From Helicobacteraceae bacterium (lineage in GTDB: Bacteria > Campylobacterota > Campylobacteria > Campylobacterales > Sulfurimonadaceae): DNA of 64,000 nucleotides. Below the pieces are notes generated by a model that was given only the letters and a program-made list of their open reading frames with translations, was not told the DNA's origin and did no database searches. Below are positions 1-64,000 of this stretch, piece after piece. The stretch covers positions 1 through 64,000 of the forward strand of contig JAGGTH010000033.1 of assembly GCA_021163845.1 (NCBI GenBank), in the 5' to 3' direction. Made by a program: the position numbers and the translations under genes. Position 1 is the stretch's first letter; each line of letters opens with the position of its first letter.

Positions 1-15
1 GTTAAAGGTTGTCAA

Positions 16-903
16 ATGGAACAATTAATCAATCAAGATAAATTTTTAATTAATTTTGTCCCTGAACAATGGGACTCAGTAACAAAATTTAGAAAGTTTA
101 AATATATACCTCTAGAAGATAATAGATTATTTAAAAGAGGAATTAGTACCACTGAAGAACATTTGGCAAAATTTCGTACTTTAGCAGAAATTGCAAATGA
201 GTTGATACCAAAACTTGAAATAGATGAAAATGAATTAAAAAAAGATGCTTATTCATCAGCTAAGTATTCAAGACAACTCTCCTCTATTGTTGAATGTAAT
301 ATAAATGAATTATATTCATCCCTTGATGGAATAAGAGATGTAATTTATTCAGTTTATTCACATATCCAAGGGATACAAAAAAAATCAACAAGTAAATTAT
401 TCTCAAAAGCAAAAGAAAATATGTATCCGAACAATTTTCCAATTGAATTAAATACTCTTCTTTCAGAAGCTTATGATAAATGGTTTATTCAATTACGAAT
501 TTATAGAACAGAATTTACTCATGGAAGTTTAGGCTCTTGCCACAAAGATTACAAAACCAATAAAATATCTTATATGCACTCAGGGTTAGGCAAAAATCAA
601 AAAGCACTAGTTATTGATGATTTTATATCTTATATAAATGATACATTTAAAAATGTTCTATTATTGCAGCATAATATTTTTGAGTTTTTATATAACACAC
701 TTCCTCTTGAACCAACAGTACTTCCATGGGGGATTTATAAAGGAAAATTTTATATAAGATATCTTGAACCAGAAAATAATTTAACATTTAATAGTGGTTT
801 ATGTCGTTCATTAGAATACAGTACTGCTTGTCCATTAAAAGATAAGTGTGGTGCATATACTAATGCTATAAAACATAACAAAGCTTTGGAGAAAAATAGT
901 TGA
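16..903 (+). CDS. Hypothetical protein with a possible HEPN-like motif
   Basis: I do not recognise this 295-residue protein as a named family. It begins with ATG behind an AAAGG ribosome binding site 7 bases upstream. The protein is soluble, with no signal peptide or membrane segment. Around residue 160 it reads YRTEFTHGS, which contains R-x4-H, the spacing of the catalytic motif of HEPN RNases; the surrounding region is predicted helical by eye. Near the C-terminus are several cysteines (CRSLEYSTACPLKDKCG) that could bind metal. Base composition is clearly more AT-rich than the NosL operon next to it, suggesting accessory or transferred DNA. Upstream partners lie outside the window, so a toxin-antitoxin or defence role is only a possibility; one short motif cannot establish a HEPN fold. 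Confidence 0.6.
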   Translation: MEQLINQDKFLINFVPEQWDSVTKFRKFKYIPLEDNRLFKRGISTTEEHLAKFRTLAEIANELIPKLEIDENELKKDAYSSAKYSRQLSSIVECNINELYSSLDGIRDVIYSVYSHIQGIQKKSTSKLFSKAKENMYPNNFPIELNTLLSEAYDKWFIQLRIYRTEFTHGSLGSCHKDYKTNKISYMHSGLGKNQKALVIDDFISYINDTFKNVLLLQHNIFEFLYNTLPLEPTVLPWGIYKGKFYIRYLEPENNLTFNSGLCRSLEYSTACPLKDKCGAYTNAIKHNKALEKNS

Positions 904-923
904 CCCTACAGGTACAACTATTT
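894..923 (+). terminator. Weak hairpin at the end of the first gene
   Basis: AAATAGTTG and CAACTATTT form a 9-bp inverted repeat with a 12-base loop that overlaps the stop codon of the preceding gene. There is no long run of T after it, so it may be a weak terminator or an mRNA 3' stabilising hairpin. Confidence 0.35.
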
Positions 924-981
924 CTCAACTCAAACGTTATCAGATATGAACCTCTTTAACAGATAATTAACACTAAGCCTT

Positions 982-987
982 TATAAT
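982..987 (+). promoter_or_regulatory. Candidate -10 box of the NosL operon
   Basis: A perfect TATAAT lies 28 bases before the NosL start, followed by the RBS-like AAAGG. Campylobacterota sigma-70 promoters often have a strong -10 and a poorly conserved -35, which fits here. The position is seen in the sequence; activity is inferred. Confidence 0.45.
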
Positions 988-1015
988 ACTACAATTTCAT
1001 TTTAAAGGCTCTCCC

Positions 1016-2137
1016 ATGTCATTTTTCAAAATCCTCTTTTCTCTCTCTTTGTTGCTCTCCCTCTCCCTTTTTGCCAACACTTACGAAAAAAATGCACAGA
1101 CAAAACCTGTGCTTACTCAACAAGGGGCGCAAAAAGAGTGGTGCCCTGTGTGTGGGATGAAGCTTGAGAGTTATTATAAAACCTCTCATTACGCAAGGCT
1201 CGCAGATGGTAAAGAGCGTCAATATTGTTCGATTCGTTGTTTGGCTGTGGATATGCAAGAGTATGCGATAGATCTCAGTAGCGTGCGTGTGGTGGATGCT
1301 ATGAGTGAGAAGGTGCTAGAAGCGAGTGAGGCTTTTTATGTGATGGGCTCGGATGTGGCAGGGACGATGACCAAGGTGAGTAAACTTGCTTTTGGCACAA
1401 AAGAGGATGCCCTCGTGTTTATCAAAGAGCATGGTGGAAAGCTTGTGCGTTTTGAAGAGGCTCTCAAGGCGGCGCAAAACTCTTTGGCTTCGGATGTAGC
1501 GATGGTGCAGATGAAAAAAGAGAAAAAAGTCTATCCGATGGGCAAGAAGATCTTTGAGAAGATGTGTGCGCAAGATATTGATCCAACAGAATATTTAGAG
1601 ATCAATGCACTCAAAGCCGCTCTTGTAGAGAAAAAACTTTGTAAACCACTTGCAGAAAAACAGCTCCAAGCACTCTCGCTGTATTTATGGGAGGTGAAGC
1701 GTTTTGGAGATCTTGAGGCTTTGGGGGATGTAGTAAAAGTTGTAAAAGATGAGAAATGCCCAGTTTGTGGGATGTTTGTAGCAAAATATCCACGTTGGAC
1801 GGCACAGATATTTTATGGTGAGACCCGCTTCTCTTTTGATGGGGTCAAAGATCTGATGAAGTTTTATTACGAGCCAAGACGTTGGGGGAAATATGAAAAC
1901 TTTACCCGTGAAAAGATCTCAAAGCTGTTAGTCACAGACTACTATTCGCAAAAAGCGATTGATGGGCGCGAGGCTTTTTATGTGCTAGGAAGTGATATCT
2001 ATGGACCGATGGGGAATGAACTTATCCCTTTTGCCTCAAAAAAGGATGCAAAAACCTTTCTTATGGATCATAAAGGTGCTAAAATACTGCAATTTAATGA
2101 GATTCGCGTAGAGGATGTATATAAACTAGATGAATAA
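1016..2137 (+). CDS. Double-domain NosL family protein (putative copper chaperone)
   Basis: This exported protein of 373 residues has a signal peptide (about residues 1-20) and two NosL-type modules. Each opens with CPVCGM, near residues 43 and 248, and closes with a FYV(M/L)GSD stretch followed by a KDA helix. NosL proteins bind Cu(I) through such cysteine and methionine residues and are linked to copper delivery to nitrous oxide reductase. The first module also has a C-x3-C (YCSIRC) that the second lacks. Between them sits a stretch with KKIFEKMC and LQALSLYLW that resembles a cytochrome c fold but has no CxxCH, so haem is not expected. It heads an operon with ABC transporter genes. No nosZ is present in the window, so the copper client is unknown. 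Confidence 0.8.
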   Translation: MSFFKILFSLSLLLSLSLFANTYEKNAQTKPVLTQQGAQKEWCPVCGMKLESYYKTSHYARLADGKERQYCSIRCLAVDMQEYAIDLSSVRVVDAMSEKVLEASEAFYVMGSDVAGTMTKVSKLAFGTKEDALVFIKEHGGKLVRFEEALKAAQNSLASDVAMVQMKKEKKVYPMGKKIFEKMCAQDIDPTEYLEINALKAALVEKKLCKPLAEKQLQALSLYLWEVKRFGDLEALGDVVKVVKDEKCPVCGMFVAKYPRWTAQIFYGETRFSFDGVKDLMKFYYEPRRWGKYENFTREKISKLLVTDYYSQKAIDGREAFYVLGSDIYGPMGNELIPFASKKDAKTFLMDHKGAKILQFNEIRVEDVYKLDE

Positions 2138-2441
2138 AACAACAAAAGGGCTTTTTCTTTTTTTGAGTATTTTACTCTTTGTTTTTCTTGGGCAACTTGG
2201 CTATCTTTTTGCCACACAGAGCGTGACTCAAGAGGCAAAAGAGAAGAAGCAACTTTTTGTCTCACTTACATCCCTTCCTGATCTTGCCATAGCAACAGAA
2301 GCCGACTACATTAGACACCGCAGTATGAGTGATTATTTCTCCCTTTTTAAAGAGGGACCATTTTTGCGTGAATATTTTGTCTCTAGCTATCTTTATGCAC
2401 CCTCAACTCAATACTTTACAGCGAGATCCTATGAGAAATAG
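2130..2441 (+). CDS. Small membrane-anchored protein of the NosL operon
   Basis: This 103-residue protein of unknown family has one hydrophobic segment near the N-terminus (about residues 8-28, rich in Leu and Phe), followed by a charged, probably periplasmic, tail. Its start overlaps the NosL gene by 8 bases and its end overlaps the permease gene by 11 bases, so translation of all three is probably coupled. That arrangement suggests it works with NosL and the transporter, for example as an adaptor between the exported copper protein and the FtsX-type permease. This is inference from position only; no recognisable catalytic or metal motif is visible in it. Confidence 0.65.
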   Translation: MNKTTKGLFLFLSILLFVFLGQLGYLFATQSVTQEAKEKKQLFVSLTSLPDLAIATEADYIRHRSMSDYFSLFKEGPFLREYFVSSYLYAPSTQYFTARSYEK

Positions 2442-3609
2442 AATCAACTTTTATCTCTTAGAATACGCACTTCACTCTCTTTGGCGTCAAAAGTCTAAAA
2501 CACTTTTTATAGGGCTTGTGCTCACACTGCTTATCTTTTTACTCAGCGCACTTTTTTTTATCGCAAGCTCAATTAAACACGAGCTCGCTCAAAGTGTCGA
2601 CGCGCTCCCTGAGATCACCGTGCAAAAGCTCCAAGGGGGAAAACACACTAACATCCCAAGCTCGGCTGTGGATACTATTCTCTCCATTCACGGTGTTGAA
2701 GATGCGATTGCGCGTGTGTGGGGCTATTACTATTTTCAAAAAGCGGGTGTGCCTTTTGTGCTTGTTGGCGTTGATCCTTTTGAAGAGCAATATAAGAAGA
2801 GCTTGCAAAAGATCGTTGATAATTATGAGATATCAAGCCAAGAGCAGATGCTTGTGGGCAGAGGGGTTTATGAGATCTTCAAAGAGCACCATTATGAAGA
2901 GAGTTTTAACTTTATCAAATCTGATGGATCACTTTATACCCTCCCTATTGCTGGAGTGTTTACAGAAACGATAGAACTTGAGTCTAATGATATGATCATC
3001 CTCTCCAAACAAAGTGCGCGTGAGATCTTTGCTATGGATGCAGATATGGCGACGGATATTGTGGTCAAAGTGGCAAATCCTGAGGAGATAGCGATGGTGG
3101 CTTCTAAGATACAGCTCGCTTTTCCTGATGCGCGAATCATCACCAAAGAGGCTTTGCAGATCAGCTATGCCAATATTATTGATTATAAAAGTGGGGTGTT
3201 TTTGAGTCTATTTATTGTCTCCCTTTTTACTTTTTTTATGATCATTTATGACAAGCTAAGTGGTTTGAGCACGCAAGAGAGACGAGAGATAGGGATCTTA
3301 AAAGCACTTGGCTGGAAGGTTGAGTTGATCTTAAAAGAGAAGTTTTATGAAGCGGCACTTTTGTCGTTTGTAAGTTATCTCGTGGGTGTGAGTGTGGCAC
3401 TTTTTTATGTTTATATTCTTCATGCACCGCTACTGCGAAATATATTTGAGGGGTATTCGGTGCTTCGTAGCAGCTTTCATCTCCCCTTTGTGCTTGATTT
3501 TCAAACACTCGCACTTTTGTTTTTTCTCAGCATCCCTCTTTATGTGGCTGCGAGTATTATCCCCTCATGGAGAGTAGCAACCCAAGAAGCAGATGAGGTG
3601 ATGCGATGA
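2431..3609 (+). CDS. ABC transporter permease, FtsX/MacB family
   Basis: The ORF track opens at 2329, but I place the start at the ATG at 2431 (MRNRINFYLL). This removes most of the overlap with the previous gene and puts the first membrane segment at the usual place. The resulting 392-residue protein has one N-terminal membrane segment, a large periplasmic domain (roughly residues 45-265) and three C-terminal membrane segments. The last part contains RREIGILKALGW, the hallmark of FtsX-like permeases (LolC/E, MacB). This architecture usually extracts lipoproteins or drives mechanical work across the periplasm rather than moving ions. It pairs with the ATPase that follows, whose start overlaps by 4 bases. 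It is not NosY-like, so the operon differs from classical nos clusters. Confidence 0.85.
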   Translation: MRNRINFYLLEYALHSLWRQKSKTLFIGLVLTLLIFLLSALFFIASSIKHELAQSVDALPEITVQKLQGGKHTNIPSSAVDTILSIHGVEDAIARVWGYYYFQKAGVPFVLVGVDPFEEQYKKSLQKIVDNYEISSQEQMLVGRGVYEIFKEHHYEESFNFIKSDGSLYTLPIAGVFTETIELESNDMIILSKQSAREIFAMDADMATDIVVKVANPEEIAMVASKIQLAFPDARIITKEALQISYANIIDYKSGVFLSLFIVSLFTFFMIIYDKLSGLSTQERREIGILKALGWKVELILKEKFYEAALLSFVSYLVGVSVALFYVYILHAPLLRNIFEGYSVLRSSFHLPFVLDFQTLALLFFLSIPLYVAASIIPSWRVATQEADEVMR

Positions 3610-4274
3610 TAGAGCTCAAAAATCTCTCTAAAAGTTATGCGATAAGCAAAGAGCAAACAAGTGAAGCCCTAAGAGGCATAGACCTCAAAATAGAGGAGGG
3701 GGAGCTTGTGATTTTAAAGGGTCCGAGTGGAAGTGGAAAAAGTACCATTCTTTCTCTTATCGCAGCTCTGAGTAAGCCCACAAGTGGGGATGTACTTGTT
3801 GATGGAAAAAATATATCTAAACTCTCAGATGATTTTGCAGCACTCTATCGAGGAAAAAATATCGGTTTTGTATTTCAAAAATATAACCTTTTAGCAAACC
3901 TGAGTGTGGCGCAAAATATCACGCTTCCCCTTATCCCTTTGAATCCTCCGCTTCATGAGCTTGAAGCAGAGCTAGAGAGTGTGATGCAGATGTTTCATAT
4001 AGAGCATAAAAAAGATGTGATGGTCTCTAAACTCTCAGGTGGTGAGCAGCAACGCGTAGCAATCGCGCGCGCTTGTATAAATGACCCTAAAATTATTTTA
4101 GCAGATGAGCCTACAGCCAACCTTGATAAAACCCTCTCCCTACATTTTATAGAGATCCTCAAAGAGCTCAAAGCTCTTAACAAAACTATCATTGTAGCGA
4201 CCCACGATCCACTCTTCTTTGGGCTTGATTTTGTGGATAGAGAGATCGAGATAGCAGATGGAGCGCTTGTTTAA
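3606..4274 (+). CDS. ABC transporter ATP-binding protein (LolD/MacB type)
   Basis: This is a single nucleotide-binding domain of 222 residues. Walker A is GPSGSGKST (about residue 38), the signature is [14 protein letters not shown], and Walker B is [12 protein letters not shown], followed by a switch histidine in ATHD. Sequence and length match the LolD/FtsE/MacB group that energises FtsX-type permeases. Its ATG overlaps the permease stop (ATGA), so the two are co-translated and form one transporter. The adjacent NosL gene suggests that it serves copper or cuproprotein assembly, but a lipoprotein-handling role cannot be excluded. Confidence 0.9.
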
Positions 4275-5218
4275 TGCTCTTACATCCTGAGGTATTAGCG
4301 ATATTACTTGTCAATACACTTTTCTTTCTTTTTGCACTTATAGCGTTTGTTTTGAGTGTGCGGATTGTTTTGTTTTATAATGCAGATGAATCTACATCCC
4401 TTCAATACAAACTTCAAAAAGAGGGGTATTTAGCCTCTACGATTATCAAGTTTATTTTTATCCTCAAGATCCCTCTTTTTTTATTTTTTGTCTTTACTCT
4501 TGATAGCCTCTCAAACCTTATAACAGGGGCAATGTGCGCGGCAGGTGTGGTCGATGCAACAGTGTATGGCAACTATCTTTTTGTTTTGAAGATCCTCAAC
4601 CTCTATCTTTTTGCTTTTTGGTTGATGCTGCATTACCGTGAGAGTAAAAGGGAGGTTCCACGCTACACAAAAGAGAAATATATCTTTTTTCTTTTGCTTT
4701 TTATCCTCTTTATGATCGAGGTGGCTGTAGAGTTTTTGATGTTTGATGCGATAGAGCTTGATAAGATGGTAGATTGTTGTGGCACACTTTATTCGAGTAC
4801 GAGTGCTTCGTATATCTCGACACTTTTTCATATCAATACGCCATTGCTTCTAGGTTTGTTTTATGCAAACGGGGTACTTCTTTTACTTTTTTATCGTTTG
4901 AAAAACAGATACTTTTTTGCCCTTGCGAGTGCGCTCTTTTTTGTGAGTGCACTTCTCTCTCTTATCGCTTTTTTTGGCACCTATATCTATGAGTTACCAA
5001 CGCATCATTGCCCATTTTGCTTTTTACAAAAAGAGTATTACTATGTAGGCTATCTTTTGTATGCTCTTTTATTTACGAGCACTTTTTATGGTGTGGCAAG
5101 TACCTTTACAGACGAGAAGAGGGGGATGCAATATTCACTGCTTTATGCTTTGATCTATATGTTTATCGTGAGTGCTTATGTGCTTAGCTATTATTTTAAA
5201 ACTGGGGTGTGGCTGTAG
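4274..5218 (+). CDS. Polytopic membrane protein with a CPFC motif
   Basis: This integral membrane protein of 314 residues has about eight hydrophobic segments. It begins one base inside the ATPase gene (TAATG), so it is the last member of the NosL operon. Two features stand out: a cysteine pair with serine-rich surroundings (DCCGTLYSS, about residue 167), and HHCPFCFLQKEYY near residue 243 in a predicted loop before a membrane helix. A CxxC next to paired histidines could bind copper or act in thiol exchange, as in DsbB- or VKOR-like proteins, but I cannot assign it to those families. A role in metal or redox handling alongside the NosL protein is inferred from position and motif. Confidence 0.7.
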   Translation: MLLHPEVLAILLVNTLFFLFALIAFVLSVRIVLFYNADESTSLQYKLQKEGYLASTIIKFIFILKIPLFLFFVFTLDSLSNLITGAMCAAGVVDATVYGNYLFVLKILNLYLFAFWLMLHYRESKREVPRYTKEKYIFFLLLFILFMIEVAVEFLMFDAIELDKMVDCCGTLYSSTSASYISTLFHINTPLLLGLFYANGVLLLLFYRLKNRYFFALASALFFVSALLSLIAFFGTYIYELPTHHCPFCFLQKEYYYVGYLLYALLFTSTFYGVASTFTDEKRGMQYSLLYALIYMFIVSAYVLSYYFKTGVWL

Positions 5219-5488
5219 TTATCGATTGCCAAATTGGCTATGCCACCATTCGGCTGGGGTTTGTGAGACACTTTTGATATGCTCTTCATCAAAAGGAAAT
5301 TCAAAATTTTCGCAGTAGTCTAAGATAACTTCATAGGCTTCATTGATCTGCATACTCATTTTTGTGGCTTGTTCGACATTGTCTTTGTGTTTGTCTGGGT
5401 GCCATTTTTTCATAAGGTTTTTGTATTTGAGTTTTATCTCTTTGAGGGTTGATTTCTCACGAAGTCCAAGGAGTGTTTTGGACTTCAT
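5219..5488 (-). CDS. Small J-domain protein
   Basis: This small soluble protein is essentially one J domain. The segment KKWHPDKHKD carries the invariant HPD tripeptide that stimulates DnaK ATPase activity, flanked by the expected helix II lysines and the helix III pattern INEAYEVI. It has no zinc or Gly/Phe region, so it is a type III J protein that recruits DnaK to a specific client. The ORF track uses a TTG at 5509 with no visible RBS; I favour the ATG at 5488 (MKSKTLLGL), giving 89 residues, although neither start has a strong Shine-Dalgarno. It follows ftsZ closely and is probably co-transcribed with it. The client is unknown. Confidence 0.8.
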   Translation of the reverse strand: MKSKTLLGLREKSTLKEIKLKYKNLMKKWHPDKHKDNVEQATKMSMQINEAYEVILDYCENFEFPFDEEHIKSVSQTPAEWWHSQFGNR

Positions 5489-5524
5489 GATCTTTTCAAA
5501 AGAGTGCAATGGAGGGGCTTCTTT

Positions 5525-6640
5525 TTAGTCTTGTTGTTGTCTCATATAAGCAGGGATATCAAGATAGTCACTATCCATATCTCCACCCACTACAAGTCTT
5601 GGGCGTACTTTTGCCTTTGGCTGTGGTGCAGGGTTTTCACTTACAAAGTCTTCGTTGTTGCTAAGCTCTTTTTCAAAACCTGTTGCAACGATAGTGATCT
5701 TGATGAAGTTTTCAGGGATAGAAGCATCTGTAGATGTTCCCCAGATAACCTCTGCTTCATCGTGTGCGCTTTCATGGACTACATCCATAGCTTCTGCAAG
5801 CTCCATCATAGGAAACTCTGGGTGCATCTTGAAGTGAACAAGTACTCCCATCGCTCCATTGATAGACATATTATCTAAGAGTGGAGACTCGATCGCTGCT
5901 TTGATCGCTTCATACGCAGCGTTTTCACCCTCAAATTCACCCACACCCATAAGAGCCATACCTTTATGACTCATAACAGTTTGTAAGTCGGCAAAGTCAA
6001 GGTTGATATCATTCTCACCACTTGAGAGGATAACTCCTGATGTTCCACTTACCGCTTGTGCTAAAACACTATCAACGATCTTGAAACTCTCTTTGAGACC
6101 AAGTTTTCTATCAATGATCGAGAGAAGCTTGTCATTAGGGATAACCACGATAGAATCACTCTCTTTTTTGAGCTCTTCAAGTCCTGATTCAGCAAGTTTG
6201 AGACGTTTACGCCCCTCAAACATAAAAGGTTTTGTTACCACTGAGATTGTCAGTGCTCCTACCTCTTTAGCGATTTGAGCAACAACAGGAGCAGCACCTG
6301 TTCCTGTTCCACCACCAAGACCTGCTGATATAAATACAATATCAGCACCCTCTAGGGCAGCTCTGATCTCATCGTAGTTCTCTAATGCTGATTCTTTTCC
6401 AACTTCTGGCTTCATCCCTGCACCAAGCCCTTTAGTGAGCTTTGTACCGATCTGAATCTTTGTTGCAGCAGAGTTTTCTGATAACACTTGTGCATCTGTA
6501 TTGATAAGAAGCATCTCTATTCCTGAGACACCCTCATTGATCATATGACCGATCATATTACCACCGCCACCACCGACGCCAACTGCTATAATTCTTGCAC
6601 CACTTACACTACTCGCTTCTTGTACTAAAAACGGTTCCAT
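5525..6640 (-). CDS. ftsZ: Cell division protein FtsZ
   Basis: FtsZ is the tubulin-like GTPase that polymerises into the division ring. Visible are the N-terminal glycine-rich nucleotide site (VGGGGGNMI), the tubulin signature GGGTGTGAAP, the T7-loop region with NLDFADL, and the conserved C-terminal tail DIPAYMR that binds FtsA. I place the start at the ATG at 6640 (MEPFLVQEA): AAGGAG lies 8 bases upstream, and the longer ORF start at 6679 would run into ftsA. The result is 371 residues, a normal length for the phylum. It lies 11 bases behind ftsA in the order ppiD-ftsA-ftsZ, which matches Helicobacter and Campylobacter. Confidence 0.98.
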   Translation of the reverse strand: MEPFLVQEASSVSGARIIAVGVGGGGGNMIGHMINEGVSGIEMLLINTDAQVLSENSAATKIQIGTKLTKGLGAGMKPEVGKESALENYDEIRAALEGADIVFISAGLGGGTGTGAAPVVAQIAKEVGALTISVVTKPFMFEGRKRLKLAESGLEELKKESDSIVVIPNDKLLSIIDRKLGLKESFKIVDSVLAQAVSGTSGVILSSGENDINLDFADLQTVMSHKGMALMGVGEFEGENAAYEAIKAAIESPLLDNMSINGAMGVLVHFKMHPEFPMMELAEAMDVVHESAHDEAEVIWGTSTDASIPENFIKITIVATGFEKELSNNEDFVSENPAPQPKAKVRPRLVVGGDMDSDYLDIPAYMRQQQD

Positions 6641-6651
6641 TGTCTCACTCC

Positions 6652-8004
6652 TTAAAATAACTGGGTCGCCCAGTTCCAAAATTTACTTACTGCTCCAGCT
6701 TCATCACTTTTTTTCTCTTTTTTAGGAAGAGTTATCATTGTTTCTTTTTTTTCTACTTCAAGTGAAGGTATCTCCTCTTGAGGTTCACTTGTAAAATCTA
6801 CGCTTGTTTGCGTAGCTGGAATCTCATTGGCATGTCTTACTCTTTTGTTCACATCAATCTCATACGGAGTGAAAGAAGAACCACTATACATCACCAAACC
6901 TATAGCCGTTGAATACTCTGGTGCACGTAAATTATCAAAAAGACCATCCATCTCATAAGGTTTTGCAAGCCTTACAGGGATCGAACCAAAAGTTGCAACT
7001 GCTAACTCGCGGATCCCCTCCATATTGGAAAATCCACCTGTGAGAACGACACCTGCACCGATCTGATCTTTGAGTCCACTGTTTTCTATAAACTGTGCAA
7101 GGATCATAAGTGTTTCTTCCACTCTTGCGAAAATAACATTATGCACGACCTCTAAAGAAACTTCATGCGTAGTGTTTTCATCACCGATGATCGGAAGCTC
7201 GATAAGATCATTGCTTGGCGTTAAAAGCGATCCATAATTAAGCTTAACACTATCTGCAACATTAAGCGGCGTATGTAAAGCCATAGAAAGATCGCTTGTG
7301 ACATGGTTCGAACCTACACCCAAAAAGTCATTGTAGCGAATAGAGTTACCTGAATGGATCGTGATATTGCTCGTGTTTCCGCCCATATCTATAACAGCGA
7401 CTCCAAGCTCTTTCTCATCAAGGTTGAGTGTAGCAATAGAAGAAGCATATCCACTAAGAACTACGTTTTCTACTTCAATCCCTGCACCGCGCACCGCTTT
7501 TTTTAGATTGCTAAGATTTGACTTTTGTGTTGTGATGATGTGTGTTTCTACTTCAAGACGTGATGCGTTCATCCCGAGTGGATCTTCTATATAGTCTTGA
7601 TCATCCACTTTGAAGTTAAAAGGCAGAGCATGGAGCACTTCATATTCATTTGGAATATTTGCATTATACAAAGAGGTATGCATCACTCTTTGGATCTCTT
7701 TAAAGCTGATCTCTTTGTTTGGGATATTTACAATTCCATTAGAGTTCAAACTTTTTGTATACGCACCAGAGATGGAGACGATGGCACTCTTTATATCGCT
7801 TCCGGCAACTCTTTTTGCATCAGCTACAGCCGTTTTGATCGACTTGGAAGCTAGTTCTATATTTGTAATGCTTCCTTTTTTGAGCCCTTGTGCCTTGGTG
7901 GTACCTGCACCTATAATCTGAATAGAGTCATCATCGTTTATTTGAGCTATGATTGCGCATATTTTTGTAGAACCAATATCTATTGCTAATATAGTTTTAC
8001 TCAA
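6652..8004 (-). CDS. ftsA: Cell division protein FtsA
   Basis: FtsA is the actin-like ATPase that anchors FtsZ filaments to the membrane. The protein opens with LAIDIGSTKICAI (phosphate 1 motif) and has VIDMGGNTSNI (phosphate 2) and GVVLTGGFSNMEGI (adenosine motif). The last residues, KFWNWATQLF, fit the amphipathic membrane-targeting helix. At 450 residues it is slightly longer than usual because of a charged linker before that helix. The start codon is TTG at 8004; AAGGA lies about 9 bases upstream, inside the end of ppiD, which supports this start and couples the two genes. The order ppiD-ftsA-ftsZ is conserved in the phylum. Confidence 0.97.
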   Translation of the reverse strand: MSKTILAIDIGSTKICAIIAQINDDDSIQIIGAGTTKAQGLKKGSITNIELASKSIKTAVADAKRVAGSDIKSAIVSISGAYTKSLNSNGIVNIPNKEISFKEIQRVMHTSLYNANIPNEYEVLHALPFNFKVDDQDYIEDPLGMNASRLEVETHIITTQKSNLSNLKKAVRGAGIEVENVVLSGYASSIATLNLDEKELGVAVIDMGGNTSNITIHSGNSIRYNDFLGVGSNHVTSDLSMALHTPLNVADSVKLNYGSLLTPSNDLIELPIIGDENTTHEVSLEVVHNVIFARVEETLMILAQFIENSGLKDQIGAGVVLTGGFSNMEGIRELAVATFGSIPVRLAKPYEMDGLFDNLRAPEYSTAIGLVMYSGSSFTPYEIDVNKRVRHANEIPATQTSVDFTSEPQEEIPSLEVEKKETMITLPKKEKKSDEAGAVSKFWNWATQLF

Positions 8005-8005
8005 A

Positions 8006-9472
8006 TTAGAGTCCTTCGATAAATATCTCTGTATTGTACTTTTGTCTGAGGTTTTTTAGTAAACCTTCTTGAAACAGACCACTTTTTAATTTTGCGATAA
8101 CGTCGTTCTGATTCATATCGCTATTTTCAAGCAACTTTTGTTCCAAAATATTAAAAAGAACAACTTTTCCACTGCTGAGTTCTATAAATCCTCTCTTCTC
8201 TTTTTTTCTAAAAAGATTGGATAAAAACTCACCTGCTTCCTTGTTATCTAAATCGGCAATTTTGTTAGTATCTTTACCTGTAAGGAACTCTGTTGTTTTT
8301 CCTTTGAATGTTGCATAGGAATTCTGCGCTAGTTCAAGGAGTTGGACTCTTTTTTGTTCTGCTATATAAAGAGGTAAAAGCTCCTCTTTTGCCATTTCAA
8401 ATGTTTTAGGTTTTGATGGGTTTGTTTGTATAAGTTTTACTGTAATATATTTTCCATCTACAAGTACAGGTTTTAGGTAAGGTGATGCTGTAGAAAGTTT
8501 GGATATCTCCTGAAGAAGCGTTTCTCCAAGTGGATTTTGACTTGCAGAGATGTTTGTAGAGAGTACTTCGATATCTTCAGAGAGTTCCCCTTTTTTATAA
8601 TCGATATAAGTTCTAAGCGCATCTTTTTTTGCTTCATCTTCATTCATTGCTGCAATGATAAGGTCTTTCGCATCTTCGAGAGGAAGAATTTTTCCCTCTT
8701 CATCTTTGAGAGAAGTTTTGTTCTCGTTATAAAAGTTTGTAAGCTCTTCATCTGTATAGACTTTTGTAATATCTTTATGCACAATATACTCTATATCGTA
8801 ACTCGTATCTGTCATAAAGTTTTGCTGTCTACTTTCCCAGAATATTTTAAGTTTTGCATCGGATGTATCGACAGTAATCTCTTTATCATCGATCACTTTG
8901 TAGTTGATCTTGTCTGCTATAGAGACAAGCGTATTGATAATATCTAATTCACTCTCTTGAGTTGGGACAGAGAGAAGTCCTAGTGTTTTTTGAATAAGAA
9001 GTTGTTTTTTTACATCCTCTTCGTACTCTTGCATTGTGAGGTTGTTTCTTGATAAAACTTGCTTGTATACTTCTTTATCAAAAACTCCATTTTCAAAAAA
9101 GTATTCCTGTGTTTTAATAACATCTAAGATCTCTTTGTTTGATACTTGCATATCATAAGAGCGAGCGAGATTGAGTAAAAGAGCTTGGTTGACAAGCTGT
9201 GAAAGTGCTTGTTGTTGTAGACCAAAGCTTTTTGCTTTCTCTTCATCAAAGTTTCCTTGAAACATTTGATTGTACTGGTTGTAAAGATTTGAGTAAGATT
9301 GTTGTAATTCACCCATACTGATCTCGATCTCACCAACTTTTGCAACCGAACCTGCTTTGTCTCCATAACTGTACTGACCCCAACCGACAAAGCCGGCTCC
9401 GACGAAAGCAATTGTAGAAATCCAAATAGTTATTATGAGATATTTTTTATGTCTCTGCATCCATGTAATCAT
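8006..9472 (-). CDS. ppiD: PpiD-like periplasmic folding factor (SurA_N/rotamase family)
   Basis: This is an inner-membrane-anchored periplasmic chaperone of 488 residues. A short cytoplasmic stretch (MITWMQRHKK) is followed by one membrane helix (about residues 12-31) ending in FVGWGQYSYG. Next comes the SurA/PpiD N-terminal chaperone domain, with VAKVGEIEISMGELQQSY and VNQALLLNLA, and then a degenerate rotamase-like middle. The ORF track starts at 9541; I choose the ATG at 9472, which gives the usual PpiD start and has AAGG about 10 bases upstream. PpiD helps newly exported outer-membrane and periplasmic proteins fold. It heads the ftsA-ftsZ operon and is divergent from bioA, an order also known from Helicobacter pylori. 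Confidence 0.9.
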   Translation of the reverse strand: MITWMQRHKKYLIITIWISTIAFVGAGFVGWGQYSYGDKAGSVAKVGEIEISMGELQQSYSNLYNQYNQMFQGNFDEEKAKSFGLQQQALSQLVNQALLLNLARSYDMQVSNKEILDVIKTQEYFFENGVFDKEVYKQVLSRNNLTMQEYEEDVKKQLLIQKTLGLLSVPTQESELDIINTLVSIADKINYKVIDDKEITVDTSDAKLKIFWESRQQNFMTDTSYDIEYIVHKDITKVYTDEELTNFYNENKTSLKDEEGKILPLEDAKDLIIAAMNEDEAKKDALRTYIDYKKGELSEDIEVLSTNISASQNPLGETLLQEISKLSTASPYLKPVLVDGKYITVKLIQTNPSKPKTFEMAKEELLPLYIAEQKRVQLLELAQNSYATFKGKTTEFLTGKDTNKIADLDNKEAGEFLSNLFRKKEKRGFIELSSGKVVLFNILEQKLLENSDMNQNDVIAKLKSGLFQEGLLKNLRQKYNTEIFIEGL

Positions 9473-9600
9473 AAGTAAAAAACCTTGTTTGTGATATTTG
9501 TGTAATTCTATGTAAATTCGCATTAAAGCTTCATAAATCAAGTCTCATTTTATACTATGTTGTTATCATTACGGACAACAAAAATAAAAAGGTTTTAATT

Positions 9601-10896
9601 TTGACAAATTTAGAGTTGAAAAAGAGAGATTTAGAAGTGTTGTGGCATCCATGTACACAGATGAAAGATCATGAAACCCTGCCTCTTACACCGATAAAAA
9701 AAGGTTATGGCGTTTATTTAGAAGACTTTGATGGAAACAGATATATTGATGCAGTGAGCTCTTGGTGGGTGAACCTTTTTGGGCATGCAAATCCTTATAT
9801 AAATAGCAAGGTAAAAGAACAACTCGATACATTAGAACATGTAATACTTGCAGGCTTTACACATGAGAGTGTCGTACGACTCTCTGAGAGGCTTGTAGCG
9901 CTCACACCAAAGGGCCTTGAGAAATGTTTTTATGCAGACAATGGTTCAAGTGCAGTTGAAGTGGCACTCAAGATGAGCTACCATGCTCATCTCAATGATG
10001 GAAAAAAGAAAAAGCTGTTTGTATCCCTAACAAACTCTTACCATGGAGAAACGATAGGTGCACTTAGTGTAGGGGATGTAGAGCTTTATAAAGAGACCTA
10101 TGAACCATTACTGATACAATCGATTCAGACAGCTGTTCCTAAAGATCAAACGATTGAAGCTGCACGGGTGGCAGCTGATGCCTTTGAGCGTTTATGTGAA
10201 GAGAGATCAGATGAGATAAGCGCGCTCATTTTAGAGCCTCTTATCCAGGGAGCTGGTTATATGCATATGTATCATCCTTTCTTTTTAGAAGCGGTGCGTG
10301 ATATTTGTAATCGTTACGATGTTCATCTCATTGCAGATGAAGTGATGGTTGGCTTTGGTCGAACAGGCAAACTTTTTGCGTGTGAACATGCAGGTATAAC
10401 ACCTGATTTTTTAGTGTTATCAAAAGGGCTTACAGGTGGGTATTTACCGCTTTCTGTCGTACTAACAACAAATACTATCTATCAAAAATTCTATTGTGAC
10501 TATAACGAATTTAAAGCTTTTTTACATTCGCACTCTTATACGGGGAATGCCTTGGCTTGTGCAGCTGCAAATGCTACACTTGATATTTTTGAAAAAGAGA
10601 ATGTTATTGAAAAAAACAAAGAGTTAGCAGCCTATATACTTCAAGGTTTAGAAAAATTTACAACACTTAAAAATGTTGCAAATATTAGAAGTACAGGGAT
10701 GGTCTTTGCACTTGATCTTATCGGATATGATGCGAGTGAAAGAATAGGGCTTAAAGTGTATCAATATGGACTCGATCATGGTGTATTACTTCGACCACTT
10801 GGTAGTGTTGTCTATTTTATGCCACCTTACAGTATTACATATGAAGAGGTGGATAAGATGATAGATACAGCGTATGCAGCTATAGAGAAGCTTTAA
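9601..10896 (+). CDS. bioA: Adenosylmethionine-8-amino-7-oxononanoate aminotransferase
   Basis: BioA is the PLP enzyme that transfers an amino group from S-adenosylmethionine to KAPA, giving DAPA in biotin synthesis. Family marks in the 431-residue protein are WHPCTQM near the N-terminus, YIDAVSSWWVN, the PLP-phosphate-contacting DNGSSAVEVA, the PLP aspartate in LIADEVMVGFGRTGK, and the Schiff-base lysine in LVLSKGLTGGYLP. The start is TTG at 9601 with AAGG about 9 bases upstream. No other bio gene is nearby. Its position divergent from ppiD-ftsA-ftsZ is conserved in Campylobacterota. Its last 17 bases overlap the end of the converging GGDEF/EAL gene. Confidence 0.96.
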   Translation: MTNLELKKRDLEVLWHPCTQMKDHETLPLTPIKKGYGVYLEDFDGNRYIDAVSSWWVNLFGHANPYINSKVKEQLDTLEHVILAGFTHESVVRLSERLVALTPKGLEKCFYADNGSSAVEVALKMSYHAHLNDGKKKKLFVSLTNSYHGETIGALSVGDVELYKETYEPLLIQSIQTAVPKDQTIEAARVAADAFERLCEERSDEISALILEPLIQGAGYMHMYHPFFLEAVRDICNRYDVHLIADEVMVGFGRTGKLFACEHAGITPDFLVLSKGLTGGYLPLSVVLTTNTIYQKFYCDYNEFKAFLHSHSYTGNALACAAANATLDIFEKENVIEKNKELAAYILQGLEKFTTLKNVANIRSTGMVFALDLIGYDASERIGLKVYQYGLDHGVLLRPLGSVVYFMPPYSITYEEVDKMIDTAYAAIEKL

Positions 10897-12868
10897 AAAG
10901 CTTCTCAAAAGCATCGGTATTTAAAGGCTTGGAATAGTAGTAGCCTTGGTATTGATGACATCCGATACTCTTAAGATACTCTACTTGTTCGACACTCTCT
11001 ACACCCTCAGCGATCACTTCCATATTTAAAGTTTGTCCCATCTTTACGATAGTCTCAATAAAGATTGCACCATCTTGTGTATGATAATCATCTAGAAATG
11101 ATTTGTCTATTTTTAAACAATCTATAGGAAATTTCTTGAGATAAGAAAGAGAAGAATAGCCCGTTCCAAAATCATCAAGAGAGATCGAAATTCCGTGCTT
11201 GTGAAGGATATCGAGTACATCACATTTCATGTTTTTTTGGTCCATGAAAATGTATTCTGTAATCTCAATATCAAGCTTTTTTGGATCAATCTCATTCTCA
11301 TCGACAAGTAAGAGGAGTTTATCAGCAAAATCTGCATCTAAAAGTTGTCTTGTTGAGATATTGACAGAGAGTTTGAGGTCGATTCCTTGGTCCCTCCAAG
11401 CTCTGTATTGTCGTATATTTTCTTGGAGCACCCACTCCCCAAGTTCCAAAATAAAACCATTCTCTTCAGCCAGCGGTATAAACACGTCTGGTGGTATCAT
11501 CCCTTTGGATGGACTGATCCAACGAATTAAAGCCTCAGCTCCAATGATTTTTTGGCTTTTTAGATCAATTTTTGGTTGATAGTAGAGTTGATATTCCCCA
11601 TTGACAAGAGCTTTTCTCATCTCCTTATCTAGGGTAATCGTATCTTGTACACTTTTATTGAGTTCTTTTGTAAAAAAGCGATATTGTGCGCGTCCATTTT
11701 TCTTTGCATCGTACATAGCGATATCAGCATGTTTCATAAGTGAAACAATATCCGTTCCGTCTTTTGGATAGATCGCAACCCCGACGCTGCTATCAACATA
11801 CATCGGATGTGTTTGAATGATCCATTGTCTGCACAATTGTTCTTGGATCCTTTGAATAATATGTGTGAGTTCGATAAGAGAGCTGTATTGATTGACTACA
11901 ACGACAAACTCATCACCTCCTACGCGTGCTACAAAGTCCGTGGCTCGAAGCACCTCTTGGATGATAGATGCTATGTTTTGCAGGAGTTCATCTCCTACAT
12001 TATGCCCAAGAGAATCGTTAACGGTTTTAAAGTGATCTAGGTCTAAAAAGAGCAGGGCAAACTCTTTATTGTTTCGTTGAGAATCTGCTATGAGTCGATG
12101 GAGGTATTCGTTGAGAGAGTCACGATTTGCAAGACCGCTGAGTGAATCTGTTCGAGCCATTCTGTAGAGCTCTTTTTTTTCTGCATCAAGCCTTGCAAAA
12201 GTTTGGACCATAGAGTATCGTATAGATTCAAGCTCTTTGAGTTTAAATTTTTTTGGGATTTCACTTTGGTAATAAGCGAATTGGCGTAGCTTCTCAAGTG
12301 GCTTGACAACATGTTTTTTGAATAAAAAATAAACTCCAAGGATCAAAAGAAAAGGAAAAAAACCAAAATAGAGAATAAAGTCACCGCGATTTTTAGAAAA
12401 ATAAATATCCAATTCATCCTTGTCTAAAATAAAAAAAAGATGTAAGGTCTGTAATTTGCCATTATCCGTATAAAAACGAATATCTCCATCAAGAATTTTT
12501 GTATGCATGAGACGATCATAAGGTTTGAAGTCTTCTAAATAGCTTGATGCAGGGAATTCAAAATGTTGGTATTTTGGATCTGTACTTAAGAGAACTCCTG
12601 AGCTATCCATAATAACGATAGCATCGATAAAGTTATTATTGGCCGCAACTCTATCTAAAAGAGCCCTAGAACGTGAGATGTTTTGACTCTTTTTTACATA
12701 GCGAGAAAGTGTGTAACTCGTCTTTGACATATCATTTTGAACACTGTTAAGGACGATAGCAGCCATACTATTTTGTTGTTTTAAAAAGTAGTAGGTAAAA
12801 ATAGAGTAGAAAACAAGGATAAGGAGACTGATAATAAGAAGCGTAAAGCGTTGAATAGTTAAAAACAT
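10880..12868 (-). CDS. Membrane GGDEF/EAL cyclic-di-GMP protein
   Basis: This bifunctional-type cyclic-di-GMP enzyme has 662 residues. A membrane helix (about 8-28) is followed by a periplasmic sensor region (about 30-165), a second helix (about 168-187), a GGDEF domain with intact GGDEF (RVGGDEFVVVV, near 315) and an EAL domain with EALIRW, DDFGTGYSS and AEGVES. Both catalytic motifs look intact, so cyclase, phosphodiesterase or both are possible. It starts one base after the stop of a periplasmic binding lipoprotein gene. I infer that the lipoprotein presents a ligand to the sensor region. It is the last gene of that pair and converges on bioA with a 17-base overlap. Confidence 0.95.
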   Translation of the reverse strand: MFLTIQRFTLLIISLLILVFYSIFTYYFLKQQNSMAAIVLNSVQNDMSKTSYTLSRYVKKSQNISRSRALLDRVAANNNFIDAIVIMDSSGVLLSTDPKYQHFEFPASSYLEDFKPYDRLMHTKILDGDIRFYTDNGKLQTLHLFFILDKDELDIYFSKNRGDFILYFGFFPFLLILGVYFLFKKHVVKPLEKLRQFAYYQSEIPKKFKLKELESIRYSMVQTFARLDAEKKELYRMARTDSLSGLANRDSLNEYLHRLIADSQRNNKEFALLFLDLDHFKTVNDSLGHNVGDELLQNIASIIQEVLRATDFVARVGGDEFVVVVNQYSSLIELTHIIQRIQEQLCRQWIIQTHPMYVDSSVGVAIYPKDGTDIVSLMKHADIAMYDAKKNGRAQYRFFTKELNKSVQDTITLDKEMRKALVNGEYQLYYQPKIDLKSQKIIGAEALIRWISPSKGMIPPDVFIPLAEENGFILELGEWVLQENIRQYRAWRDQGIDLKLSVNISTRQLLDADFADKLLLLVDENEIDPKKLDIEITEYIFMDQKNMKCDVLDILHKHGISISLDDFGTGYSSLSYLKKFPIDCLKIDKSFLDDYHTQDGAIFIETIVKMGQTLNMEVIAEGVESVEQVEYLKSIGCHQYQGYYYSKPLNTDAFEKLFKASL

Positions 12869-12869
12869 G

Positions 12870-13751
12870 TTATAAAAGACCCCTCGTTGGTAGACCTGCT
12901 TCGTTTAGTCTCATTGAGAGCTCAGTAGAAAGCTCTTTGTTGATCCAAATAATATCACCCAGCGAATTTTGAAACTCATTAAAATTAACTTCTAAGAGAT
13001 AAGGTTTGACTGTAAGATAAAACTCTTGAGGGTCCTCTTCTAAAACAGTGATAGCCTGATCAATGAATTTTTTGAGTTGGACAAACTTTTCTTTGTGTAT
13101 ATGGAATGTTTTCTCATTGGTAAAGAGAGCATCCGCTACAAAAAGTTCCAAACCATCTTTGGTAGAAGCTAATTCATGAAAGCCATTTTTTCTGAGTTGG
13201 ATATTATAGGGAGTATATGTAATGATGAGTGTTGGTTTTTCGAGTGTATCATTTTTTAAAGAGGCAATATGGAGCTGATCTTGGTTGATATAGTGGATCT
13301 CTTTATTACGTAGTTTATGAAATTTTAAAAAATCTTGTAAAAGAGTAGAATTGATAGAATCCATCTCTAAATAAACATTTATCACTTCATCTGTTTGGAT
13401 GTACTCATCAAGAGTTTTATTTCCTAAAATGACATCACCGCCATGAGATCTATCAAAAAGGATTACGGGCTTGAGTGTAGGATCCTCATTGACGAGAATA
13501 TTATACTCATATTGTGTTCCAACATAGGCATCGGCGTTGCCTGCTTTGTAGAGATACATGTTTTCACTCAGTGAGACAACATTAAGGAGTTTAATATTGA
13601 TAGGATCAAGCCAACCTTTTGCTTTTGCATAAAAAAGGGGAGAATATCCTATCCATGTGGTGGCGGAGATACGAAGCTTTGTACCGTTGTTAGAAAAACA
13701 TCCACTTGAAAAAACAAGAATAAGAAAAAATAATAATATCTTTTGGAACAT
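12870..13751 (-). CDS. Periplasmic binding lipoprotein (NMT1/SsuA-like)
   Basis: This is a predicted lipoprotein of 293 residues. A hydrophobic signal ends in the lipobox FSSGC, then comes a solute-binding fold opening with LRISATTWIGYSPLFYAKAKGW, as in NMT1/THI5 and SsuA-type receptors for sulfonates, nitrate or pyrimidine precursors. The start at 13751 is preferred over 13769 because AGGGG precedes it. No ABC permease or ATPase genes accompany it; the only partner is the GGDEF/EAL gene one base downstream. It therefore probably serves as a ligand sensor for cyclic-di-GMP signalling rather than for uptake. The ligand cannot be read from the sequence. Confidence 0.8.
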   Translation of the reverse strand: MFQKILLFFLILVFSSGCFSNNGTKLRISATTWIGYSPLFYAKAKGWLDPINIKLLNVVSLSENMYLYKAGNADAYVGTQYEYNILVNEDPTLKPVILFDRSHGGDVILGNKTLDEYIQTDEVINVYLEMDSINSTLLQDFLKFHKLRNKEIHYINQDQLHIASLKNDTLEKPTLIITYTPYNIQLRKNGFHELASTKDGLELFVADALFTNEKTFHIHKEKFVQLKKFIDQAITVLEEDPQEFYLTVKPYLLEVNFNEFQNSLGDIIWINKELSTELSMRLNEAGLPTRGLL

Positions 13752-13819
13752 TGAAGTAACCCCTACCATAGAAAGTCACACAATTTTACCAATCTAAACT
13801 TTATATTAACTAAGTCCTC

Positions 13820-14410
13820 TTAATCAAAACTATAGTCTTTGCTTGAATCGTCTAACATAAGTAATCTACAACTTTTTTCCAAGATCGCAAGTTTTTTTGC
13901 CATCTCGTGAAGATCCCTATTAAAGGCATAGACACCATACCCTTTGATAACGATGATATTTGTCTTTTGTGTTTGGAAATAATAGGTGATCTCACTCTGT
14001 GCTCTATCGTACCAGTCATCAAATTCACGAGGATCAAAGATCTCGATAGATCCAAGCTCTTTGTAACCAAAGTAATCTTTTGGTGCGATCACATTATGAT
14101 CGAGAGAATAGGCTGTTGTAAAAGGGGGCATTGTAAAGCAGATATATTTTGCTTCTGTGATTTGAGAGTAGATACTATAGTGGATCTTTGCATCCATACT
14201 CGCTTGGTTCCAGCGGTAGTCTTTTTTATAATAAAGCTCTATAAGATTTTGGGTATTTAAAGCGTCAAAAACCGCTTCTTTTGTATTGATGACAAAGCGA
14301 TTCGTTTCTGTCTTTGCAGAGATCGAACCATGATAGATCCCAAAAAAATCTTTACGAAACATAGAGAGTGCAAGGCTAGCGAGTTGTTCTTTGAGAATAT
14401 GTTTATTCAT
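13820..14410 (-). CDS. Class II aldolase/adducin-like protein
   Basis: This soluble protein of 196 residues resembles the class II aldolase/adducin fold. GIYHGSISAK sits where family members have the glycine-rich phosphate loop, and the C-terminal NIIVIKGYGVYAFNRD followed by an AKKLAILE helix matches the family end. The usual HxH...H zinc ligands are not clearly all present; the segment AKIHYSIYSQI supplies only one of the expected histidines. It may therefore be a divergent or non-catalytic member. It stands alone, between a binding-protein gene and a symporter gene. Any sugar-phosphate substrate would be a guess. Confidence 0.7.
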   Translation of the reverse strand: MNKHILKEQLASLALSMFRKDFFGIYHGSISAKTETNRFVINTKEAVFDALNTQNLIELYYKKDYRWNQASMDAKIHYSIYSQITEAKYICFTMPPFTTAYSLDHNVIAPKDYFGYKELGSIEIFDPREFDDWYDRAQSEITYYFQTQKTNIIVIKGYGVYAFNRDLHEMAKKLAILEKSCRLLMLDDSSKDYSFD

Positions 14411-14452
14411 AAAAACCTCAAGATAAAAATATGACTTTAGTTTAACATAACT

Positions 14453-15904
14453 TTACTTTAGGGCAACTCTTCTGAGGTGATGATGCAAAAAGATGGTGAG
14501 AAAGTTAAGAACGAGTCCAAGTACTCCTGCGTGAAAACCAAAAGGCTTTGCATCGAGTGGAGTAAGCAAAAACATAAGAGTAAAGCCTAAGCCCGCAAAA
14601 AGACCCAAAAGAATAGTTTTTGGAACTATCGATTTGTAATGGATCCCAAGCATGATCGCTGGAGCGATCTGTACTAAAAGCTCTAGTTTGATCTGAATAA
14701 GCCACCAAATCGTTGAGGGAAGATAGATAGCGAGTGTGACCATAAGCGCCATGATAAGCCAAGAAAAGATCTTTCCAATGGTAGTGAGCTTTTTTTGGCT
14801 TGCGTGGGGATTTTGTTTGTGGTAGATATCTTGGGTAAATAGTGAAGCAATCGCAAGCATCGCACTATCTACTGTGGACATAATCGCTGCAATCGCTGCG
14901 GCGATAAAAAGAGTGATGACAATACTCATTCCCTCGATATGGGTGAGTTTTGAGAGCATCAAGAGGATGATCTGCTCGCTTTGGGATTTGTCTAGGTCAG
15001 GAAAATGTGCCGAGCCGATGATCGCTATCACGATAAGTGGTAGGGTGGTAAGGAGTGGCATTATCACCATTAGAGAAAAAGAGCGTTTGAGTGTGTGTTC
15101 ATTTTTTGCCGAATATATTCTTTGGATCGCTTGAGGATAGACAGAGATCCCAAAAAAGATGAGTATGAGAACACTCAGCCATGTGATTTGATTGGCAAGG
15201 GTAGGGGCACTAAAGAGCTCAGGGCGATTTTGTAAGAACAAAGCACTATTAGCATTTGGGGTGCCATAGTGGATCATGATGACAAAAAAGATAATAATCA
15301 CCCCTACAAAAAGGAGTATCCCTTGAATCGCATCGGTCCAAGCAACACTTCTCATTCCGCCAAGTGTCTCATAGATCACCATGATGATCGCCATAAAGAT
15401 AATGCCATGAGCAAAGGCGATACCACCACCTGTGACGTACTCCATAATATAGCCGATCGCTTTGAGGTTGGTGAGCATATAGTTTGAAAGGGCGAAGATC
15501 GAGATCCCGACGATGAGGTAGGTGAGGAGTTTGGAGTTGTAGCGAAAATCTATATAATCCCCTACGGTGATAAAGTTATGTTTTTGGCTTAGGATGTAGA
15601 GGCGTGGAGCATAAAGCAGATAGCCACCCACGATCACGATCATAAAAACGACACTTACAAGAAAAAACCAACCACTTCGATACGCACTTCCTGCAAAACC
15701 GATAAGGGAATTGCCACTATATTGTGTGGCATACATGGTGAGAAAAAGCACCGTTATCCCAAAGCCTTTGCCACCGAGATAAAAATCTTTGAGACTCTCC
15801 TCTTTAGAAGCAAATTTTCCTGCAACACCTAGAAGGATAAGGGATGTAAGATAGAGGAGTAAAAAATAGATACCATTCTCTGAGAGGAGGGCTTGATCAG
15901 TCAT
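14453..15904 (-). CDS. Solute:sodium symporter (SSS family)
   Basis: This is an integral membrane transporter of 483 residues with 13-14 hydrophobic segments. Typical SSS features are an early FYLGGKGFG loop, ATQYSGNSLIGF, TLGGMRSVAWTDAIQG in the middle, and AAIMSTVDSAMLAIASLFTQDIY, the family signature near the second sodium site. SSS proteins couple sodium influx to uptake of organic acids, amino acids, sugars or vitamins; the substrate is not evident. Its start overlaps the end of a 58-residue membrane protein gene by 8 bases, which looks like a small accessory subunit. Both follow dnaJ closely on the same strand. Confidence 0.9.
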   Translation of the reverse strand: MTDQALLSENGIYFLLLYLTSLILLGVAGKFASKEESLKDFYLGGKGFGITVLFLTMYATQYSGNSLIGFAGSAYRSGWFFLVSVVFMIVIVGGYLLYAPRLYILSQKHNFITVGDYIDFRYNSKLLTYLIVGISIFALSNYMLTNLKAIGYIMEYVTGGGIAFAHGIIFMAIIMVIYETLGGMRSVAWTDAIQGILLFVGVIIIFFVIMIHYGTPNANSALFLQNRPELFSAPTLANQITWLSVLILIFFGISVYPQAIQRIYSAKNEHTLKRSFSLMVIMPLLTTLPLIVIAIIGSAHFPDLDKSQSEQIILLMLSKLTHIEGMSIVITLFIAAAIAAIMSTVDSAMLAIASLFTQDIYHKQNPHASQKKLTTIGKIFSWLIMALMVTLAIYLPSTIWWLIQIKLELLVQIAPAIMLGIHYKSIVPKTILLGLFAGLGFTLMFLLTPLDAKPFGFHAGVLGLVLNFLTIFLHHHLRRVALK

Positions 15905-16073
15905 GTTCGTCTTTGAGAGTGTGGTATCTTTTTTCTATAATAAAGAGGAGTATTACGACATAAGCTAGGGTTGCTCCAAGGGAGATATAGACCCAACGAG
16001 GAACACCATAGTAGATTTCAGATCCAAAAAAAGGGATCGTAAAAAATAGGGCAAGAAGTGAGAGCTTTATCAT
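15897..16073 (-). CDS. 58-residue membrane protein, probable symporter small subunit
   Basis: This gene is too short for the supplied ORF track. Read on the minus strand from the ATG at 16073, it encodes MIKLSLLALF through EHD. It has two hydrophobic segments (about residues 4-17 and 29-47) separated by YYGVPRW, and ends with the charged tail EKRYHTLKDEHD. It starts 13 bases after the dnaJ stop, and its TGA overlaps the symporter ATG by 8 bases. Small two-helix proteins encoded directly before SSS transporters are a known arrangement (for example DUF485, DUF997 and DUF3311 families). I cannot say which of these, if any, it belongs to. The RBS is weak. Confidence 0.7.
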   Translation of the reverse strand: MIKLSLLALFFTIPFFGSEIYYGVPRWVYISLGATLAYVVILLFIIEKRYHTLKDEHD

Positions 16074-16086
16074 AGCGCTACCGGTT

Positions 16087-17217
16087 TTACTTAAACCAGC
16101 TCTTCATCTTCTCAATAGCTGAGTCTAAGAGACCCTCATGAGGTTTTGACTCTATCCCAAAAGATTCTTGGAGTTTTGAGAGAAGTTCGCGTTGCTCATC
16201 ATTTAAAGACTCTGGATAGGTAAGGTTTACTTGAGCGATAAGATCCCCTTTTCTGTGACCGTGTACATCATCGATCCCCTCACCTCTAAATCGAAACTGT
16301 TGTTTGTCTCGTGTTCCCATATCTAGTTTGAGCTCTAACTCGCCTGTGAGTGATGGAATAGTGAGTGTCTCTCCTGTGATCGCTTGGGTAAAGAAGACAG
16401 GGATCTCGATATAGATGTCATTGTCTCGGCGGATAAAGTGCTTATCAGGCTTGACACTAAAGGTGACATATAAATCACCGCGATGCCCTTTTTTACCGAT
16501 ATTTCCTTTGCCTGAAACTCTGAGACGATTGTCTGAATCAACCCCTTTTGGCACCTTGATAGTGATCGTTTCTTTTTCCTCTTTGAAGCCACTTCCAGAA
16601 CAATCAGAACATTTATCAGTTGCTGCAGTTCCTGCTCCATGACATGCAGGACATGTTTGTGAAAAGGTCATAAAACCTTGTTTCATATACACTTGACCCT
16701 GACCAGCACATTGCTTACAAGTACTGAGTTTACCACCTTTTGCACCAGTTCCACTACAGCTATCACAAGCGTTTTTGTAGCGAAAGCTGATCTCTTTTTC
16801 ACATCCAAAGACCGCTTCGTGAAAACTCAGTGTCATATCGACATTCATATCCAGCGGGTATTTATCCATATCCGCAGGATTTTGGCGACGACGTGAGCCA
16901 CCAGCTCCACCAAAACCATTGAACATCTCTTCAAAGATAGAGCTCAGATCATCAAAGCCACCTGCAGAAGAGCGACGTCCTCCACCCATTCCTTGAAGAC
17001 CCTCTTTACCATATCTATCATAGATCGATCTTTGTTCATCATCGCTGAGACACTGATACGCTTCGTTACACAATTTAAATTTATGCTCTGCTTCTTGGTC
17101 CCCTGGATTTTTATCGGGGTGGTATTGCTTCGCCAATTTTCTATATGCTTTTTTAATTGTTGTTTTGTCCGCATCTCGCGAAATTTCGAGTATTTCGTAA
17201 TAGCTTAAATCTTCCAT
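16087..17217 (-). CDS. dnaJ: Chaperone DnaJ (Hsp40)
   Basis: This is a full-length type I DnaJ of 376 residues, the co-chaperone that delivers unfolded proteins to DnaK. In order it has the J domain with [10 protein letters not shown], a Gly/Phe-rich region ([13 protein letters not shown]), four zinc motifs ([36 protein letters not shown]) and two C-terminal substrate-binding domains. The ORF track extends to 17487, but homologous sequence begins at [10 protein letters not shown]. The ATG at 17217 has AGGAT 6 bases upstream, so the extra 90 residues are upstream DNA read through and overlap the divergent mltA. A small membrane protein and a symporter follow downstream. Confidence 0.97.
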
Positions 17218-17278
17218 AATTATCCTACATATATAAAATTTTTTCGCACTTATACCCATTTTGTGGTTTAAAATTAAG

Positions 17279-17284
17279 TATAAT
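17279..17284 (+). promoter_or_regulatory. Candidate -10 box placing mltA start near +1
   Basis: TATAAT ends only 7 bases before the mltA ATG at 17292, and no purine-rich RBS lies between. If this box is used, the transcript would start at or next to the start codon, giving a leaderless mRNA. The spacing is seen directly; use as a promoter is inferred. Confidence 0.4.
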
Positions 17285-17291
17285 AAGTGCC

Positions 17292-18386
17292 ATGAAGAGA
17301 TTTTTAAATATTTTAGTGGTGTTATTCGTTTTGAGTGGCTGTGCAAAATACAGTAAAGTTGTGCTAGAGGAGTATCCTCAAACATATGCAGTTGCAAGTG
17401 ATTTTCAAGAACTTCCACACTGGGAAGAGGAAGATTATGAAGAGGCATTAGAACTTTTTGTAAAGAGTTGTCAAAGTGCAAAAACAAAAGCGCTTTATCA
17501 AGAACTTTGTCAAGAGGCTTCGGATGTAGAAGATGCTCAGATGTTTTTGCAAACGAAATTTATCCCTTATAAGATCCAAGCGGATCAAAAAGGTTTGCTC
17601 ACAGGCTATTATGAACCGCAACTTCGGGCTTCACGCATGCGGAGTGAACAGTATCGCTATCCTATTTATGAAACACCCAACGATCTCGTAGAGGTGGACC
17701 TTAGCTCTGTATATCCAGAGCTTGCGCACTATCGTTTGCGAGGGCGTATACAAGGAAATAGGCTGATCCCTTATTTTAATAGAGAAGAGACGAAGAAGCA
17801 GGATCTCAATGCGAGTGTTTTATGTTATTGTGATTCCAAGATAGATAAATTCTTTTTGGAGATTCAAGGTTCAGGGCGCATTACGCTCGATACAAATGAG
17901 ACGATTTTTGTAGGCTATGACAATCAAAATGGACATCGCTACCGCGCTATAGGACGTTATCTTGTCGAGATCGGAGCATTGCGTATAGAAGAGGTCTCAC
18001 TTCAAAGTATCCGCAAATGGCTGGATGCAAATCAAGAGCGTGTGGATGAAGTGCTTAATTATAATCCTTCTGTAGTCTTTTTTAAACAAAGAGAGCAAAA
18101 AGCAACAGGAGCACTGGGCTTAGCTCTAAGTGCGAAGCGATCTGTTGCGATAGATAGACGTTATATCCCGCTTGGCGGAATGTTGTATCTTCATGCAAAT
18201 GTTGCTCACCAAAGTCTAGGCCGCATCGTCTTAGCTCAAGACACAGGTGGTGCTATCAAAGGAGCTGTGCGAGCAGATCTCTTTTTGGGCTATGGAGAGG
18301 AAGCGATGCAGATCGCAGGGGAGCTCAAAGCACCCCTAGATCTATGGCTTTTTGTGCCACGCAAAAGAGATGAGGAGAATATATGA
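17292..18386 (+). CDS. mltA: Membrane-bound lytic murein transglycosylase A
   Basis: MltA cleaves the glycan strands of peptidoglycan, forming 1,6-anhydromuropeptides, and acts as a periplasmic lipoprotein. The 364-residue protein begins with a signal ending in the lipobox VLSGC. The MltA domain is recognisable from [13 protein letters not shown] and [11 protein letters not shown], and the C-terminal 3D domain from [20 protein letters not shown], whose aspartates include the catalytic acid. The start is ATG at 17292, which may be leaderless because TATAAT lies 7 bases upstream and no RBS is seen. recR overlaps its end by 4 bases, so mltA, recR and pldA probably form one operon. Confidence 0.95.
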
Positions 18387-18952
18387 AGGGTTCGCTAGAG
18401 AAATTCAACCGCCTTGTTAGTGCACTCGAAGATCTTCCAACAATCGGAAAAAAATCAGCGACACGTCTCGCCTATTTTATGGTGATGCAGGATAGTTTTG
18501 TTGGGATGAAAATATCCCATGCGATCGAAGATGCACTAGGAAGTCTCAAGAAGTGTTCTGTATGCGGTGGAATGAGTGAAGATGAACTATGTTTTATTTG
18601 TAGTGATGAAGCGCGTGATTCAACCGTTTTGTGTATTGTAGAAAATGCAAAGGATATTTTACTTCTAGAAGAAAATGCTCTTTTTGAGGGGCGCTATTTT
18701 GTACTTGATTCACTTGAAGAGTTGAGTATCGCTACTTTGCAAAACATCGTAGCATCAGGAGTAGAAGAGATCCTCTTTGCTCTTACCCCCTCGATCTCTA
18801 ATGATGCAGTTATCTTGTACATAGAAGATAAGCTAGGTGATTATGAGATAAAGTTCTCTAAGATCGCTCAAGGTGTCCCAACGGGTGTGAGTTTGGAGAA
18901 TATTGATATTCTCTCATTGACTCGAGCTTTAGAAGATAGGGTGAAGGTGTAA
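18383..18952 (+). CDS. recR: Recombination protein RecR
   Basis: RecR acts in the RecF/RecOR pathway that loads RecA on gapped DNA. The 189-residue protein has the N-terminal helix-hairpin-helix (LPTIGKKSATRLAYF), a zinc finger (CSVCGGMSEDELCFIC, about residues 54-69) and a Toprim domain with the early acidic motif LCIVENAKDILLLE and the later VPTGVSLENIDILSL. Length and motif order are normal. It overlaps mltA by 4 bases (ATGA), and pldA starts 2 bases after it. This reflects compact operon structure rather than an obvious functional link. Confidence 0.96.
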   Translation: MKGSLEKFNRLVSALEDLPTIGKKSATRLAYFMVMQDSFVGMKISHAIEDALGSLKKCSVCGGMSEDELCFICSDEARDSTVLCIVENAKDILLLEENALFEGRYFVLDSLEELSIATLQNIVASGVEEILFALTPSISNDAVILYIEDKLGDYEIKFSKIAQGVPTGVSLENIDILSLTRALEDRVKV

Positions 18953-18954
18953 AT

Positions 18955-19851
18955 ATGAGCAAAAAGATCGCTTTGTTATTATATGTGTCTACGATGCTTT
19001 TAGCACAAGAGGCTCCACAAAATCAAGACTCTCAAACCACAAAAGCGATGCAAGAGTGGCGTGGATCAGAATTTGGGCTTAAGCCCCATTATCCAAACTA
19101 TCTTCTTCCTTATGGCTACTCGACAAAAGAGTATAACTCTTATGTTCCATCAGATAATTACAGACAGGTAGAAGCACAGCTTCAAGTGAGTCTGAAGATA
19201 GAACCTTTTCGTGATCTTTTAGATCTTGATGAGGTTTATTCTTTTGCTTACTCTCATCGCTCTTTTTGGCAGGCGTATACAGACTCTTCCCCATTTCGAG
19301 AGACCAATTACAATCCTGAGTTTTTTGTTACCTTTCCAGCTTCTTACAAAAAAGTGATCCCCTCTTTGCGCTCCGTTATTTTTGGTATAGGACATCTTTC
19401 CAATGGGCAAGGCAATATTGAAGAAGCAGAGATTATGGAAGATATTAAAGCAGCAAATATTGAAGGGGATCCTCTTTATTTGAAAAATCGTTCACGGAGT
19501 GTGAACTATCTGTACACTACGCTCTCTTTTGAATCAGAGGCTCTAGTTACAAATATTACACTTTGGCTTCCTAACAGACACAATAATGATCTAGAAGATA
19601 ATCCTGATCTTGTAGACTATATGGGGTATGGAAGTATTGAATTGAAGTACTTTTACAATACCCACCTTTTTACCCTTATGACTCGTCTCAATATGGAAAC
19701 AAACAAAGGTGCCGTAGAGGTGACATACTCCTATCCTTTGGCAGATGATGTGTATTTTTTTACTAAGATCTTTAATGGCTATGGTGAGAGCTTGATAGAT
19801 TATAACAATGAGATTACAAAATTTTCGATAGGATTTAGTTTTTCAAGATAA
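18955..19851 (+). CDS. pldA: Outer membrane phospholipase A (OMPLA)
   Basis: PldA is an outer-membrane beta-barrel enzyme that hydrolyses phospholipids which reach the outer leaflet. The 298-residue protein has a signal peptide (about residues 1-18). The catalytic segment reads FGIGHLSNGQ, matching the family H-x-S-N-G, with the third catalytic asparagine in SRSVNYLYTTL. The sequence ends in a beta-strand closing with SIGFSFSR. It is the last gene of the mltA-recR-pldA run. In Helicobacter pldA is linked to membrane composition and urea or acid stress; nothing here shows such regulation. Confidence 0.93.
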   Translation: MSKKIALLLYVSTMLLAQEAPQNQDSQTTKAMQEWRGSEFGLKPHYPNYLLPYGYSTKEYNSYVPSDNYRQVEAQLQVSLKIEPFRDLLDLDEVYSFAYSHRSFWQAYTDSSPFRETNYNPEFFVTFPASYKKVIPSLRSVIFGIGHLSNGQGNIEEAEIMEDIKAANIEGDPLYLKNRSRSVNYLYTTLSFESEALVTNITLWLPNRHNNDLEDNPDLVDYMGYGSIELKYFYNTHLFTLMTRLNMETNKGAVEVTYSYPLADDVYFFTKIFNGYGESLIDYNNEITKFSIGFSFSR

Positions 19852-19859
19852 ACATTTGT

Positions 19860-19865
19860 TATAAT
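19860..19865 (+). promoter_or_regulatory. Candidate -10 box of the hox operon
   Basis: TATAAT sits 21 bases before the hoxE start, and a clean RBS (AAGGAGA) lies between them. The short gap after pldA makes this the most likely promoter for hoxEFUYH. No clear -35 is seen. Confidence 0.45.
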
Positions 19866-19886
19866 ATTTCCCTAAGGAGATTTCTG

Positions 19887-20360
19887 ATGTTGCCAACAAA
19901 TGATGACCGCTATAAAATGGTGGAAAAAACGATGAAAAAATTGGGGTACGAAAGAAGTGCCTTGATCGAGACCCTTCACACTGCGCAAGAGACTTTTGGT
20001 TATCTTGAGATAGATGCGCTCAAGATGATCGCCAAAAGACTCAGGCTTCCTTATTCAAAAGTATATGGTGTTGCTACCTTTTACCATTTTTTTCGGCTCA
20101 AACCCAAAGGGGAACATACTGTGGTCGTTTGTACGGGGACGGCATGTTATATTAAAGGTGCCAATGAGATCTTAGACAAATTTGAAAAGAAGTTTGGTAT
20201 CAAAGCAGGTGAGACAACAAGTGATGCTTTTGTCTCCCTTTTGAGTGCACGCTGTGTTGGTTCTTGCTCTCTGGCTCCTGTTGTGATCTACGATAATAAG
20301 GTCGCAGGGAAACTTACATCCCAAGATGCACTTGATAAACTAGAGGAGACACTCTCATGA
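19887..20360 (+). CDS. hoxE: Bidirectional hydrogenase diaphorase subunit HoxE (NuoE-like)
   Basis: HoxE is the thioredoxin-fold [2Fe-2S] subunit of the diaphorase part of NAD(P)-linked [NiFe]-hydrogenase and is related to NuoE of complex I. In 157 residues it shows the helical N-terminus with TLHTAQETFGYLE, KVYGVATFYHFF, and the cluster ligands C-x4-C in CTGTAC and C-x3-C in CVGSC. The context decides HoxE over NuoE: the next genes encode NuoF- and NuoG-like diaphorase subunits followed by small and large hydrogenase subunits, with no other complex I genes. AAGGAGA precedes the ATG. hoxF overlaps by 4 bases. Confidence 0.9.
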   Translation: MLPTNDDRYKMVEKTMKKLGYERSALIETLHTAQETFGYLEIDALKMIAKRLRLPYSKVYGVATFYHFFRLKPKGEHTVVVCTGTACYIKGANEILDKFEKKFGIKAGETTSDAFVSLLSARCVGSCSLAPVVIYDNKVAGKLTSQDALDKLEETLS

Positions 20361-21976
20361 TCGAATCACTTGAAGATTTAAACGAAATAGCGCAAAAGAA
20401 ACTCTGTGCACAAGGGGATTGTGAAGATGAGATTCGTGTGTGTATTGGAAGTAGTTGTGCTTCTCTTGGCTCAGAAGATCTCTCCAAAGAGATAGCACAA
20501 AAGATGGAGCAAGAGGGACTACAAAAACGATGCAGAGTCAAAGGGGTGGGATGTAACGGTCTATGCTCGGAGGCGATTCTTGTCTCACATCAGAAAAAAG
20601 GTGCTACATCCGAAGATCTCTATACTAACATTGAAGCATCACAGGCGGATGATTTTATCGCTTTATTGCAAAATAAAAAAGATCTCAAAGAGAAACTCTA
20701 CGATCTGCAACAAGCATTTTTCTTTAAACAAAAAAAGATAGTGCTTGAAAATGCAGGCTATATCGATCCAAATGATATTGAGGATGCAATTGCACATGGA
20801 GCCTATCAAGCACTCTTTAAAGTACTCGATACGATGGAGCCAAAGGATGTCTTAGATGAGATCAAACAAAGTGGGCTTCGCGGTCGTGGAGGTGGGGGCT
20901 ATCCTACTGGTCTGAAGTGGGAGAGTGTCGCAAAAGTTCATAGCGATACGAAGTATATTATCTGTAATGGGGACGAAGGTGACCCAGGAGCTTTCATGGA
21001 TAGAGCTGTCATGGAAGCAGATCCTCATAAGGTACTTGAAGGGATGTCAATCGCAGGTTTTGCTTGTGGTGCAAGCCAAGGTTTTATCTATGTGCGTGCC
21101 GAGTATCCTATTGCTGTTGAGAAGCTTACCAAAGCGATCAAGCAAGCAAGAAAATACGGCTTACTAGGAAAAAATATTGGGGAGAGTGGTTTTAGCTTTG
21201 ATATAGATATTCGCCTTGGTGGAGGGGCTTTTGTGTGTGGAGAAGCAACTGCACTCATCGCCTCTATTGAGGGTGGACGTGGAAATCCCCGTCAAAAGCC
21301 ACCACATCTGAGTGATCATGGACTCTTTGCTCAGCCTACTGTACTTAATAATGTCGAAACACTCGCAAATATTGCTCCAATTATTCAAAAAGGTGCTGAG
21401 TGGTTTAAAAATATCGGTATCCCCTCATCAACAGGAACAAAAGTGTTTGCACTCACAGGGCATATTAAAAACACAGGACTTGTTGAGATCCCTATGGGAA
21501 TGAGCCTGCGTGAACTTGTCTATGACGTGGGCGGTGGTGCATCGGGTGAAAAAGCGATCAAAGCGATACAAACAGGAGGACCAAGTGGTGGATGTATCCC
21601 TGAGGAACATCTTGATATCTCTGTAGATTACGATTCACTCAAAAAGATAGGTTCCATCATGGGAAGTGGGGGTCTTATCGTTATGGATGAGAGTTCAAAT
21701 ATGGTTGAAGTAGCACGCTTTTTTATGGACTTTTGTCGGAGTGAATCTTGCGGTAAATGTGTCCCTTGTCGTGTTGGAACAACAGAACTTACTGATCTCT
21801 TAGATAAGTTTGTAGCCAAAAAAGCTTCTAAAAGTGATTATGAACTTCTTAAAAATATGTGTGAAGTGGTCAAGGAGAGTTCTTTGTGTGGTTTGGGGCA
21901 GACAGCACCTAATCCAGTACTGAGTACTCTGAAATATTTTGAAGAGGAATATCTCGAAGGGATCGCAGATGATTAA
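20357..21976 (+). CDS. hoxF: Bidirectional hydrogenase diaphorase subunit HoxF
   Basis: HoxF (539 residues) carries the FMN and the NAD(P)H site of the soluble hydrogenase. The N-terminal ~120 residues form a second thioredoxin-like [2Fe-2S] domain (CIGSSC, CNGLC). Then follow the NuoF core with GLRGRGGGGYPTG, the FMN-contacting CNGDEGDPGAFMDR and GAFVCGEATALIASIEG, an SLBB domain, and the C-terminal [4Fe-4S] motif ESCGKCVPCRVGT. The length and the N-terminal extension are typical of HoxF rather than plain NuoF. It lies between hoxE and hoxU, both overlapping. Confidence 0.93.
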   Translation: MIESLEDLNEIAQKKLCAQGDCEDEIRVCIGSSCASLGSEDLSKEIAQKMEQEGLQKRCRVKGVGCNGLCSEAILVSHQKKGATSEDLYTNIEASQADDFIALLQNKKDLKEKLYDLQQAFFFKQKKIVLENAGYIDPNDIEDAIAHGAYQALFKVLDTMEPKDVLDEIKQSGLRGRGGGGYPTGLKWESVAKVHSDTKYIICNGDEGDPGAFMDRAVMEADPHKVLEGMSIAGFACGASQGFIYVRAEYPIAVEKLTKAIKQARKYGLLGKNIGESGFSFDIDIRLGGGAFVCGEATALIASIEGGRGNPRQKPPHLSDHGLFAQPTVLNNVETLANIAPIIQKGAEWFKNIGIPSSTGTKVFALTGHIKNTGLVEIPMGMSLRELVYDVGGGASGEKAIKAIQTGGPSGGCIPEEHLDISVDYDSLKKIGSIMGSGGLIVMDESSNMVEVARFFMDFCRSESCGKCVPCRVGTTELTDLLDKFVAKKASKSDYELLKNMCEVVKESSLCGLGQTAPNPVLSTLKYFEEEYLEGIADD

Positions 21977-22688
21977 AGAAAAAGTAAGAGTCAAAACCTT
22001 TAAAATTGACGGTATAGATGTGACGGGTCAATCCAATGCGACTTTGCTAGAGGTTGCGAACGAACACGGAATCAAGATACCTACTTTGTGTTATTTTGAG
22101 GGGCTTACACCTGCTGGAGCATGTCGGATGTGCCTTGTAGAGGTAGAGGGAAGTGACAAGCTGATCCCTGCGTGTACAGCAAAGATAAAAGAGGGGATGG
22201 AGGTGACTACAAATTCAGAGCGAATTAAGTCTCATCGAAAGATGATCCTTTCTATGATCTTTGCTGAGAGAACGCATACTTGCAGTGTTTGTGTTTCAAA
22301 CGGGCATTGTGAACTTCAAGATCAAGCTGTAGATTTAGGGCTAGACCATAGCGAAGTGCCTTACATCCACAAGGTATTTGAGATCGATGCATCCCATAAA
22401 GAGTATATTTATGATCCAAACCGTTGTATTCTCTGTACGCGCTGTGTACGTGTGTGTGATGAGGTAGAAGGGGCTCATGCACTTGATATTCTTTCACGTG
22501 GGATCGATGCAAAGATCATTCACGATATGGATGAGCCTTGGGCGCTGAGTGAGAGCTGTACGAGCTGTGGCAAATGTGTGCATGTTTGCCCGACAGGTTC
22601 CCTTTTTGAAAAAGGTGTGAGTGCTACAGAGATGGTGAAGAAAAAAAGTATTATTACTAATCTCATTAAGACAAGGAAAGAGCGATGA
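21969..22688 (+). CDS. hoxU: Bidirectional hydrogenase diaphorase subunit HoxU
   Basis: HoxU (239 residues) resembles the N-terminal part of NuoG and passes electrons between HoxF and the hydrogenase dimer. It has a plant-type [2Fe-2S] ferredoxin domain (PTLCYFEGLTPAGACRMC), the His-Cys [4Fe-4S] motif (HTCSVCVSNGHC) and two ferredoxin-type clusters (CILCTRCVRVC and CTSCGKCVHVC). The start at 21969 (MIKEKVRV) is preferred to the ORF track start at 21939 because AAGGGA precedes it and the domain begins there. It overlaps hoxF by 8 bases and hoxY by 4. Confidence 0.93.
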   Translation: MIKEKVRVKTFKIDGIDVTGQSNATLLEVANEHGIKIPTLCYFEGLTPAGACRMCLVEVEGSDKLIPACTAKIKEGMEVTTNSERIKSHRKMILSMIFAERTHTCSVCVSNGHCELQDQAVDLGLDHSEVPYIHKVFEIDASHKEYIYDPNRCILCTRCVRVCDEVEGAHALDILSRGIDAKIIHDMDEPWALSESCTSCGKCVHVCPTGSLFEKGVSATEMVKKKSIITNLIKTRKER

Positions 22689-23224
22689 AGAAAGCACGCG
22701 TAGCAACAATTTGGCTTGATGGATGTTCTGGATGTCATATGTCTTTTTTGGATATGGATGAGCGCCTTGTCGAACTGAGTGAATATATGGATGTAGTTTA
22801 TAGCCCCTATGTCGATCAAAAGGAGTTCCCTTCGGATGTAGACTTGACGATCGTTGAGGGAGCGCTCAGTACAGATCACGATATAGAGATGATCAAAAAA
22901 ATACGTAAAAACTCTAAAAAGATATTGGCACTTGGGGATTGCGCTGTGACGGGAAATATCTCTGCTATGAAGAATCTTTTTGGCACAGAAGCTGTGATGC
23001 AAAAAGCTTACTTTGATCTCGTAGATCACAATGAAAGTGGAAAATATCCACAAGAGATAGTTCCAACACTTCTAGATAAAGTAATTCCACTCAATGAAGC
23101 GGTTGATATTGACTATTTTGTACCAGGATGCCCAACACCTGCTGATGCGATCTATGAAGTGCTCAAAGCAGTGTTAGAGGGAAAAGAGATAAATATTAGT
23201 GAATTGACAAGGTTTGGAAAATAG
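22685..23224 (+). CDS. hoxY: Bidirectional [NiFe]-hydrogenase small subunit HoxY
   Basis: HoxY (179 residues) is the small subunit that holds the proximal iron-sulfur cluster. Cluster cysteines are visible in WLDGCSGCHMS near the N-terminus, in LGDCAVTG and in FVPGCPTPAD. There is no twin-arginine signal and no C-terminal ferredoxin extension, so the enzyme is cytoplasmic and of group 3 type rather than a membrane uptake hydrogenase. It overlaps hoxU by 4 bases and is followed directly by hoxH. Confidence 0.93.
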   Translation: MKKARVATIWLDGCSGCHMSFLDMDERLVELSEYMDVVYSPYVDQKEFPSDVDLTIVEGALSTDHDIEMIKKIRKNSKKILALGDCAVTGNISAMKNLFGTEAVMQKAYFDLVDHNESGKYPQEIVPTLLDKVIPLNEAVDIDYFVPGCPTPADAIYEVLKAVLEGKEINISELTRFGK

Positions 23225-23225
23225 T

Positions 23226-24656
23226 ATGGAAGCAAAAAAAATTGTAATAGATCCGGTGACTCGGATCGAGGGACATGCAAAGATCACTATCGATATTGAT
23301 AAATCAGGAGTCGTTGAGGATGCGCGCATCCATGTGACACAGTTTCGTGGCTTTGAGAAGATGTGTGAGGGACGACCTCTGACCGAGATGCCAGCTCTGA
23401 CTGCGCGTACTTGTGGCATATGCCCTGTGAGCCATGTGATCGCTTCAACCAAAGCGTGTGATGCGATCATGGCTGTACGCCCTCCAAAAGCTGCACGTAA
23501 CCTTCGTCGTGTTATCAACCTTGCTCAGATCGTACAATCGCATGCACTCAATTTTTATCATCTCAGTGCTCCCGATTTTCTTTACGGTTTTGATGCCCCA
23601 AAAGAGGATCGAAATATCTTTAAGATGATGCAGACACATCCAGAGATGGCAAAAGATGGGATCAAACTTCGTGCATTTGGACAAAAGATAATTCAAGAAC
23701 TCGGAGGCAAGCGGATCCATCCTGAATGGGTTGTGCCCGGAGGTGTAAGCCATAAACTCGAAGAGGAGCAAAAAGAGAATATTCTCTCACAGATTCCTGA
23801 GGCCCTTGAGATCGCTCAAAGAGCACTTGCTTTTTTTAAAGAAAATATTCATAAGTTTGCTAAAGAGATTGAGAGTTTTGCGACTTTTGATAGCTTATTT
23901 TTAGGACTAGTTAATAAAAAGGGAGCGCTCGATCATTATGATGGTCACTTGCGTATCATGGATGCACAGGGAAATATCCTTGAAGATGGGATCGATCCAC
24001 GTTTTTATAAAGAGTATATCGGAGAAGCCGTCGAGAGTGATAGCTATCTCAAATCACCTTATTATAAGCCGATGGGATACCCTCAGGGGATCTATAGAGT
24101 AGGATCTCTTGCACGTCTGAATATTGCAGAGTCTTGTGGTACACCACTGGCAGATGCAGAGCTTGTGGAGTTTAAAAAGATCAATGATGGCAAGCCAGTA
24201 CTCAACTCTTTTTATTACCATTATGCACGTCTCATTGAGATTATTTACGGGATCGAGCGTATCAAAGAACTCTTAGAAGATCCAAAGAGTATGGAGGAAA
24301 ATGTCCGGGCTCATAGTGGGATCAATCGTTTGAGTGGAGTAGGGTGTTCAGAAGCTCCAAGAGGGACGCTCTTTCATGAGTATGATGTGACAAAAGATGG
24401 GGTGATCTCAGGGGTGAATATGATCATCGCTACTGGAAATAATAATCTTGCTATGAATGCAGGTGTCAAGCAGGTGGCTCAAGCCTTTGTAGATAGTAAA
24501 AACATTACAGATGGAGCACTCAATCGCGTTGAAGCGGTGATCCGTTGTTTTGATCCATGTTTGAGTTGCTCGACACATGCGTTGGGGATCATCTCTTCGC
24601 ACATCGAGATACGTGATCATAACAAGCAAGTGATAGAAACAATAGCAAGAAGTTAA
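23226..24656 (+). CDS. hoxH: Bidirectional [NiFe]-hydrogenase large subunit HoxH
   Basis: HoxH (476 residues) carries the nickel-iron active site. The L1 motif RTCGICPVSH and the L2 motif DPCLSCSTH supply the four ligand cysteines. About 25 residues follow the final histidine (beginning ALGI) and are the peptide expected to be removed by the maturation protease, whose gene comes next. The N-terminus IDPVTRIEGHAKI is also typical. I place the start at the ATG at 23226; the ORF track uses a TTG four codons earlier inside hoxY. With HoxEFUY it forms a soluble NAD(P)-coupled enzyme that can oxidise or make H2. Confidence 0.95.
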   Translation: MEAKKIVIDPVTRIEGHAKITIDIDKSGVVEDARIHVTQFRGFEKMCEGRPLTEMPALTARTCGICPVSHVIASTKACDAIMAVRPPKAARNLRRVINLAQIVQSHALNFYHLSAPDFLYGFDAPKEDRNIFKMMQTHPEMAKDGIKLRAFGQKIIQELGGKRIHPEWVVPGGVSHKLEEEQKENILSQIPEALEIAQRALAFFKENIHKFAKEIESFATFDSLFLGLVNKKGALDHYDGHLRIMDAQGNILEDGIDPRFYKEYIGEAVESDSYLKSPYYKPMGYPQGIYRVGSLARLNIAESCGTPLADAELVEFKKINDGKPVLNSFYYHYARLIEIIYGIERIKELLEDPKSMEENVRAHSGINRLSGVGCSEAPRGTLFHEYDVTKDGVISGVNMIIATGNNNLAMNAGVKQVAQAFVDSKNITDGALNRVEAVIRCFDPCLSCSTHALGIISSHIEIRDHNKQVIETIARS

Positions 24657-24660
24657 AAGT

Positions 24661-25077
24661 TTGCGTATCATTATAGGCTATGGAAACACTCTGCGCGGGG
24701 AAGATGGCTTTGGTGTGGATGTAGTACGTTTACTAGAAACAAAAAAACTGCACAATACAAAACTTCTAGAAGTTTTTCAACTCACTCCCGAGCTCGTTTT
24801 AGAGCTCTTGGATGCAGAGGAGATAGTTTTTATCGATGCAGCTTACTCACAAGAAGAACCTTACGGATTTGCTTGTTCTCTTGAAAGAGAAAATGGAGTG
24901 ATACTCTCGCACCACATCACACCACAAACCATTATAAGATCACTGCAAATACTTTATAACAAAGAGGTGAAATATGAGATTTTCTCAATGCTAACTTCAC
25001 ATTTTGATACAATAAAAAACATAAGACTTTATAGAGACAAAGTAAACGCTCTTGTTGCTTTTTTAGGCTTAGATTAA
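24661..25077 (+). CDS. hoxW: Hydrogenase maturation protease (HoxW/HyaD family)
   Basis: This endopeptidase of 138 residues probably removes the C-terminal peptide of HoxH after nickel insertion. It begins with IIGYGNTLRGEDGFG, the family signature with the first metal-sensing acidic residue. The second acidic residue is in VFIDAAYS and the histidine in LSHHITPQ. The start codon is TTG, 4 bases after hoxH, so the gene belongs to the hox operon. General Ni-Fe assembly genes (hyp) are not in the window. Confidence 0.88.
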   Translation: MRIIIGYGNTLRGEDGFGVDVVRLLETKKLHNTKLLEVFQLTPELVLELLDAEEIVFIDAAYSQEEPYGFACSLERENGVILSHHITPQTIIRSLQILYNKEVKYEIFSMLTSHFDTIKNIRLYRDKVNALVAFLGLD

Positions 25078-25089
25078 AGCTTTTTGGAT

Positions 25090-25095
25090 TATAAT
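25090..25095 (+). promoter_or_regulatory. Candidate -10 box of the receptor/GGDEF-EAL triad
   Basis: TATAAT lies in the short gap after hoxW and 27 bases before the receptor TTG start; an AGGGGA RBS follows. It would let the receptor triad be transcribed independently of the hydrogenase operon. Confidence 0.4.
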
Positions 25096-25122
25096 CTTCC
25101 ACATTTTATAGGGGAACTTTTT

Positions 25123-27045
25123 TTGAAGAAAATATTTTTATTCCTTTTTTTATCACAAATTCTTTTTGCAGAAGATATTGATGCCTTGCTTGATGCATAT
25201 CAAAAAACAAATGAGAAATCTCTTCAAAAAGTAGATGAAAAGTTGGGGCATGTTTTTGTTTATTCTCAAGATGAGATACAAAGAATGCAGTATCATAAGC
25301 TCGGTGAGATATTAAAAGAGCTCCCTCATGTGAACTTTAATCAAAATCGCTTTGGATTACCTAGTTTATCCTTAGCTGGCACCAAGACAACAGTAAGTGG
25401 TTTTTTCCGTTTTTTTATTAACGATCAAGAGATAAGCTCAATGCATACACAGTCTCCATTTTTGACGTGGGGTGATCTGCCACTCGATTTTATAGAATCA
25501 GTAGAGGTATATTATGGAGATAGTTCTTTCTCCCTTGGCAACGAAACAGGGATCTATTTTATTCGCATCTATACAAAAGAAGCCTACAAACAAAGTGGTA
25601 CAGAACTCGTCGCACGGCTCTTCTCTCAAGGTTCAAATGCACAATCGCTCATGCACGCGCAAACACTTGAAAATGGCTGGTCTTATTTTGCCTTTGTCAA
25701 TCGAGAGGGTATCAACGAAACACGAGAACATAAATCTAACGCCTTGCGTAATGATTCAAAAAGAGAATATGCTTATCTTGACTTGAGCGATGAGAGAAGT
25801 TCTATCCAATTAGGCTATGCAGGGGTAAAAAAAGAGAACTATATGGGGCTGGCCTTGGATGTAAGCTCTGATGCAGGAAAGCTTGAAGCTGAGGATCTCT
25901 TTGTCAATGTTGCACACGATTTTTTGGATGACAGATCCCTTAAGGCACGGATCTCCCTTTCTCAATATGAGCGTGCTTATGAAGAGTTCAACGAAGAGGG
26001 GATAGCGATGCTCCCCATAACGGCACATCCCTACGATACAAGCATACAGCACTTTAGCGAAGATCTCAAGTTGACAAAACTCAATTTTTATGGGGGAAAA
26101 ACTTTTGAAATAGATACAAATAAATTGCTCATAGCACTTAATTTTTCGGAGAAAGAATATAAAGTAAAATCGCGAAGAGCAAATCAAGTAGAGCTTGCCG
26201 AACAACAATTTTATAATTTTGATAAGGAGAGTGTTTACTCTTTACTTTTTCAAGAGGAGTATCGATGGAGTGATACTCTCCACTTTGTTGCAAATGCGAA
26301 GATAGATAGGTATGAGCGAAGCGGTTTTTTTAAAGACTCTACAGAATCACTCTTTCGTGTTGGTACGATATATACACCCTTTGACTCTTTTGGGATAAAG
26401 AGTTTTTATACTCATACTTATGTTCCACCCACATTTTTTAATGTTGATTTCGCCCAAAAACAAAACCTTGATCTAGAGCCACAAGAATATCGTACTTTTA
26501 CTATAGAGGGTGTTTATTCAAATGAGAAATCGAAGCTATCTTTGATGTATAACCATGTACGCATTGATAACTTTATATATCTTACTCCTGTGGGTTTTAT
26601 CAATATCCCTCATACTGTGACAACCCAAGGCTTAGCTTTGAGTTATGAGTATCTTTTTTCTGATATTTATCGCTTGAAGCTTAACTATTTTGCCAATAAA
26701 CTCAGCGAAAAAGCGAATAACTCTAAAGAGGGTGGTTTTATCAAGATCATGGGTGCCTATGAAGATCTAAGCTATTTTTCCTCTTTGATTTATCGCAAGG
26801 GTTATGCGTATGATGATCCGAGTCAAAATATCTATGTGGGTGTTGTTGATGCATTTGATCTCTCTTTAGGGATGCGATATAACTACTCAGAAGATATCTC
26901 TTTGAGTATTAAGGGGGAGAATCTTCTTGAAAAAGCGACACAATCTTTGTACACACATGTCTCTTTTCCTCCACCATCAGCTGAGCATTTTTCTTTTTAT
27001 GATTACGAAAAGAGAGTAAGTCTCTCTTTGAGCTGGAGATTCTGA
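25123..27045 (+). CDS. TonB-dependent-receptor-like outer membrane protein
   Basis: This outer-membrane beta-barrel has 640 residues. A signal peptide (MKKIFLFLFLSQILFA) is followed by a plug-like domain (about residues 40-150, with VYSQDEIQRMQYHKLGEIL and SVEVYYGDSSF). The barrel ends in SLSLSWRF, with the terminal Phe expected for Bam assembly. I place the start at the TTG at 25123, which has AGGGGA about 8 bases upstream; the ORF track start at 25084 would put extra residues before the signal. Its position directly after a nickel-enzyme operon allows a nickel-chelate receptor, but the next two genes (periplasmic protein and GGDEF/EAL) point to a signalling receptor. The ligand is unknown. 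Confidence 0.8.
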   Translation: MKKIFLFLFLSQILFAEDIDALLDAYQKTNEKSLQKVDEKLGHVFVYSQDEIQRMQYHKLGEILKELPHVNFNQNRFGLPSLSLAGTKTTVSGFFRFFINDQEISSMHTQSPFLTWGDLPLDFIESVEVYYGDSSFSLGNETGIYFIRIYTKEAYKQSGTELVARLFSQGSNAQSLMHAQTLENGWSYFAFVNREGINETREHKSNALRNDSKREYAYLDLSDERSSIQLGYAGVKKENYMGLALDVSSDAGKLEAEDLFVNVAHDFLDDRSLKARISLSQYERAYEEFNEEGIAMLPITAHPYDTSIQHFSEDLKLTKLNFYGGKTFEIDTNKLLIALNFSEKEYKVKSRRANQVELAEQQFYNFDKESVYSLLFQEEYRWSDTLHFVANAKIDRYERSGFFKDSTESLFRVGTIYTPFDSFGIKSFYTHTYVPPTFFNVDFAQKQNLDLEPQEYRTFTIEGVYSNEKSKLSLMYNHVRIDNFIYLTPVGFINIPHTVTTQGLALSYEYLFSDIYRLKLNYFANKLSEKANNSKEGGFIKIMGAYEDLSYFSSLIYRKGYAYDDPSQNIYVGVVDAFDLSLGMRYNYSEDISLSIKGENLLEKATQSLYTHVSFPPPSAEHFSFYDYEKRVSLSLSWRF

Positions 27046-27503
27046 TGCGTCTCTTCTGGCTTACACTGATACTCTTTAGCTTTTTGCCTGCACAAAATTA
27101 TACGTTTATGCTCGATACCTACACAAAAGAAACAGAACTCGAAGCGACAATCATCAAGAGAGTTGCGTCTGCTTCTTTACCGCAAGAGGAGATACGACTC
27201 TTTATCCCAGAGATTTCAGAGTTAGAGCAAAAAGTGTATCAAAAATTCTTTATACTTAGTTCAAATTGTGAGGATGCGAATTTTGTATTCGTAAAAAAAT
27301 CGGTAGATATTTCTAGCTATTGTAAGGATACAAAAAAGCTAATTTTGACAAGCAACTATCGAAAACTTCTTAGTGATGAGAAATATTACGGAGCTTTCTT
27401 TTGGCAAAAGAGTCGACCTAATATCACCTTCATCTCTCAAAGACTTCAAGAACGTGGTGTGAAACTTCCTTCAGAATTTGATAAGTTTGTAGAGGATTTT
27501 TGA
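27045..27503 (+). CDS. Small periplasmic protein between receptor and GGDEF/EAL genes
   Basis: This 152-residue protein has a signal peptide (about residues 1-16) and a mature part with two cysteines (SSNCEDANF and SSYCKDTKK) that could form a disulfide. Its C-terminal part reads RPNITFISQRLQERGVKL. Its start overlaps the receptor stop by 1 base, and the GGDEF/EAL gene starts right after its own stop. The position, size and periplasmic location are like YfiR, which restrains the diguanylate cyclase YfiN. The sequence is not clearly YfiR, so this comparison is functional inference. Confidence 0.7.
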   Translation: MRLFWLTLILFSFLPAQNYTFMLDTYTKETELEATIIKRVASASLPQEEIRLFIPEISELEQKVYQKFFILSSNCEDANFVFVKKSVDISSYCKDTKKLILTSNYRKLLSDEKYYGAFFWQKSRPNITFISQRLQERGVKLPSEFDKFVEDF

Positions 27504-29399
27504 TTGAAAGAAAAGTTTTTAATCAAGCAACCGCTCTATCTTATATTTTCTGTTGTATTTATCTCAGGGGTACTTATGCTCTTGCTTTATGGCACTATAA
27601 AAATAGAACAGAGCATAGAAAAAAAGATGATCGAGATATCGACAAATGATGTTTTTACGATCGTCAATAATAGTGTGATACAAATAGAAGAGCTCTTAGA
27701 TAAAGAGCAAGACTATAGCTCCCAGATCCTTTCAAATGAAATACTTCAAAAAGCGATAGAGAAAAAATTAGAGCTTCTTATTACCGAAAATATTGCATAT
27801 ACCTATCTTCTTTACAAGGATGAGCGAGGAGTCTTTCGTTTTTTAGCCGATGGTTCTAAAAAAGACAAGGCTTTTGTCAATCAAAAATTTGATATCGACA
27901 ATCTTCAATGGCTTGATGTGTACAAAACAAAAGAAAGTTTGCAGATTGAGAATAGCTATCTTCAAGAGCTCTCCATTACACATATTGCACCTGTTTTTAG
28001 AAAAGGTAAGGTAGAGATGTTACTCACGGTAGATTTTTCGATCAAAAAAGTGCGCAAGATCAATCAAATTCTCACTATGATGAAAAATGGGATTATTACT
28101 ATCGTGATTATCATCATACTCTTTTTAGCGATCTTGCTTTTTCAAACATTGCGGTATTTAAAAATGAGAAAAAATGCTTATGTTGATAAACTTACAGGGG
28201 TTTATAATAGAAACTATCTTCAAGATGCACAAGATTTTATCCATCTTCAAGATTATATACTTGCAACCCTTGATATTGATCATTTTAAAGCGGTAAACGA
28301 CACCTATGGACATGATGTAGGTGATAAGATACTTACTCAAGTCGCTGAGTGTATACGTGGATCTATGCGTAAGCATCAAGATATTGCTATTCGCTATGGT
28401 GGAGAAGAGTTCGTACTTCTCATCAAGCGTGATCCAAAAGAAACGCTTGAAGAGATCAATATTGTAGAATATATTTTTAAAGCAATTCAAACAAAAGATT
28501 TTTGGATCCAAAAGAAAGAGTCTTTGGCAATAACGGTCTCTATTGGAGTAAATCTTGCACCACATCAGTCTCGAACCTTTTCTGAAGCTTTTAAGCTAGC
28601 AGATATCGCTCTCTTTAATGCAAAGAGCAGAGGGCGTAACAATATTGAGATCTATGATGAAAATAACCACAATAATAATTCAACTATGATGTCTATAAAT
28701 GAGATAAAAGAGGCGATAGAAGAGAATCGATTACTTTGTTATTATCAAAAGATTGTCTCCAATGAAACACTAGAATCTTCTCACTATGAAGCGCTCTTAC
28801 GCATAAGAGACAAACAAGGAAATATTATTACTCCTGATAGAATTCTTCCAGCCATTGAGGGAACTTTTCTTTTGCGCAATATTACAAAGGCTGTCTTGGA
28901 GATATGCTATGAGAAGCTCTTAGTCGATCCTGATATCTCTATCAATGTAAATCTCAATCCTACAGATATTATCAATCCTTCTATCATAGAAATACTTACA
29001 GAGTATGCACAACAAGAGGGAATTGCAAAAAGATTGGGTTTAGAGATCGTCGAAACACAGGATGTTGTTCGTACGGCTGATGGAAAAGAGAATCTCTTAA
29101 CACTTAAGAAGTTGGGCTATAAAATATATATTGACGACTTTGGAAGTGGCTATTCTAACTTCATTTATCTTGCTCAAATTCAAACTGATTTTATAAAAAT
29201 AGATGGGGCGATCATCAAAAAGATCTTAGACGATAAGATCTCTTACTTGTTGGTCAAAAGTGTTGTGGGCTTTGCAAAAGAGGCTGGGATCCAAGTGATA
29301 GCAGAGTTTGTAAGCTCTGAGGAGATCTACCAAAAGGTTAAAGAGCTCGGTATTGAGTACTCACAAGGCTATCACTTCTCAATACCTTCTGAGCTTTAG
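27504..29399 (+). CDS. Membrane GGDEF/EAL protein of the receptor triad
   Basis: This cyclic-di-GMP enzyme has 631 residues. Two membrane helices (about 10-30 and 195-217) flank a periplasmic sensor region. The GGDEF domain has an active-type GGEEF (RYGGEEFVLLI, near 300), and the EAL domain has YEALLRI, NVNLNP, EIVETQ and DDFGSGYSN, so both activities are possible. Where most EAL domains read AEGVE this one reads AEFVS, the same variation as in the protein at 54503, which suggests a common lineage. The start is TTG at 27504, directly after the periplasmic protein gene. I infer signal flow from the outer-membrane receptor through the periplasmic protein to this enzyme. Confidence 0.93.
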   Translation: MKEKFLIKQPLYLIFSVVFISGVLMLLLYGTIKIEQSIEKKMIEISTNDVFTIVNNSVIQIEELLDKEQDYSSQILSNEILQKAIEKKLELLITENIAYTYLLYKDERGVFRFLADGSKKDKAFVNQKFDIDNLQWLDVYKTKESLQIENSYLQELSITHIAPVFRKGKVEMLLTVDFSIKKVRKINQILTMMKNGIITIVIIIILFLAILLFQTLRYLKMRKNAYVDKLTGVYNRNYLQDAQDFIHLQDYILATLDIDHFKAVNDTYGHDVGDKILTQVAECIRGSMRKHQDIAIRYGGEEFVLLIKRDPKETLEEINIVEYIFKAIQTKDFWIQKKESLAITVSIGVNLAPHQSRTFSEAFKLADIALFNAKSRGRNNIEIYDENNHNNNSTMMSINEIKEAIEENRLLCYYQKIVSNETLESSHYEALLRIRDKQGNIITPDRILPAIEGTFLLRNITKAVLEICYEKLLVDPDISINVNLNPTDIINPSIIEILTEYAQQEGIAKRLGLEIVETQDVVRTADGKENLLTLKKLGYKIYIDDFGSGYSNFIYLAQIQTDFIKIDGAIIKKILDDKISYLLVKSVVGFAKEAGIQVIAEFVSSEEIYQKVKELGIEYSQGYHFSIPSEL

Positions 29400-30187
29400 T
29401 AAAGAAAGCTCTCTTGCATAAAGCGGTGGATATCCTCTTTACTCAGTTCATTACGAGTCATAAGCTCGTTTGCTAAAATACCTTGCCCTAAAAGCATCGC
29501 AGCTCCATCTTTGGATGTAAGCCCTTTATTTTGTGCACATTGTAAGAAAGGGGTCACTTTCCCATAGATGGCATCGGCGGCGTAGCGTGTGTGATTTAGG
29601 ATATTCTCAATCATCTCACTTGGAGCAGGGAGATTGTCATCTTTGAGTCCTGCACTTGTAGTGTTTACCACAAGATCATATTCCTCAAGTTTAAAGCTAT
29701 CCCAAGTAAAACACGTACATCCCAAGCTTTTAAAATACCCCAAGCGATTCTCACTGCGGTTGAGCACACTTACATCCCAAGACTCTTCTAAAAATTTTGC
29801 ACTAAGGGCCTTAGCAGTGCCACCTGCACCTAAAATGAGTACTTTTTTAATATTTTCAAACTCAGAGATAGCATAGATAAATCCATCAGCGTCGGTGTTG
29901 TAGCCTATGAGTTTGTCATTTTCATTGACAATGGTGTTGACCACACCTACTTTTTTTGCAAAACCGCGTATCTCATCACAAGCTTTAAAAGCTTCCTCTT
30001 TATGAGGAACTGTGACATTCGCTCCAGAGAGTCCAAGGGCAAAGAAAGTCTCACGAAGTTTGGAGCCATCGAGCAGGTGAACACGTGTGTAGCAAGCATC
30101 GTAATGGAGATTTTTAAAAACAGTGTTGTGCATCAAAGGGGAGCGAGAATGCGCTACAGGATCTCCAAATATTGCGAAGAGTTTCAC
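29396..30187 (-). CDS. aroE: Shikimate dehydrogenase
   Basis: AroE reduces 3-dehydroshikimate to shikimate with NADPH in aromatic amino acid synthesis. The 263-residue protein opens with FAIFGDPVAHSRSPLMHN (substrate loop) and has the catalytic lysine in NVTVPHKEEAF, the NADP-binding VLILGAGGTAKA and the C-terminal DGAAMLLGQG. The start is GTG at 30187, overlapping the trpE stop by 4 bases (GTGA). Coupling to trpE places two aromatic-pathway genes together. In Campylobacter aroE follows the SPOR gene directly; here trpE lies between. Confidence 0.95.
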   Translation of the reverse strand: MKLFAIFGDPVAHSRSPLMHNTVFKNLHYDACYTRVHLLDGSKLRETFFALGLSGANVTVPHKEEAFKACDEIRGFAKKVGVVNTIVNENDKLIGYNTDADGFIYAISEFENIKKVLILGAGGTAKALSAKFLEESWDVSVLNRSENRLGYFKSLGCTCFTWDSFKLEEYDLVVNTTSAGLKDDNLPAPSEMIENILNHTRYAADAIYGKVTPFLQCAQNKGLTSKDGAAMLLGQGILANELMTRNELSKEDIHRFMQESFLY

Positions 30188-31590
30188 GCGTCGAGATCCT
30201 CTAGAGAGTGGATAAGTGCTCCGAGTTTGTTGCTGACTTCAAGATACTCAAGTTTATTGACACTATCAGCGACCACACCAGCGCCTGCTTGTAGGACAAC
30301 CTTATCCTCTTTGACAAGTGCTGTACGGATAGTGATCGCGCTATCCATATTGCCATCAAAACCAAAATATCCTACGCTCCCACTATAAAATCCACGCTTG
30401 ATCCCCTCGTACTCTGCGATCAGTTCCATCGCGCGGATCTTTGGTGCACCTGTCATTGTGCCTGCAGTAAAAGTTGCCATAAAAAGATCGAACATATCTT
30501 TATCCTCAGCAAGTGTAGCACGAACATCTGAGACGATATGCATTACGTGCGAAAAGCGCTCGATATGCATCATATCTTCTACTTTGACACTTCCTGTCTT
30601 TGCGACACGTCCGACATCATTGCGCCCTAGATCGATGAGCATGAGATGTTCTGCAAGCTCTTTTGGATCTGCAAGAAGCTCCTCTTCAAGCTCTTTATCA
30701 CGTTGTAGAGTCTTTCCACGTTTTCTTGTTCCTGCGATGGGTCGCAAAAGAAGTTCTCCATCGCTTAGACGTACCATCACTTCAGGAGAAGAACCCACAA
30801 GGTTACAATCCTCATACTCCATAAGAAACATATAAGGAGATGGGTTTTTTGTACGTAAAATACGGTAAAAACTAAAAGGATCTACTTTGATATGGCGCGT
30901 AAAGCGATTGGTCATAAGGATCTGAAATACATCCCCACTTCGTATCATCTCTTTTGATTTTTCGATCATCTCAAAAAATTTCTCTTTTGAATGAGCAAAG
31001 CTACCTTTGTCAGAACCGATATTCTTTTTCATCGGAACATACTCATAAGTACTTTTGAGGGCATTTTCTATAGCTGCAAATTGTGCTTCGTACTCTTTGA
31101 GTGTAGAGATAAGAGAGATCTGATGATTCTTATGAGAATAAACAAGCACGAGTTTTGGTAGGATAAGGTCAAGATCAGGAGTGTGCAATTCATCAAGTAA
31201 ATGATCCATGCTTGCATTTAGTTTTGGCTCAAATACTTTGACCATATCATAGCCGATATAGCCAATAAATCCGTCTACATAGCCAACATGAAGCTCTTTT
31301 GTCGCTTGTTTGTATGGGGTGGTATCTATATTTTTGTAGTACTCTTTAAGAAAAGTAAAAGGGTTGATAGAGAGTTCGTTACTCTGTCCCTCTTCATCAA
31401 TATGGATCGTTTTATTCTCTTTGTATTGGAGCCTTTGGCGTGCACCGATACAGATAAAACTATAGTTCCCTTCACTTTGTCCAGCACTTTCAAAAAGGTA
31501 AGAGATCTCTTGTGGAAACATAGATTTGAGTTTGGAATAAACAGCTATTGGAGCGAGTTGATCAAGTATGAATTGTTGTGAGTATATCAA
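30184..31590 (-). CDS. trpE: Anthranilate synthase component I family protein
   Basis: This chorismate-utilising enzyme of 468 residues most likely makes anthranilate for tryptophan. The C-terminal chorismate-binding domain is well conserved: RSGDVFQILMTNRF, PIAGTRKRGKT, LIDLGRNDVGRV, TFTAGTMTGAPKIRAMELI and the final LQAGAGVVADS. The N-terminal half is more divergent, with GNYSFICIGA in place of the usual GRYSF. PabB is the alternative, but overall length and order favour TrpE. No glutamine amidotransferase (TrpG) gene is near. The start is TTG at 31590 with AAGG upstream. A strong terminator separates it from the SPOR gene. Confidence 0.85.
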   Translation of the reverse strand: MIYSQQFILDQLAPIAVYSKLKSMFPQEISYLFESAGQSEGNYSFICIGARQRLQYKENKTIHIDEEGQSNELSINPFTFLKEYYKNIDTTPYKQATKELHVGYVDGFIGYIGYDMVKVFEPKLNASMDHLLDELHTPDLDLILPKLVLVYSHKNHQISLISTLKEYEAQFAAIENALKSTYEYVPMKKNIGSDKGSFAHSKEKFFEMIEKSKEMIRSGDVFQILMTNRFTRHIKVDPFSFYRILRTKNPSPYMFLMEYEDCNLVGSSPEVMVRLSDGELLLRPIAGTRKRGKTLQRDKELEEELLADPKELAEHLMLIDLGRNDVGRVAKTGSVKVEDMMHIERFSHVMHIVSDVRATLAEDKDMFDLFMATFTAGTMTGAPKIRAMELIAEYEGIKRGFYSGSVGYFGFDGNMDSAITIRTALVKEDKVVLQAGAGVVADSVNKLEYLEVSNKLGALIHSLEDLDA

Positions 31591-31604
31591 TGGTAAAACC
31601 TTAT

Positions 31605-31638
31605 GAAAAAAATGATCTCCGCTTTTGGGAGATCATTT
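31605..31638 (-). terminator. Rho-independent terminator after the SPOR gene
   Basis: On the minus strand, AAATGATCTCC pairs with GGAGATCATTT (11 bp, 7-base loop) followed by a run of T. It lies 11 bases after the SPOR gene stop and just before trpE, so it should end the cvpA-to-SPOR transcript and leave trpE-aroE under separate or attenuated control. Confidence 0.85.
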
Positions 31639-31648
31639 CGAGAATAGA

Positions 31649-32314
31649 TTAGATTTTTGTTAGAAAAGCGCCTGCCTCAATAGAGCTTCGTACAGTTCTA
31701 AGAGCGGCTCTTGCATCTTTTTCTGAATTAAATGGGCCAACTAAAACCTTTGTAAGTGTTTTTGAATTTGTAGTCACTTTATGGTATCTATATTTAAAAC
31801 CTTTGTCGGTGATAGACTTTAAAAACTGCTTATTTGGCTCATATTTTGAAAAAGAACCAACCTGAATGTAGTAAGAACCTGTAGCTACAACACTCTTTTG
31901 TGTTGGAGTAGGCTTTGGTGTTACTGTAGGTTTTGGCGCCTCTACTTTTTCTTCTTTAAGCGATTCAGTTACCGGTGTGATCACTTCTGGTTGTGATTCA
32001 GCTTGGCTCTCCTCTTTGAGTCTTTGTGCTATTTGATCGAGATCAGCATTGTTTTGTGACTCATCTTGGATCACTTCCACCTCTTCAAAGAGAGGCTCGT
32101 CATTAAAATCAGCAGAATTTTCAATTTTAGGCTCTGGTGGTAAAACTGCTTGAGGGAGATTGTCTGTTCCACTTGATGTGAGTGAATTCATTAGCATAAC
32201 AACGATGATAAGAATAACACCGAGCGCTGCTACAGCCAAAATAATTTTTTTGTTTGAACTTGAGTTTGTCCCTTTGTTCAGTATGATGTCATTTAACTCG
32301 TTTTTCTCTTCCAT
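31649..32314 (-). CDS. SPOR-domain membrane protein
   Basis: This 221-residue inner-membrane protein has a short cytoplasmic N-terminus, one membrane helix (about residues 25-45), an acidic and proline-rich periplasmic linker (with PKPTVTPKPTPTQK) and a C-terminal SPOR domain (about residues 145-221). The SPOR domain shows YYIQVGSFSKYEPNK and TKVLVGPFNSEKDARAALR. SPOR domains bind denuded glycan strands at the septum, so a role in division or peptidoglycan remodelling is likely. It closes the conserved run cvpA-fur-lysS-glyA-DUF1882-SPOR, where Campylobacter has an equivalent protein. Confidence 0.9.
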   Translation of the reverse strand: MEEKNELNDIILNKGTNSSSNKKIILAVAALGVILIIVVMLMNSLTSSGTDNLPQAVLPPEPKIENSADFNDEPLFEEVEVIQDESQNNADLDQIAQRLKEESQAESQPEVITPVTESLKEEKVEAPKPTVTPKPTPTQKSVVATGSYYIQVGSFSKYEPNKQFLKSITDKGFKYRYHKVTTNSKTLTKVLVGPFNSEKDARAALRTVRSSIEAGAFLTKI

Positions 32315-32389
32315 AAAATCACCTTTATTAAGTTCTTTGGCTTATGATATCTAAAAATTGTAGAATAAATTCTTATATCTAAAGTAACA

Positions 32390-32935
32390 TTACATATGTT
32401 TTGACCAAGAAGCCCCACGCTCTTTGGCATACACTTCGTATGGAAGTGTTAAAATATTATAAGAATCAGGTACATCCGCACTTGGAAACATTTTCCATTG
32501 TTTGGGTTGTTTTGCTGCGAGTTTCATACTGATCATCTTCCCAAGCTGGATCGCCTCAGAGAGCGTGGTATGCCCTTTGTGGATGTAGACATGTAAGTGA
32601 CCCTCTGTATGTGTCTTGTAGGCTGTAAAGTTGATAAAACCCTCTTCACGCAAGAGAAGCTGCGCTTTATGGTAAAAGCGTTCAGGATCTCTTCCGTTGT
32701 AATCAATGACGATATTTTCCACTTTGTTGTGTTTGTTGACAAGGGAGTGTGCTACAGTGATCTCCCCTTTGAGATGTTGATTGATGACATTTTGGTTGAG
32801 CGGAGCATTCACTTTTTCAAATTTATTGTAAAAGGTACGCCCTTTAAAACTTATCTTTTCCACCACTGTATCTCTTTTGATCCAGTAGTGGTCTGAGACC
32901 ATTTTTATGAGTTTCAAATCCATTGCTGTCATCAT
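32390..32935 (-). CDS. DUF1882 family protein
   Basis: This soluble protein of 181 residues occurs in Campylobacterota directly after glyA; I recognise it as DUF1882 from sequence style and synteny. The function is unknown. Visible conserved-looking stretches are [15 protein letters not shown] near the N-terminus, [19 protein letters not shown] in the middle and [20 protein letters not shown], a histidine-rich strand pair. It starts 6 bases after glyA with AGGA upstream; two adjacent ATGs (32935 and 32932) are possible starts. A terminator-less 75-base gap separates it from the SPOR gene. Confidence 0.8.
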
Positions 32936-32941
32936 AAAATC

Positions 32942-34189
32942 CTAATACGTCGATTGGTTATAGATAACAAATTTTTGTGCTAACTCTTTGAGTTCTGCTT
33001 TGACCGTTTTTTGAAGTTCTGTGTTGTTGATATCATCTAAAACATCTGCAATTTTGTTTGCGATGATCTCAAACTCTTTCTCTTTCATACCGCGGGATGT
33101 AAGGGCTGGGCTTCCTACACGGATACCTGAAGTTACAAATGGGCTTCTTGTTTCACCTGGAACTGTGTTCTTGTTCACTGTGATCCCAGCATTTCCAAGC
33201 GCTGCATCTGCATCTTTTCCTGAAAATTCACGGTTGATGAATGAAACAAGTACAAGGTGATTGTCCGTTCCACCACTCACCACATCATAACCACGTTTGA
33301 CAAGAACTTCTGCTAAAACATTTGCATTTGCTTTGACCTGTTTTGCGTACGCTTTCCACTCATCTGAGAGGTTATATTTGAATCCTACCGCTTTTGCAGC
33401 GATCACGTGCACGAGTGGACCACCTTGAAGACCTGGGAAAATCGCAGAGTTTACTTTTTTAGCGATCTCTTCATCATTTGTCATGATCATACCACCGCGA
33501 GGTCCTGCAAGTGTTTTGTGTGTTGTTGTTGTTACTACATCCGCATAAGGGAATGGGCTAGGGTGTTCACCCGCTGCTACAAGTCCTGCGATATGAGCGA
33601 TATCTGCGAATAAAATAGCTCCCACTTCATCTGCGATCTCACGGAATTTTTTGAAGTCGATCTCACGAGCGTATGCCGAAGCACCACAAACGATGATCTT
33701 TGGTTGTGTGATCTTTGCGATATCCATTACACGATCGTAGTTGATACGACCATCAAGCTCTACACCGTAGTAAAATGCCTGGTAGTTCTTTCCAGAAAAA
33801 CTTGGTTTGCTTCCGTGTGTAAGGTGTCCACCGTGGCTAAGATCCATACCAAGGATTTTATCACCTGCTTTGAGGAGTGCCGCATACACAGCTCCATTCG
33901 CTTGGCTTCCTGAGTGTGGCTGTACGTTTGCATAGTTACATCCAAAGAGTTTACATGCTCTGTCAATGGCAAGTTGCTCTACACCATCAGCGTATTCACA
34001 TCCACCATAGTAACGTTTTGCAGGATAACCCTCTGCATACTTGTTTGTAAAAACACTTCCCATCGCTTCCATGACTGCTGGAAGAGTAAAGTTCTCAGAA
34101 GCGATCATCTCTAAATGGTCTGTTTGACGCTCTAGCTCTTTTTCACACAACTCAAAAATTTCGTTGTCAAATTCTTTTAAAAAACTCAT
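32942..34189 (-). CDS. glyA: Serine hydroxymethyltransferase
   Basis: GlyA is the PLP enzyme that interconverts serine and glycine with tetrahydrofolate and supplies one-carbon units. In 415 residues it has [42 protein letters not shown], the PLP aspartate/histidine in [12 protein letters not shown], and the Schiff-base lysine in [17 protein letters not shown]. It starts 3 bases after the lysS stop, so the two are co-translated. The pairing lysS-glyA downstream of fur is conserved in Helicobacter and Campylobacter. Confidence 0.98.
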
Positions 34190-34192
34190 ATC

Positions 34193-35725
34193 TTATTCTC
34201 CTGTTTTGTTTTCTTCATTTTTATCATTCGCGTGTTCATTGTGTAATGGTTTCATCGCTGGGAAAAGTAATACATCTCGAATGCTATGCTCATTTGTAAG
34301 GAGCATCACAAGTCTATCAAGCCCTATCCCTTGACCTGCTGTTGGAGCCATTCCATAGCTGAGTGCTTCTACAAAGTCTTCATCCATCTCGTGTGCTTCA
34401 TCGTCACCACTCTCTTTGGACTCTACTTGTGCCTTAAATCTTTCATACTGATCCACAGGATCATTAAGCTCACTAAAAGCATTGGCGATCTCGCGTCCTG
34501 CTATAAAGAGCTCAAATCTCTCAGTGATCTCTGGGTTTACATCACTTCTACGAGCCAGTGGAGAGATATCTACTGGATACTCTGTGATAAAAGTAGGATT
34601 GATAAGCTTCTCTTCTACAAATCCATCAAAGAGCTCCCCTTGGAGTTGTCCTAGCGTCATCTCGCTTTTTGCTTCGAGCTTATTGGCTCTAAGATATGCT
34701 AATATCTTCTCTTTGTCGTTGACAATATCCTCTGGCACGCCACCTATAACAGAGAGAGATTCAATAAGTGGGATCTCTTTAAACTCTGAGAAATCCACTT
34801 CCAGATCTCCATATGGAAGTATAGTTGGCAAATCTAAATGATCGAATAAATATTCAAAATATTCTTTTGTAATCTTGATAAGATCTTTATATGTTTTGTA
34901 CGCCCAGTAAAACTCTATGGATGTAAACTCAGGGTTGTGGGTTGCGTCCATCCCCTCATTTCTAAAGTTACGGTTGATCTCAAATACGGCTTCAAAACCA
35001 CCAACGATAAGTCTTTTGAGATAAAGCTCAGGCGCGATACGTAAAAATCTATCGATCCCAAGAGCATTATGATGTGTAACAAATGGCTTTGCGTTCGCAC
35101 CACCTGCGATCGGGTGCATCATAGGAGTTTCTACCTCTAAAAATCCTTTATCTTCAAAGAAATGGCGTGTAAGCGAGATCACCTTCGAACGGATCTTAAA
35201 CGTTTTTCTCACTTCAGCATTCATAATAAGATCAAGGTATCTTTTTCTATAGCGTGTTTCTTTGTCTGTGATTCCGTGAAATTTTTCAGGAAGTGGAGCA
35301 ATCGCTTTGGTGAGAAGTTTGACACCCTCAGCGTGTAAGGAGAGCTCTCCTTTTCCAGTGACAAAGGGAAAACCATTGATCTCTACGATATCACCTGTTT
35401 CGATATTTTTTTTGAAAGTATCGTTATAAAAACCCTCAGGTAGGTTGTCACGCGCTACATAGACTTGTAGCATTCCACTCTCATCTTCGATTTTGATAAA
35501 GCTTGCTTTCCCCATGATACGAAAGAGTTTGATTCTTCCAGAAACTATATAGTGTCTTTTCTCATCTCTTTGATTTTCTTTTTCTGCGACATCAGAGTTT
35601 ACATTTAAAAATTTTGCAATCGTTGTATTTCTTTGAGAGTTATTCGCATATGGGTTGATCCCCTCAGCTCTGAGTAGCTCTGCTTTTTCAATTCTTTGTT
35701 GTATAAACTTATTTTCAAAAGCCAA
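34193..35725 (-). CDS. lysS: Lysyl-tRNA synthetase, class II
   Basis: LysS charges tRNA-Lys. The protein has an N-terminal OB-fold anticodon-binding domain ([24 protein letters not shown]) and a class II catalytic core: motif 1 around [21 protein letters not shown], motif 2 [20 protein letters not shown] and motif 3 [12 protein letters not shown]. The ORF track start at 35755 lies inside fur and has no RBS. The TTG at 35725 has AAGGA about 8 bases upstream and begins with the usual family N-terminus ([14 protein letters not shown]), giving 510 residues. It sits 11 bases after fur. Confidence 0.98.
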
Positions 35726-35736
35726 TAGTTTTCCTT

Positions 35737-36219
35737 TTATGATTTGTTTTGACATTTTTTACAAATGCCATAGATCTGCATCGAATGATCTGTCATCTTG
35801 AATCCAAGCTCATCTGCGATCTTGTGCTGTCTTTGCTCTATTTGCTCATCGACAAATTCTGTGATATCGCCACACTCTGTACATATCATATGGTCATGAT
35901 GTTCTTTTGCACCTAGTTCATATTTCTTGCCTTGTGCTCCAAAAGAGAGTGAGGTGACGATATTTGAATCTTCTAAGAGTGCTAGTGTTCTATACACTGT
36001 TGCGATCCCCGTATTGAGATCGGGAAACTTTTCTTGAATAAGATGATGCAATGCTTCGGGTGTAAGATGTTCATCGGAGTTGTAGAGAGTCTCTAAAATA
36101 ACTTCTCTTTGGATAGTAAACTTTAGGGAGTTTTTCTTTAATAGTGCTTTAAAGTCATTGAGGAGTTGTTCATATTCAACAGTTTTATCATTAAAGTCAG
36201 TATTTACATTCTCTATCAT
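35737..36219 (-). CDS. fur: Ferric uptake regulator Fur
   Basis: Fur is the iron-responsive repressor. The 160-residue protein has the winged-helix domain ([13 protein letters not shown]; recognition helix [14 protein letters not shown]), the regulatory histidine-rich segment [13 protein letters not shown] and a second structural zinc pair in CKKC. Both CxxC pairs are present, as in structural-zinc Fur proteins. It lies in the conserved cvpA-fur-lysS-glyA run, so its expression is tied to housekeeping genes. I did not find a convincing Fur box in front of the operon. Confidence 0.96.
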
Positions 36220-36231
36220 CGCCTCAATCCT

Positions 36232-36882
36232 TTAGTTTAAAGTTTCGTTGTTATCTTTATTTTGCAGAGATTTTTGGATCTCCTCTTTTGTACTTTGTAT
36301 CATCTCTTTTGTAGAGTTGTCCATAGCTTTTACGAGAGATTCTTCTACACTTTTTGTACTTTTATCTATTGTCGCATTGATCTCATCGCTGATCTCGACA
36401 GGGTCAAGTTTCATGATGACGCTCCCTGTTTCTACAAGGATAGGGAAAACGATACTTGTACTCATCATATCATCGACCGTGTTTCTCACCGCTTTGATGT
36501 TATAAACAGCGTGTGCAATAACAGCTGCGATCAAAAAGAATTTACTTGCACCAAAAACAAAACCTAAAAGTTTATCGACTGCACCCAAACCACTTAGGGA
36601 ACTAAGCTTTTTAAAAAGCATTCCAGCTACGATCATCAAAAGCCAAAAGATAGCGAGTGTCGCTAAAAAGCCTGTAAAGCTGATCGCGGATGTATTATCG
36701 AATTTGAAGATAAGGTTACTAAGGTATTCTCCAACAGAATCCCCAACACGTGAAGCGATGAAGATACCACCGATGATTCCAATAAGACCAAAGATCTCTT
36801 TGAAAAATCCGTTAATAATCCCCTTTAATCCTAAAAGTAGGATAACAATCGATACGACGAGGTCAAAATAATTAAATTCCAT
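36232..36882 (-). CDS. cvpA: CvpA family inner membrane protein
   Basis: CvpA proteins are small polytopic inner-membrane proteins, first found as needed for colicin V production and later linked to envelope stress and purine-related phenotypes. The 216-residue protein begins FNYFDLVVSIVILLLGLKGIINGFFKE, the typical CvpA opening, and has four membrane segments within the first ~125 residues. A charged, Lys- and Glu-rich C-terminal tail (TKSVEESLVKAM onwards) is probably a coiled coil. Its start overlaps the diguanylate cyclase gene by 11 bases. Confidence 0.88.
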   Translation of the reverse strand: MEFNYFDLVVSIVILLLGLKGIINGFFKEIFGLIGIIGGIFIASRVGDSVGEYLSNLIFKFDNTSAISFTGFLATLAIFWLLMIVAGMLFKKLSSLSGLGAVDKLLGFVFGASKFFLIAAVIAHAVYNIKAVRNTVDDMMSTSIVFPILVETGSVIMKLDPVEISDEINATIDKSTKSVEESLVKAMDNSTKEMIQSTKEEIQKSLQNKDNNETLN

Positions 36883-37795
36883 CTGTTACATCCGAATACA
36901 TTTGATTTTTTCCATTTTTCTTTGCTGCATATAAGGCTGCATCAGCTCTTGAAAGGATGGTCTCATAAGTGTCATCTTTTCGTAATCGTGTAGCACCTAC
37001 ACTCATTGTGACTTGGAGGTTTTCACCTTTGTAGATCAGCTTGTTTGAGCGTACGAGTTCAAGAAGTCTCATGATGATTTTTCTGCAATGGATGGTATCG
37101 ATGCGGTTAAGAATAATGATGAATTCCTCTCCACCATATCGAAATATCTTATCTCCATCTCGGAGTGTTTTTTTGAGGATATTAGCGATAAAGATAAGCA
37201 CCTTGTCGCCTGCTAAATGTCCATGTGTATCGTTGATCTCTTTAAAGTCATCGAGATCAAGGATCATAAGATGAAGCTCATAAGGTATACTTTTTTGAGA
37301 GCAAATATGTCCGAGATAAGAGCTCAAAGCTCTACGGTTAAATACCTTTGTTAAAGGATCAAGATTTGATTTTTCTTCAAGTGTTTTTACTTGCTGTGTC
37401 AGCTCAGAGATAACGAGATTCGCTTTGCTGACTTCATCTTCCATATGACGCTGGATCTCATTGAACTTCTCTGTCAGCTTAGGAAGATCGATATGTGGTT
37501 CTTGACACTCTTGGATGGTGTCTTGATGTTTTGCGGTCAGTTCTTGGAACTTCGCATTCGTTGTTTCGTAGGATTCTAAACTCTCTTTAGCGATCTTCTT
37601 GTATGCATCCGAATAGATATGATTTTCTGCCGTAATGGAGTTAATCTGCTCTTCATCTAAAGTGGAGATGACCTCTGTGGCTTCTTTGAGAAGCTCAACT
37701 AGATTCTCTTTTGATGAATCATCTTGATTATCTATTTTTGATAATAAATTCTCATACATATCCGTAACAAGAGATTTGAGTTTGTTTTTATCCAA
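36872..37795 (-). CDS. Cytoplasmic GGDEF diguanylate cyclase
   Basis: This protein makes cyclic-di-GMP from GTP. It has no membrane segment. A helical N-terminal region (to about residue 145) with long coiled-coil stretches such as EVSKANLVISELTQQVKTLEE is followed by a GGDEF domain with an intact RYGGEEFIIIL. The ORF track starts with a TTG at 37825; I favour the TTG at 37795 (MDKNKLKSL, 307 residues) because AGGA lies about 9 bases upstream. It is the first gene of the cvpA-fur operon and overlaps cvpA by 11 bases. The input signal is unknown. Confidence 0.92.
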   Translation of the reverse strand: MDKNKLKSLVTDMYENLLSKIDNQDDSSKENLVELLKEATEVISTLDEEQINSITAENHIYSDAYKKIAKESLESYETTNAKFQELTAKHQDTIQECQEPHIDLPKLTEKFNEIQRHMEDEVSKANLVISELTQQVKTLEEKSNLDPLTKVFNRRALSSYLGHICSQKSIPYELHLMILDLDDFKEINDTHGHLAGDKVLIFIANILKKTLRDGDKIFRYGGEEFIIILNRIDTIHCRKIIMRLLELVRSNKLIYKGENLQVTMSVGATRLRKDDTYETILSRADAALYAAKKNGKNQMYSDVTDGI

Positions 37796-37941
37796 GAGTA
37801 GAATTCCTAATTTAATGTTGCGCAATTATACAAAGATGAAGCATAAAAAAAGCTTTTATAAGAGTAAAGTTGTATTTAATCAGAGCACTTTTAGGTATAT
37901 TTTTGTAAAATTCTCAAAATTATATAAATTAAGGTCTGATT

Positions 37942-39300
37942 ATGAGTATTTGGAGTCCAGCAAGTTGGAGAGATAAACCAATATTACAACAACCAACATA
38001 TCCAAACGAAGAAGCATTAAATCAAGTATTACATGAGTTGAGAAACTATCCACCTTTAGTATTTGCAGGGGAAGCGCGCTCATTAAAAAGTCAATTGGCA
38101 AATGTTGCGAATGGGGAAGCTTTTTTACTTCAAGGTGGGGACTGTGCTGAGAGCTTTAGTGAGTTTGGCGCAGCCAATATTCGTGATACATTCAAAGCAC
38201 TTTTGCAGATGGCTGTCGTGATGACGTACTCAGGGGGGTTGCCTGTAGTTAAAGTGGGTCGTTTAGGTGGTCAGTTTGCGAAGCCACGCTCAAGTGATAC
38301 GGAGACTATCGGTGGTGTGACACTCGATTCGTACCGTGGAGATATTATCAATGGTGTAGACTTTACATCCGAAGCTCGTACTCCAGATCCACAAAGAATG
38401 ATCCGTGCGTATAACCAATCTGCTGCTACGCTTAACCTCTTAAGAGCTTTTGCATCAGGTGGATTGGCTGATCTGCATCAAGTTCACAAATGGACGCTTG
38501 ACTTTGCACACAAAGGTGACGTGACAAAAAAATATGAAGCGCTTGCAGAAGAGATCGGAAAATCACTCACATTTATGGAAGCGTGTGGGGTTACATCCAA
38601 GACGTATAGAACGCTCAGAGAGACTGATTTTTATACATCTCATGAGGCCTTATTACTTCCATACGAAGAGGCATTTACGCGTAAAGATTCTTTGACGGGT
38701 GATTGGTATGATACATCCGCACATATGCTCTGGATCGGAGATCGTACACGTCAAATTGATGGCGCACACGTTGAGTTTATGAAAGGGATACACAACCCTA
38801 TCGGTATCAAAGCGGGACCTACGATGGATCCTGATGATCTTGTAAGACTTGTTGATACGCTTAACCCTAACAATGAAGCAGGACGTCTTAATATCATCGT
38901 GAGAATGGGTGCAGATAAAGTGGGTGATGAAAAAACTGGTATGCCTCGTCTTATCCAAGCGATCGAACGTGAGGGGATGAAAGTAGTATGGAGTTGTGAT
39001 CCAATGCACGGAAACACTATCAAATCATCGAATAATTTTAAAACACGCCCAGTCGATGCAGTGCTAAGAGAGATGAAACAATTCTTCCAAGTGCACAAAT
39101 CTGAGGGTACCTTTGGTGGTGGTGTTCACCTTGAGATGACAGGAAAAGATGTAACTGAGTGTATCGGTGGCTCTTTTGTGGTAACAGAAGAGGATCTTAG
39201 CTCACGTTACCATACACACTGTGATCCACGTCTTAATGCGGACCAAGCCTTAGAACTTGCATTTCTAATAGCAGATAGTCTCAAAGAAGCAAAACAATAA
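37942..39300 (+). CDS. aroG: 3-deoxy-7-phosphoheptulonate synthase, class II
   Basis: This enzyme condenses phosphoenolpyruvate and erythrose 4-phosphate, the first step of the shikimate pathway. The 452-residue protein is of the plant-like class II, recognised by [30 protein letters not shown], the metal and substrate motifs [17 protein letters not shown] and [13 protein letters not shown], and [15 protein letters not shown]. Symbols differ between species (aroF or aroG). AAGG precedes the ATG. A terminator follows. Its presence complements aroE and trpE on the other strand. Feedback by aromatic amino acids is common in the class but cannot be judged here. Confidence 0.96.
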
Positions 39301-39309
39301 ACTTTTTCT

Positions 39310-39342
39310 CTCCTCTCAAATCTGAGAGGAGTCTCTTTTCTC
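39310..39342 (+). terminator. Terminator after the DAHP synthase gene
   Basis: CTCCTCTCA pairs with TGAGAGGAG (9 bp, loop AATC), followed by a pyrimidine-rich, T-containing stretch. It lies 9 bases after the stop codon and separates this gene from the encapsulin pair. Confidence 0.7.
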
Positions 39343-39427
39343 TCCCTCTCTTTTTACTTCATATTTTTTAATTTAACAAAACTATGCTACGATAAACCAT
39401 GAATTTATTATTCACAAAGGAGAGACA

Positions 39428-39805
39428 ATGGCGCACGAAGGTTTTCACGAAGATCCAAATCAGTTATCTAATTTTGCAAAAGATTATCACCGTATCATCC
39501 AAAGTACAATGGAGGAGCTTGAGGCGGTAGATTGGTACAACCAAAGAGCAGAATGTGCAACAGATCCTGAAGCAAAAGCGATCATAGAGCATAATCGCGA
39601 TGAAGAGATTGAACATGCCTGCATGGGGATAGAGTGGCTGCGTAAAAACTCTCCCGTTTGGGATGCAATGCTTCGCGAGTTTTTATTCAAAGAGGGTAGT
39701 ATTGTTGGAAATGAAAATGCGATGGCGGGTGAAGAGTCCGCTGATGCAGAGCCACAAGAATCCCCAAAAAGCGGAACCCTCAATATCGGAAATAACAAAA
39801 AATAA
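39428..39805 (+). CDS. Encapsulated ferritin-like cargo protein (EncFtn)
   Basis: This 125-residue ferroxidase is packaged inside an encapsulin shell. Two helices carry the metal ligands in the pattern known from Rhodospirillum rubrum EncFtn: E29, E30, E32 and W36 in MEELEAVDWYN, and E59, E60 and H63 in DEEIEHACMGIEWLR. After the helices comes a flexible acidic linker and a C-terminal SGTLNIGNNKK, which fits the encapsulin targeting peptide. The protein probably forms a ring-shaped decamer that oxidises Fe(II) at subunit interfaces and releases iron for storage in the shell. AAGGAGAG precedes the ATG. The shell gene follows 11 bases later. Confidence 0.93.
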   Translation: MAHEGFHEDPNQLSNFAKDYHRIIQSTMEELEAVDWYNQRAECATDPEAKAIIEHNRDEEIEHACMGIEWLRKNSPVWDAMLREFLFKEGSIVGNENAMAGEESADAEPQESPKSGTLNIGNNKK

Positions 39806-39816
39806 AGGAGAGTCAA

Positions 39817-40620
39817 ATGGAAATATTAAATAGATCGAATGCCCCTTTTAGTACAGGAGTATGGAGTGAGATCGATGCAACATTAGGTGCGTTTTTGTCC
39901 AAGCGTTTGAGTCTAAGAAGTGTTGTTGATTTTAACGAAACACCAACATACAATACAGATGCTATCTCTACAAAGCAACGCAGTGAAATCTCTAATAAAA
40001 ATGGTCTGAGCATTGCTTCAAGAGAACCGATCAAAATGCTAGAGATCAAGAAAAATTTCACTCTCTCAAAGTCAGTGATCGAAGATATCAAAAGAGGTGT
40101 TGAAGATTTTGATGACAAAGAGTTTGCACGTGCTGCCAATGAGTTTGCTTCAGTGGAAAACTCCATGATCTTAGAGGGGATAAAAGCTGCAAATATCGGA
40201 GGGATCCTTGCACATCCCGAAGTAAACTCTTTGGATGTAAAGTCTACAAAAGAGCTTCTGAGCGCTGTTGCAAAATCTCTTGGGATATTTAATAGTGAGT
40301 TTGTTGATGCCCCATTTAAACTTGTGCTCTCAAGTGCAACAATGGCAAAACTTTACACAGAGTTTTTTGATGGGATAAGCCTTAAAAATAAACTCGATGA
40401 GATATTGGGTGCTGGTAATATCGTCATCAACCAAGATATTGGAGAAAACAAAGCACTTATTCTCTCAGCTCGCGGTGGGGATTTTGAGTTTTTTAGTGGG
40501 CTTGATATCTCTATAGGGTATGAAAAAGAGAATAAAGAGGGAGTAGAACTCTTCTTGATCCAAACCTGTGCTTTTAGAATCTTAGGTCCTGAAGCTGCGA
40601 TCGTTTTAAACCTAAAATAG
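39817..40620 (+). CDS. Encapsulin shell protein, family 1
   Basis: This is a 267-residue HK97-fold shell protein that self-assembles into an icosahedral protein compartment. The family is recognised by the N-terminal NRSNAPFSTGVWSEID (the pocket region that binds cargo peptide), the E-loop region around residues 50-70 and the C-terminal FRILGPEAAIVLNLK. It has no protease, portal or tail genes nearby, so it is not a phage head. Together with the upstream EncFtn it forms a complete iron-storage nanocompartment that protects against Fe(II)-driven oxidative damage. AAGGAG lies 8 bases before the ATG. A hairpin terminator follows. Confidence 0.95.
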   Translation: MEILNRSNAPFSTGVWSEIDATLGAFLSKRLSLRSVVDFNETPTYNTDAISTKQRSEISNKNGLSIASREPIKMLEIKKNFTLSKSVIEDIKRGVEDFDDKEFARAANEFASVENSMILEGIKAANIGGILAHPEVNSLDVKSTKELLSAVAKSLGIFNSEFVDAPFKLVLSSATMAKLYTEFFDGISLKNKLDEILGAGNIVINQDIGENKALILSARGGDFEFFSGLDISIGYEKENKEGVELFLIQTCAFRILGPEAAIVLNLK

Positions 40621-40639
40621 CTTTTTACATAAGAGGTTT

Positions 40640-40658
40640 CAGAAGGATACTCCTTCTG
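40640..40658 (+). terminator. Hairpin terminator after the encapsulin operon
   Basis: CAGAAGGA pairs with TCCTTCTG (8 bp, 3-base loop), followed by a pyrimidine-rich stretch with several T. It ends the two-gene encapsulin unit. Confidence 0.6.
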
Positions 40659-40720
40659 CTCTTCTCCTCCTTCTTTCATCTTTAGTATAAAATTTGCATT
40701 TACAAATCAAAGGATTTTAT

Positions 40721-41080
40721 ATGCAAAAAAATATATATCACAAAGCCTATGACTGGGCTAAAACTAATACTTTTGAGCCAATAGAGATTGACTATGCTAC
40801 AAGACTTGCACTCAAGATGTTGGATGATTCGTGCAATATGACAGATGAGGATAGAAAAATTTTTTTCTATGTATATGATGCACTGAGCGATAGAGAAGAT
40901 CTTAAACTTCAAGATGATGTGAATCAACTTATCCAATTGGCTAGAGATAGACAAACGATAATCTCAAAACCTGAATTTGCATCGAAGATCCATACGTGTA
41001 AAATGGAAGTGATGCAATCAACCAAAAAAACAGATATGAAAAAATTTAAAAAAATGGTACGAGACAATCTAGGGATCTAA
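40721..41080 (+). CDS. Hypothetical protein
   Basis: I do not recognise this 119-residue soluble protein. It appears fully helical and highly charged, with a lysine-rich C-terminus (KKFKKMVRDNLGI). There is no signal peptide, membrane segment or obvious metal motif. The ORF track starts at 40694; I choose the ATG at 40721 (MQKNIYHKAYDW) because AGGA lies about 7 bases upstream. A TATAAA box near 40686 could be its promoter, so it is probably transcribed separately from the encapsulin pair. Confidence 0.6.
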   Translation: MQKNIYHKAYDWAKTNTFEPIEIDYATRLALKMLDDSCNMTDEDRKIFFYVYDALSDREDLKLQDDVNQLIQLARDRQTIISKPEFASKIHTCKMEVMQSTKKTDMKKFKKMVRDNLGI

Positions 41081-41087
41081 AAGCCGT

Positions 41088-41951
41088 TTAAGCTTTTGAA
41101 GTACCTCTCTTGACCATCGTTATAAGCTCAAAAATCGCTACCAAGATAAGCCCCACAAAAAGCCCGATAAAGAGTTCTTGTAAAAGAGAAGGGATAGATT
41201 CGATCATAAGATGATGGATAAACTCTACATTGTGAGCTAAGATACCACCCCCGACCAAAAGCATCGCCACTGTTCCTATATACCCAAGTGTCTTTATGAT
41301 CTTTGGCATAAGCGAGACGAGAAAATTACCACACTTGATCCTTTGTTTCTCTATACACCAAAAGCCGATATTATCCAAACGAACGATAAGTGCTACAAGC
41401 CCATAGACACCAAAAGTAGCCACAAGTGCTACAAAAGTGGTTGCAGCTACTTGTACGGCTAGAGATCTATCAAGAACAGTCCCTAAAGCCAAGATAATGA
41501 TCTCAATAGAGAGAATGAAGTCGGTACGAATGGCAGCTTTGATTTTTCCCTCTTCAAGCTCTAGGATATTATCCTCAGTTGATTTTAAAAGCTCTTTTTC
41601 ATGCTCGCTTGAGCTATGCTTTGAAAAAGAGTGAACGATCTTCTCCGCACCCTCATAGAGAAGATAAAGTCCACCAAGTATAAGAATATAGGGAATAATC
41701 CAAGGGGCAAAGATGCTCAGTAAAAAAGAAATGGGGAGAATGATTGCTTTATTAAGAAGTGAGCCTTTAGTGATCGCCCAGATCACTTTGAGTTCTCTGT
41801 GCTGCTCAAAACCTGTTGCTTTTTGGGCATTGACAGCCAAGTCATCCCCTAAAATAGCAGCTGTTTTTTGAGTAGCGATCTTTGTAGAAACCGCCACATC
41901 ATCCGCAAGCAGTGCGATATCATCTAAAAGAGCAAAAATTCCTGTAGCCAT
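41088..41951 (-). CDS. DUF808 (YedI-like) inner membrane protein
   Basis: This polytopic membrane protein of 287 residues belongs to the DUF808/YedI family, whose function is unknown. The N-terminus FALLDDIALLADDVAVSTKIATQKTAAILGDDLAVNA is the clearest family mark. Further recognisable parts are a membrane helix pair around PYILILGGLYLLYEGAEKI and C-terminal helices ending in ELITMVKRGTSKA. It is a single gene converging on the hypothetical gene at 40721. Confidence 0.88.
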   Translation of the reverse strand: MATGIFALLDDIALLADDVAVSTKIATQKTAAILGDDLAVNAQKATGFEQHRELKVIWAITKGSLLNKAIILPISFLLSIFAPWIIPYILILGGLYLLYEGAEKIVHSFSKHSSSEHEKELLKSTEDNILELEEGKIKAAIRTDFILSIEIIILALGTVLDRSLAVQVAATTFVALVATFGVYGLVALIVRLDNIGFWCIEKQRIKCGNFLVSLMPKIIKTLGYIGTVAMLLVGGGILAHNVEFIHHLMIESIPSLLQELFIGLFVGLILVAIFELITMVKRGTSKA

Positions 41952-42023
41952 TAAAGTATTCCTTTATTTTATAGTAAACGAGTCTCTTATTGTACTTTTT
42001 TCTATTGAAGTTTTCAATGGAAA

Positions 42024-43964
42024 TTAGGAGTTGATCTCTTCCTCTTTTTCTTGAATGCTCAAAAGCTCTTCAACTTTTGCTTCATAAAGCTCTTCTAGTT
42101 CGGCTAACTCTTGGGCGAGCTTGGTGATTCCTATCTCTTCATAACATGCAGGATCTGCAAGACACTTATTCTTTTGCTCTATTTTTTCTTCGAGTTCTTC
42201 GATCTCTTGAGGGAGTTTTTCAAGGGCGATCTTCTCTTTAAATGTGAGTTTGAGGTTTTTTGGTTTTTCCTCTTGGATCTCTTTTGGTTTTGTTGGCGCT
42301 CCCTCTTTTTGCATCGCTTCGAGTTCTTGGAGCTCTTTTTCCATCTCAAGGTATTCTGAGTAGAGTTGATATGACTCTTCTATCGTTTTATCCTCTTTGA
42401 AAATAAAGAGCTTTTTAGCGATCTTATCGACAAAATATCTATCATGGCTGACGATGATAACGGCTCCTGCAAAGTTTGTAAGTTGCTCTTCGAGAATGTT
42501 GATCGTTGGGATGTCAAGATCGTTGGTTGGCTCATCGAGGATGAGAATATCTACATCCTTTGTAAAGAGCAGAGCCAAAGCGATACGATTTTTTTCACCA
42601 CCACTGAGCACGCCTATCTTTTTGTCTAAAAACTCTCGTGGAAACAAAAAGTTTTTCAGATAGCCAAAGACATGCATATCTGTTCCACGTACACTCACGC
42701 GATCTCCACCATTTGGACAAAAGGTCTCTATGAGGTTTTTCTCATCATCGAGCATCTCGCGGTGCTGGTCAAAGTAGCCTATTTTAAACTCACCCCTTTT
42801 GATCTTACCACCCGTTGGCTCGATTCTCCCAAGAAGGGCTTTGAGCAGGGTTGATTTACCACTTCCATTGGGTCCTACGATGGCGATGACATCTTTTTGT
42901 AAGATACGTGTATTGAAGTTTTTGAAGAGCTCTTTATTCCCTAGCGTCAACGAGAGGTCTTCTACCTCAAAGAGCATCTTTTGCTTGTTAATACTTTTGT
43001 CACGATTGAAGTGTTTGGCTTCTCGTTGAAGCTCGAGTGACATCTTTCGAATCTTTGCAGGATTTGTCTTTGCATCTTCACGTAGTTGCATCAGACGCTC
43101 TTTTCTTCCTTCATTTCGCTTGAGTCTTGCACGTACACCACGGGCAAACCACTCATTCTCTCGCTTTAAAATACCAAGGAGATTGTCATGTTGTTTCTCT
43201 AATGTTCGGATGTACTCCTCTTTTTGTGTCAAATAATCGCTATAACCACCGCTATACTCACGAAGTTTACAATCTTCCACTTCGACCGATTTTGTAGCAA
43301 TTCGGTCAATAAAATAACGATCGTGCGAGATAAAAACAAGGGTGAATTTCTCTTTGAGAATCAGCTCTTCTAAAAACTCCACCATATAGACATCTAGGTG
43401 GTTGGTAGGCTCATCAAGGAGTAAAATATCAGGTTTTTGAAGTAAAAGTGAAGCAAGAGCCACACGGCGCTGCTCCCCTCCGCTTAAAAGTGCGATCGCT
43501 TTATTTTCGTACTGTTTGAGATCAAAATGCCCAATGATGCGCTCTATCTTGTCATCAAGGTTCCAAGCATTGTGGTGTTCGAGATAAGCAGATACATTTG
43601 AATGCTCATCTAAAAGAATTTTATTTTCAAAATCTTCAGCCAAAAGAGTTGAAAGCTCATGGTAGCGCTCTTTGGCACGATTGAGCTCTTCTAGCCCATC
43701 TTCAACGGCTTCGCGAACAGTCGCTCCCTCTTTAAATTTTGGAACCTGTGCGAGCATCTTGATCTCAAGATTATTTTTGGTGATCCGCTCTCCAGCATCT
43801 TGCATCAAGGTACCGTGGATGATCTTCATGAGTGTTGATTTTCCACTTCCGTTTTTTCCAATGATGACGATACGCTCCCCCTCATCTACATGAAAATTGA
43901 CCTCGGTAAGAATCTTTTGTGCGCTATAATGTTTGGATATATTGAGTAGATCGATAAGTGCCAT
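42024..43964 (-). CDS. ABC-F family ATPase (Uup-like)
   Basis: This soluble protein of 646 residues has two ABC nucleotide-binding domains and no membrane part. Walker A motifs are GKNGSGKST and GPNGSGKST, signatures are LSGGEQRRVALA and LSGGEKNRIALA, and both Walker B motifs read ILLLDEPTNHLD or ILILDEPTNDLD. The interdomain linker is long, helical and basic, as in ABC-F proteins that act at the ribosomal E site. The C-terminus is a coiled coil (LPQEIEELEEKIEQK), a feature of Uup. A role in translation or DNA-related processes is likely. Antibiotic resistance is possible for the superfamily but not indicated. Confidence 0.92.
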   Translation of the reverse strand: MALIDLLNISKHYSAQKILTEVNFHVDEGERIVIIGKNGSGKSTLMKIIHGTLMQDAGERITKNNLEIKMLAQVPKFKEGATVREAVEDGLEELNRAKERYHELSTLLAEDFENKILLDEHSNVSAYLEHHNAWNLDDKIERIIGHFDLKQYENKAIALLSGGEQRRVALASLLLQKPDILLLDEPTNHLDVYMVEFLEELILKEKFTLVFISHDRYFIDRIATKSVEVEDCKLREYSGGYSDYLTQKEEYIRTLEKQHDNLLGILKRENEWFARGVRARLKRNEGRKERLMQLREDAKTNPAKIRKMSLELQREAKHFNRDKSINKQKMLFEVEDLSLTLGNKELFKNFNTRILQKDVIAIVGPNGSGKSTLLKALLGRIEPTGGKIKRGEFKIGYFDQHREMLDDEKNLIETFCPNGGDRVSVRGTDMHVFGYLKNFLFPREFLDKKIGVLSGGEKNRIALALLFTKDVDILILDEPTNDLDIPTINILEEQLTNFAGAVIIVSHDRYFVDKIAKKLFIFKEDKTIEESYQLYSEYLEMEKELQELEAMQKEGAPTKPKEIQEEKPKNLKLTFKEKIALEKLPQEIEELEEKIEQKNKCLADPACYEEIGITKLAQELAELEELYEAKVEELLSIQEKEEEINS

Positions 43965-44005
43965 AGTTGTTGTTTTTCCCTCGTCAAGAGTTTTTGCGAT
44001 TTTAC

Positions 44006-44326
44006 CTAAGATATACTTTCATCTTCTTCAAAACAAAGCTCTTTGGCTACATACCATGAAGCGATTCCCTCATCATTGTATTGATATTCTCTTTGATTTG
44101 GAGGGATAACACTGTTGCGAAGCTTGGAACGGATGATCCCCATAATGATGTAGCTGAGGATAAGAGCCATGAGCGCTATGAAGTAGTCAAAAAGATACCA
44201 ACTCAGCAGAGTAGTGAGCAAAGTAGTATACTTTAAAAAATATTCCAAGCTCTTGGCAAGATATTTGCATTTTTTTGAGTGGAGTGTTGGAGTAGGTTCA
44301 AAAAGATGGATCGTATTTTCTCGCAT
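44006..44326 (-). CDS. Small membrane protein of unknown function
   Basis: This 106-residue protein has two adjacent hydrophobic segments (about residues 32-65), flanked by a basic N-terminal part and an acidic C-terminal tail (ELCFEEDESIS). I recognise no family. It lies between the ABC-F gene and the divergent rimB operon, in its own short unit. Confidence 0.5.
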   Translation of the reverse strand: MRENTIHLFEPTPTLHSKKCKYLAKSLEYFLKYTTLLTTLLSWYLFDYFIALMALILSYIIMGIIRSKLRNSVIPPNQREYQYNDEGIASWYVAKELCFEEDESIS

Positions 44327-44355
44327 AAAAGATACCTCGATGTTTGAATGGATGC

Positions 44356-44361
44356 TATAAT
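44356..44361 (+). promoter_or_regulatory. Candidate -10 box of the rimB-rimK operon
   Basis: A perfect TATAAT lies 19 bases before the rimB ATG, with GGAG as RBS between. It also shows that the ORF track start at 44348 is too far upstream. Confidence 0.5.
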
Positions 44362-44380
44362 ATCACCTATGGAGTTAGAT

Positions 44381-44809
44381 ATGGATAAAAAGAAAATTGT
44401 TGGGCGTAAAGAACTGATAAGTATTTTAGATTTGGAGTTATACGATCTTGATGCAAAAGTGGATACAGGGGCAGATTCAAATGCTCTTCATTGTGATGAT
44501 ATCTATGTGGATGATGACGATGTTGTGCATTTTAAGCTTCATGATGAGGTACATCCCTCTTATCATGGCAAAGAGATGAGTATGCCTTTGTATCGCATGA
44601 AGCGTGTGAAGAGTTCCAATGGTGTGATTCAAGAGCGTCCTTCAATAAAGGTTAAAGTGAAGCTTTTTGAAGAGGAATATAATACTGTGATCTCGCTTAC
44701 CAATAGAGCAGATATGAAATACCCTATGCTCATTGGACGTAAGTTTTTAAGTGGCAAGTTTTTAGTAGATGTCTCACAAGAGTATGTAACAAAGCAAAAT
44801 AATGAATAA
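44381..44809 (+). CDS. rimB: RimB-like retropepsin-type protein (DUF/PF05618 family)
   Basis: This 142-residue protein belongs to the family once annotated as ATP-dependent zinc protease and now seen as retropepsin-like aspartic proteases. The active-site motif [11 protein letters not shown] (about residue 26) is the D-T-G-A of retropepsins, and the C-terminal [17 protein letters not shown] is the matching conserved strand. RimB is reported to remove glutamates added by RimK to ribosomal protein S6 in Pseudomonas. The ATG at 44381 has GGAG 6 bases upstream and replaces the ORF track start. rimK follows within 10 bases. Confidence 0.85.
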
Positions 44810-44819
44810 AGAGAGTGTT

Positions 44820-45752
44820 ATGAGAGTTTATATTTTATCAAGAAATCCAGAGTTGTATTCTACAAAAAGACTTGTCGAGGCGGGGGAACAAAGAGGATGG
44901 GAGATGAGAGTGATCGATTATCTTCGTTGTAGTATCGAGATCATGAAAGGGCAACTACATATTAGCTACAACGGTGAAGATCTTCCAGCTCCTGATGCTA
45001 TCATCCCTCGTATTGGTGCGAGTAGAACGTTTTATGGTACGGCGATGGTGCGCCATTTTGAGATGATGGAAACCTTTAGTGTGGCAGGCAATCTTGCTAT
45101 TGCAAGAAGTCGCGATAAGCTTCGAAGTCTTCAGATCCTCTCAAAGCATGGAGTCGATATGCCAAAAACGGTATTTGCTTCAAATAAATCGACTGCTAAA
45201 GATGTGATAGCACTGAGTGGCGGAACACCTCTTGTATTAAAGATCTTAGAGGGCACACAAGGGGTAGGTGTGGTACTTGTAGATACACAAAAGGCTGCGA
45301 AATCGGTCCTTGATGCTTTTTATGGAATGGATGTAAACTTGCTGGTACAAGAGTATATTGAAGAGGCTGGTGGAGCTGATATCCGTGTGCTTGTCGTAGG
45401 TGGCGAGGTAGTTGGTGCGATGAAACGTCAAGGGGCGGAGGGTGATTTTCGCTCGAATCTGCATCAAGGGGGAAGTGCCTCGGCACATAAACTCTCACGT
45501 AAAGAAAAAGCAACGGCACTCGCCGCTGCAAAAGCGATGGGGCTTGGTGTATGTGGGGTCGATATGATTCCATCAGCACGTGGTCCTTTAGTGATGGAGG
45601 TGAACTCTTCTCCTGGATTAGAGGGGATCGAGAGATCGACCAACATCGATATAGCGGGAAAAATAATGGACTACATCCAAAAGAATGTCACACCCAAATC
45701 GGCAGAACCTACGAAGAAAAGAAAACTCAAAAGAGATAGCATAGGAGCATAA
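44820..45752 (+). CDS. rimK: RimK family alpha-L-glutamate ligase
   Basis: RimK is an ATP-grasp enzyme that adds glutamate residues, classically to the C-terminus of ribosomal protein S6, and can also make poly-alpha-glutamate. The 310-residue protein opens with [15 protein letters not shown], and shows [20 protein letters not shown], the ATP-grasp loops [17 protein letters not shown] and [11 protein letters not shown], and the metal site [26 protein letters not shown]. The ORF track start at 44802 overlaps rimB; I choose the ATG at 44820. The C-terminal Lys/Arg-rich tail is an addition to the E. coli length. It sits in the middle of a glutamate-themed operon. Confidence 0.93.
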
Positions 45753-45753
45753 T

Positions 45754-46803
45754 TTGGAGAATGATCCATTTGTTATTGGTGGTGTTGCGGTAAAAAGGGG
45801 GACGAATGTGATTATAAACATTGAACTTCCTAAGCTTTATAACACCCCTACAAAATTACCACTAAGAGTGATTCGTGGTAAGAAAGATGGACCTGTCGTA
45901 TTTGTGAGTGCAGCGATTCATGGGGATGAACTCAATGGCATAGAGATCATTAGACGTTTTCGAAAACTAAATATTTTAAAAAAGCTCAAAGGCACAGTGA
46001 TTGTTGTTCCTATCGTCAATGTATACGGGGTGATGAACCTCTCTCGCTATTTGCCTGATAGACGAGATCTCAATAGAAGTTTTCCTGGAAGTTTCAAAGG
46101 ATCTCTTGCAGCGAGGATAGCGAAAATATTTTTTGATGAAGTGGTGAGCAAGTGCTCTTTGGGGATAGATTTACATACGGCATCTATCCATAAATCGAAC
46201 CTTCCTCAGGTAAGAACCAACATTGACAATGAATATACCTTTGCCCTTGCAAAAGCATTTGAGGCTCCTGTGGTTTTACATTCAGAACTTCGTGATGGTT
46301 CTTTGCGTGCTGTAGCCCAAGAAAAAGGGGTGCCTATTTTACTCTATGAAGCGGGAGAAGCGCTTCGTTTTGATGAGCGAAGTATCCGCATTGGAGTCAA
46401 AGGGATCGTGAATGTTTTACGAGAAAATGGGATGCTTCCAAAATCTTTGCATAAAAAAACACTCAAAACTCCTATAGTCACGCGTGAAAGCAGATGGATA
46501 CGTGCAACTGAGAGTGGGATGTTGCGTACCATTAAGGCACTTGGAGATACAGTCGAAAAAGATGAGGTGATCGCGTATATTGATGAGCCACTCGATGATG
46601 TGTTTTTTGAGATACGTTCTCCATTTTCTGGAGTGATCATCGGAAAGTCTGAGATCCCTTTGATTCAAGAGGGGGATGCTATTTTTCATATAGCCGAATT
46701 TAAAAACTTAGAGATGGCAGATAATAAACTTGAGTATTTTCACGAAGATGCAATTGAGCAGAGTGAGTTTTATGAACTTAATAATGAGGAGATCATAGAA
46801 TAA
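45754..46803 (+). CDS. Succinylglutamate desuccinylase/aspartoacylase family protein
   Basis: This zinc-dependent amidohydrolase-like protein of 349 residues is of the M14-related AstE/AspA family. The zinc ligands are visible in AAIHGDELNGIEII (H and E) and in GIDLHTASIHK (H); DRRDLNRSFPG and LYEAGEA supply the substrate arginine region and catalytic glutamate. A C-terminal barrel-like domain (ATESGMLRTIKALGDTVEKDE) resembles a biotinyl or lipoyl fold. The start is TTG with AGGAG upstream, 1 base after rimK. It may deacylate N-acyl glutamate or aspartate compounds, or trim a RimK product; the substrate is unknown. glsA overlaps its stop by 1 base. Confidence 0.88.
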   Translation: MENDPFVIGGVAVKRGTNVIINIELPKLYNTPTKLPLRVIRGKKDGPVVFVSAAIHGDELNGIEIIRRFRKLNILKKLKGTVIVVPIVNVYGVMNLSRYLPDRRDLNRSFPGSFKGSLAARIAKIFFDEVVSKCSLGIDLHTASIHKSNLPQVRTNIDNEYTFALAKAFEAPVVLHSELRDGSLRAVAQEKGVPILLYEAGEALRFDERSIRIGVKGIVNVLRENGMLPKSLHKKTLKTPIVTRESRWIRATESGMLRTIKALGDTVEKDEVIAYIDEPLDDVFFEIRSPFSGVIIGKSEIPLIQEGDAIFHIAEFKNLEMADNKLEYFHEDAIEQSEFYELNNEEIIE

Positions 46804-47726
46804 TGGACTATCAAGCTATATTAGAGGAGATACAAGAGGAGATACAGCCGTTTTTGAGTCAGGGAAAAGTAGCTGACTACATCCCAGCCTTAGCAAAGAT
46901 AAAAAAAGAGCAGTTTGGACTCTCACTGACTCTCTTTGATGGAACGAACTATAGTGTTGGAGCATCAGATACCCTTTTTTCGATACAAAGTATTTCGAAG
47001 GTATTTACTTTTACATTGGCGCTCAAATTTTTTGGTCCAAACCTTTATAAAAGAATAGGGCACGAGCCATCAGGAAATCCTTTTAACTCTCTTGTACAGC
47101 TTGAATATGAACATGGAAAACCGCGTAATCCTTTTATCAATGCAGGTGCGATCAATGTCACTGATGCACTGATTAATTATTATGGAAGTGAAGAGCTTGC
47201 GTATGCTGAGGTCTTAGAGTTTATTCGCTCTATTGCAGATGATAGCTCCATCGTCACGGATGAGCTTGTAGCACAATCAGAGATGGATCACGGACATAGA
47301 AATCTTGCACTTGCAAACTTGATGAAGAGTTTTAAAAACTTAGATAATTGCCCCCAGCGCGTTGTGGAAACTTATTTTAGACATTGTGCTGTAGAGATGA
47401 ATACAAAGATGCTCTCTCGGGCAGTACTTTATTTAGCAAATCATGGAGAAGATCCCATCACCAACAAGATCTATATCTCTGCACAGCAGGCAAAACGTAT
47501 CAATGCTGTGATGCTTACCTGTGGTCATTATGATGCCTCAGGTGATTTTGCTTTTCATGTTGGATTACCTGGAAAAAGTGGAGTAGGGGGAGGGATCATT
47601 GTAGTGGTTCCAAAAAAGATGGGAATTGCCGTATTTGCACCAGGTCTCAACGAGCAAGGAAACTCACTTGTTGGGACGATGGCGCTTGAACTTTTTGCTC
47701 AAAAGACAGGATTATCTATCTTCTAA
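46803..47726 (+). CDS. glsA: Glutaminase A
   Basis: GlsA hydrolyses glutamine to glutamate and ammonia using a serine-dependent beta-lactamase-like fold. The 307-residue protein has the catalytic S-x-x-K in FSIQSISKVFTFTLA, the asparagine region NPFINAGAINVTDAL, the tyrosine in LTCGHYDASGDFAFHVGLPGKSGVGGGI and the closing FAPGLNEQGNS. It is the last gene of the rimB-rimK-deacylase operon, joined by TAATG. It could provide glutamate for the RimK reaction. It converges on the SnoaL-like gene with a 4-base overlap. Confidence 0.96.
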   Translation: MDYQAILEEIQEEIQPFLSQGKVADYIPALAKIKKEQFGLSLTLFDGTNYSVGASDTLFSIQSISKVFTFTLALKFFGPNLYKRIGHEPSGNPFNSLVQLEYEHGKPRNPFINAGAINVTDALINYYGSEELAYAEVLEFIRSIADDSSIVTDELVAQSEMDHGHRNLALANLMKSFKNLDNCPQRVVETYFRHCAVEMNTKMLSRAVLYLANHGEDPITNKIYISAQQAKRINAVMLTCGHYDASGDFAFHVGLPGKSGVGGGIIVVVPKKMGIAVFAPGLNEQGNSLVGTMALELFAQKTGLSIF

Positions 47727-48118
47727 CTACTTAGCTGCTTATAAAGAGAGTTGAGATCGCCAAGAATATTGATACTTGCGATCTTATTATCTCTGATCTG
47801 GATAAAAGAAGCTCCAGAGTAGCAGATTCTATTTCCTGTTGGTGCATAGTTAAAGATCTTTCCCTCATGTGTCCCTGTGTAGGTTACATAAGCAGCGGCT
47901 GTGTTGTTTTCAACAATAAGCATCTCAACTGCATGATAGAGATTTGGAAATGCAGTTGTAAGCATCTGTGCGTACTCTTTAAATCCTTCTATCCCATTGG
48001 CTGTGATATCTAAAGAACCGCGAAACCTTACATCAGGATCGAGAAGGTTTTCTGCTTTATCAAAATCTTTTTCATTCCACATCTTGTAATATGCGTTGAT
48101 AAGTTCTCTGTTATTCAT
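47723..48118 (-). CDS. SnoaL-like / NTF2-fold protein
   Basis: This 131-residue protein of the cystatin-like alpha-beta barrel fold resembles SnoaL polyketide cyclases and related proteins. Markers are AYYKMWNEKDFDKAENLLDPDVRFRG at the start, GFKEYAQMLTTAFPNLYHAVEML, and GNRICYSGASFIQIRDNKI. Members are enzymes, immunity factors or scaffolds, and the substrate cannot be read here. Its ATG follows directly on the stop of the 57-residue repeat peptide (TAAATG), with its RBS (GGAAG) inside the last codons of that gene. The two are therefore translationally coupled and probably functionally linked. Confidence 0.85.
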   Translation of the reverse strand: MNNRELINAYYKMWNEKDFDKAENLLDPDVRFRGSLDITANGIEGFKEYAQMLTTAFPNLYHAVEMLIVENNTAAAYVTYTGTHEGKIFNYAPTGNRICYSGASFIQIRDNKIASINILGDLNSLYKQLSS

Positions 48119-48292
48119 TTAACTTCCAATACCCCATTTTACTTGTCTCGCACCGCAACTTCCAATTGTCCATGTTGACTGTCTAGGATTTTTCCCGACA
48201 CTCCATTTTGATTGTCTCGTACCTCTACATGCACTCAGACGAATCGACTTTTTAGAAGACGCGCTTCCTATTGACCATTTAGATGATTTCAT
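48119..48292 (-). CDS. 57-residue basic Trp-Gly repeat peptide (novel)
   Basis: The ORF track lists a longer frame from 48454 that runs into putP, but the real gene most likely starts at the ATG at 48292. There a perfect GGAGGT lies 6 bases upstream and a TATAAT box about 34 bases upstream. The 57-residue product has five degenerate units of 11-13 residues with consensus RQSKWSIGS: SSKWSIGS, KKSIRLSA, RQSKWSVGK, RQSTWTIGS and RQVKWGIGS. Tryptophans are at positions 6, 30, 41 and 53, and cysteines at 22 and 46. It is strongly basic, with no signal peptide or membrane helix. I know no family like it. It could be a modified-peptide precursor, a nucleic-acid or glycan binder, or an assembling structural peptide. 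The SnoaL-like gene directly follows. Confidence 0.72.
   Translation of the reverse strand: MKSSKWSIGSASSKKSIRLSACRGTRQSKWSVGKNPRQSTWTIGSCGARQVKWGIGS
48122..48280 (-). repeat. Degenerate tandem repeats inside the 57-residue gene
   Basis: The coding sequence repeats at the DNA level too. CTTCCAAT/CTTCCTATT and CCATTTT...TTGTCTCG (plus strand) recur with a period of roughly 33-36 bases, with one unit decayed. This indicates growth by unit duplication while the W-S-I-G core was kept. Confidence 0.6.
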
Positions 48293-48298
48293 CCAACC

Positions 48299-48304
48299 AC
48301 CTCC
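48299..48304 (-). promoter_or_regulatory. Strong Shine-Dalgarno of the repeat-peptide gene
   Basis: On the minus strand GGAGGT stands 6 bases before ATG. It is among the strongest ribosome binding sites in the window and decides the start at 48292. Confidence 0.8.
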
Positions 48305-48325
48305 GAGATATCGATTTGGAGCGAA

Positions 48326-48331
48326 ATTATA
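48326..48331 (-). promoter_or_regulatory. Candidate -10 box of the repeat-peptide/SnoaL unit
   Basis: TATAAT on the minus strand lies between the putP stop and the repeat-peptide start. It would give a leader of about 25-30 bases and allow expression apart from putA-putP. No clear -35 is seen. Confidence 0.5.
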
Positions 48332-48374
48332 CTCACAAATGATATCTTTTGCGCTAAAAAATTTCTTAAAAATT

Positions 48375-49841
48375 TTAGAGGAGTTTTTGCTGTACTTCTT
48401 TGAATATCTCTTTATCTTCCTGGCTTGCTTGTTCACCAAATTTACTAAATACAAGAATCGCTATCCACGCAATAATGAAGCCAGGTAAAAGCTCATAAAG
48501 ATCAAAAATACCACCCTCTAATTGTTTGTAAATAATCACAGTGAGTGAGCCTGCAACCATTCCTGCAATTGCACCAGATCTTGTGATATTTGCATTATAG
48601 AGCGAGAGGATGATAAGGGGACCAAATGCAGCTCCAAAGCCTGCCCAAGCATAGGATACAAGTTGCAATACGCTTGAGTTTCTATCAGTTGAGAGATACC
48701 AAGCGATGATGGCGATACCGATGACCGTCGCACGACCCACCCATACAAGTTCCTTATTACTTGCATCTTTTCTCAAAAAAGCGTTATAGATATCACGTGT
48801 GAGAACTGAGGAGGAGACTAAAAGTTGAGAGTCAATCGTGCTCATGATAGCGGCAAGAATTGCTGCGAGTAAAAATCCTGCGATCCATGGGTTAAATAAA
48901 AGCTGTGTGAGTGTGATAAAGATCTTTTCACTGTCTTGAAGATCCACACCATTGGCAACAACATAAGCAAAACCAAAAAATCCAACTGCAAGAGAGCCTA
49001 TAATACTTAGACCCATCCATGTCATACCGATAGCTTTTGCACGAGACATCTCATCCTCATCACGTATAGACATAAAACGAACGAGGATATGAGGTTGCCC
49101 AAAATAGCCAAGTCCCCAAGCCATAAGAGAAATTGCGCCAATAATAGTGCTTGAACTTATAAAATCGAGCTTATGTACATCTGTTTGCTCGATAATTTTT
49201 AGCGCTTCGCTCACACCACCAATCTCAAAGATCACAACAAGTGGTGTAATGACTAAAGCGAGCATCATCAGTATCCCTTGGATAAAGTCTGTCCAACTCA
49301 CCGCATTGTATCCACCCAAAAATGTGTAAGAAACAATAATGATGCTTCCAACAACGAGAGCTGTGGAATAATCAAGATTAAAAGTCGCTTCAAAGAGTTT
49401 TGCACCACCTACAAGACCTGAGGATGTATAAAGGGTATAAAAAACAAGAATGACTATCGCTGTAACTACACGCAGAGTATTTTTTTTGTCTGCAAAACGA
49501 TTGGAAAAATAATCGGGAATGGTGATGGCATCATTGAGGTAGTGGGTATAAACACGCAAAGGTTTTGCCACATAATGCCAGTTGAGATACGCTCCGATAA
49601 AAAGCCCGATCGCTATCCATGCACCTACCAACCCATCACTATACATCATCCCAGGAAGCCCAAGTAAAAGCCATCCGCTCATGTCAGATGCGCCTGCACT
49701 CAGAGCAGTTACTCCAGGACCAAGTCCACGTCCACCTAAAACATAGTCGCTCAAATCATCTGTTTTAAAATAAAAGTAAAAACCGATGCCTACCATCAGC
49801 GTCATATAAAGTAAAAAAGATATTAAAACTTCAATTTCCAT
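48375..49841 (-). CDS. putP: Sodium/proline symporter PutP
   Basis: PutP imports proline with sodium. This 488-residue SSS-family protein has about 13 membrane segments. Family marks are DYVLGGRGLGPGVTALSAGASDMSGWLLLGLPG near the N-terminus, FLGGYNAVSWTDFIQGILM, and the signature AAIMSTIDSQLLVSSSVLTRDIY, which contains sodium-site serines. It starts directly after the putA stop, so catabolic enzyme and transporter are one unit. The second SSS transporter in the window (14453-15904) is clearly different in its substrate region. Confidence 0.96.
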   Translation of the reverse strand: MEIEVLISFLLYMTLMVGIGFYFYFKTDDLSDYVLGGRGLGPGVTALSAGASDMSGWLLLGLPGMMYSDGLVGAWIAIGLFIGAYLNWHYVAKPLRVYTHYLNDAITIPDYFSNRFADKKNTLRVVTAIVILVFYTLYTSSGLVGGAKLFEATFNLDYSTALVVGSIIIVSYTFLGGYNAVSWTDFIQGILMMLALVITPLVVIFEIGGVSEALKIIEQTDVHKLDFISSSTIIGAISLMAWGLGYFGQPHILVRFMSIRDEDEMSRAKAIGMTWMGLSIIGSLAVGFFGFAYVVANGVDLQDSEKIFITLTQLLFNPWIAGFLLAAILAAIMSTIDSQLLVSSSVLTRDIYNAFLRKDASNKELVWVGRATVIGIAIIAWYLSTDRNSSVLQLVSYAWAGFGAAFGPLIILSLYNANITRSGAIAGMVAGSLTVIIYKQLEGGIFDLYELLPGFIIAWIAILVFSKFGEQASQEDKEIFKEVQQKLL

Positions 49842-52800
49842 TTATAACTCCTCCTTTTGTTCAAGCCCTTTGAGACCTAAGTTTCCATAACGGTGATAAG
49901 AGTTAGAGATACTTTGCTCAATAAAATAGTGCATCAGCTCGATCCTCCCATGTGGAATGAACTTCTCTGTCGCAATATGGATAGATTTATTCGTAATGCT
50001 TGCATAAAGCTTATCATTAAGATCATGTGCATCAATAAATCGTGCACGCTGTACTTTATTGATAGCTTTTATAAGGCTTTGCTCATCATCATTTGCGTAG
50101 CTATCTTCATCGTCTATAAAATATGTAATGTTTTGCATAAACCAAAGAAGATCTTCGGATGTAAGGTCATGAGGTAGAGATACATGGACTCTACATCCAG
50201 ACATTTTTGCCCCAGCAAGAGAGCAGATCACTTCTAAAAGGGTGTTGTGGTTTTCAAAACGTAAAAGTACATTTTGAAGGTTAAGATAGCGGATCACATT
50301 GCTCTCTCCACGTATATTGGCATAATCATGTTCTTTGTTGAATTCTTTATCGAGCCAGTATGCAAAGTTCTTGATAATAAGTGTCGCTTTTTTAAGGGTG
50401 TCACATTTTCTCTCTACATTGTTTCGAAGGAGATTGATCTTACTGATAAAGCTGTGCTCTTTCATTTGATTTGGTATTTCAAGAGTAGAGTCTATCTCCA
50501 TAAATTGTGCAGTGTAGTTGTATCCACCTGCTTTTTTCCCTGTACCAACAGAGGATTTTCCCATACCACCAAAAGGTTGGCGGATCACGATCGCTCCTGT
50601 GGTCATGCGGTTGATATAGAGATTTCCTGCACGAAGCTTCTCTTTAAAGATCTCTTGTTCTCTCTCATCAAGAGATTCTATTCCCGATGTGAGTCCATAG
50701 CCTGTAGAGTTGACGATATCGATCGCATCATCGAGTGTATCAGCACACATTACACTTAGCACTGGACCAAAGAGCTCATTCATATGACAAAAATCTCCTG
50801 GTTTTGTTCCCCAGCGAATCGATGGGCGTAACATATAAGGATTCTCTTCATCTGCGTAGGATGGTTTGATAAGCCACTCTTCCTCATCATCGAGGTATTC
50901 AAGCGCTTTTGCAAGATTTCCAGATGGCTTGCTTGAGAGCGCTCCTATTCTGTTTTTAAAATCCCATACAGATCCCACATGAAGGGACTTGGTCGCATCC
51001 ACAAGCATCTCTTTAAATGCCTTATCTTCATAAAGTTCTCTTTGCAGTACGAGAAGGGATGTTGCTGAACATTTTTGCCCTGAGTTGTTAAAAGCAGAAC
51101 CGATCACATTTTTGATCGCTTGATCTCTATCAGCAAGGGATGTAACGATCGTTGCATCTTTTCCACCTGTCTCAGCACTCAGATGAAGGCTAGGGCGTAC
51201 ATCCAAAAGATCATAAGCGGTCTTGTCACTTCCTGTAAAGATCACAAAATCAATATCTTTGTTGCTGATGAGGTGTTCACTTACAAGCGCTCCGCTTGTT
51301 GGTACGAACTGGAGGGTATTTTTACTCACACCTGCATCCCAAAAACATTGACACAGCATGTGAGCACACAAAAGAGCTTCCGAGGATGGTTTGATAATTA
51401 CTCTATTTCCCGTTGCCAAACTCGCTGCTATACCACCTGTAGGGATCGCTATAGGAAAGTTCCAAGGGCTGATTACTAAGCCCACCCCTTTTTCTTTGAG
51501 TGTAATCCCTTCAAGTTTTTGAAGCTCTTTGACCGTTTGTGGATAAAAGTTTAAGAAATCGATCGCTTCTGAGACCTCTACATCAGTTTCAGAAAAAACT
51601 TTTCCCACTTCCGCTGCAGCGACCCCTATAAGATCAGCGCGTTTTTTTCTAAACTCATCTGCTGCGCGCATTAAGATCTCTGTACGCGCTTTGAGATCGA
51701 GCTGGCTCCAAGCATCTCTATCTTCACGTGCAACTTTGAGTGCTTCTTGGAGATGCGCTGCACTTGCCATTTGGCATGTTCCTACACTTTTTTTCTCATG
51801 GTATTGAGATTTGTCAAATATCTCTTTGGTATTTTCCCCATCTACCTCTGCCCCTGCAACGACTGGTTTGGCATGGTAGCCTCCTTGAGTGGAGATATTT
51901 TGCCACTTCTCTTTGATAGCGTATGCCCATTTTTGATTGTTCACTAAGATAAAATCGGTGTCGCTTTCATTCGAAAAAGTATACTCTTCTACACAGATCT
52001 CTTGGGGCTCAAACTCTTTTGTTCTGTCTTGTGTTCGATAAGGAGTGAGCTTAATAGTATCAAGCAGTTCGATCGAGCGATCATAGCTTTGAATCAGTGT
52101 ATCCCAAGCTTTTGTTCCCACCTCAAGTCCAAAACTATGGCGTAAGAAGTTTTGCTCTGCGGTATTTTCATCAAAACGGCGTACAAGATAAGCAATAGCA
52201 TTGGTAAAAGTAGCACGTGTTGCCGTTGGTGCATAGAGGATCACATCCAAAGGTTCTTTTTTGAGTACATGGTAAGCACTCTCACTCATCCCCTCTAGCA
52301 TCTCTGCTGTAATAGCATCTGAGACACCACGCTGTTGCGCTAGAAGCATCGCAAACGCTTGATCAAAGAGATTGTGTGAGGCGATACCTACATGGACTGC
52401 TTTACTCACTTCAGGATCTATGAGAAAATCCATTAAAACTTTATAGTTTGCATCACTCTGTGCTTTTTCTCGATAAGTCACACATTCCCATCCCCGTAGT
52501 GATGCTTCGGTAAGCTCCATCTCTTGGTTTGCCCCTTTGACCAGACGAACCTTGATAGGTGCGCCCCCATTTGCTACTCTTTCTTTTGCCCAAGTGACAA
52601 GCGTACGAAGATGCTCAACACACTCAGGAAGATAGGCTTGCAGAACTATTCCTGCATAGAGATTATGAAACTTTTCAAGATCCAGTGTTTTCATAAATAC
52701 ATCGATGGTGAGTGTTACATCACGATATTCTTCCATATCAAGGTTAACAAACTTATGCTCTTGCTTTCCATGTGCATTGGTAAAAGTGTTTTGCATCGCT

Positions 52801-53429
52801 ATTTCGTAGATACTCTCAAGTCTATGTGAGATCTCCTCTACACTCCACTCATGTGCAAGGGGAACGATTTGAGAAAAGATCGTAGAGATTTTAATAGATA
52901 TATAGTTGATATTTGGATTTTGGAGTGCTTGGATGTACTTCTGTGCTCTTTTTTCAGATTCCTCTTCACCAAGAACAGCTTCACCGATGATATTGAGATT
53001 GACACGGGTATTCTCTGCGGCTCTTTTTTGAATATGGTGATTGAGCTCTTTATCTTCCCCTTTGATGACAATGGTACTGATATCATCACGAAGATATTTG
53101 ATAAATAAAGGAACCGAGATCGCAGGTAGATAGATCCCTAGATGTCTAAAAAGAGAAACAAGAAGTTGTTCAAACTGTGTAAAAAAGGATGTATTGTTGT
53201 ATTTGTCGAAGATAAATTGGAGCTGATCTGCAATTCTATTTGCATCATGAGAGCGAAAACTTTGATCGAGGAGTTCAATAAGAAACACTTTGTTGTGAGG
53301 GTCTTGGAGCATCTTGGTCATAATGTCATGGAGCCTTTGCTCATCTTTTTCTCTACTGACACTTATCTCTTTTTGCCACCTAGTAGCGACCTCTTTTGCT
53401 TGCTTGATAATATTTGTATGTTCATGCAT
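49842..53429 (-). CDS. putA: Bifunctional proline dehydrogenase / glutamate-semialdehyde dehydrogenase
   Basis: PutA oxidises proline to glutamate in two steps. In 1195 residues the N-terminal part holds the FAD-dependent proline dehydrogenase barrel, seen in VRLVKGANQEMEL, HVGIASHNLFD and FLRHSFGLEVG. The middle part holds the aldehyde dehydrogenase, with VISPWNFPIAIPTGGIAASLATGN, FTGSDKTA, ETGGKDA and the catalytic cysteine in NNSGQKCSATS. About 180 C-terminal residues follow that I cannot assign; Helicobacter and Campylobacter PutA are of similar length. There is no N-terminal ribbon-helix-helix DNA-binding domain, so it does not repress its own gene as E. coli PutA does. AAGGAGT precedes the ATG. 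Confidence 0.96.
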   Translation of the reverse strand: MHEHTNIIKQAKEVATRWQKEISVSREKDEQRLHDIMTKMLQDPHNKVFLIELLDQSFRSHDANRIADQLQFIFDKYNNTSFFTQFEQLLVSLFRHLGIYLPAISVPLFIKYLRDDISTIVIKGEDKELNHHIQKRAAENTRVNLNIIGEAVLGEEESEKRAQKYIQALQNPNINYISIKISTIFSQIVPLAHEWSVEEISHRLESIYEIAMQNTFTNAHGKQEHKFVNLDMEEYRDVTLTIDVFMKTLDLEKFHNLYAGIVLQAYLPECVEHLRTLVTWAKERVANGGAPIKVRLVKGANQEMELTEASLRGWECVTYREKAQSDANYKVLMDFLIDPEVSKAVHVGIASHNLFDQAFAMLLAQQRGVSDAITAEMLEGMSESAYHVLKKEPLDVILYAPTATRATFTNAIAYLVRRFDENTAEQNFLRHSFGLEVGTKAWDTLIQSYDRSIELLDTIKLTPYRTQDRTKEFEPQEICVEEYTFSNESDTDFILVNNQKWAYAIKEKWQNISTQGGYHAKPVVAGAEVDGENTKEIFDKSQYHEKKSVGTCQMASAAHLQEALKVAREDRDAWSQLDLKARTEILMRAADEFRKKRADLIGVAAAEVGKVFSETDVEVSEAIDFLNFYPQTVKELQKLEGITLKEKGVGLVISPWNFPIAIPTGGIAASLATGNRVIIKPSSEALLCAHMLCQCFWDAGVSKNTLQFVPTSGALVSEHLISNKDIDFVIFTGSDKTAYDLLDVRPSLHLSAETGGKDATIVTSLADRDQAIKNVIGSAFNNSGQKCSATSLLVLQRELYEDKAFKEMLVDATKSLHVGSVWDFKNRIGALSSKPSGNLAKALEYLDDEEEWLIKPSYADEENPYMLRPSIRWGTKPGDFCHMNELFGPVLSVMCADTLDDAIDIVNSTGYGLTSGIESLDEREQEIFKEKLRAGNLYINRMTTGAIVIRQPFGGMGKSSVGTGKKAGGYNYTAQFMEIDSTLEIPNQMKEHSFISKINLLRNNVERKCDTLKKATLIIKNFAYWLDKEFNKEHDYANIRGESNVIRYLNLQNVLLRFENHNTLLEVICSLAGAKMSGCRVHVSLPHDLTSEDLLWFMQNITYFIDDEDSYANDDEQSLIKAINKVQRARFIDAHDLNDKLYASITNKSIHIATEKFIPHGRIELMHYFIEQSISNSYHRYGNLGLKGLEQKEEL

Positions 53430-53441
53430 ATGTACTCCTTT

Positions 53442-54275
53442 TTACGTTGTGTATTTTTCCATCATCTCTTGAAATTCTGGTGTATCTTTTATCGTTTCAA
53501 ATGAGGGCTCAGTCTCCACTTCATCTTTTAGGTTTTGTGATTTAGTAAGTGCTGTCTCAAGATCACTTATAGCTTCATTGAGATTGTTAAGCTTTGCATT
53601 TGCACAGGCACGTTGCCAGTAAGCATAGCCATAATCTTTATCGATCTGGATTGCTTTGTTACTGAGATTGAGTGCCCACTCATATTCATCCAGATCTAGT
53701 ACAGCATCTGCTTTATATGCATATACTTCAGCATCGTTGGAGTTAAGTGCGAGGATCTCATCGAAAATATCTATTTTTGCCTGAGGATTTGTCTCAAGGT
53801 TTGCACGCATCCAAAGAGAATGCATGAGTTGTGTGCTATATATCTTATTTTGATTGATGATGATCTTCTCAGATTGTTCTCTGAGCTTTTCTTGCAGGGA
53901 CTCAAGCTCTTCATTGTATTTTTTTGTTATTTTGTCAATTTTAAGCTCAATTGTTTCTTCTGTCTTTTTACGAATATCACGTAGGGAGTTCCAACCTGAA
54001 AAGATAAGGATCGAGGTTGCCGCAGCGATAATATAAAAGATATTTCCTACTGTGTCTGTAATGTAGCGTGCCGAACGGTCTGTATTTTCTACCTCTGCAC
54101 GTGCGATCCGTTTTTCTGTATCGGCTCGAAGTTTATGGTGATCGATGCGGATCTCTTTGAGTTCATCAAGGATATATCTTTGTATAAGTGGTTCAAAAGG
54201 TTCTTTTACCTCCTCGTGAGTTTGGGCAAAAATATTACAAATCATAATAAAAGTTATTATCAAGAGTGTTTTCAA
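53442..54275 (-). CDS. TPR membrane protein upstream of putA
   Basis: This 277-residue protein has a signal peptide (about 1-17), a helical periplasmic stretch with many charged residues, a membrane helix (about residues 78-96, YIIAAATSILIFSGW), a coiled coil (IKDKI-type heptads, ELESLQEKLREQSEK) and TPR-like repeats at the C-terminus (DAEVYAYKADAVLDLDEYEWAL; YGYAYWQRACANAKLNNLNEAI). The TPR part would face the cytoplasm. The start is TTG at 54275 with AAGGA upstream. It is the first gene of the unit with putA and putP, 12 bases before putA. A scaffold for membrane attachment of PutA is one possibility; position is the only evidence. Confidence 0.75.
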   Translation of the reverse strand: MKTLLIITFIMICNIFAQTHEEVKEPFEPLIQRYILDELKEIRIDHHKLRADTEKRIARAEVENTDRSARYITDTVGNIFYIIAAATSILIFSGWNSLRDIRKKTEETIELKIDKITKKYNEELESLQEKLREQSEKIIINQNKIYSTQLMHSLWMRANLETNPQAKIDIFDEILALNSNDAEVYAYKADAVLDLDEYEWALNLSNKAIQIDKDYGYAYWQRACANAKLNNLNEAISDLETALTKSQNLKDEVETEPSFETIKDTPEFQEMMEKYTT

Positions 54276-54385
54276 TTATATTCCTTACGATAAATTAGTT
54301 CTCTCCTAGACTAGTAAAAAGTATCTTAATAAGAGGTTATAAATTTATTTTTTATCCTCTTCTTTCTAATCTAAAACTCACATAG

Positions 54386-54399
54386 TAAAGAAAGTTTAG
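54386..54399. repeat. 14-bp direct repeat, copy 1
   Basis: TAAAGAAAGTTTAG occurs here and again at 56505-56518, flanking the AT-rich GGDEF/EAL gene. The repeat is seen directly; whether it marks an insertion or a shared regulatory site is open. Confidence 0.6.
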
Positions 54400-54412
54400 C
54401 TGTTACAGCTAA
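54396..54412. promoter_or_regulatory. 17-bp perfect palindrome, candidate operator
   Basis: TTAGCTGT-T-ACAGCTAA is a perfect inverted repeat in the middle of the 227-base gap between the TPR-putA-putP unit and the divergent GGDEF/EAL gene. Its length and symmetry fit a dimeric repressor site. The rest of the gap is AT-rich and also holds an imperfect AAGAGG/CCTCTT hairpin (54331-54361). Confidence 0.5.
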
Positions 54413-54502
54413 GCTTTTTAGTCTAAAAATTTAAGATTAAGCACAATGTACTCAATTATTAGATAGCATTTTCTTTTAATTTTTTCACATAAGAAGAACA
54501 TC

Positions 54503-56461
54503 TTGAAAAACAAAACGACATATACAAAAATTACTGCAAAAATAATATCTGTTACTCTCTTCGTTACACTTGTAAGTACCTATTTTTATAGTGAGTATAT
54601 GAAGCAAAGTGCCATAGAACGTTTATCTAAAATTGATGCTAAAAAAACAAGTAAACTTGCTTTTGAATCACTTTATTCTGCCATGAAACGGGGTTGGACG
54701 AAAGATGATTTAGGTGAAATTATTCATCGACTCAATAGTATTGATAAAGAGTTGCACATCAGTGTTTACAGAAGTGAGCTCGTGGCTACTCTTTATGGTG
54801 AAATAGAACAAGACAAAAGAATGAGACAAACAGATAACAATGTGAAAAGTGCTATGAGTGGGCACGAGATATTGCAAGTGAAGGATAATTTTATTGAGTA
54901 TCATTATCCCGTTATTGCAAAAGATGAATGTCTAAAATGCCACACAAATGCGAAAGTAGATGATACTTTAGGTGTTATTCAGATCGCTTATCCGATTGAA
55001 GATCTAAAAGTCTCTTTGAGTGAGATGATCAATTTCTTTGTGCTTTTTATCATTCTTTTTTCCTTAGTGATATTTATTGCAATTTTTATAGAGTTAGAAA
55101 AGTTTCTTATTAAGCCGATAAAGAACTTCTCCTTGGTAATACAAAATATTATCAATTCTCATGATATGACAAAACGTGTAGATGTTGATGATAATATTGA
55201 AGAGATAGACTCGATAAAAAACATATTCAATACGATGCTAGATTCGATAGAACACCAGTTTTATAATGATACATTGACAGGATTAGAAAATAGAAGAAAA
55301 CTGACTGAAAAACTTGAAAAACAGATAAATTCATTTTTGATGATCATCAATATAGACTCTTTTCAAGAGATCAATGACTTGTATGGTGATGAAACAGGAG
55401 ATGCTGTTTTAAAAGAATTTGCAGTATTGCTAAAAGAGATAATGCCTCAAAGTGGGATGTTATATAGGTTACATTCAGATGAATTTGCTTATTTATGTGA
55501 ATGGAGCATGAGTCCTAAGGAATATAATATATTTGCTTCTATGATCAGCGAAAAAATTTCGCAAAAAAGTTTTGCAATAAGTGAAAAGGGTGACATTAGT
55601 ATCAGTGTTACCATAGGTTCTTCTTATGGTTCGACAATGTTACTTGCAAATGCAGATATAGCTCTAAGATTGGCAAAAAAACGTAAAAAAAATTATTTGT
55701 TATACGATGAATCGATGGCTATGCTAAAAGAGTATGAAAAAAACTTTGATTGGAGTAAACGTCTCAAACATGCCATAGAAAATGACAAGATAATACCTGT
55801 ATTTCAACCTATAGTGGATGCAAAAACGCAAAAGATCATAAAATATGAAGCTTTAATTCGAATGGTGGATAAAGAAAATCTTTTGATTGCACCCGTTTTC
55901 TTTTTGGAGTTGGCGAAGAAAAATAAACTCTACCATCAACTGACCAAGATCATGATAGAAAAAACATTTGAGAAGTTTAAAGATTCCCCTTACTCTGTGT
56001 CGATTAATATCTCTGTTGAAGATATTTTACATAAAGAGATCTATAATTTTATAATAGAAAAACTTCAAACAAGCAAGATGGGAAGCAGGATTGGTTTTGA
56101 AATTTTAGAATCTGAGGGGATTGAAAATTTTGAACAAGTGATAGATTTTATAGACAACGTTAAAAAATATGGTTGTACCATCTCCATAGATGACTTTGGA
56201 ACGGGCTATTCCAATTTTGAATATCTTATGAAGCTAAAAGTAGATTTCATAAAAATTGATGGCTCTATGATTAAAAATATCGATACAGACATAAATTCTC
56301 AAATGATTACACAGACAATTGTTGAGTTCGCAAATAAAATGAAGATCAAGACAATAGCAGAATTTGTTTACTCTAAAAATATTTTTGAAAAGGTTGTTGA
56401 ACTAAACGTTGATCTTGCTCAAGGGTATTATTTTGGAGAGCCATCGCGCGATATTCTATAG
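54503..56461 (+). CDS. Haem-motif sensor GGDEF/EAL protein, probable phosphodiesterase
   Basis: This 652-residue membrane protein has an N-terminal helix (about 10-27) and a periplasmic sensor with DECLKCHTNAK, a CxxCH c-type haem site near residue 138, as in DUF3365/Tll0287-like sensors. A second helix (about 177-200), a HAMP-like linker, a GGDEF domain and an EAL domain follow. The GGDEF motif is degenerate (RLHSDEFAYLC), so cyclase activity is unlikely. The EAL domain keeps YEALIRM, ININ-type SINISVED, EILESEG and DDFGTGYSN, so cyclic-di-GMP hydrolysis is likely. The start is TTG at 54503. The gene is more AT-rich than its neighbours and is flanked by a 14-bp repeat. Confidence 0.92.
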   Translation: MKNKTTYTKITAKIISVTLFVTLVSTYFYSEYMKQSAIERLSKIDAKKTSKLAFESLYSAMKRGWTKDDLGEIIHRLNSIDKELHISVYRSELVATLYGEIEQDKRMRQTDNNVKSAMSGHEILQVKDNFIEYHYPVIAKDECLKCHTNAKVDDTLGVIQIAYPIEDLKVSLSEMINFFVLFIILFSLVIFIAIFIELEKFLIKPIKNFSLVIQNIINSHDMTKRVDVDDNIEEIDSIKNIFNTMLDSIEHQFYNDTLTGLENRRKLTEKLEKQINSFLMIINIDSFQEINDLYGDETGDAVLKEFAVLLKEIMPQSGMLYRLHSDEFAYLCEWSMSPKEYNIFASMISEKISQKSFAISEKGDISISVTIGSSYGSTMLLANADIALRLAKKRKKNYLLYDESMAMLKEYEKNFDWSKRLKHAIENDKIIPVFQPIVDAKTQKIIKYEALIRMVDKENLLIAPVFFLELAKKNKLYHQLTKIMIEKTFEKFKDSPYSVSINISVEDILHKEIYNFIIEKLQTSKMGSRIGFEILESEGIENFEQVIDFIDNVKKYGCTISIDDFGTGYSNFEYLMKLKVDFIKIDGSMIKNIDTDINSQMITQTIVEFANKMKIKTIAEFVYSKNIFEKVVELNVDLAQGYYFGEPSRDIL

Positions 56462-56504
56462 CTCTATCTCTTCTCTCTGATTCAAGAGATCTTTTTAATG
56501 ATAC

Positions 56505-56518
56505 TAAAGAAAGTTTAG
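56505..56518. repeat. 14-bp direct repeat, copy 2
   Basis: This second copy of TAAAGAAAGTTTAG lies just after the GGDEF/EAL stop and forms the left arm of the inverted repeat at 56507-56539. Confidence 0.6.
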
Positions 56519-56539
56519 TTTAAGTGACTAAACTTTCTT
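56507..56539. terminator. 13-bp perfect inverted repeat, probable terminator
   Basis: AAGAAAGTTTAGT pairs perfectly with ACTAAACTTTCTT across a 7-base loop. It lies between the GGDEF/EAL stop and htpG. The stem is long but AT-rich, and the following T-run is interrupted, so it could instead be a regulatory site for htpG. Confidence 0.55.
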
Positions 56540-56607
56540 GATTTAATTTGCAACTATTAACTTTTTTTTGCTACACTTTTGAAAAATTTTACTACAAGGA
56601 TATTGAG

Positions 56608-58497
56608 ATGGCAAAACATCAGTTTCAAACAGAAGCAAATCAAATATTACACTTAATGATACACTCACTCTACTCGAACAAGGAGATTTTTTTACGTGAG
56701 TTAGTATCGAATGCTTCAGATGCACTTGATAAATTAAACATGTTAGTTTTAACAGATGATGCTTATAAGGGTGTAAACTTTGCACCTCGCATTGATATCG
56801 TAGCAAATAAAGAAGCAAAAACACTCACTATTAAAGATAGCGGTATCGGAATGAATGAAGAGGATCTCATGAATAACCTCGGAACGATCGCAAAGTCTGG
56901 TACGAAGGCATTTTTAGAGAATCTTACAGGGGATCAAAAACAAGATTCTAACCTTATCGGTCAGTTTGGTGTTGGTTTTTACGCATGTTTTATGGTGGCA
57001 AGCAAGGTAGAGGTGACTACAAAAAAAGCGGGTGAAGAACAGGCGTACCTTTGGATCAGTAAAGGCGATGGCGAGTTTGAGATCGAGCCTGCAACGATGG
57101 AGGGACACGGTACTCAGATCGTAATGCATCTCAATGAAGACGAAGATGAGTTTTTAGAAGCCTATAGAATCGAATCGATCATTAAAAAATACTCTAACCA
57201 CATCCCATTCCCTATCTTTATGGATAAAGAAAAACATATCCCTGCGATCAAAGATGATGAGGGGAATGAAACAGAGCCTTCTAAAACAGAGATCGAAAAT
57301 GTACAGATCAATCGTGCAAATGCTCTATGGACGATCGCAAAAAGTGAGATCAAAGATGAGGAGTACAAAGATTTTTATAGCTCTATTGCTCACTCATCTG
57401 AAGAGCCTCTTGCTTGGATGCACAACAAAGCTGAGGGCGCGATAGAATACACGACACTCTTCTACATCCCAAGCAAAGCGCCTATGGATATGTACAGAGT
57501 TGATTATCAAACAGGGATCAAACTCTATATCAATCGTGTATTTATCACAGATGATGAAAAAGAGCTTATGCCAACGTATTTGAGATTTTTACGCGGGGTG
57601 ATCGACTCTAAAGATCTTCCTTTGAATGTTTCTCGTGAGATCTTACAAAGCAATGCGGTGATGAATAAGATCAAAAACGCATCGGTAAAAAAAGTACTCT
57701 CAGAACTTTCAAAACTCAAGAAAGACAAAGAGAAATATGATACCTTCTATAAAGAGTTTGGAAACGTGTTAAAAGAGGGTCTTTATAATGACTTTGCAAA
57801 TCGTGAGAAGATCTTGGATCTTTTACAGTTTCATACACTCAATAGTACTGAGACAGTCTATCTCGAAGATTTTGTCAAAAATGTAGATGAGCAAAAGAAA
57901 GAGATCTACTATATCACAGGAAAAACATCTTTAGCGATGCTCAAAAACTCTCCTGCACTTGAGAAATTCAAAGCACGTGGCATTGATGTACTCGTACTCA
58001 ACGAAGAGGTAGATACGATCATCTTCCCGATGGTGACAGAGTATAAAGAATACAAGCTTGTTCATGTAAGTGATGCAAAGTTTGAAGATAGTGAAGAGGA
58101 GAAAAAAGAGAAAGAGGAAACAGCAAAAACATACGAAGGACTTGTCAAAGAGTTTAAAGATGCATTGGGTGAGGATGTAAAAGATGTAGAAACAACCTCT
58201 GATCTTGTAGACTCTCCTGTGGCACTGAAAATAGATAAAGAAGATCCATCGTATATGATGGCACAGATGATGAAGCAGATGGGTCAAGGTGGGGATGTGC
58301 CTGAACCAGCTCCAATTTTACAGATCAATCCAAACCATGAACTTCTTGTAAAACTTCGTGATTCTGCAGATCAAAATCTCATTAATGATGCTGCGCATGT
58401 GCTCCTTGATCAAGCAAAACTCTTTGATGGAAGAGAGCTCAAAGATACAGCAGATTTTATCTCTCGTCTTAATAGAATAATCTCAAAAGCATTATAA
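56608..58497 (+). CDS. htpG: Chaperone HtpG (Hsp90)
   Basis: HtpG is the bacterial Hsp90, an ATP-dependent dimeric chaperone. The 629-residue protein has the GHKL ATPase motifs FLRELVSNASDALDKL, TIKDSGIGMNEEDL and LIGQFGVGFYACFM, the catalytic-loop arginine in LPLNVSREILQ, and a C-terminal dimerisation domain. I start it at the ATG at 56608 (MAKHQFQTEANQ), with AAGGA about 9 bases upstream; the ORF track start at 56548 adds 20 non-homologous residues. The charged linker between domains is short, as in bacteria. A strong terminator follows. Confidence 0.98.
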   Translation: MAKHQFQTEANQILHLMIHSLYSNKEIFLRELVSNASDALDKLNMLVLTDDAYKGVNFAPRIDIVANKEAKTLTIKDSGIGMNEEDLMNNLGTIAKSGTKAFLENLTGDQKQDSNLIGQFGVGFYACFMVASKVEVTTKKAGEEQAYLWISKGDGEFEIEPATMEGHGTQIVMHLNEDEDEFLEAYRIESIIKKYSNHIPFPIFMDKEKHIPAIKDDEGNETEPSKTEIENVQINRANALWTIAKSEIKDEEYKDFYSSIAHSSEEPLAWMHNKAEGAIEYTTLFYIPSKAPMDMYRVDYQTGIKLYINRVFITDDEKELMPTYLRFLRGVIDSKDLPLNVSREILQSNAVMNKIKNASVKKVLSELSKLKKDKEKYDTFYKEFGNVLKEGLYNDFANREKILDLLQFHTLNSTETVYLEDFVKNVDEQKKEIYYITGKTSLAMLKNSPALEKFKARGIDVLVLNEEVDTIIFPMVTEYKEYKLVHVSDAKFEDSEEEKKEKEETAKTYEGLVKEFKDALGEDVKDVETTSDLVDSPVALKIDKEDPSYMMAQMMKQMGQGGDVPEPAPILQINPNHELLVKLRDSADQNLINDAAHVLLDQAKLFDGRELKDTADFISRLNRIISKAL

Positions 58498-58503
58498 AAG
58501 TTT

Positions 58504-58539
58504 CAAATGAGTGTCAAATAAAAACACTCATTTGTTTTT
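58504..58539 (+). terminator. Rho-independent terminator of htpG
   Basis: CAAATGAGTGT pairs with ACACTCATTTG (11 bp, 9-base loop), followed directly by TTTTT. It lies 6 bases after the htpG stop. Confidence 0.9.
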
Positions 58540-58597
58540 CATCAAAAATATTTAATCATTTTAATGTTTTTTGATGAAAAATATGATACTTTACAAG

Positions 58598-59107
58598 ATG
58601 TTTAAAAATTTAACTCTTAATAACGCTTTATCTAAAGAAGAGAAAGCTCAAATATATTTTGATGAAGCAACGAAACTCTGCGAAGAGCTTACGTGCAGTG
58701 AACTTCAAGATCTTAATATTTGTGCTTATTCATACACCACCACAGAAGCGGTTAATGAGCTTGGATTAGATGATGAACTCGTCAACCAACTCGTTGAAGA
58801 TTATGTGATACAAATACTCAAAACAGCATCATTATTTGCACAACATTTACAAACCCTCCATGAAGCAAAACAAAACAGCCAAGAACTTGACTATACACCT
58901 CTGAGAGAATTAGCACATAAAAATTTGGGTGTTGCAAGAAATTTGCGGATAAAAGATGGAGAAGTACTCTTACACGAGCTTATGATAAAAGATGATCTAG
59001 AGTATCTTGATATTTGCTTAAAAGCACTCAAAGCGTGTGCAGTACGTTTAAAGCCTCTGTGTGCATTGAATACGCTCAAACTTATGGAAGTCAAGAGTAT
59101 TATCTAG
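58598..59107 (+). CDS. Hypothetical helical protein
   Basis: I do not recognise this soluble protein of about 169 residues. It looks all-helical and is acidic, with regularly spaced Leu and Ala reminiscent of TPR or phosphotransfer helical bundles, but has no clear repeat or catalytic histidine context. Cysteines occur at several places, including LCEELTC and LKACAVRLKPLC. The ORF track starts with a TTG at 58571; the ATG at 58598 (MFKNLTLNNALS) is my choice, although neither has a clear RBS. It ends with a 4-base overlap with the small converging membrane-protein gene. Confidence 0.55.
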   Translation: MFKNLTLNNALSKEEKAQIYFDEATKLCEELTCSELQDLNICAYSYTTTEAVNELGLDDELVNQLVEDYVIQILKTASLFAQHLQTLHEAKQNSQELDYTPLRELAHKNLGVARNLRIKDGEVLLHELMIKDDLEYLDICLKALKACAVRLKPLCALNTLKLMEVKSII

Positions 59108-59280
59108 TCTTTGCCTTTGTTTCTTAAAGAGTGAGAAACTTCTTCTAAAACCCCTTTTGGTTTTTTGATAAGACCACGCTCTTTATCGAGAGGAATGGCA
59201 AAAGCGAGTAAAATGAAGACAAATGAAAAAGCAAGCCCACCCACGATGACAAGTATCAGTTTTAATTTAAATTCACCCAT
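59104..59280 (-). CDS. Small single-helix membrane protein
   Basis: This 58-residue protein has one membrane helix (about residues 6-30, LILVIVGGLAFSFVFILLAFAIPL) and a basic cytoplasmic-type tail ending in SLRNKGKD. I place the start at the ATG at 59280 with GGAT before it, rather than the ORF track start at 59316. The function is unknown. It is divergent from the nuclease-like gene and converges on the hypothetical gene upstream. Confidence 0.5.
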   Translation of the reverse strand: MGEFKLKLILVIVGGLAFSFVFILLAFAIPLDKERGLIKKPKGVLEEVSHSLRNKGKD

Positions 59281-59322
59281 TTTTATCCATCTTTCGTTTG
59301 TGCTTCTAGCATTCATGATATC

Positions 59323-59859
59323 ATGCTAAAATACCTAATGTACAAAATTATATCTGTTTTTTTCTTACAACACTTTATACTTCTCTCTTGCATTGCAGCA
59401 GAACCAGCACTTGGAATGCTTCGAGCTGTACAATCCAACGCTTTTCAAAAATTTTCTTTTGGCAATACACACTTTGGCTGCAACGCATATGGTATTGTAA
59501 GTTTAGAAGAGCTTTATCATGATGCGAATACAAGTGATGTATGCAAATCAAAGATACAAAGATTTTATCTCAAAAATCCCCATTTGCAATATTTTTCTGC
59601 TACTCTTTTAGATCTTAAGCAGCTGTATCATTTAGAGTTTCGGGAAAGAAAATGTATTATGTACGCACAAGGGCAGATGACACTCTCAGAGCTTTTATTA
59701 AAGAATGGTCTAGCTCTCGTCAAACCTGTATTTCAAGACAAAGAGTTTCGTTACCTTTATAAAAAAGCACAAAAAAATGCACAAGTTAATGAAAAAGGGA
59801 TATGGGGAGATGAGACTTTGAGTGAATGTATTCTTATATTTAGAGAGGAAGAGAAATGA
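59323..59859 (+). CDS. Exported protein with SNase-like C-terminal region
   Basis: This 178-residue protein has a signal peptide (about residues 1-26, ending near CIAAEP). The C-terminal half resembles the end of the staphylococcal nuclease fold: TLSELLLKNGLALVKPVF, then RYLYKKAQKNAQVNEKGIWGD. The usual catalytic arginine and glutamate positions (as in DxPE and the RYGR loop) are not recognisable, so nuclease activity is doubtful. Four or more cysteines may form disulfides in the periplasm. Two ATGs (59323, 59338) are possible starts. The flippase-like gene overlaps its end by 4 bases. Confidence 0.65.
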   Translation: MLKYLMYKIISVFFLQHFILLSCIAAEPALGMLRAVQSNAFQKFSFGNTHFGCNAYGIVSLEELYHDANTSDVCKSKIQRFYLKNPHLQYFSATLLDLKQLYHLEFRERKCIMYAQGQMTLSELLLKNGLALVKPVFQDKEFRYLYKKAQKNAQVNEKGIWGDETLSECILIFREEEK

Positions 59860-61094
59860 AAAAAGCATTTTATAGTGGTATCTTAGTAACTCTTTTGAGT
59901 ATTGTGCTCAATTTTTCCTTTAAGGTACTTGCAGCAAATCTCATAGAAAAAGCATCGCTTACCCTCTATTTTACCGCCATAGATATCTTTACACTTACAC
60001 TTTTGATCTTAGTTGGATTTCGCTCCTCTATGGTAGTTGCTTTTTCTCAGTTTAAAAACGATCAGATGATCATCAATATCTTTCGGGGTGTGATCGTGGT
60101 GGTGGTTTTGGCCGTTTGGGCTTTTGTGGTTCCATTTTTAAAGCACAAAATAGGTGTTGAGATCCATTATTGGTATCTTGTCGCTACCGTATTAGCTCTG
60201 AGTCTTTCTTTGTATTTTTCCAATATCATAGCGATGTATCGACTCTATCATATCATTAATGCCGTCACACTCTTAGAGCCATTTTTGATCCTCTTATGGT
60301 TTATGATCGCTTTTTTTGCCTTTTCACTTGATGGTGTACAACCTCTTTTTATTGCCACTATCATGAGCTCTTTTGGGGTGAGTATGTTTGTATATATGAT
60401 GAGCAAGCGCTACTATGCAGCGGTTTCTTTAAAGCGACCAGATTTTGATGAAAAAGCGATTAGATTCTTAAAAAACTCTGTCATCTCGACCATTGAATTT
60501 GGCTCTGGGATCGTATTGCTTTATATGGTGGTCTTTTTGATGCTCCACTATTTTAGCATTGATGAACTGGGTGACTTTCAGGTGGTGACCAAGCCGATCT
60601 TCTCTTATATGTTAATGCTTTTTGTTTTCCCTATTTTCCGTTTTGTGCTTCCTGAACTCTCTAAGCTCATTAGTGAAAAAAATATAGAGGAGATCCGATC
60701 TTTAAAGGTGTGGATACTTCGTTATGCATTTATTGTAAGTGGAGTTTTTTTGGTACTTACTCTTCTTTTTATTGAGGATATGATAGGGATACTTTTTCCA
60801 AGTGAATATGCGGGCGCTTCATTGATGTTAAAGCACCTGGCATTTTTCTTTATCTTTTTGATCCTCAATGCCTATCAGATCGCTTTTATTAAAGCAAGTG
60901 GGGCTTTTATGAGTGCTTTGCTTATTAGACTTTTGGGAATAGTTGTTCTTATAAGTACATTTTATATTATCTATTACTTTTATTCACAAAGTGAAATATC
61001 TGTGATTATCTCCCTCGTATTTAGCTACTTTGTGATGTTTATTGTCTCCTATTTTGTAGAGCGAAAGATCTTCTTATCTTTGAAAGCTTTGTAG
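59856..61094 (+). CDS. MATE/MOP-superfamily flippase-like membrane protein
   Basis: This 412-residue polytopic membrane protein has about 12 hydrophobic segments with few charged residues between them. The pattern and length fit polysaccharide flippases (Wzx/MurJ-like members of the MOP superfamily). Examples are the opening GILVTLLSIVLNFSFKVLAANLI, FQVVTKPIFSYMLMLFVFPIFRFVLPELSKLI in the middle, and LFPSEYAGASLMLKHLAFFFIF. No glycosyltransferase genes lie near, so the lipid-linked substrate is unclear. Its last 21 bases overlap the converging dihydroorotate-dehydrogenase-like gene. Confidence 0.7.
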   Translation: MKKAFYSGILVTLLSIVLNFSFKVLAANLIEKASLTLYFTAIDIFTLTLLILVGFRSSMVVAFSQFKNDQMIINIFRGVIVVVVLAVWAFVVPFLKHKIGVEIHYWYLVATVLALSLSLYFSNIIAMYRLYHIINAVTLLEPFLILLWFMIAFFAFSLDGVQPLFIATIMSSFGVSMFVYMMSKRYYAAVSLKRPDFDEKAIRFLKNSVISTIEFGSGIVLLYMVVFLMLHYFSIDELGDFQVVTKPIFSYMLMLFVFPIFRFVLPELSKLISEKNIEEIRSLKVWILRYAFIVSGVFLVLTLLFIEDMIGILFPSEYAGASLMLKHLAFFFIFLILNAYQIAFIKASGAFMSALLIRLLGIVVLISTFYIIYYFYSQSEISVIISLVFSYFVMFIVSYFVERKIFLSLKAL

Positions 61095-62072
61095 AGCTCC
61101 TATATAAGAGTTTCTCTCATAGACATCAGGATTGCTTGTGTGTGCAAGTGAGATACTTCCTCGCATTTGATCGGTGGAACTATACTCTTTTTCCTCCATC
61201 CAAGTAAGCATCTGTTTTAAAATATGCTCTATCTCTTGTTCCCCTTTTTGGAGTAATACAGAGGTAAATGAACACACATCCGCACCACTCATAAGTGCTT
61301 TGAGTAGATCCAAACCACTATGGATCCCTGTATTTGCACAGATATCTACTTCGAGTTTGTTATATAAAATAGCACACCATCGCAGGGTTTCACTTTTATC
61401 TTTTGAAGAGGTGATATTGGCTTTGTGCAGTGGAATGAGCTTTTCTAGGTCAATATCTACCTCCACAGGATTATCAAAGAGGGTGAGTCCACTCACTCCT
61501 GCCTCTACAAACTTTTTTGCCATATGTGCAGGAGCGCTAAAATAAGGATTCATCTTTAGATTGAGCGGGATGGAGATATGCTCTTTGAGATCTCTAAGTG
61601 TTTTGAGATACAACTCTTCAACCTGCGAAGAATCGAGTGAGAGGGATGTTGGGATGTAAGTGATATTGAGTTCAAGGGCATCGGCGCCAGCTTCTTGGAG
61701 TTTACGTCCATATTTGATCCAACCCCCACTGCTTACCCCATTGAGGCTTGCAATGATAGGGATATCGACACTCTCTTTGATACGGCGGATCTCTTCAAGA
61801 TAGTCATCAGCCTCTATATTTGTAAAGTCAATATCACTTGGCAGATAATCGAGTGCTTCTGCATAGGAGTGGTTAGAGTTGTGTAGAAAATGATCGAGTT
61901 GGTGTTGTTCGTGGTTGATCTGCTCTTCAAACAAGGAGTGCATTACTACAGCTCCAATGCCATAATCTTCGAGTTTTTTGATACTGCCGAGCTCTTTTGT
62001 AAGTGGTGAAGCAGACGCGATAAGTGGATTTTTGAGTGTATGTCCAAGATATTGTGTTGTGAGGTCTATCAT
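61074..62072 (-). CDS. Dihydroorotate dehydrogenase-like protein next to PFOR
   Basis: This FMN-barrel protein of 332 residues is related to class 1 dihydroorotate dehydrogenases. Family marks are the start LTTQYLGHTLKNPLIASASPLTKE, PIIASLNGVSSGGWIKYGRKLQEAGADALELNI and CANTGIHSGLDLLKALMSGADV. Proteins of this branch are often encoded beside pyruvate:ferredoxin oxidoreductase and probably do not serve pyrimidine synthesis; their substrate is unknown. The ORF track start at 62234 lies inside the PFOR gene. The ATG at 62072 has AGGAG upstream and sits one base after the PFOR stop, so the two are coupled. Confidence 0.85.
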   Translation of the reverse strand: MIDLTTQYLGHTLKNPLIASASPLTKELGSIKKLEDYGIGAVVMHSLFEEQINHEQHQLDHFLHNSNHSYAEALDYLPSDIDFTNIEADDYLEEIRRIKESVDIPIIASLNGVSSGGWIKYGRKLQEAGADALELNITYIPTSLSLDSSQVEELYLKTLRDLKEHISIPLNLKMNPYFSAPAHMAKKFVEAGVSGLTLFDNPVEVDIDLEKLIPLHKANITSSKDKSETLRWCAILYNKLEVDICANTGIHSGLDLLKALMSGADVCSFTSVLLQKGEQEIEHILKQMLTWMEEKEYSSTDQMRGSISLAHTSNPDVYERNSYIGALQSFQR

Positions 62073-62073
62073 T

Positions 62074-64000
62074 TTATTCTCCTGCTTCATTGAATTGATT
62101 TTGAAGTGTCGTGTATCTTTTATAGAGATTTTTAGCTGTATAGCGTGCTGTAGTGAGATACTCTTTGGCCGCTTCTTTATCCATTTTCTCCACCATATTA
62201 AAGCGTGTCTCTCCATACATGAACTCTTTGACATCTATACTAGGCTCTTTATAATCTAAGATCATTGGGTTTTTCCCATCGCTAGCGAGTGTTGGATTAA
62301 AGCGAAAAATAGGCCAAAGACCACTTTTAACCGCTTTTTGTTGTTGCTCCATCCCATAACGTAGATCATAGCCGTGTGCCACACAATGAGAGTACGCGAT
62401 AATCAGTGAAGGACCATCATACGCTTCGGCTTCTACAAAGGCTTTGAGTGTCGCTTTGTCATTGGCTCCAAGGCTTACTTTTGCGACATAGACATGTTCA
62501 TAGTTGATCGCCATGGATGCGAGATCTTTTGGCATAGCAGCTTTTCCACCTGCTGCAAATTTTGCTACGGCACCTGTCATGGTTGCTTTAGATTGTTGTC
62601 CGCCCGTGTTGGAATAGACCTGTGTGTCTAGAACCAAGATATTAACATTCTTTCCACTGGCAAGTACATGATCGAGTCCACCATAACCGATATCATACGC
62701 CCAACCATCTCCACCGATGATCCAGATAGATTTTTTGACAAGATATTCTACACATCCAAGGAGCTCTTGAGCCTCTCTTTGTTTCATATCTTGCAGGAGA
62801 GTTTGGAGTTTTTCTACACGCGCTCTTTGTGCGCTGATCTCTTTTTCCTCTGTTTGTTTGGCTGAGAGTATTTTCCCTACCAAAGTGCTATCAAGATGGG
62901 GCGAGAGTCTCTCAAGCAGATCGCGTGCTTTGTTGGTGTGATTATCCACAGCGAGGCGAAAACCTAGACCAAACTCGGCATTATCCTCAAAAAGAGAATT
63001 TGACCACGCTGGACCTCTGCCTTGTGCATTTTTCTTCCAAGGGGTGGTTGGAAGATTCCCCCCATAAATAGAGCTACATCCCGTAGCATTTGCCACAAGC
63101 ATTCGATCACCAAAGAGTTGTGAAGCGAGCTTAATATAAGGGGTTTCTCCACATCCAGGGCAGGCTCCACTAAACTCAAAGAGTGGTTCTAAAAACTGCG
63201 CCTCTTGAACTTTTGTGTGATCGAGTCTTTCCCTATCTACATAAGGAAGGGATGTGAAAAAATTCCAAAGCTCGATCCCCTCTTCGCGTAGAGGAAGTTG
63301 TGGCTGCATATTGATTGCTTTGAGATTGGTTTGTGATTTGTTTTTTGCGGGACACACCTCTACACATAGCGCACATCCCGTACAATCCTCAACAGCTACA
63401 GAGATATTGAAAAACTCATCTTCACCAAAAAGGGAACCTTTGGCTTTTCTATATTGAAAATTTTCAGGCGCACCCTCCAAAAAAGAGCTATCAAAAACCT
63501 TAGAGCGGATAACAGAATGGGGGCAAACACTTACACATTTATTGCACGCGATACATACTTCACTATCCCACACAGGTACTTCATGAGCGATATTTCGTTT
63601 TTCATATTGGCTTGTTCCTGTTGGCCATGTTCCATCATTTGGTAAGGCTGAGACAGGGATACTATCGCCTTTATACTCTGTGATCCGTGCAATCACCTCT
63701 TTGGCAAAACTATCGAGATCCCCTTTAAGTGCGGTGCGGAGTTCTTGAGTGCTAGAGATTGTGCGAGGAACTTCTACCTCGTAGAGGTTTTCTAAGGTAT
63801 TATCCACCGCAGCAAAGTTCATCGCTACGATCTGATCCCCTTTGGCACCATAGGTCTTTTGGATCGAGTCTTTGATCTTTTTGATCGCTTCATCTTGAGG
63901 GAGTATCCCACTAATAGCAAAAAAACATGTTTGCATGATGGTGTTGATGCGTGAGCCCATTTTACTTTTTTTGGCAACACTATAGGCATCAATCGCGTAA
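62074..64000 (-). CDS. nifJ: Pyruvate:ferredoxin oxidoreductase, C-terminal part (runs off the window)
   Basis: This homodimeric-type PFOR converts pyruvate and CoA to acetyl-CoA and CO2 with reduced ferredoxin; in Campylobacterota that fix carbon through the reductive TCA cycle it can run in reverse. The reading frame stays open from the ORF track ATG at 63960 to the window end (IDAYSVAKKSKMGSR), so about 640 C-terminal residues of a roughly 1180-residue protein are present. Visible are two [4Fe-4S] motifs (CIACNKCVSVCPHSV and CTGCALCVEVCPAKN), the third cluster cysteines in FSGACPGCGETPY, and the thiamine diphosphate site GGDGWAYDIGYGGLDHVL with LDTQVYSNTGGQ. The dihydroorotate-dehydrogenase-like gene follows one base later. 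Confidence 0.96.
   Translation of the reverse strand, partial: YAIDAYSVAKKSKMGSRINTIMQTCFFAISGILPQDEAIKKIKDSIQKTYGAKGDQIVAMNFAAVDNTLENLYEVEVPRTISSTQELRTALKGDLDSFAKEVIARITEYKGDSIPVSALPNDGTWPTGTSQYEKRNIAHEVPVWDSEVCIACNKCVSVCPHSVIRSKVFDSSFLEGAPENFQYRKAKGSLFGEDEFFNISVAVEDCTGCALCVEVCPAKNKSQTNLKAINMQPQLPLREEGIELWNFFTSLPYVDRERLDHTKVQEAQFLEPLFEFSGACPGCGETPYIKLASQLFGDRMLVANATGCSSIYGGNLPTTPWKKNAQGRGPAWSNSLFEDNAEFGLGFRLAVDNHTNKARDLLERLSPHLDSTLVGKILSAKQTEEKEISAQRARVEKLQTLLQDMKQREAQELLGCVEYLVKKSIWIIGGDGWAYDIGYGGLDHVLASGKNVNILVLDTQVYSNTGGQQSKATMTGAVAKFAAGGKAAMPKDLASMAINYEHVYVAKVSLGANDKATLKAFVEAEAYDGPSLIIAYSHCVAHGYDLRYGMEQQQKAVKSGLWPIFRFNPTLASDGKNPMILDYKEPSIDVKEFMYGETRFNMVEKMDKEAAKEYLTTARYTAKNLYKRYTTLQNQFNEAGE

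Follow-up and report, generated by a model that had tools for sequence, protein, structure and literature searches.

Repeat-containing RiPP precursors are short peptides with repeated units that carry Ser, Thr, Cys and Trp. Another described group with a bearing on this work is the SnoaL-like polyketide cyclase/NTF2 superfamily (PF07366, PF12680). For gene expression, Campylobacter promoters follow the consensus TTTAAGTNTT (PMC3824568, PMC7755780). We analyzed a 64,000-nt stretch of DNA (the window) from a Helicobacteraceae bacterium, in which a minus-strand ORF for a basic Trp-repeat peptide (48119–48292, stop codon included) precedes a gene of that superfamily. The ORF has 57 codons, starts at ATG 48292 and encodes MKSSKWSIGSASSKKSIRLSACRGTRQSKWSVGKNPRQSTWTIGSCGARQVKWGIGS. 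The product contains 12 Lys/Arg and zero Asp/Glu residues (net charge +12, pI 11.9), its GRAVY is −0.73, and it has tryptophans at positions 6, 30, 41 and 53 and cysteines at 22 and 46. The original prediction, made from the letters of the DNA, had given the ORF coordinates and product exactly, and its Trp positions, two cysteines and strongly basic charge were also right. The reading frame is open further upstream, to TTG 48454 within the putP-like gene; the Shine-Dalgarno sequence and promoter described below point to 48292 as the probable start.

Four recognizable units of 11–12 residues with the pattern [KR]xSxWxIGS were found in the peptide. Unit 1 is KSSKWSIGS (48263–48289, aa 2–10), unit 3 is RQSKWSVGK (48191–48217, aa 26–34), unit 4 is RQSTWTIGS (48158–48184, aa 37–45), and unit 5 is RQVKWGIGS (48122–48148, aa 49–57), all on the minus strand. 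Five units had been proposed; four are clear, but the one at aa 14–22 (KKSIRLSAC, 48227–48253, minus strand, unit 2) is degenerate, hardly recognizable and doubtful, being placed by its 36-nt register only. The clear units are spaced by 72, 33 and 36 nt; each spacing is divisible by 3, so that the frame is kept. For internal self-repeat, the peptide ORF ranked first among the 96 ATG ORFs of 45–75 aa in the window, with a z score, computed over residue shuffles, of 7.0; the next ORF scored 1.9. The repeat exceeds chance.

The internal repeats permit a coding test without any homologue. The test compared four 27-nt units, which were chosen because the repeat is visible in the ORF's own frame, and it is a within-gene rather than a between-species comparison. 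In that frame, the between-unit BLOSUM sum was 193, a value that none of 60,000 column permutations attained. Differences between the units were seen in 35 codon comparisons, 23 of them with an amino acid change, and equally few changes occurred in 0.3% of column permutations (P = 0.003). dN was lower than dS in six of six unit pairs. In the other two sense frames, between-unit conservation gave P values of 0.6–0.7 (about 0.65), and two to three stops fell among the units. These results are the best evidence that the repeat units diverged as protein in the ORF's frame. This frame-specific constraint argues for coding despite the lack of a homologue, and the ORF is probably a real coding gene for a translated orphan small protein.

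A contrary reading is that the ORF is not a gene, being a non-coding spacer or a wrong-frame remnant of another gene. Its total codon score was lower than that of 99.7% of gene slices, with frame +1 slightly higher, and by eye frame +1 (DNQNGVSGKILDSQHGQLEVAVRDK) resembles a D-x-x-N-G β-hairpin repeat. However, the poor total score is partly due to the odd amino acid content. Synonymous codon choice is compatible with that of genes: it falls at their 19th percentile and exceeds 93% of off-frame slices. In Pfam, frame +1 matched nothing above the cut-off, and the genus yielded no convincing relative of it; neither it nor frame +2 is free of stops or conserved between units. A wrong-frame pseudogene was therefore rejected, and we regard the whole non-coding reading, which the absence of a homologue from all sets searched also favors, as very unlikely.

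Relatives of the peptide were searched widely. None was found in the rest of its own genome, in 99 relatives, 135 species of the genus (judging by gene content, probably Sulfurimonas) or 397 genomes of the phylum, nor in plasmids, phages or viral contigs. Two scans of a species set of 84,980 prokaryote genomes also returned none; both scans require near-exact words of 8–10 residues, and diverged relatives outside the phylum could escape them. No above-cut-off match to the peptide was obtained in Pfam, NCBIfam, PHROGs, PADLOC or PDB, which bears out the original prediction's statement that no described family has such a repeat, as the peptide is outside every family searched. A degenerate Trp-repeat DNA pattern, run against 299 relatives, recovered only the gene itself, simple repeats and unrelated sequence. 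Weak tblastn matches in other species (E 0.001–0.6 per genome) mostly contained stops, and the inspected alignments lacked the repeat; one candidate, PRNSRWSIGACDCSQSRW in genome G078, was merely a 23-residue stretch between two stops. The original prediction had named the absence of a homologous ORF from related genomes as grounds against a gene. No such ORF was found there, but the conservation between the units still argues for coding.

The expression signals were then located on the minus strand. The TATAAT −10 box (48326–48331), which is kept in the aligned promoters of an acidic gene family, and the perfect Shine-Dalgarno sequence GGAGGT (48299–48304), 6 nt 5′ of the ATG, were both present as predicted for an own promoter and ribosome-binding site. 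The earlier reading had missed the −35-like element TTTAAGAAAT (48361–48370), which matches the Campylobacter consensus and contains the Campylobacter-like hexamer TTTAAG at 48370–48365. At the other end, the peptide stop abuts the SnoaL start (TAAATG), and GGAAG (48123–48127), inside the peptide gene, is the probable SnoaL Shine-Dalgarno sequence; here, too, the predicted arrangement was correct. An Rfam search matched no structured RNA family at the locus, and its sole match (E 0.9, on putP) was far below the gathering threshold and was ignored.

These signals could also serve a cis-acting leader ORF, whose translation would bring ribosomes to the SnoaL start through coupling or attenuation, with the peptide itself incidental. 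The junction and the internal SnoaL Shine-Dalgarno sequence fit this reading, as do a hairpin near the peptide's Shine-Dalgarno sequence and the 223-nt 5′ region, which folded better than most shuffles (z −2.8). In the hairpin, GGAGGT is predicted to pair with codons 2–5 (8 bp), but its stability was no greater than that of shuffled sequences. Protein-level conservation between the units is unexpected for an incidental leader, and in relatives the slot is filled by a true 80-aa gene. We consider the leader reading somewhat unlikely.

The SnoaL/NTF2-fold gene (47723–48118, minus strand, 131 aa) matched the Pfam SnoaL family PF07366 with an E value of 1.3e-28, and its match to TIGR02096 was below the cut-off. 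It is convergent with a glutaminase gene (46803–47726, plus strand), and in three relatives (G127, G032 and G055) SnoaL also adjoins glutaminase, indicating orthology of the locus on the glutaminase side at a minimum. On the upstream side, a gene for a putP-like sodium/solute symporter (48375–49841, minus strand) precedes the peptide ORF. putP was not found beside snoaL in any relative examined, and this junction is peculiar to the studied draft assembly; thus, the site where the peptide lies is specific to this genome. The closest SnoaL (83–84% identical; L102, G035:C246) is cut at a contig end, which leaves its upstream slot unreadable, in a genome that is 68% complete.

SnoaL relatives were present in 30 of the 135 genomes of the genus, and the peptide was present in one. 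Among the 28 relatives with upstream sequence, 18 carried an acidic gene of about 80 aa directly upstream of SnoaL (3–18 nt). This family has the pattern MTLQDLxFALELG...KFPHKxKFYED and no Pfam or NCBIfam match, and an HMM built from it did not match the ORF in the first-cistron slot of the studied genome. Family members (L021-L024, L027, L031-L036, L038-L044 and L088-L094) have a near-consensus promoter and are often first in the SnoaL operon. In some of them (L021-L024), the leader that separates the promoter from the acidic gene contains TTTTTTGGCTGTGTTTGATA or a closely similar sequence. The L023 leader also has an inverted repeat, GTTTGATA-N5-TATCAAAC, that might serve as an operator; both features are absent at the peptide locus. 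This genus-wide, unannotated small-protein family, which usually shares an operon with SnoaL, offers a better entry to the operon's function.

The promoter connects the two kinds of first cistron. The block 48370–48314 is 79–84% identical to acidic-family promoters in other species. A DNA search with 48370–48110 gave seven other-species matches with E values below 5e-4, all in the promoter part only, and all seven precede acidic-family genes; one of them (G117) precedes the acidic–SnoaL operon itself. Of the weaker matches, four of eight precede acidic-family genes. An acidic paralogue with the same promoter type is kept in the studied genome (G000:C10:8041-8271; L095 2542-2772), where it has a CvfB-like gene on one side and a TrpB-like gene on the other, and precedes the latter. 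The simplest reading would be that promoter and SnoaL were retained and a different first cistron was brought in. The motif is close to the general Campylobacter consensus, however, so a matching promoter may instead have been acquired independently.

Together, we favor, with a probability of about 0.5 for the explanation as a whole, a real, species-restricted small gene for a basic cytosolic peptide, which leads a two-gene operon with SnoaL and occupies the acidic gene's slot, behind the same type of promoter. Transcription would start from the promoter at 48331–48326, the peptide would be translated from the ORF at 48292–48119, and its translation would be coupled to that of SnoaL. Judging from composition only (+12 charge, spaced Trp, Ser), the peptide may act by binding a polyanion. 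The ligand could be RNA, DNA or an acidic protein, and in the last case perhaps the acidic-family paralogue that is encoded elsewhere in the genome. A more specific version is that a young protein arose by in-frame duplication of a Trp unit of about 12 residues, took over the operon slot and promoter from an oppositely charged protein, and has as its present partner the acidic paralogue or that paralogue's target; this version we hold to be unlikely. If expressed, the favored gene would show clearly how a small gene restricted to one species can be placed under a conserved promoter.

Other functions of a translated peptide were weighed against its composition. A self-assembling structural repeat, with W-x-I β-strands stacking to fibers or sheets, is suggested by the W-x-[IV]-G alternation every 11–12 residues and the Ser/Thr-rich sequence. 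However, AlphaFold on the single sequence gave a pLDDT of 57 with no fold and no strand assigned, the +12 charge opposes self-stacking, and no secretion signal was seen by eye, all of which make this role quite unlikely. A basic, Trp-rich peptide without acidic residues could instead be a membrane-acting, antimicrobial or toxin-like cationic peptide. It would then be one with a hydrophilic GRAVY, no leader, no PADLOC match and no recognizable adjacent exporter or immunity gene, sharing an operon with a housekeeping-type SnoaL gene, and we judge this highly improbable.

The original prediction had suggested, as one of two readings, a modified-peptide precursor, that is, a RiPP precursor, with SnoaL as its tailoring partner. 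The repeated units with Ser, Thr, Cys and Trp are in line with it, but the SnoaL gene occurs in 29 other species without the peptide. As SnoaL is normally preceded by the acidic gene and is present without the peptide, it is not the peptide's dedicated partner. By eye, no RiPP enzyme or other peptide-modifying enzyme was recognized among the translated genes of the window, where the neighbors are putA, putP, glutaminase, RimK-type, desuccinylase-like and other housekeeping genes. The peptide also lacks a leader–core layout and a family match. The precursor idea with SnoaL as the partner is not supported, and we regard it as extremely improbable.

Compared with the described systems, the peptide resembles repeat-containing RiPP precursors in its repeated units, but it has no leader, no maturase or exporter was recognized by eye beside it, and it is not a member on present evidence. 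Only the downstream gene belongs to the SnoaL/NTF2 superfamily, which the peptide does not resemble. Another small repeat ORF was observed in the same genus (L101, G005:C3:122000-124500), built from four near-identical copies of a 23-aa repeat (MELYRTLNHHDGWSGLPDYEIRDNQIFRT...) and placed immediately 5′ of a gene whose start reads as OLD-type ATPase-like. Both are small repeat proteins with a 19-nt stretch in common, but they differ in frame, period and sequence, and their DNA similarity is no better than chance (E 0.27). With the acidic family, the peptide shares the slot before SnoaL and the promoter type, whereas the two are unrelated in sequence: the acidic copy in its own genome has a net charge of −17 and no repeats, and the peptide is basic. 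The sequence is unusual, yet orphan small proteins are an already known kind.
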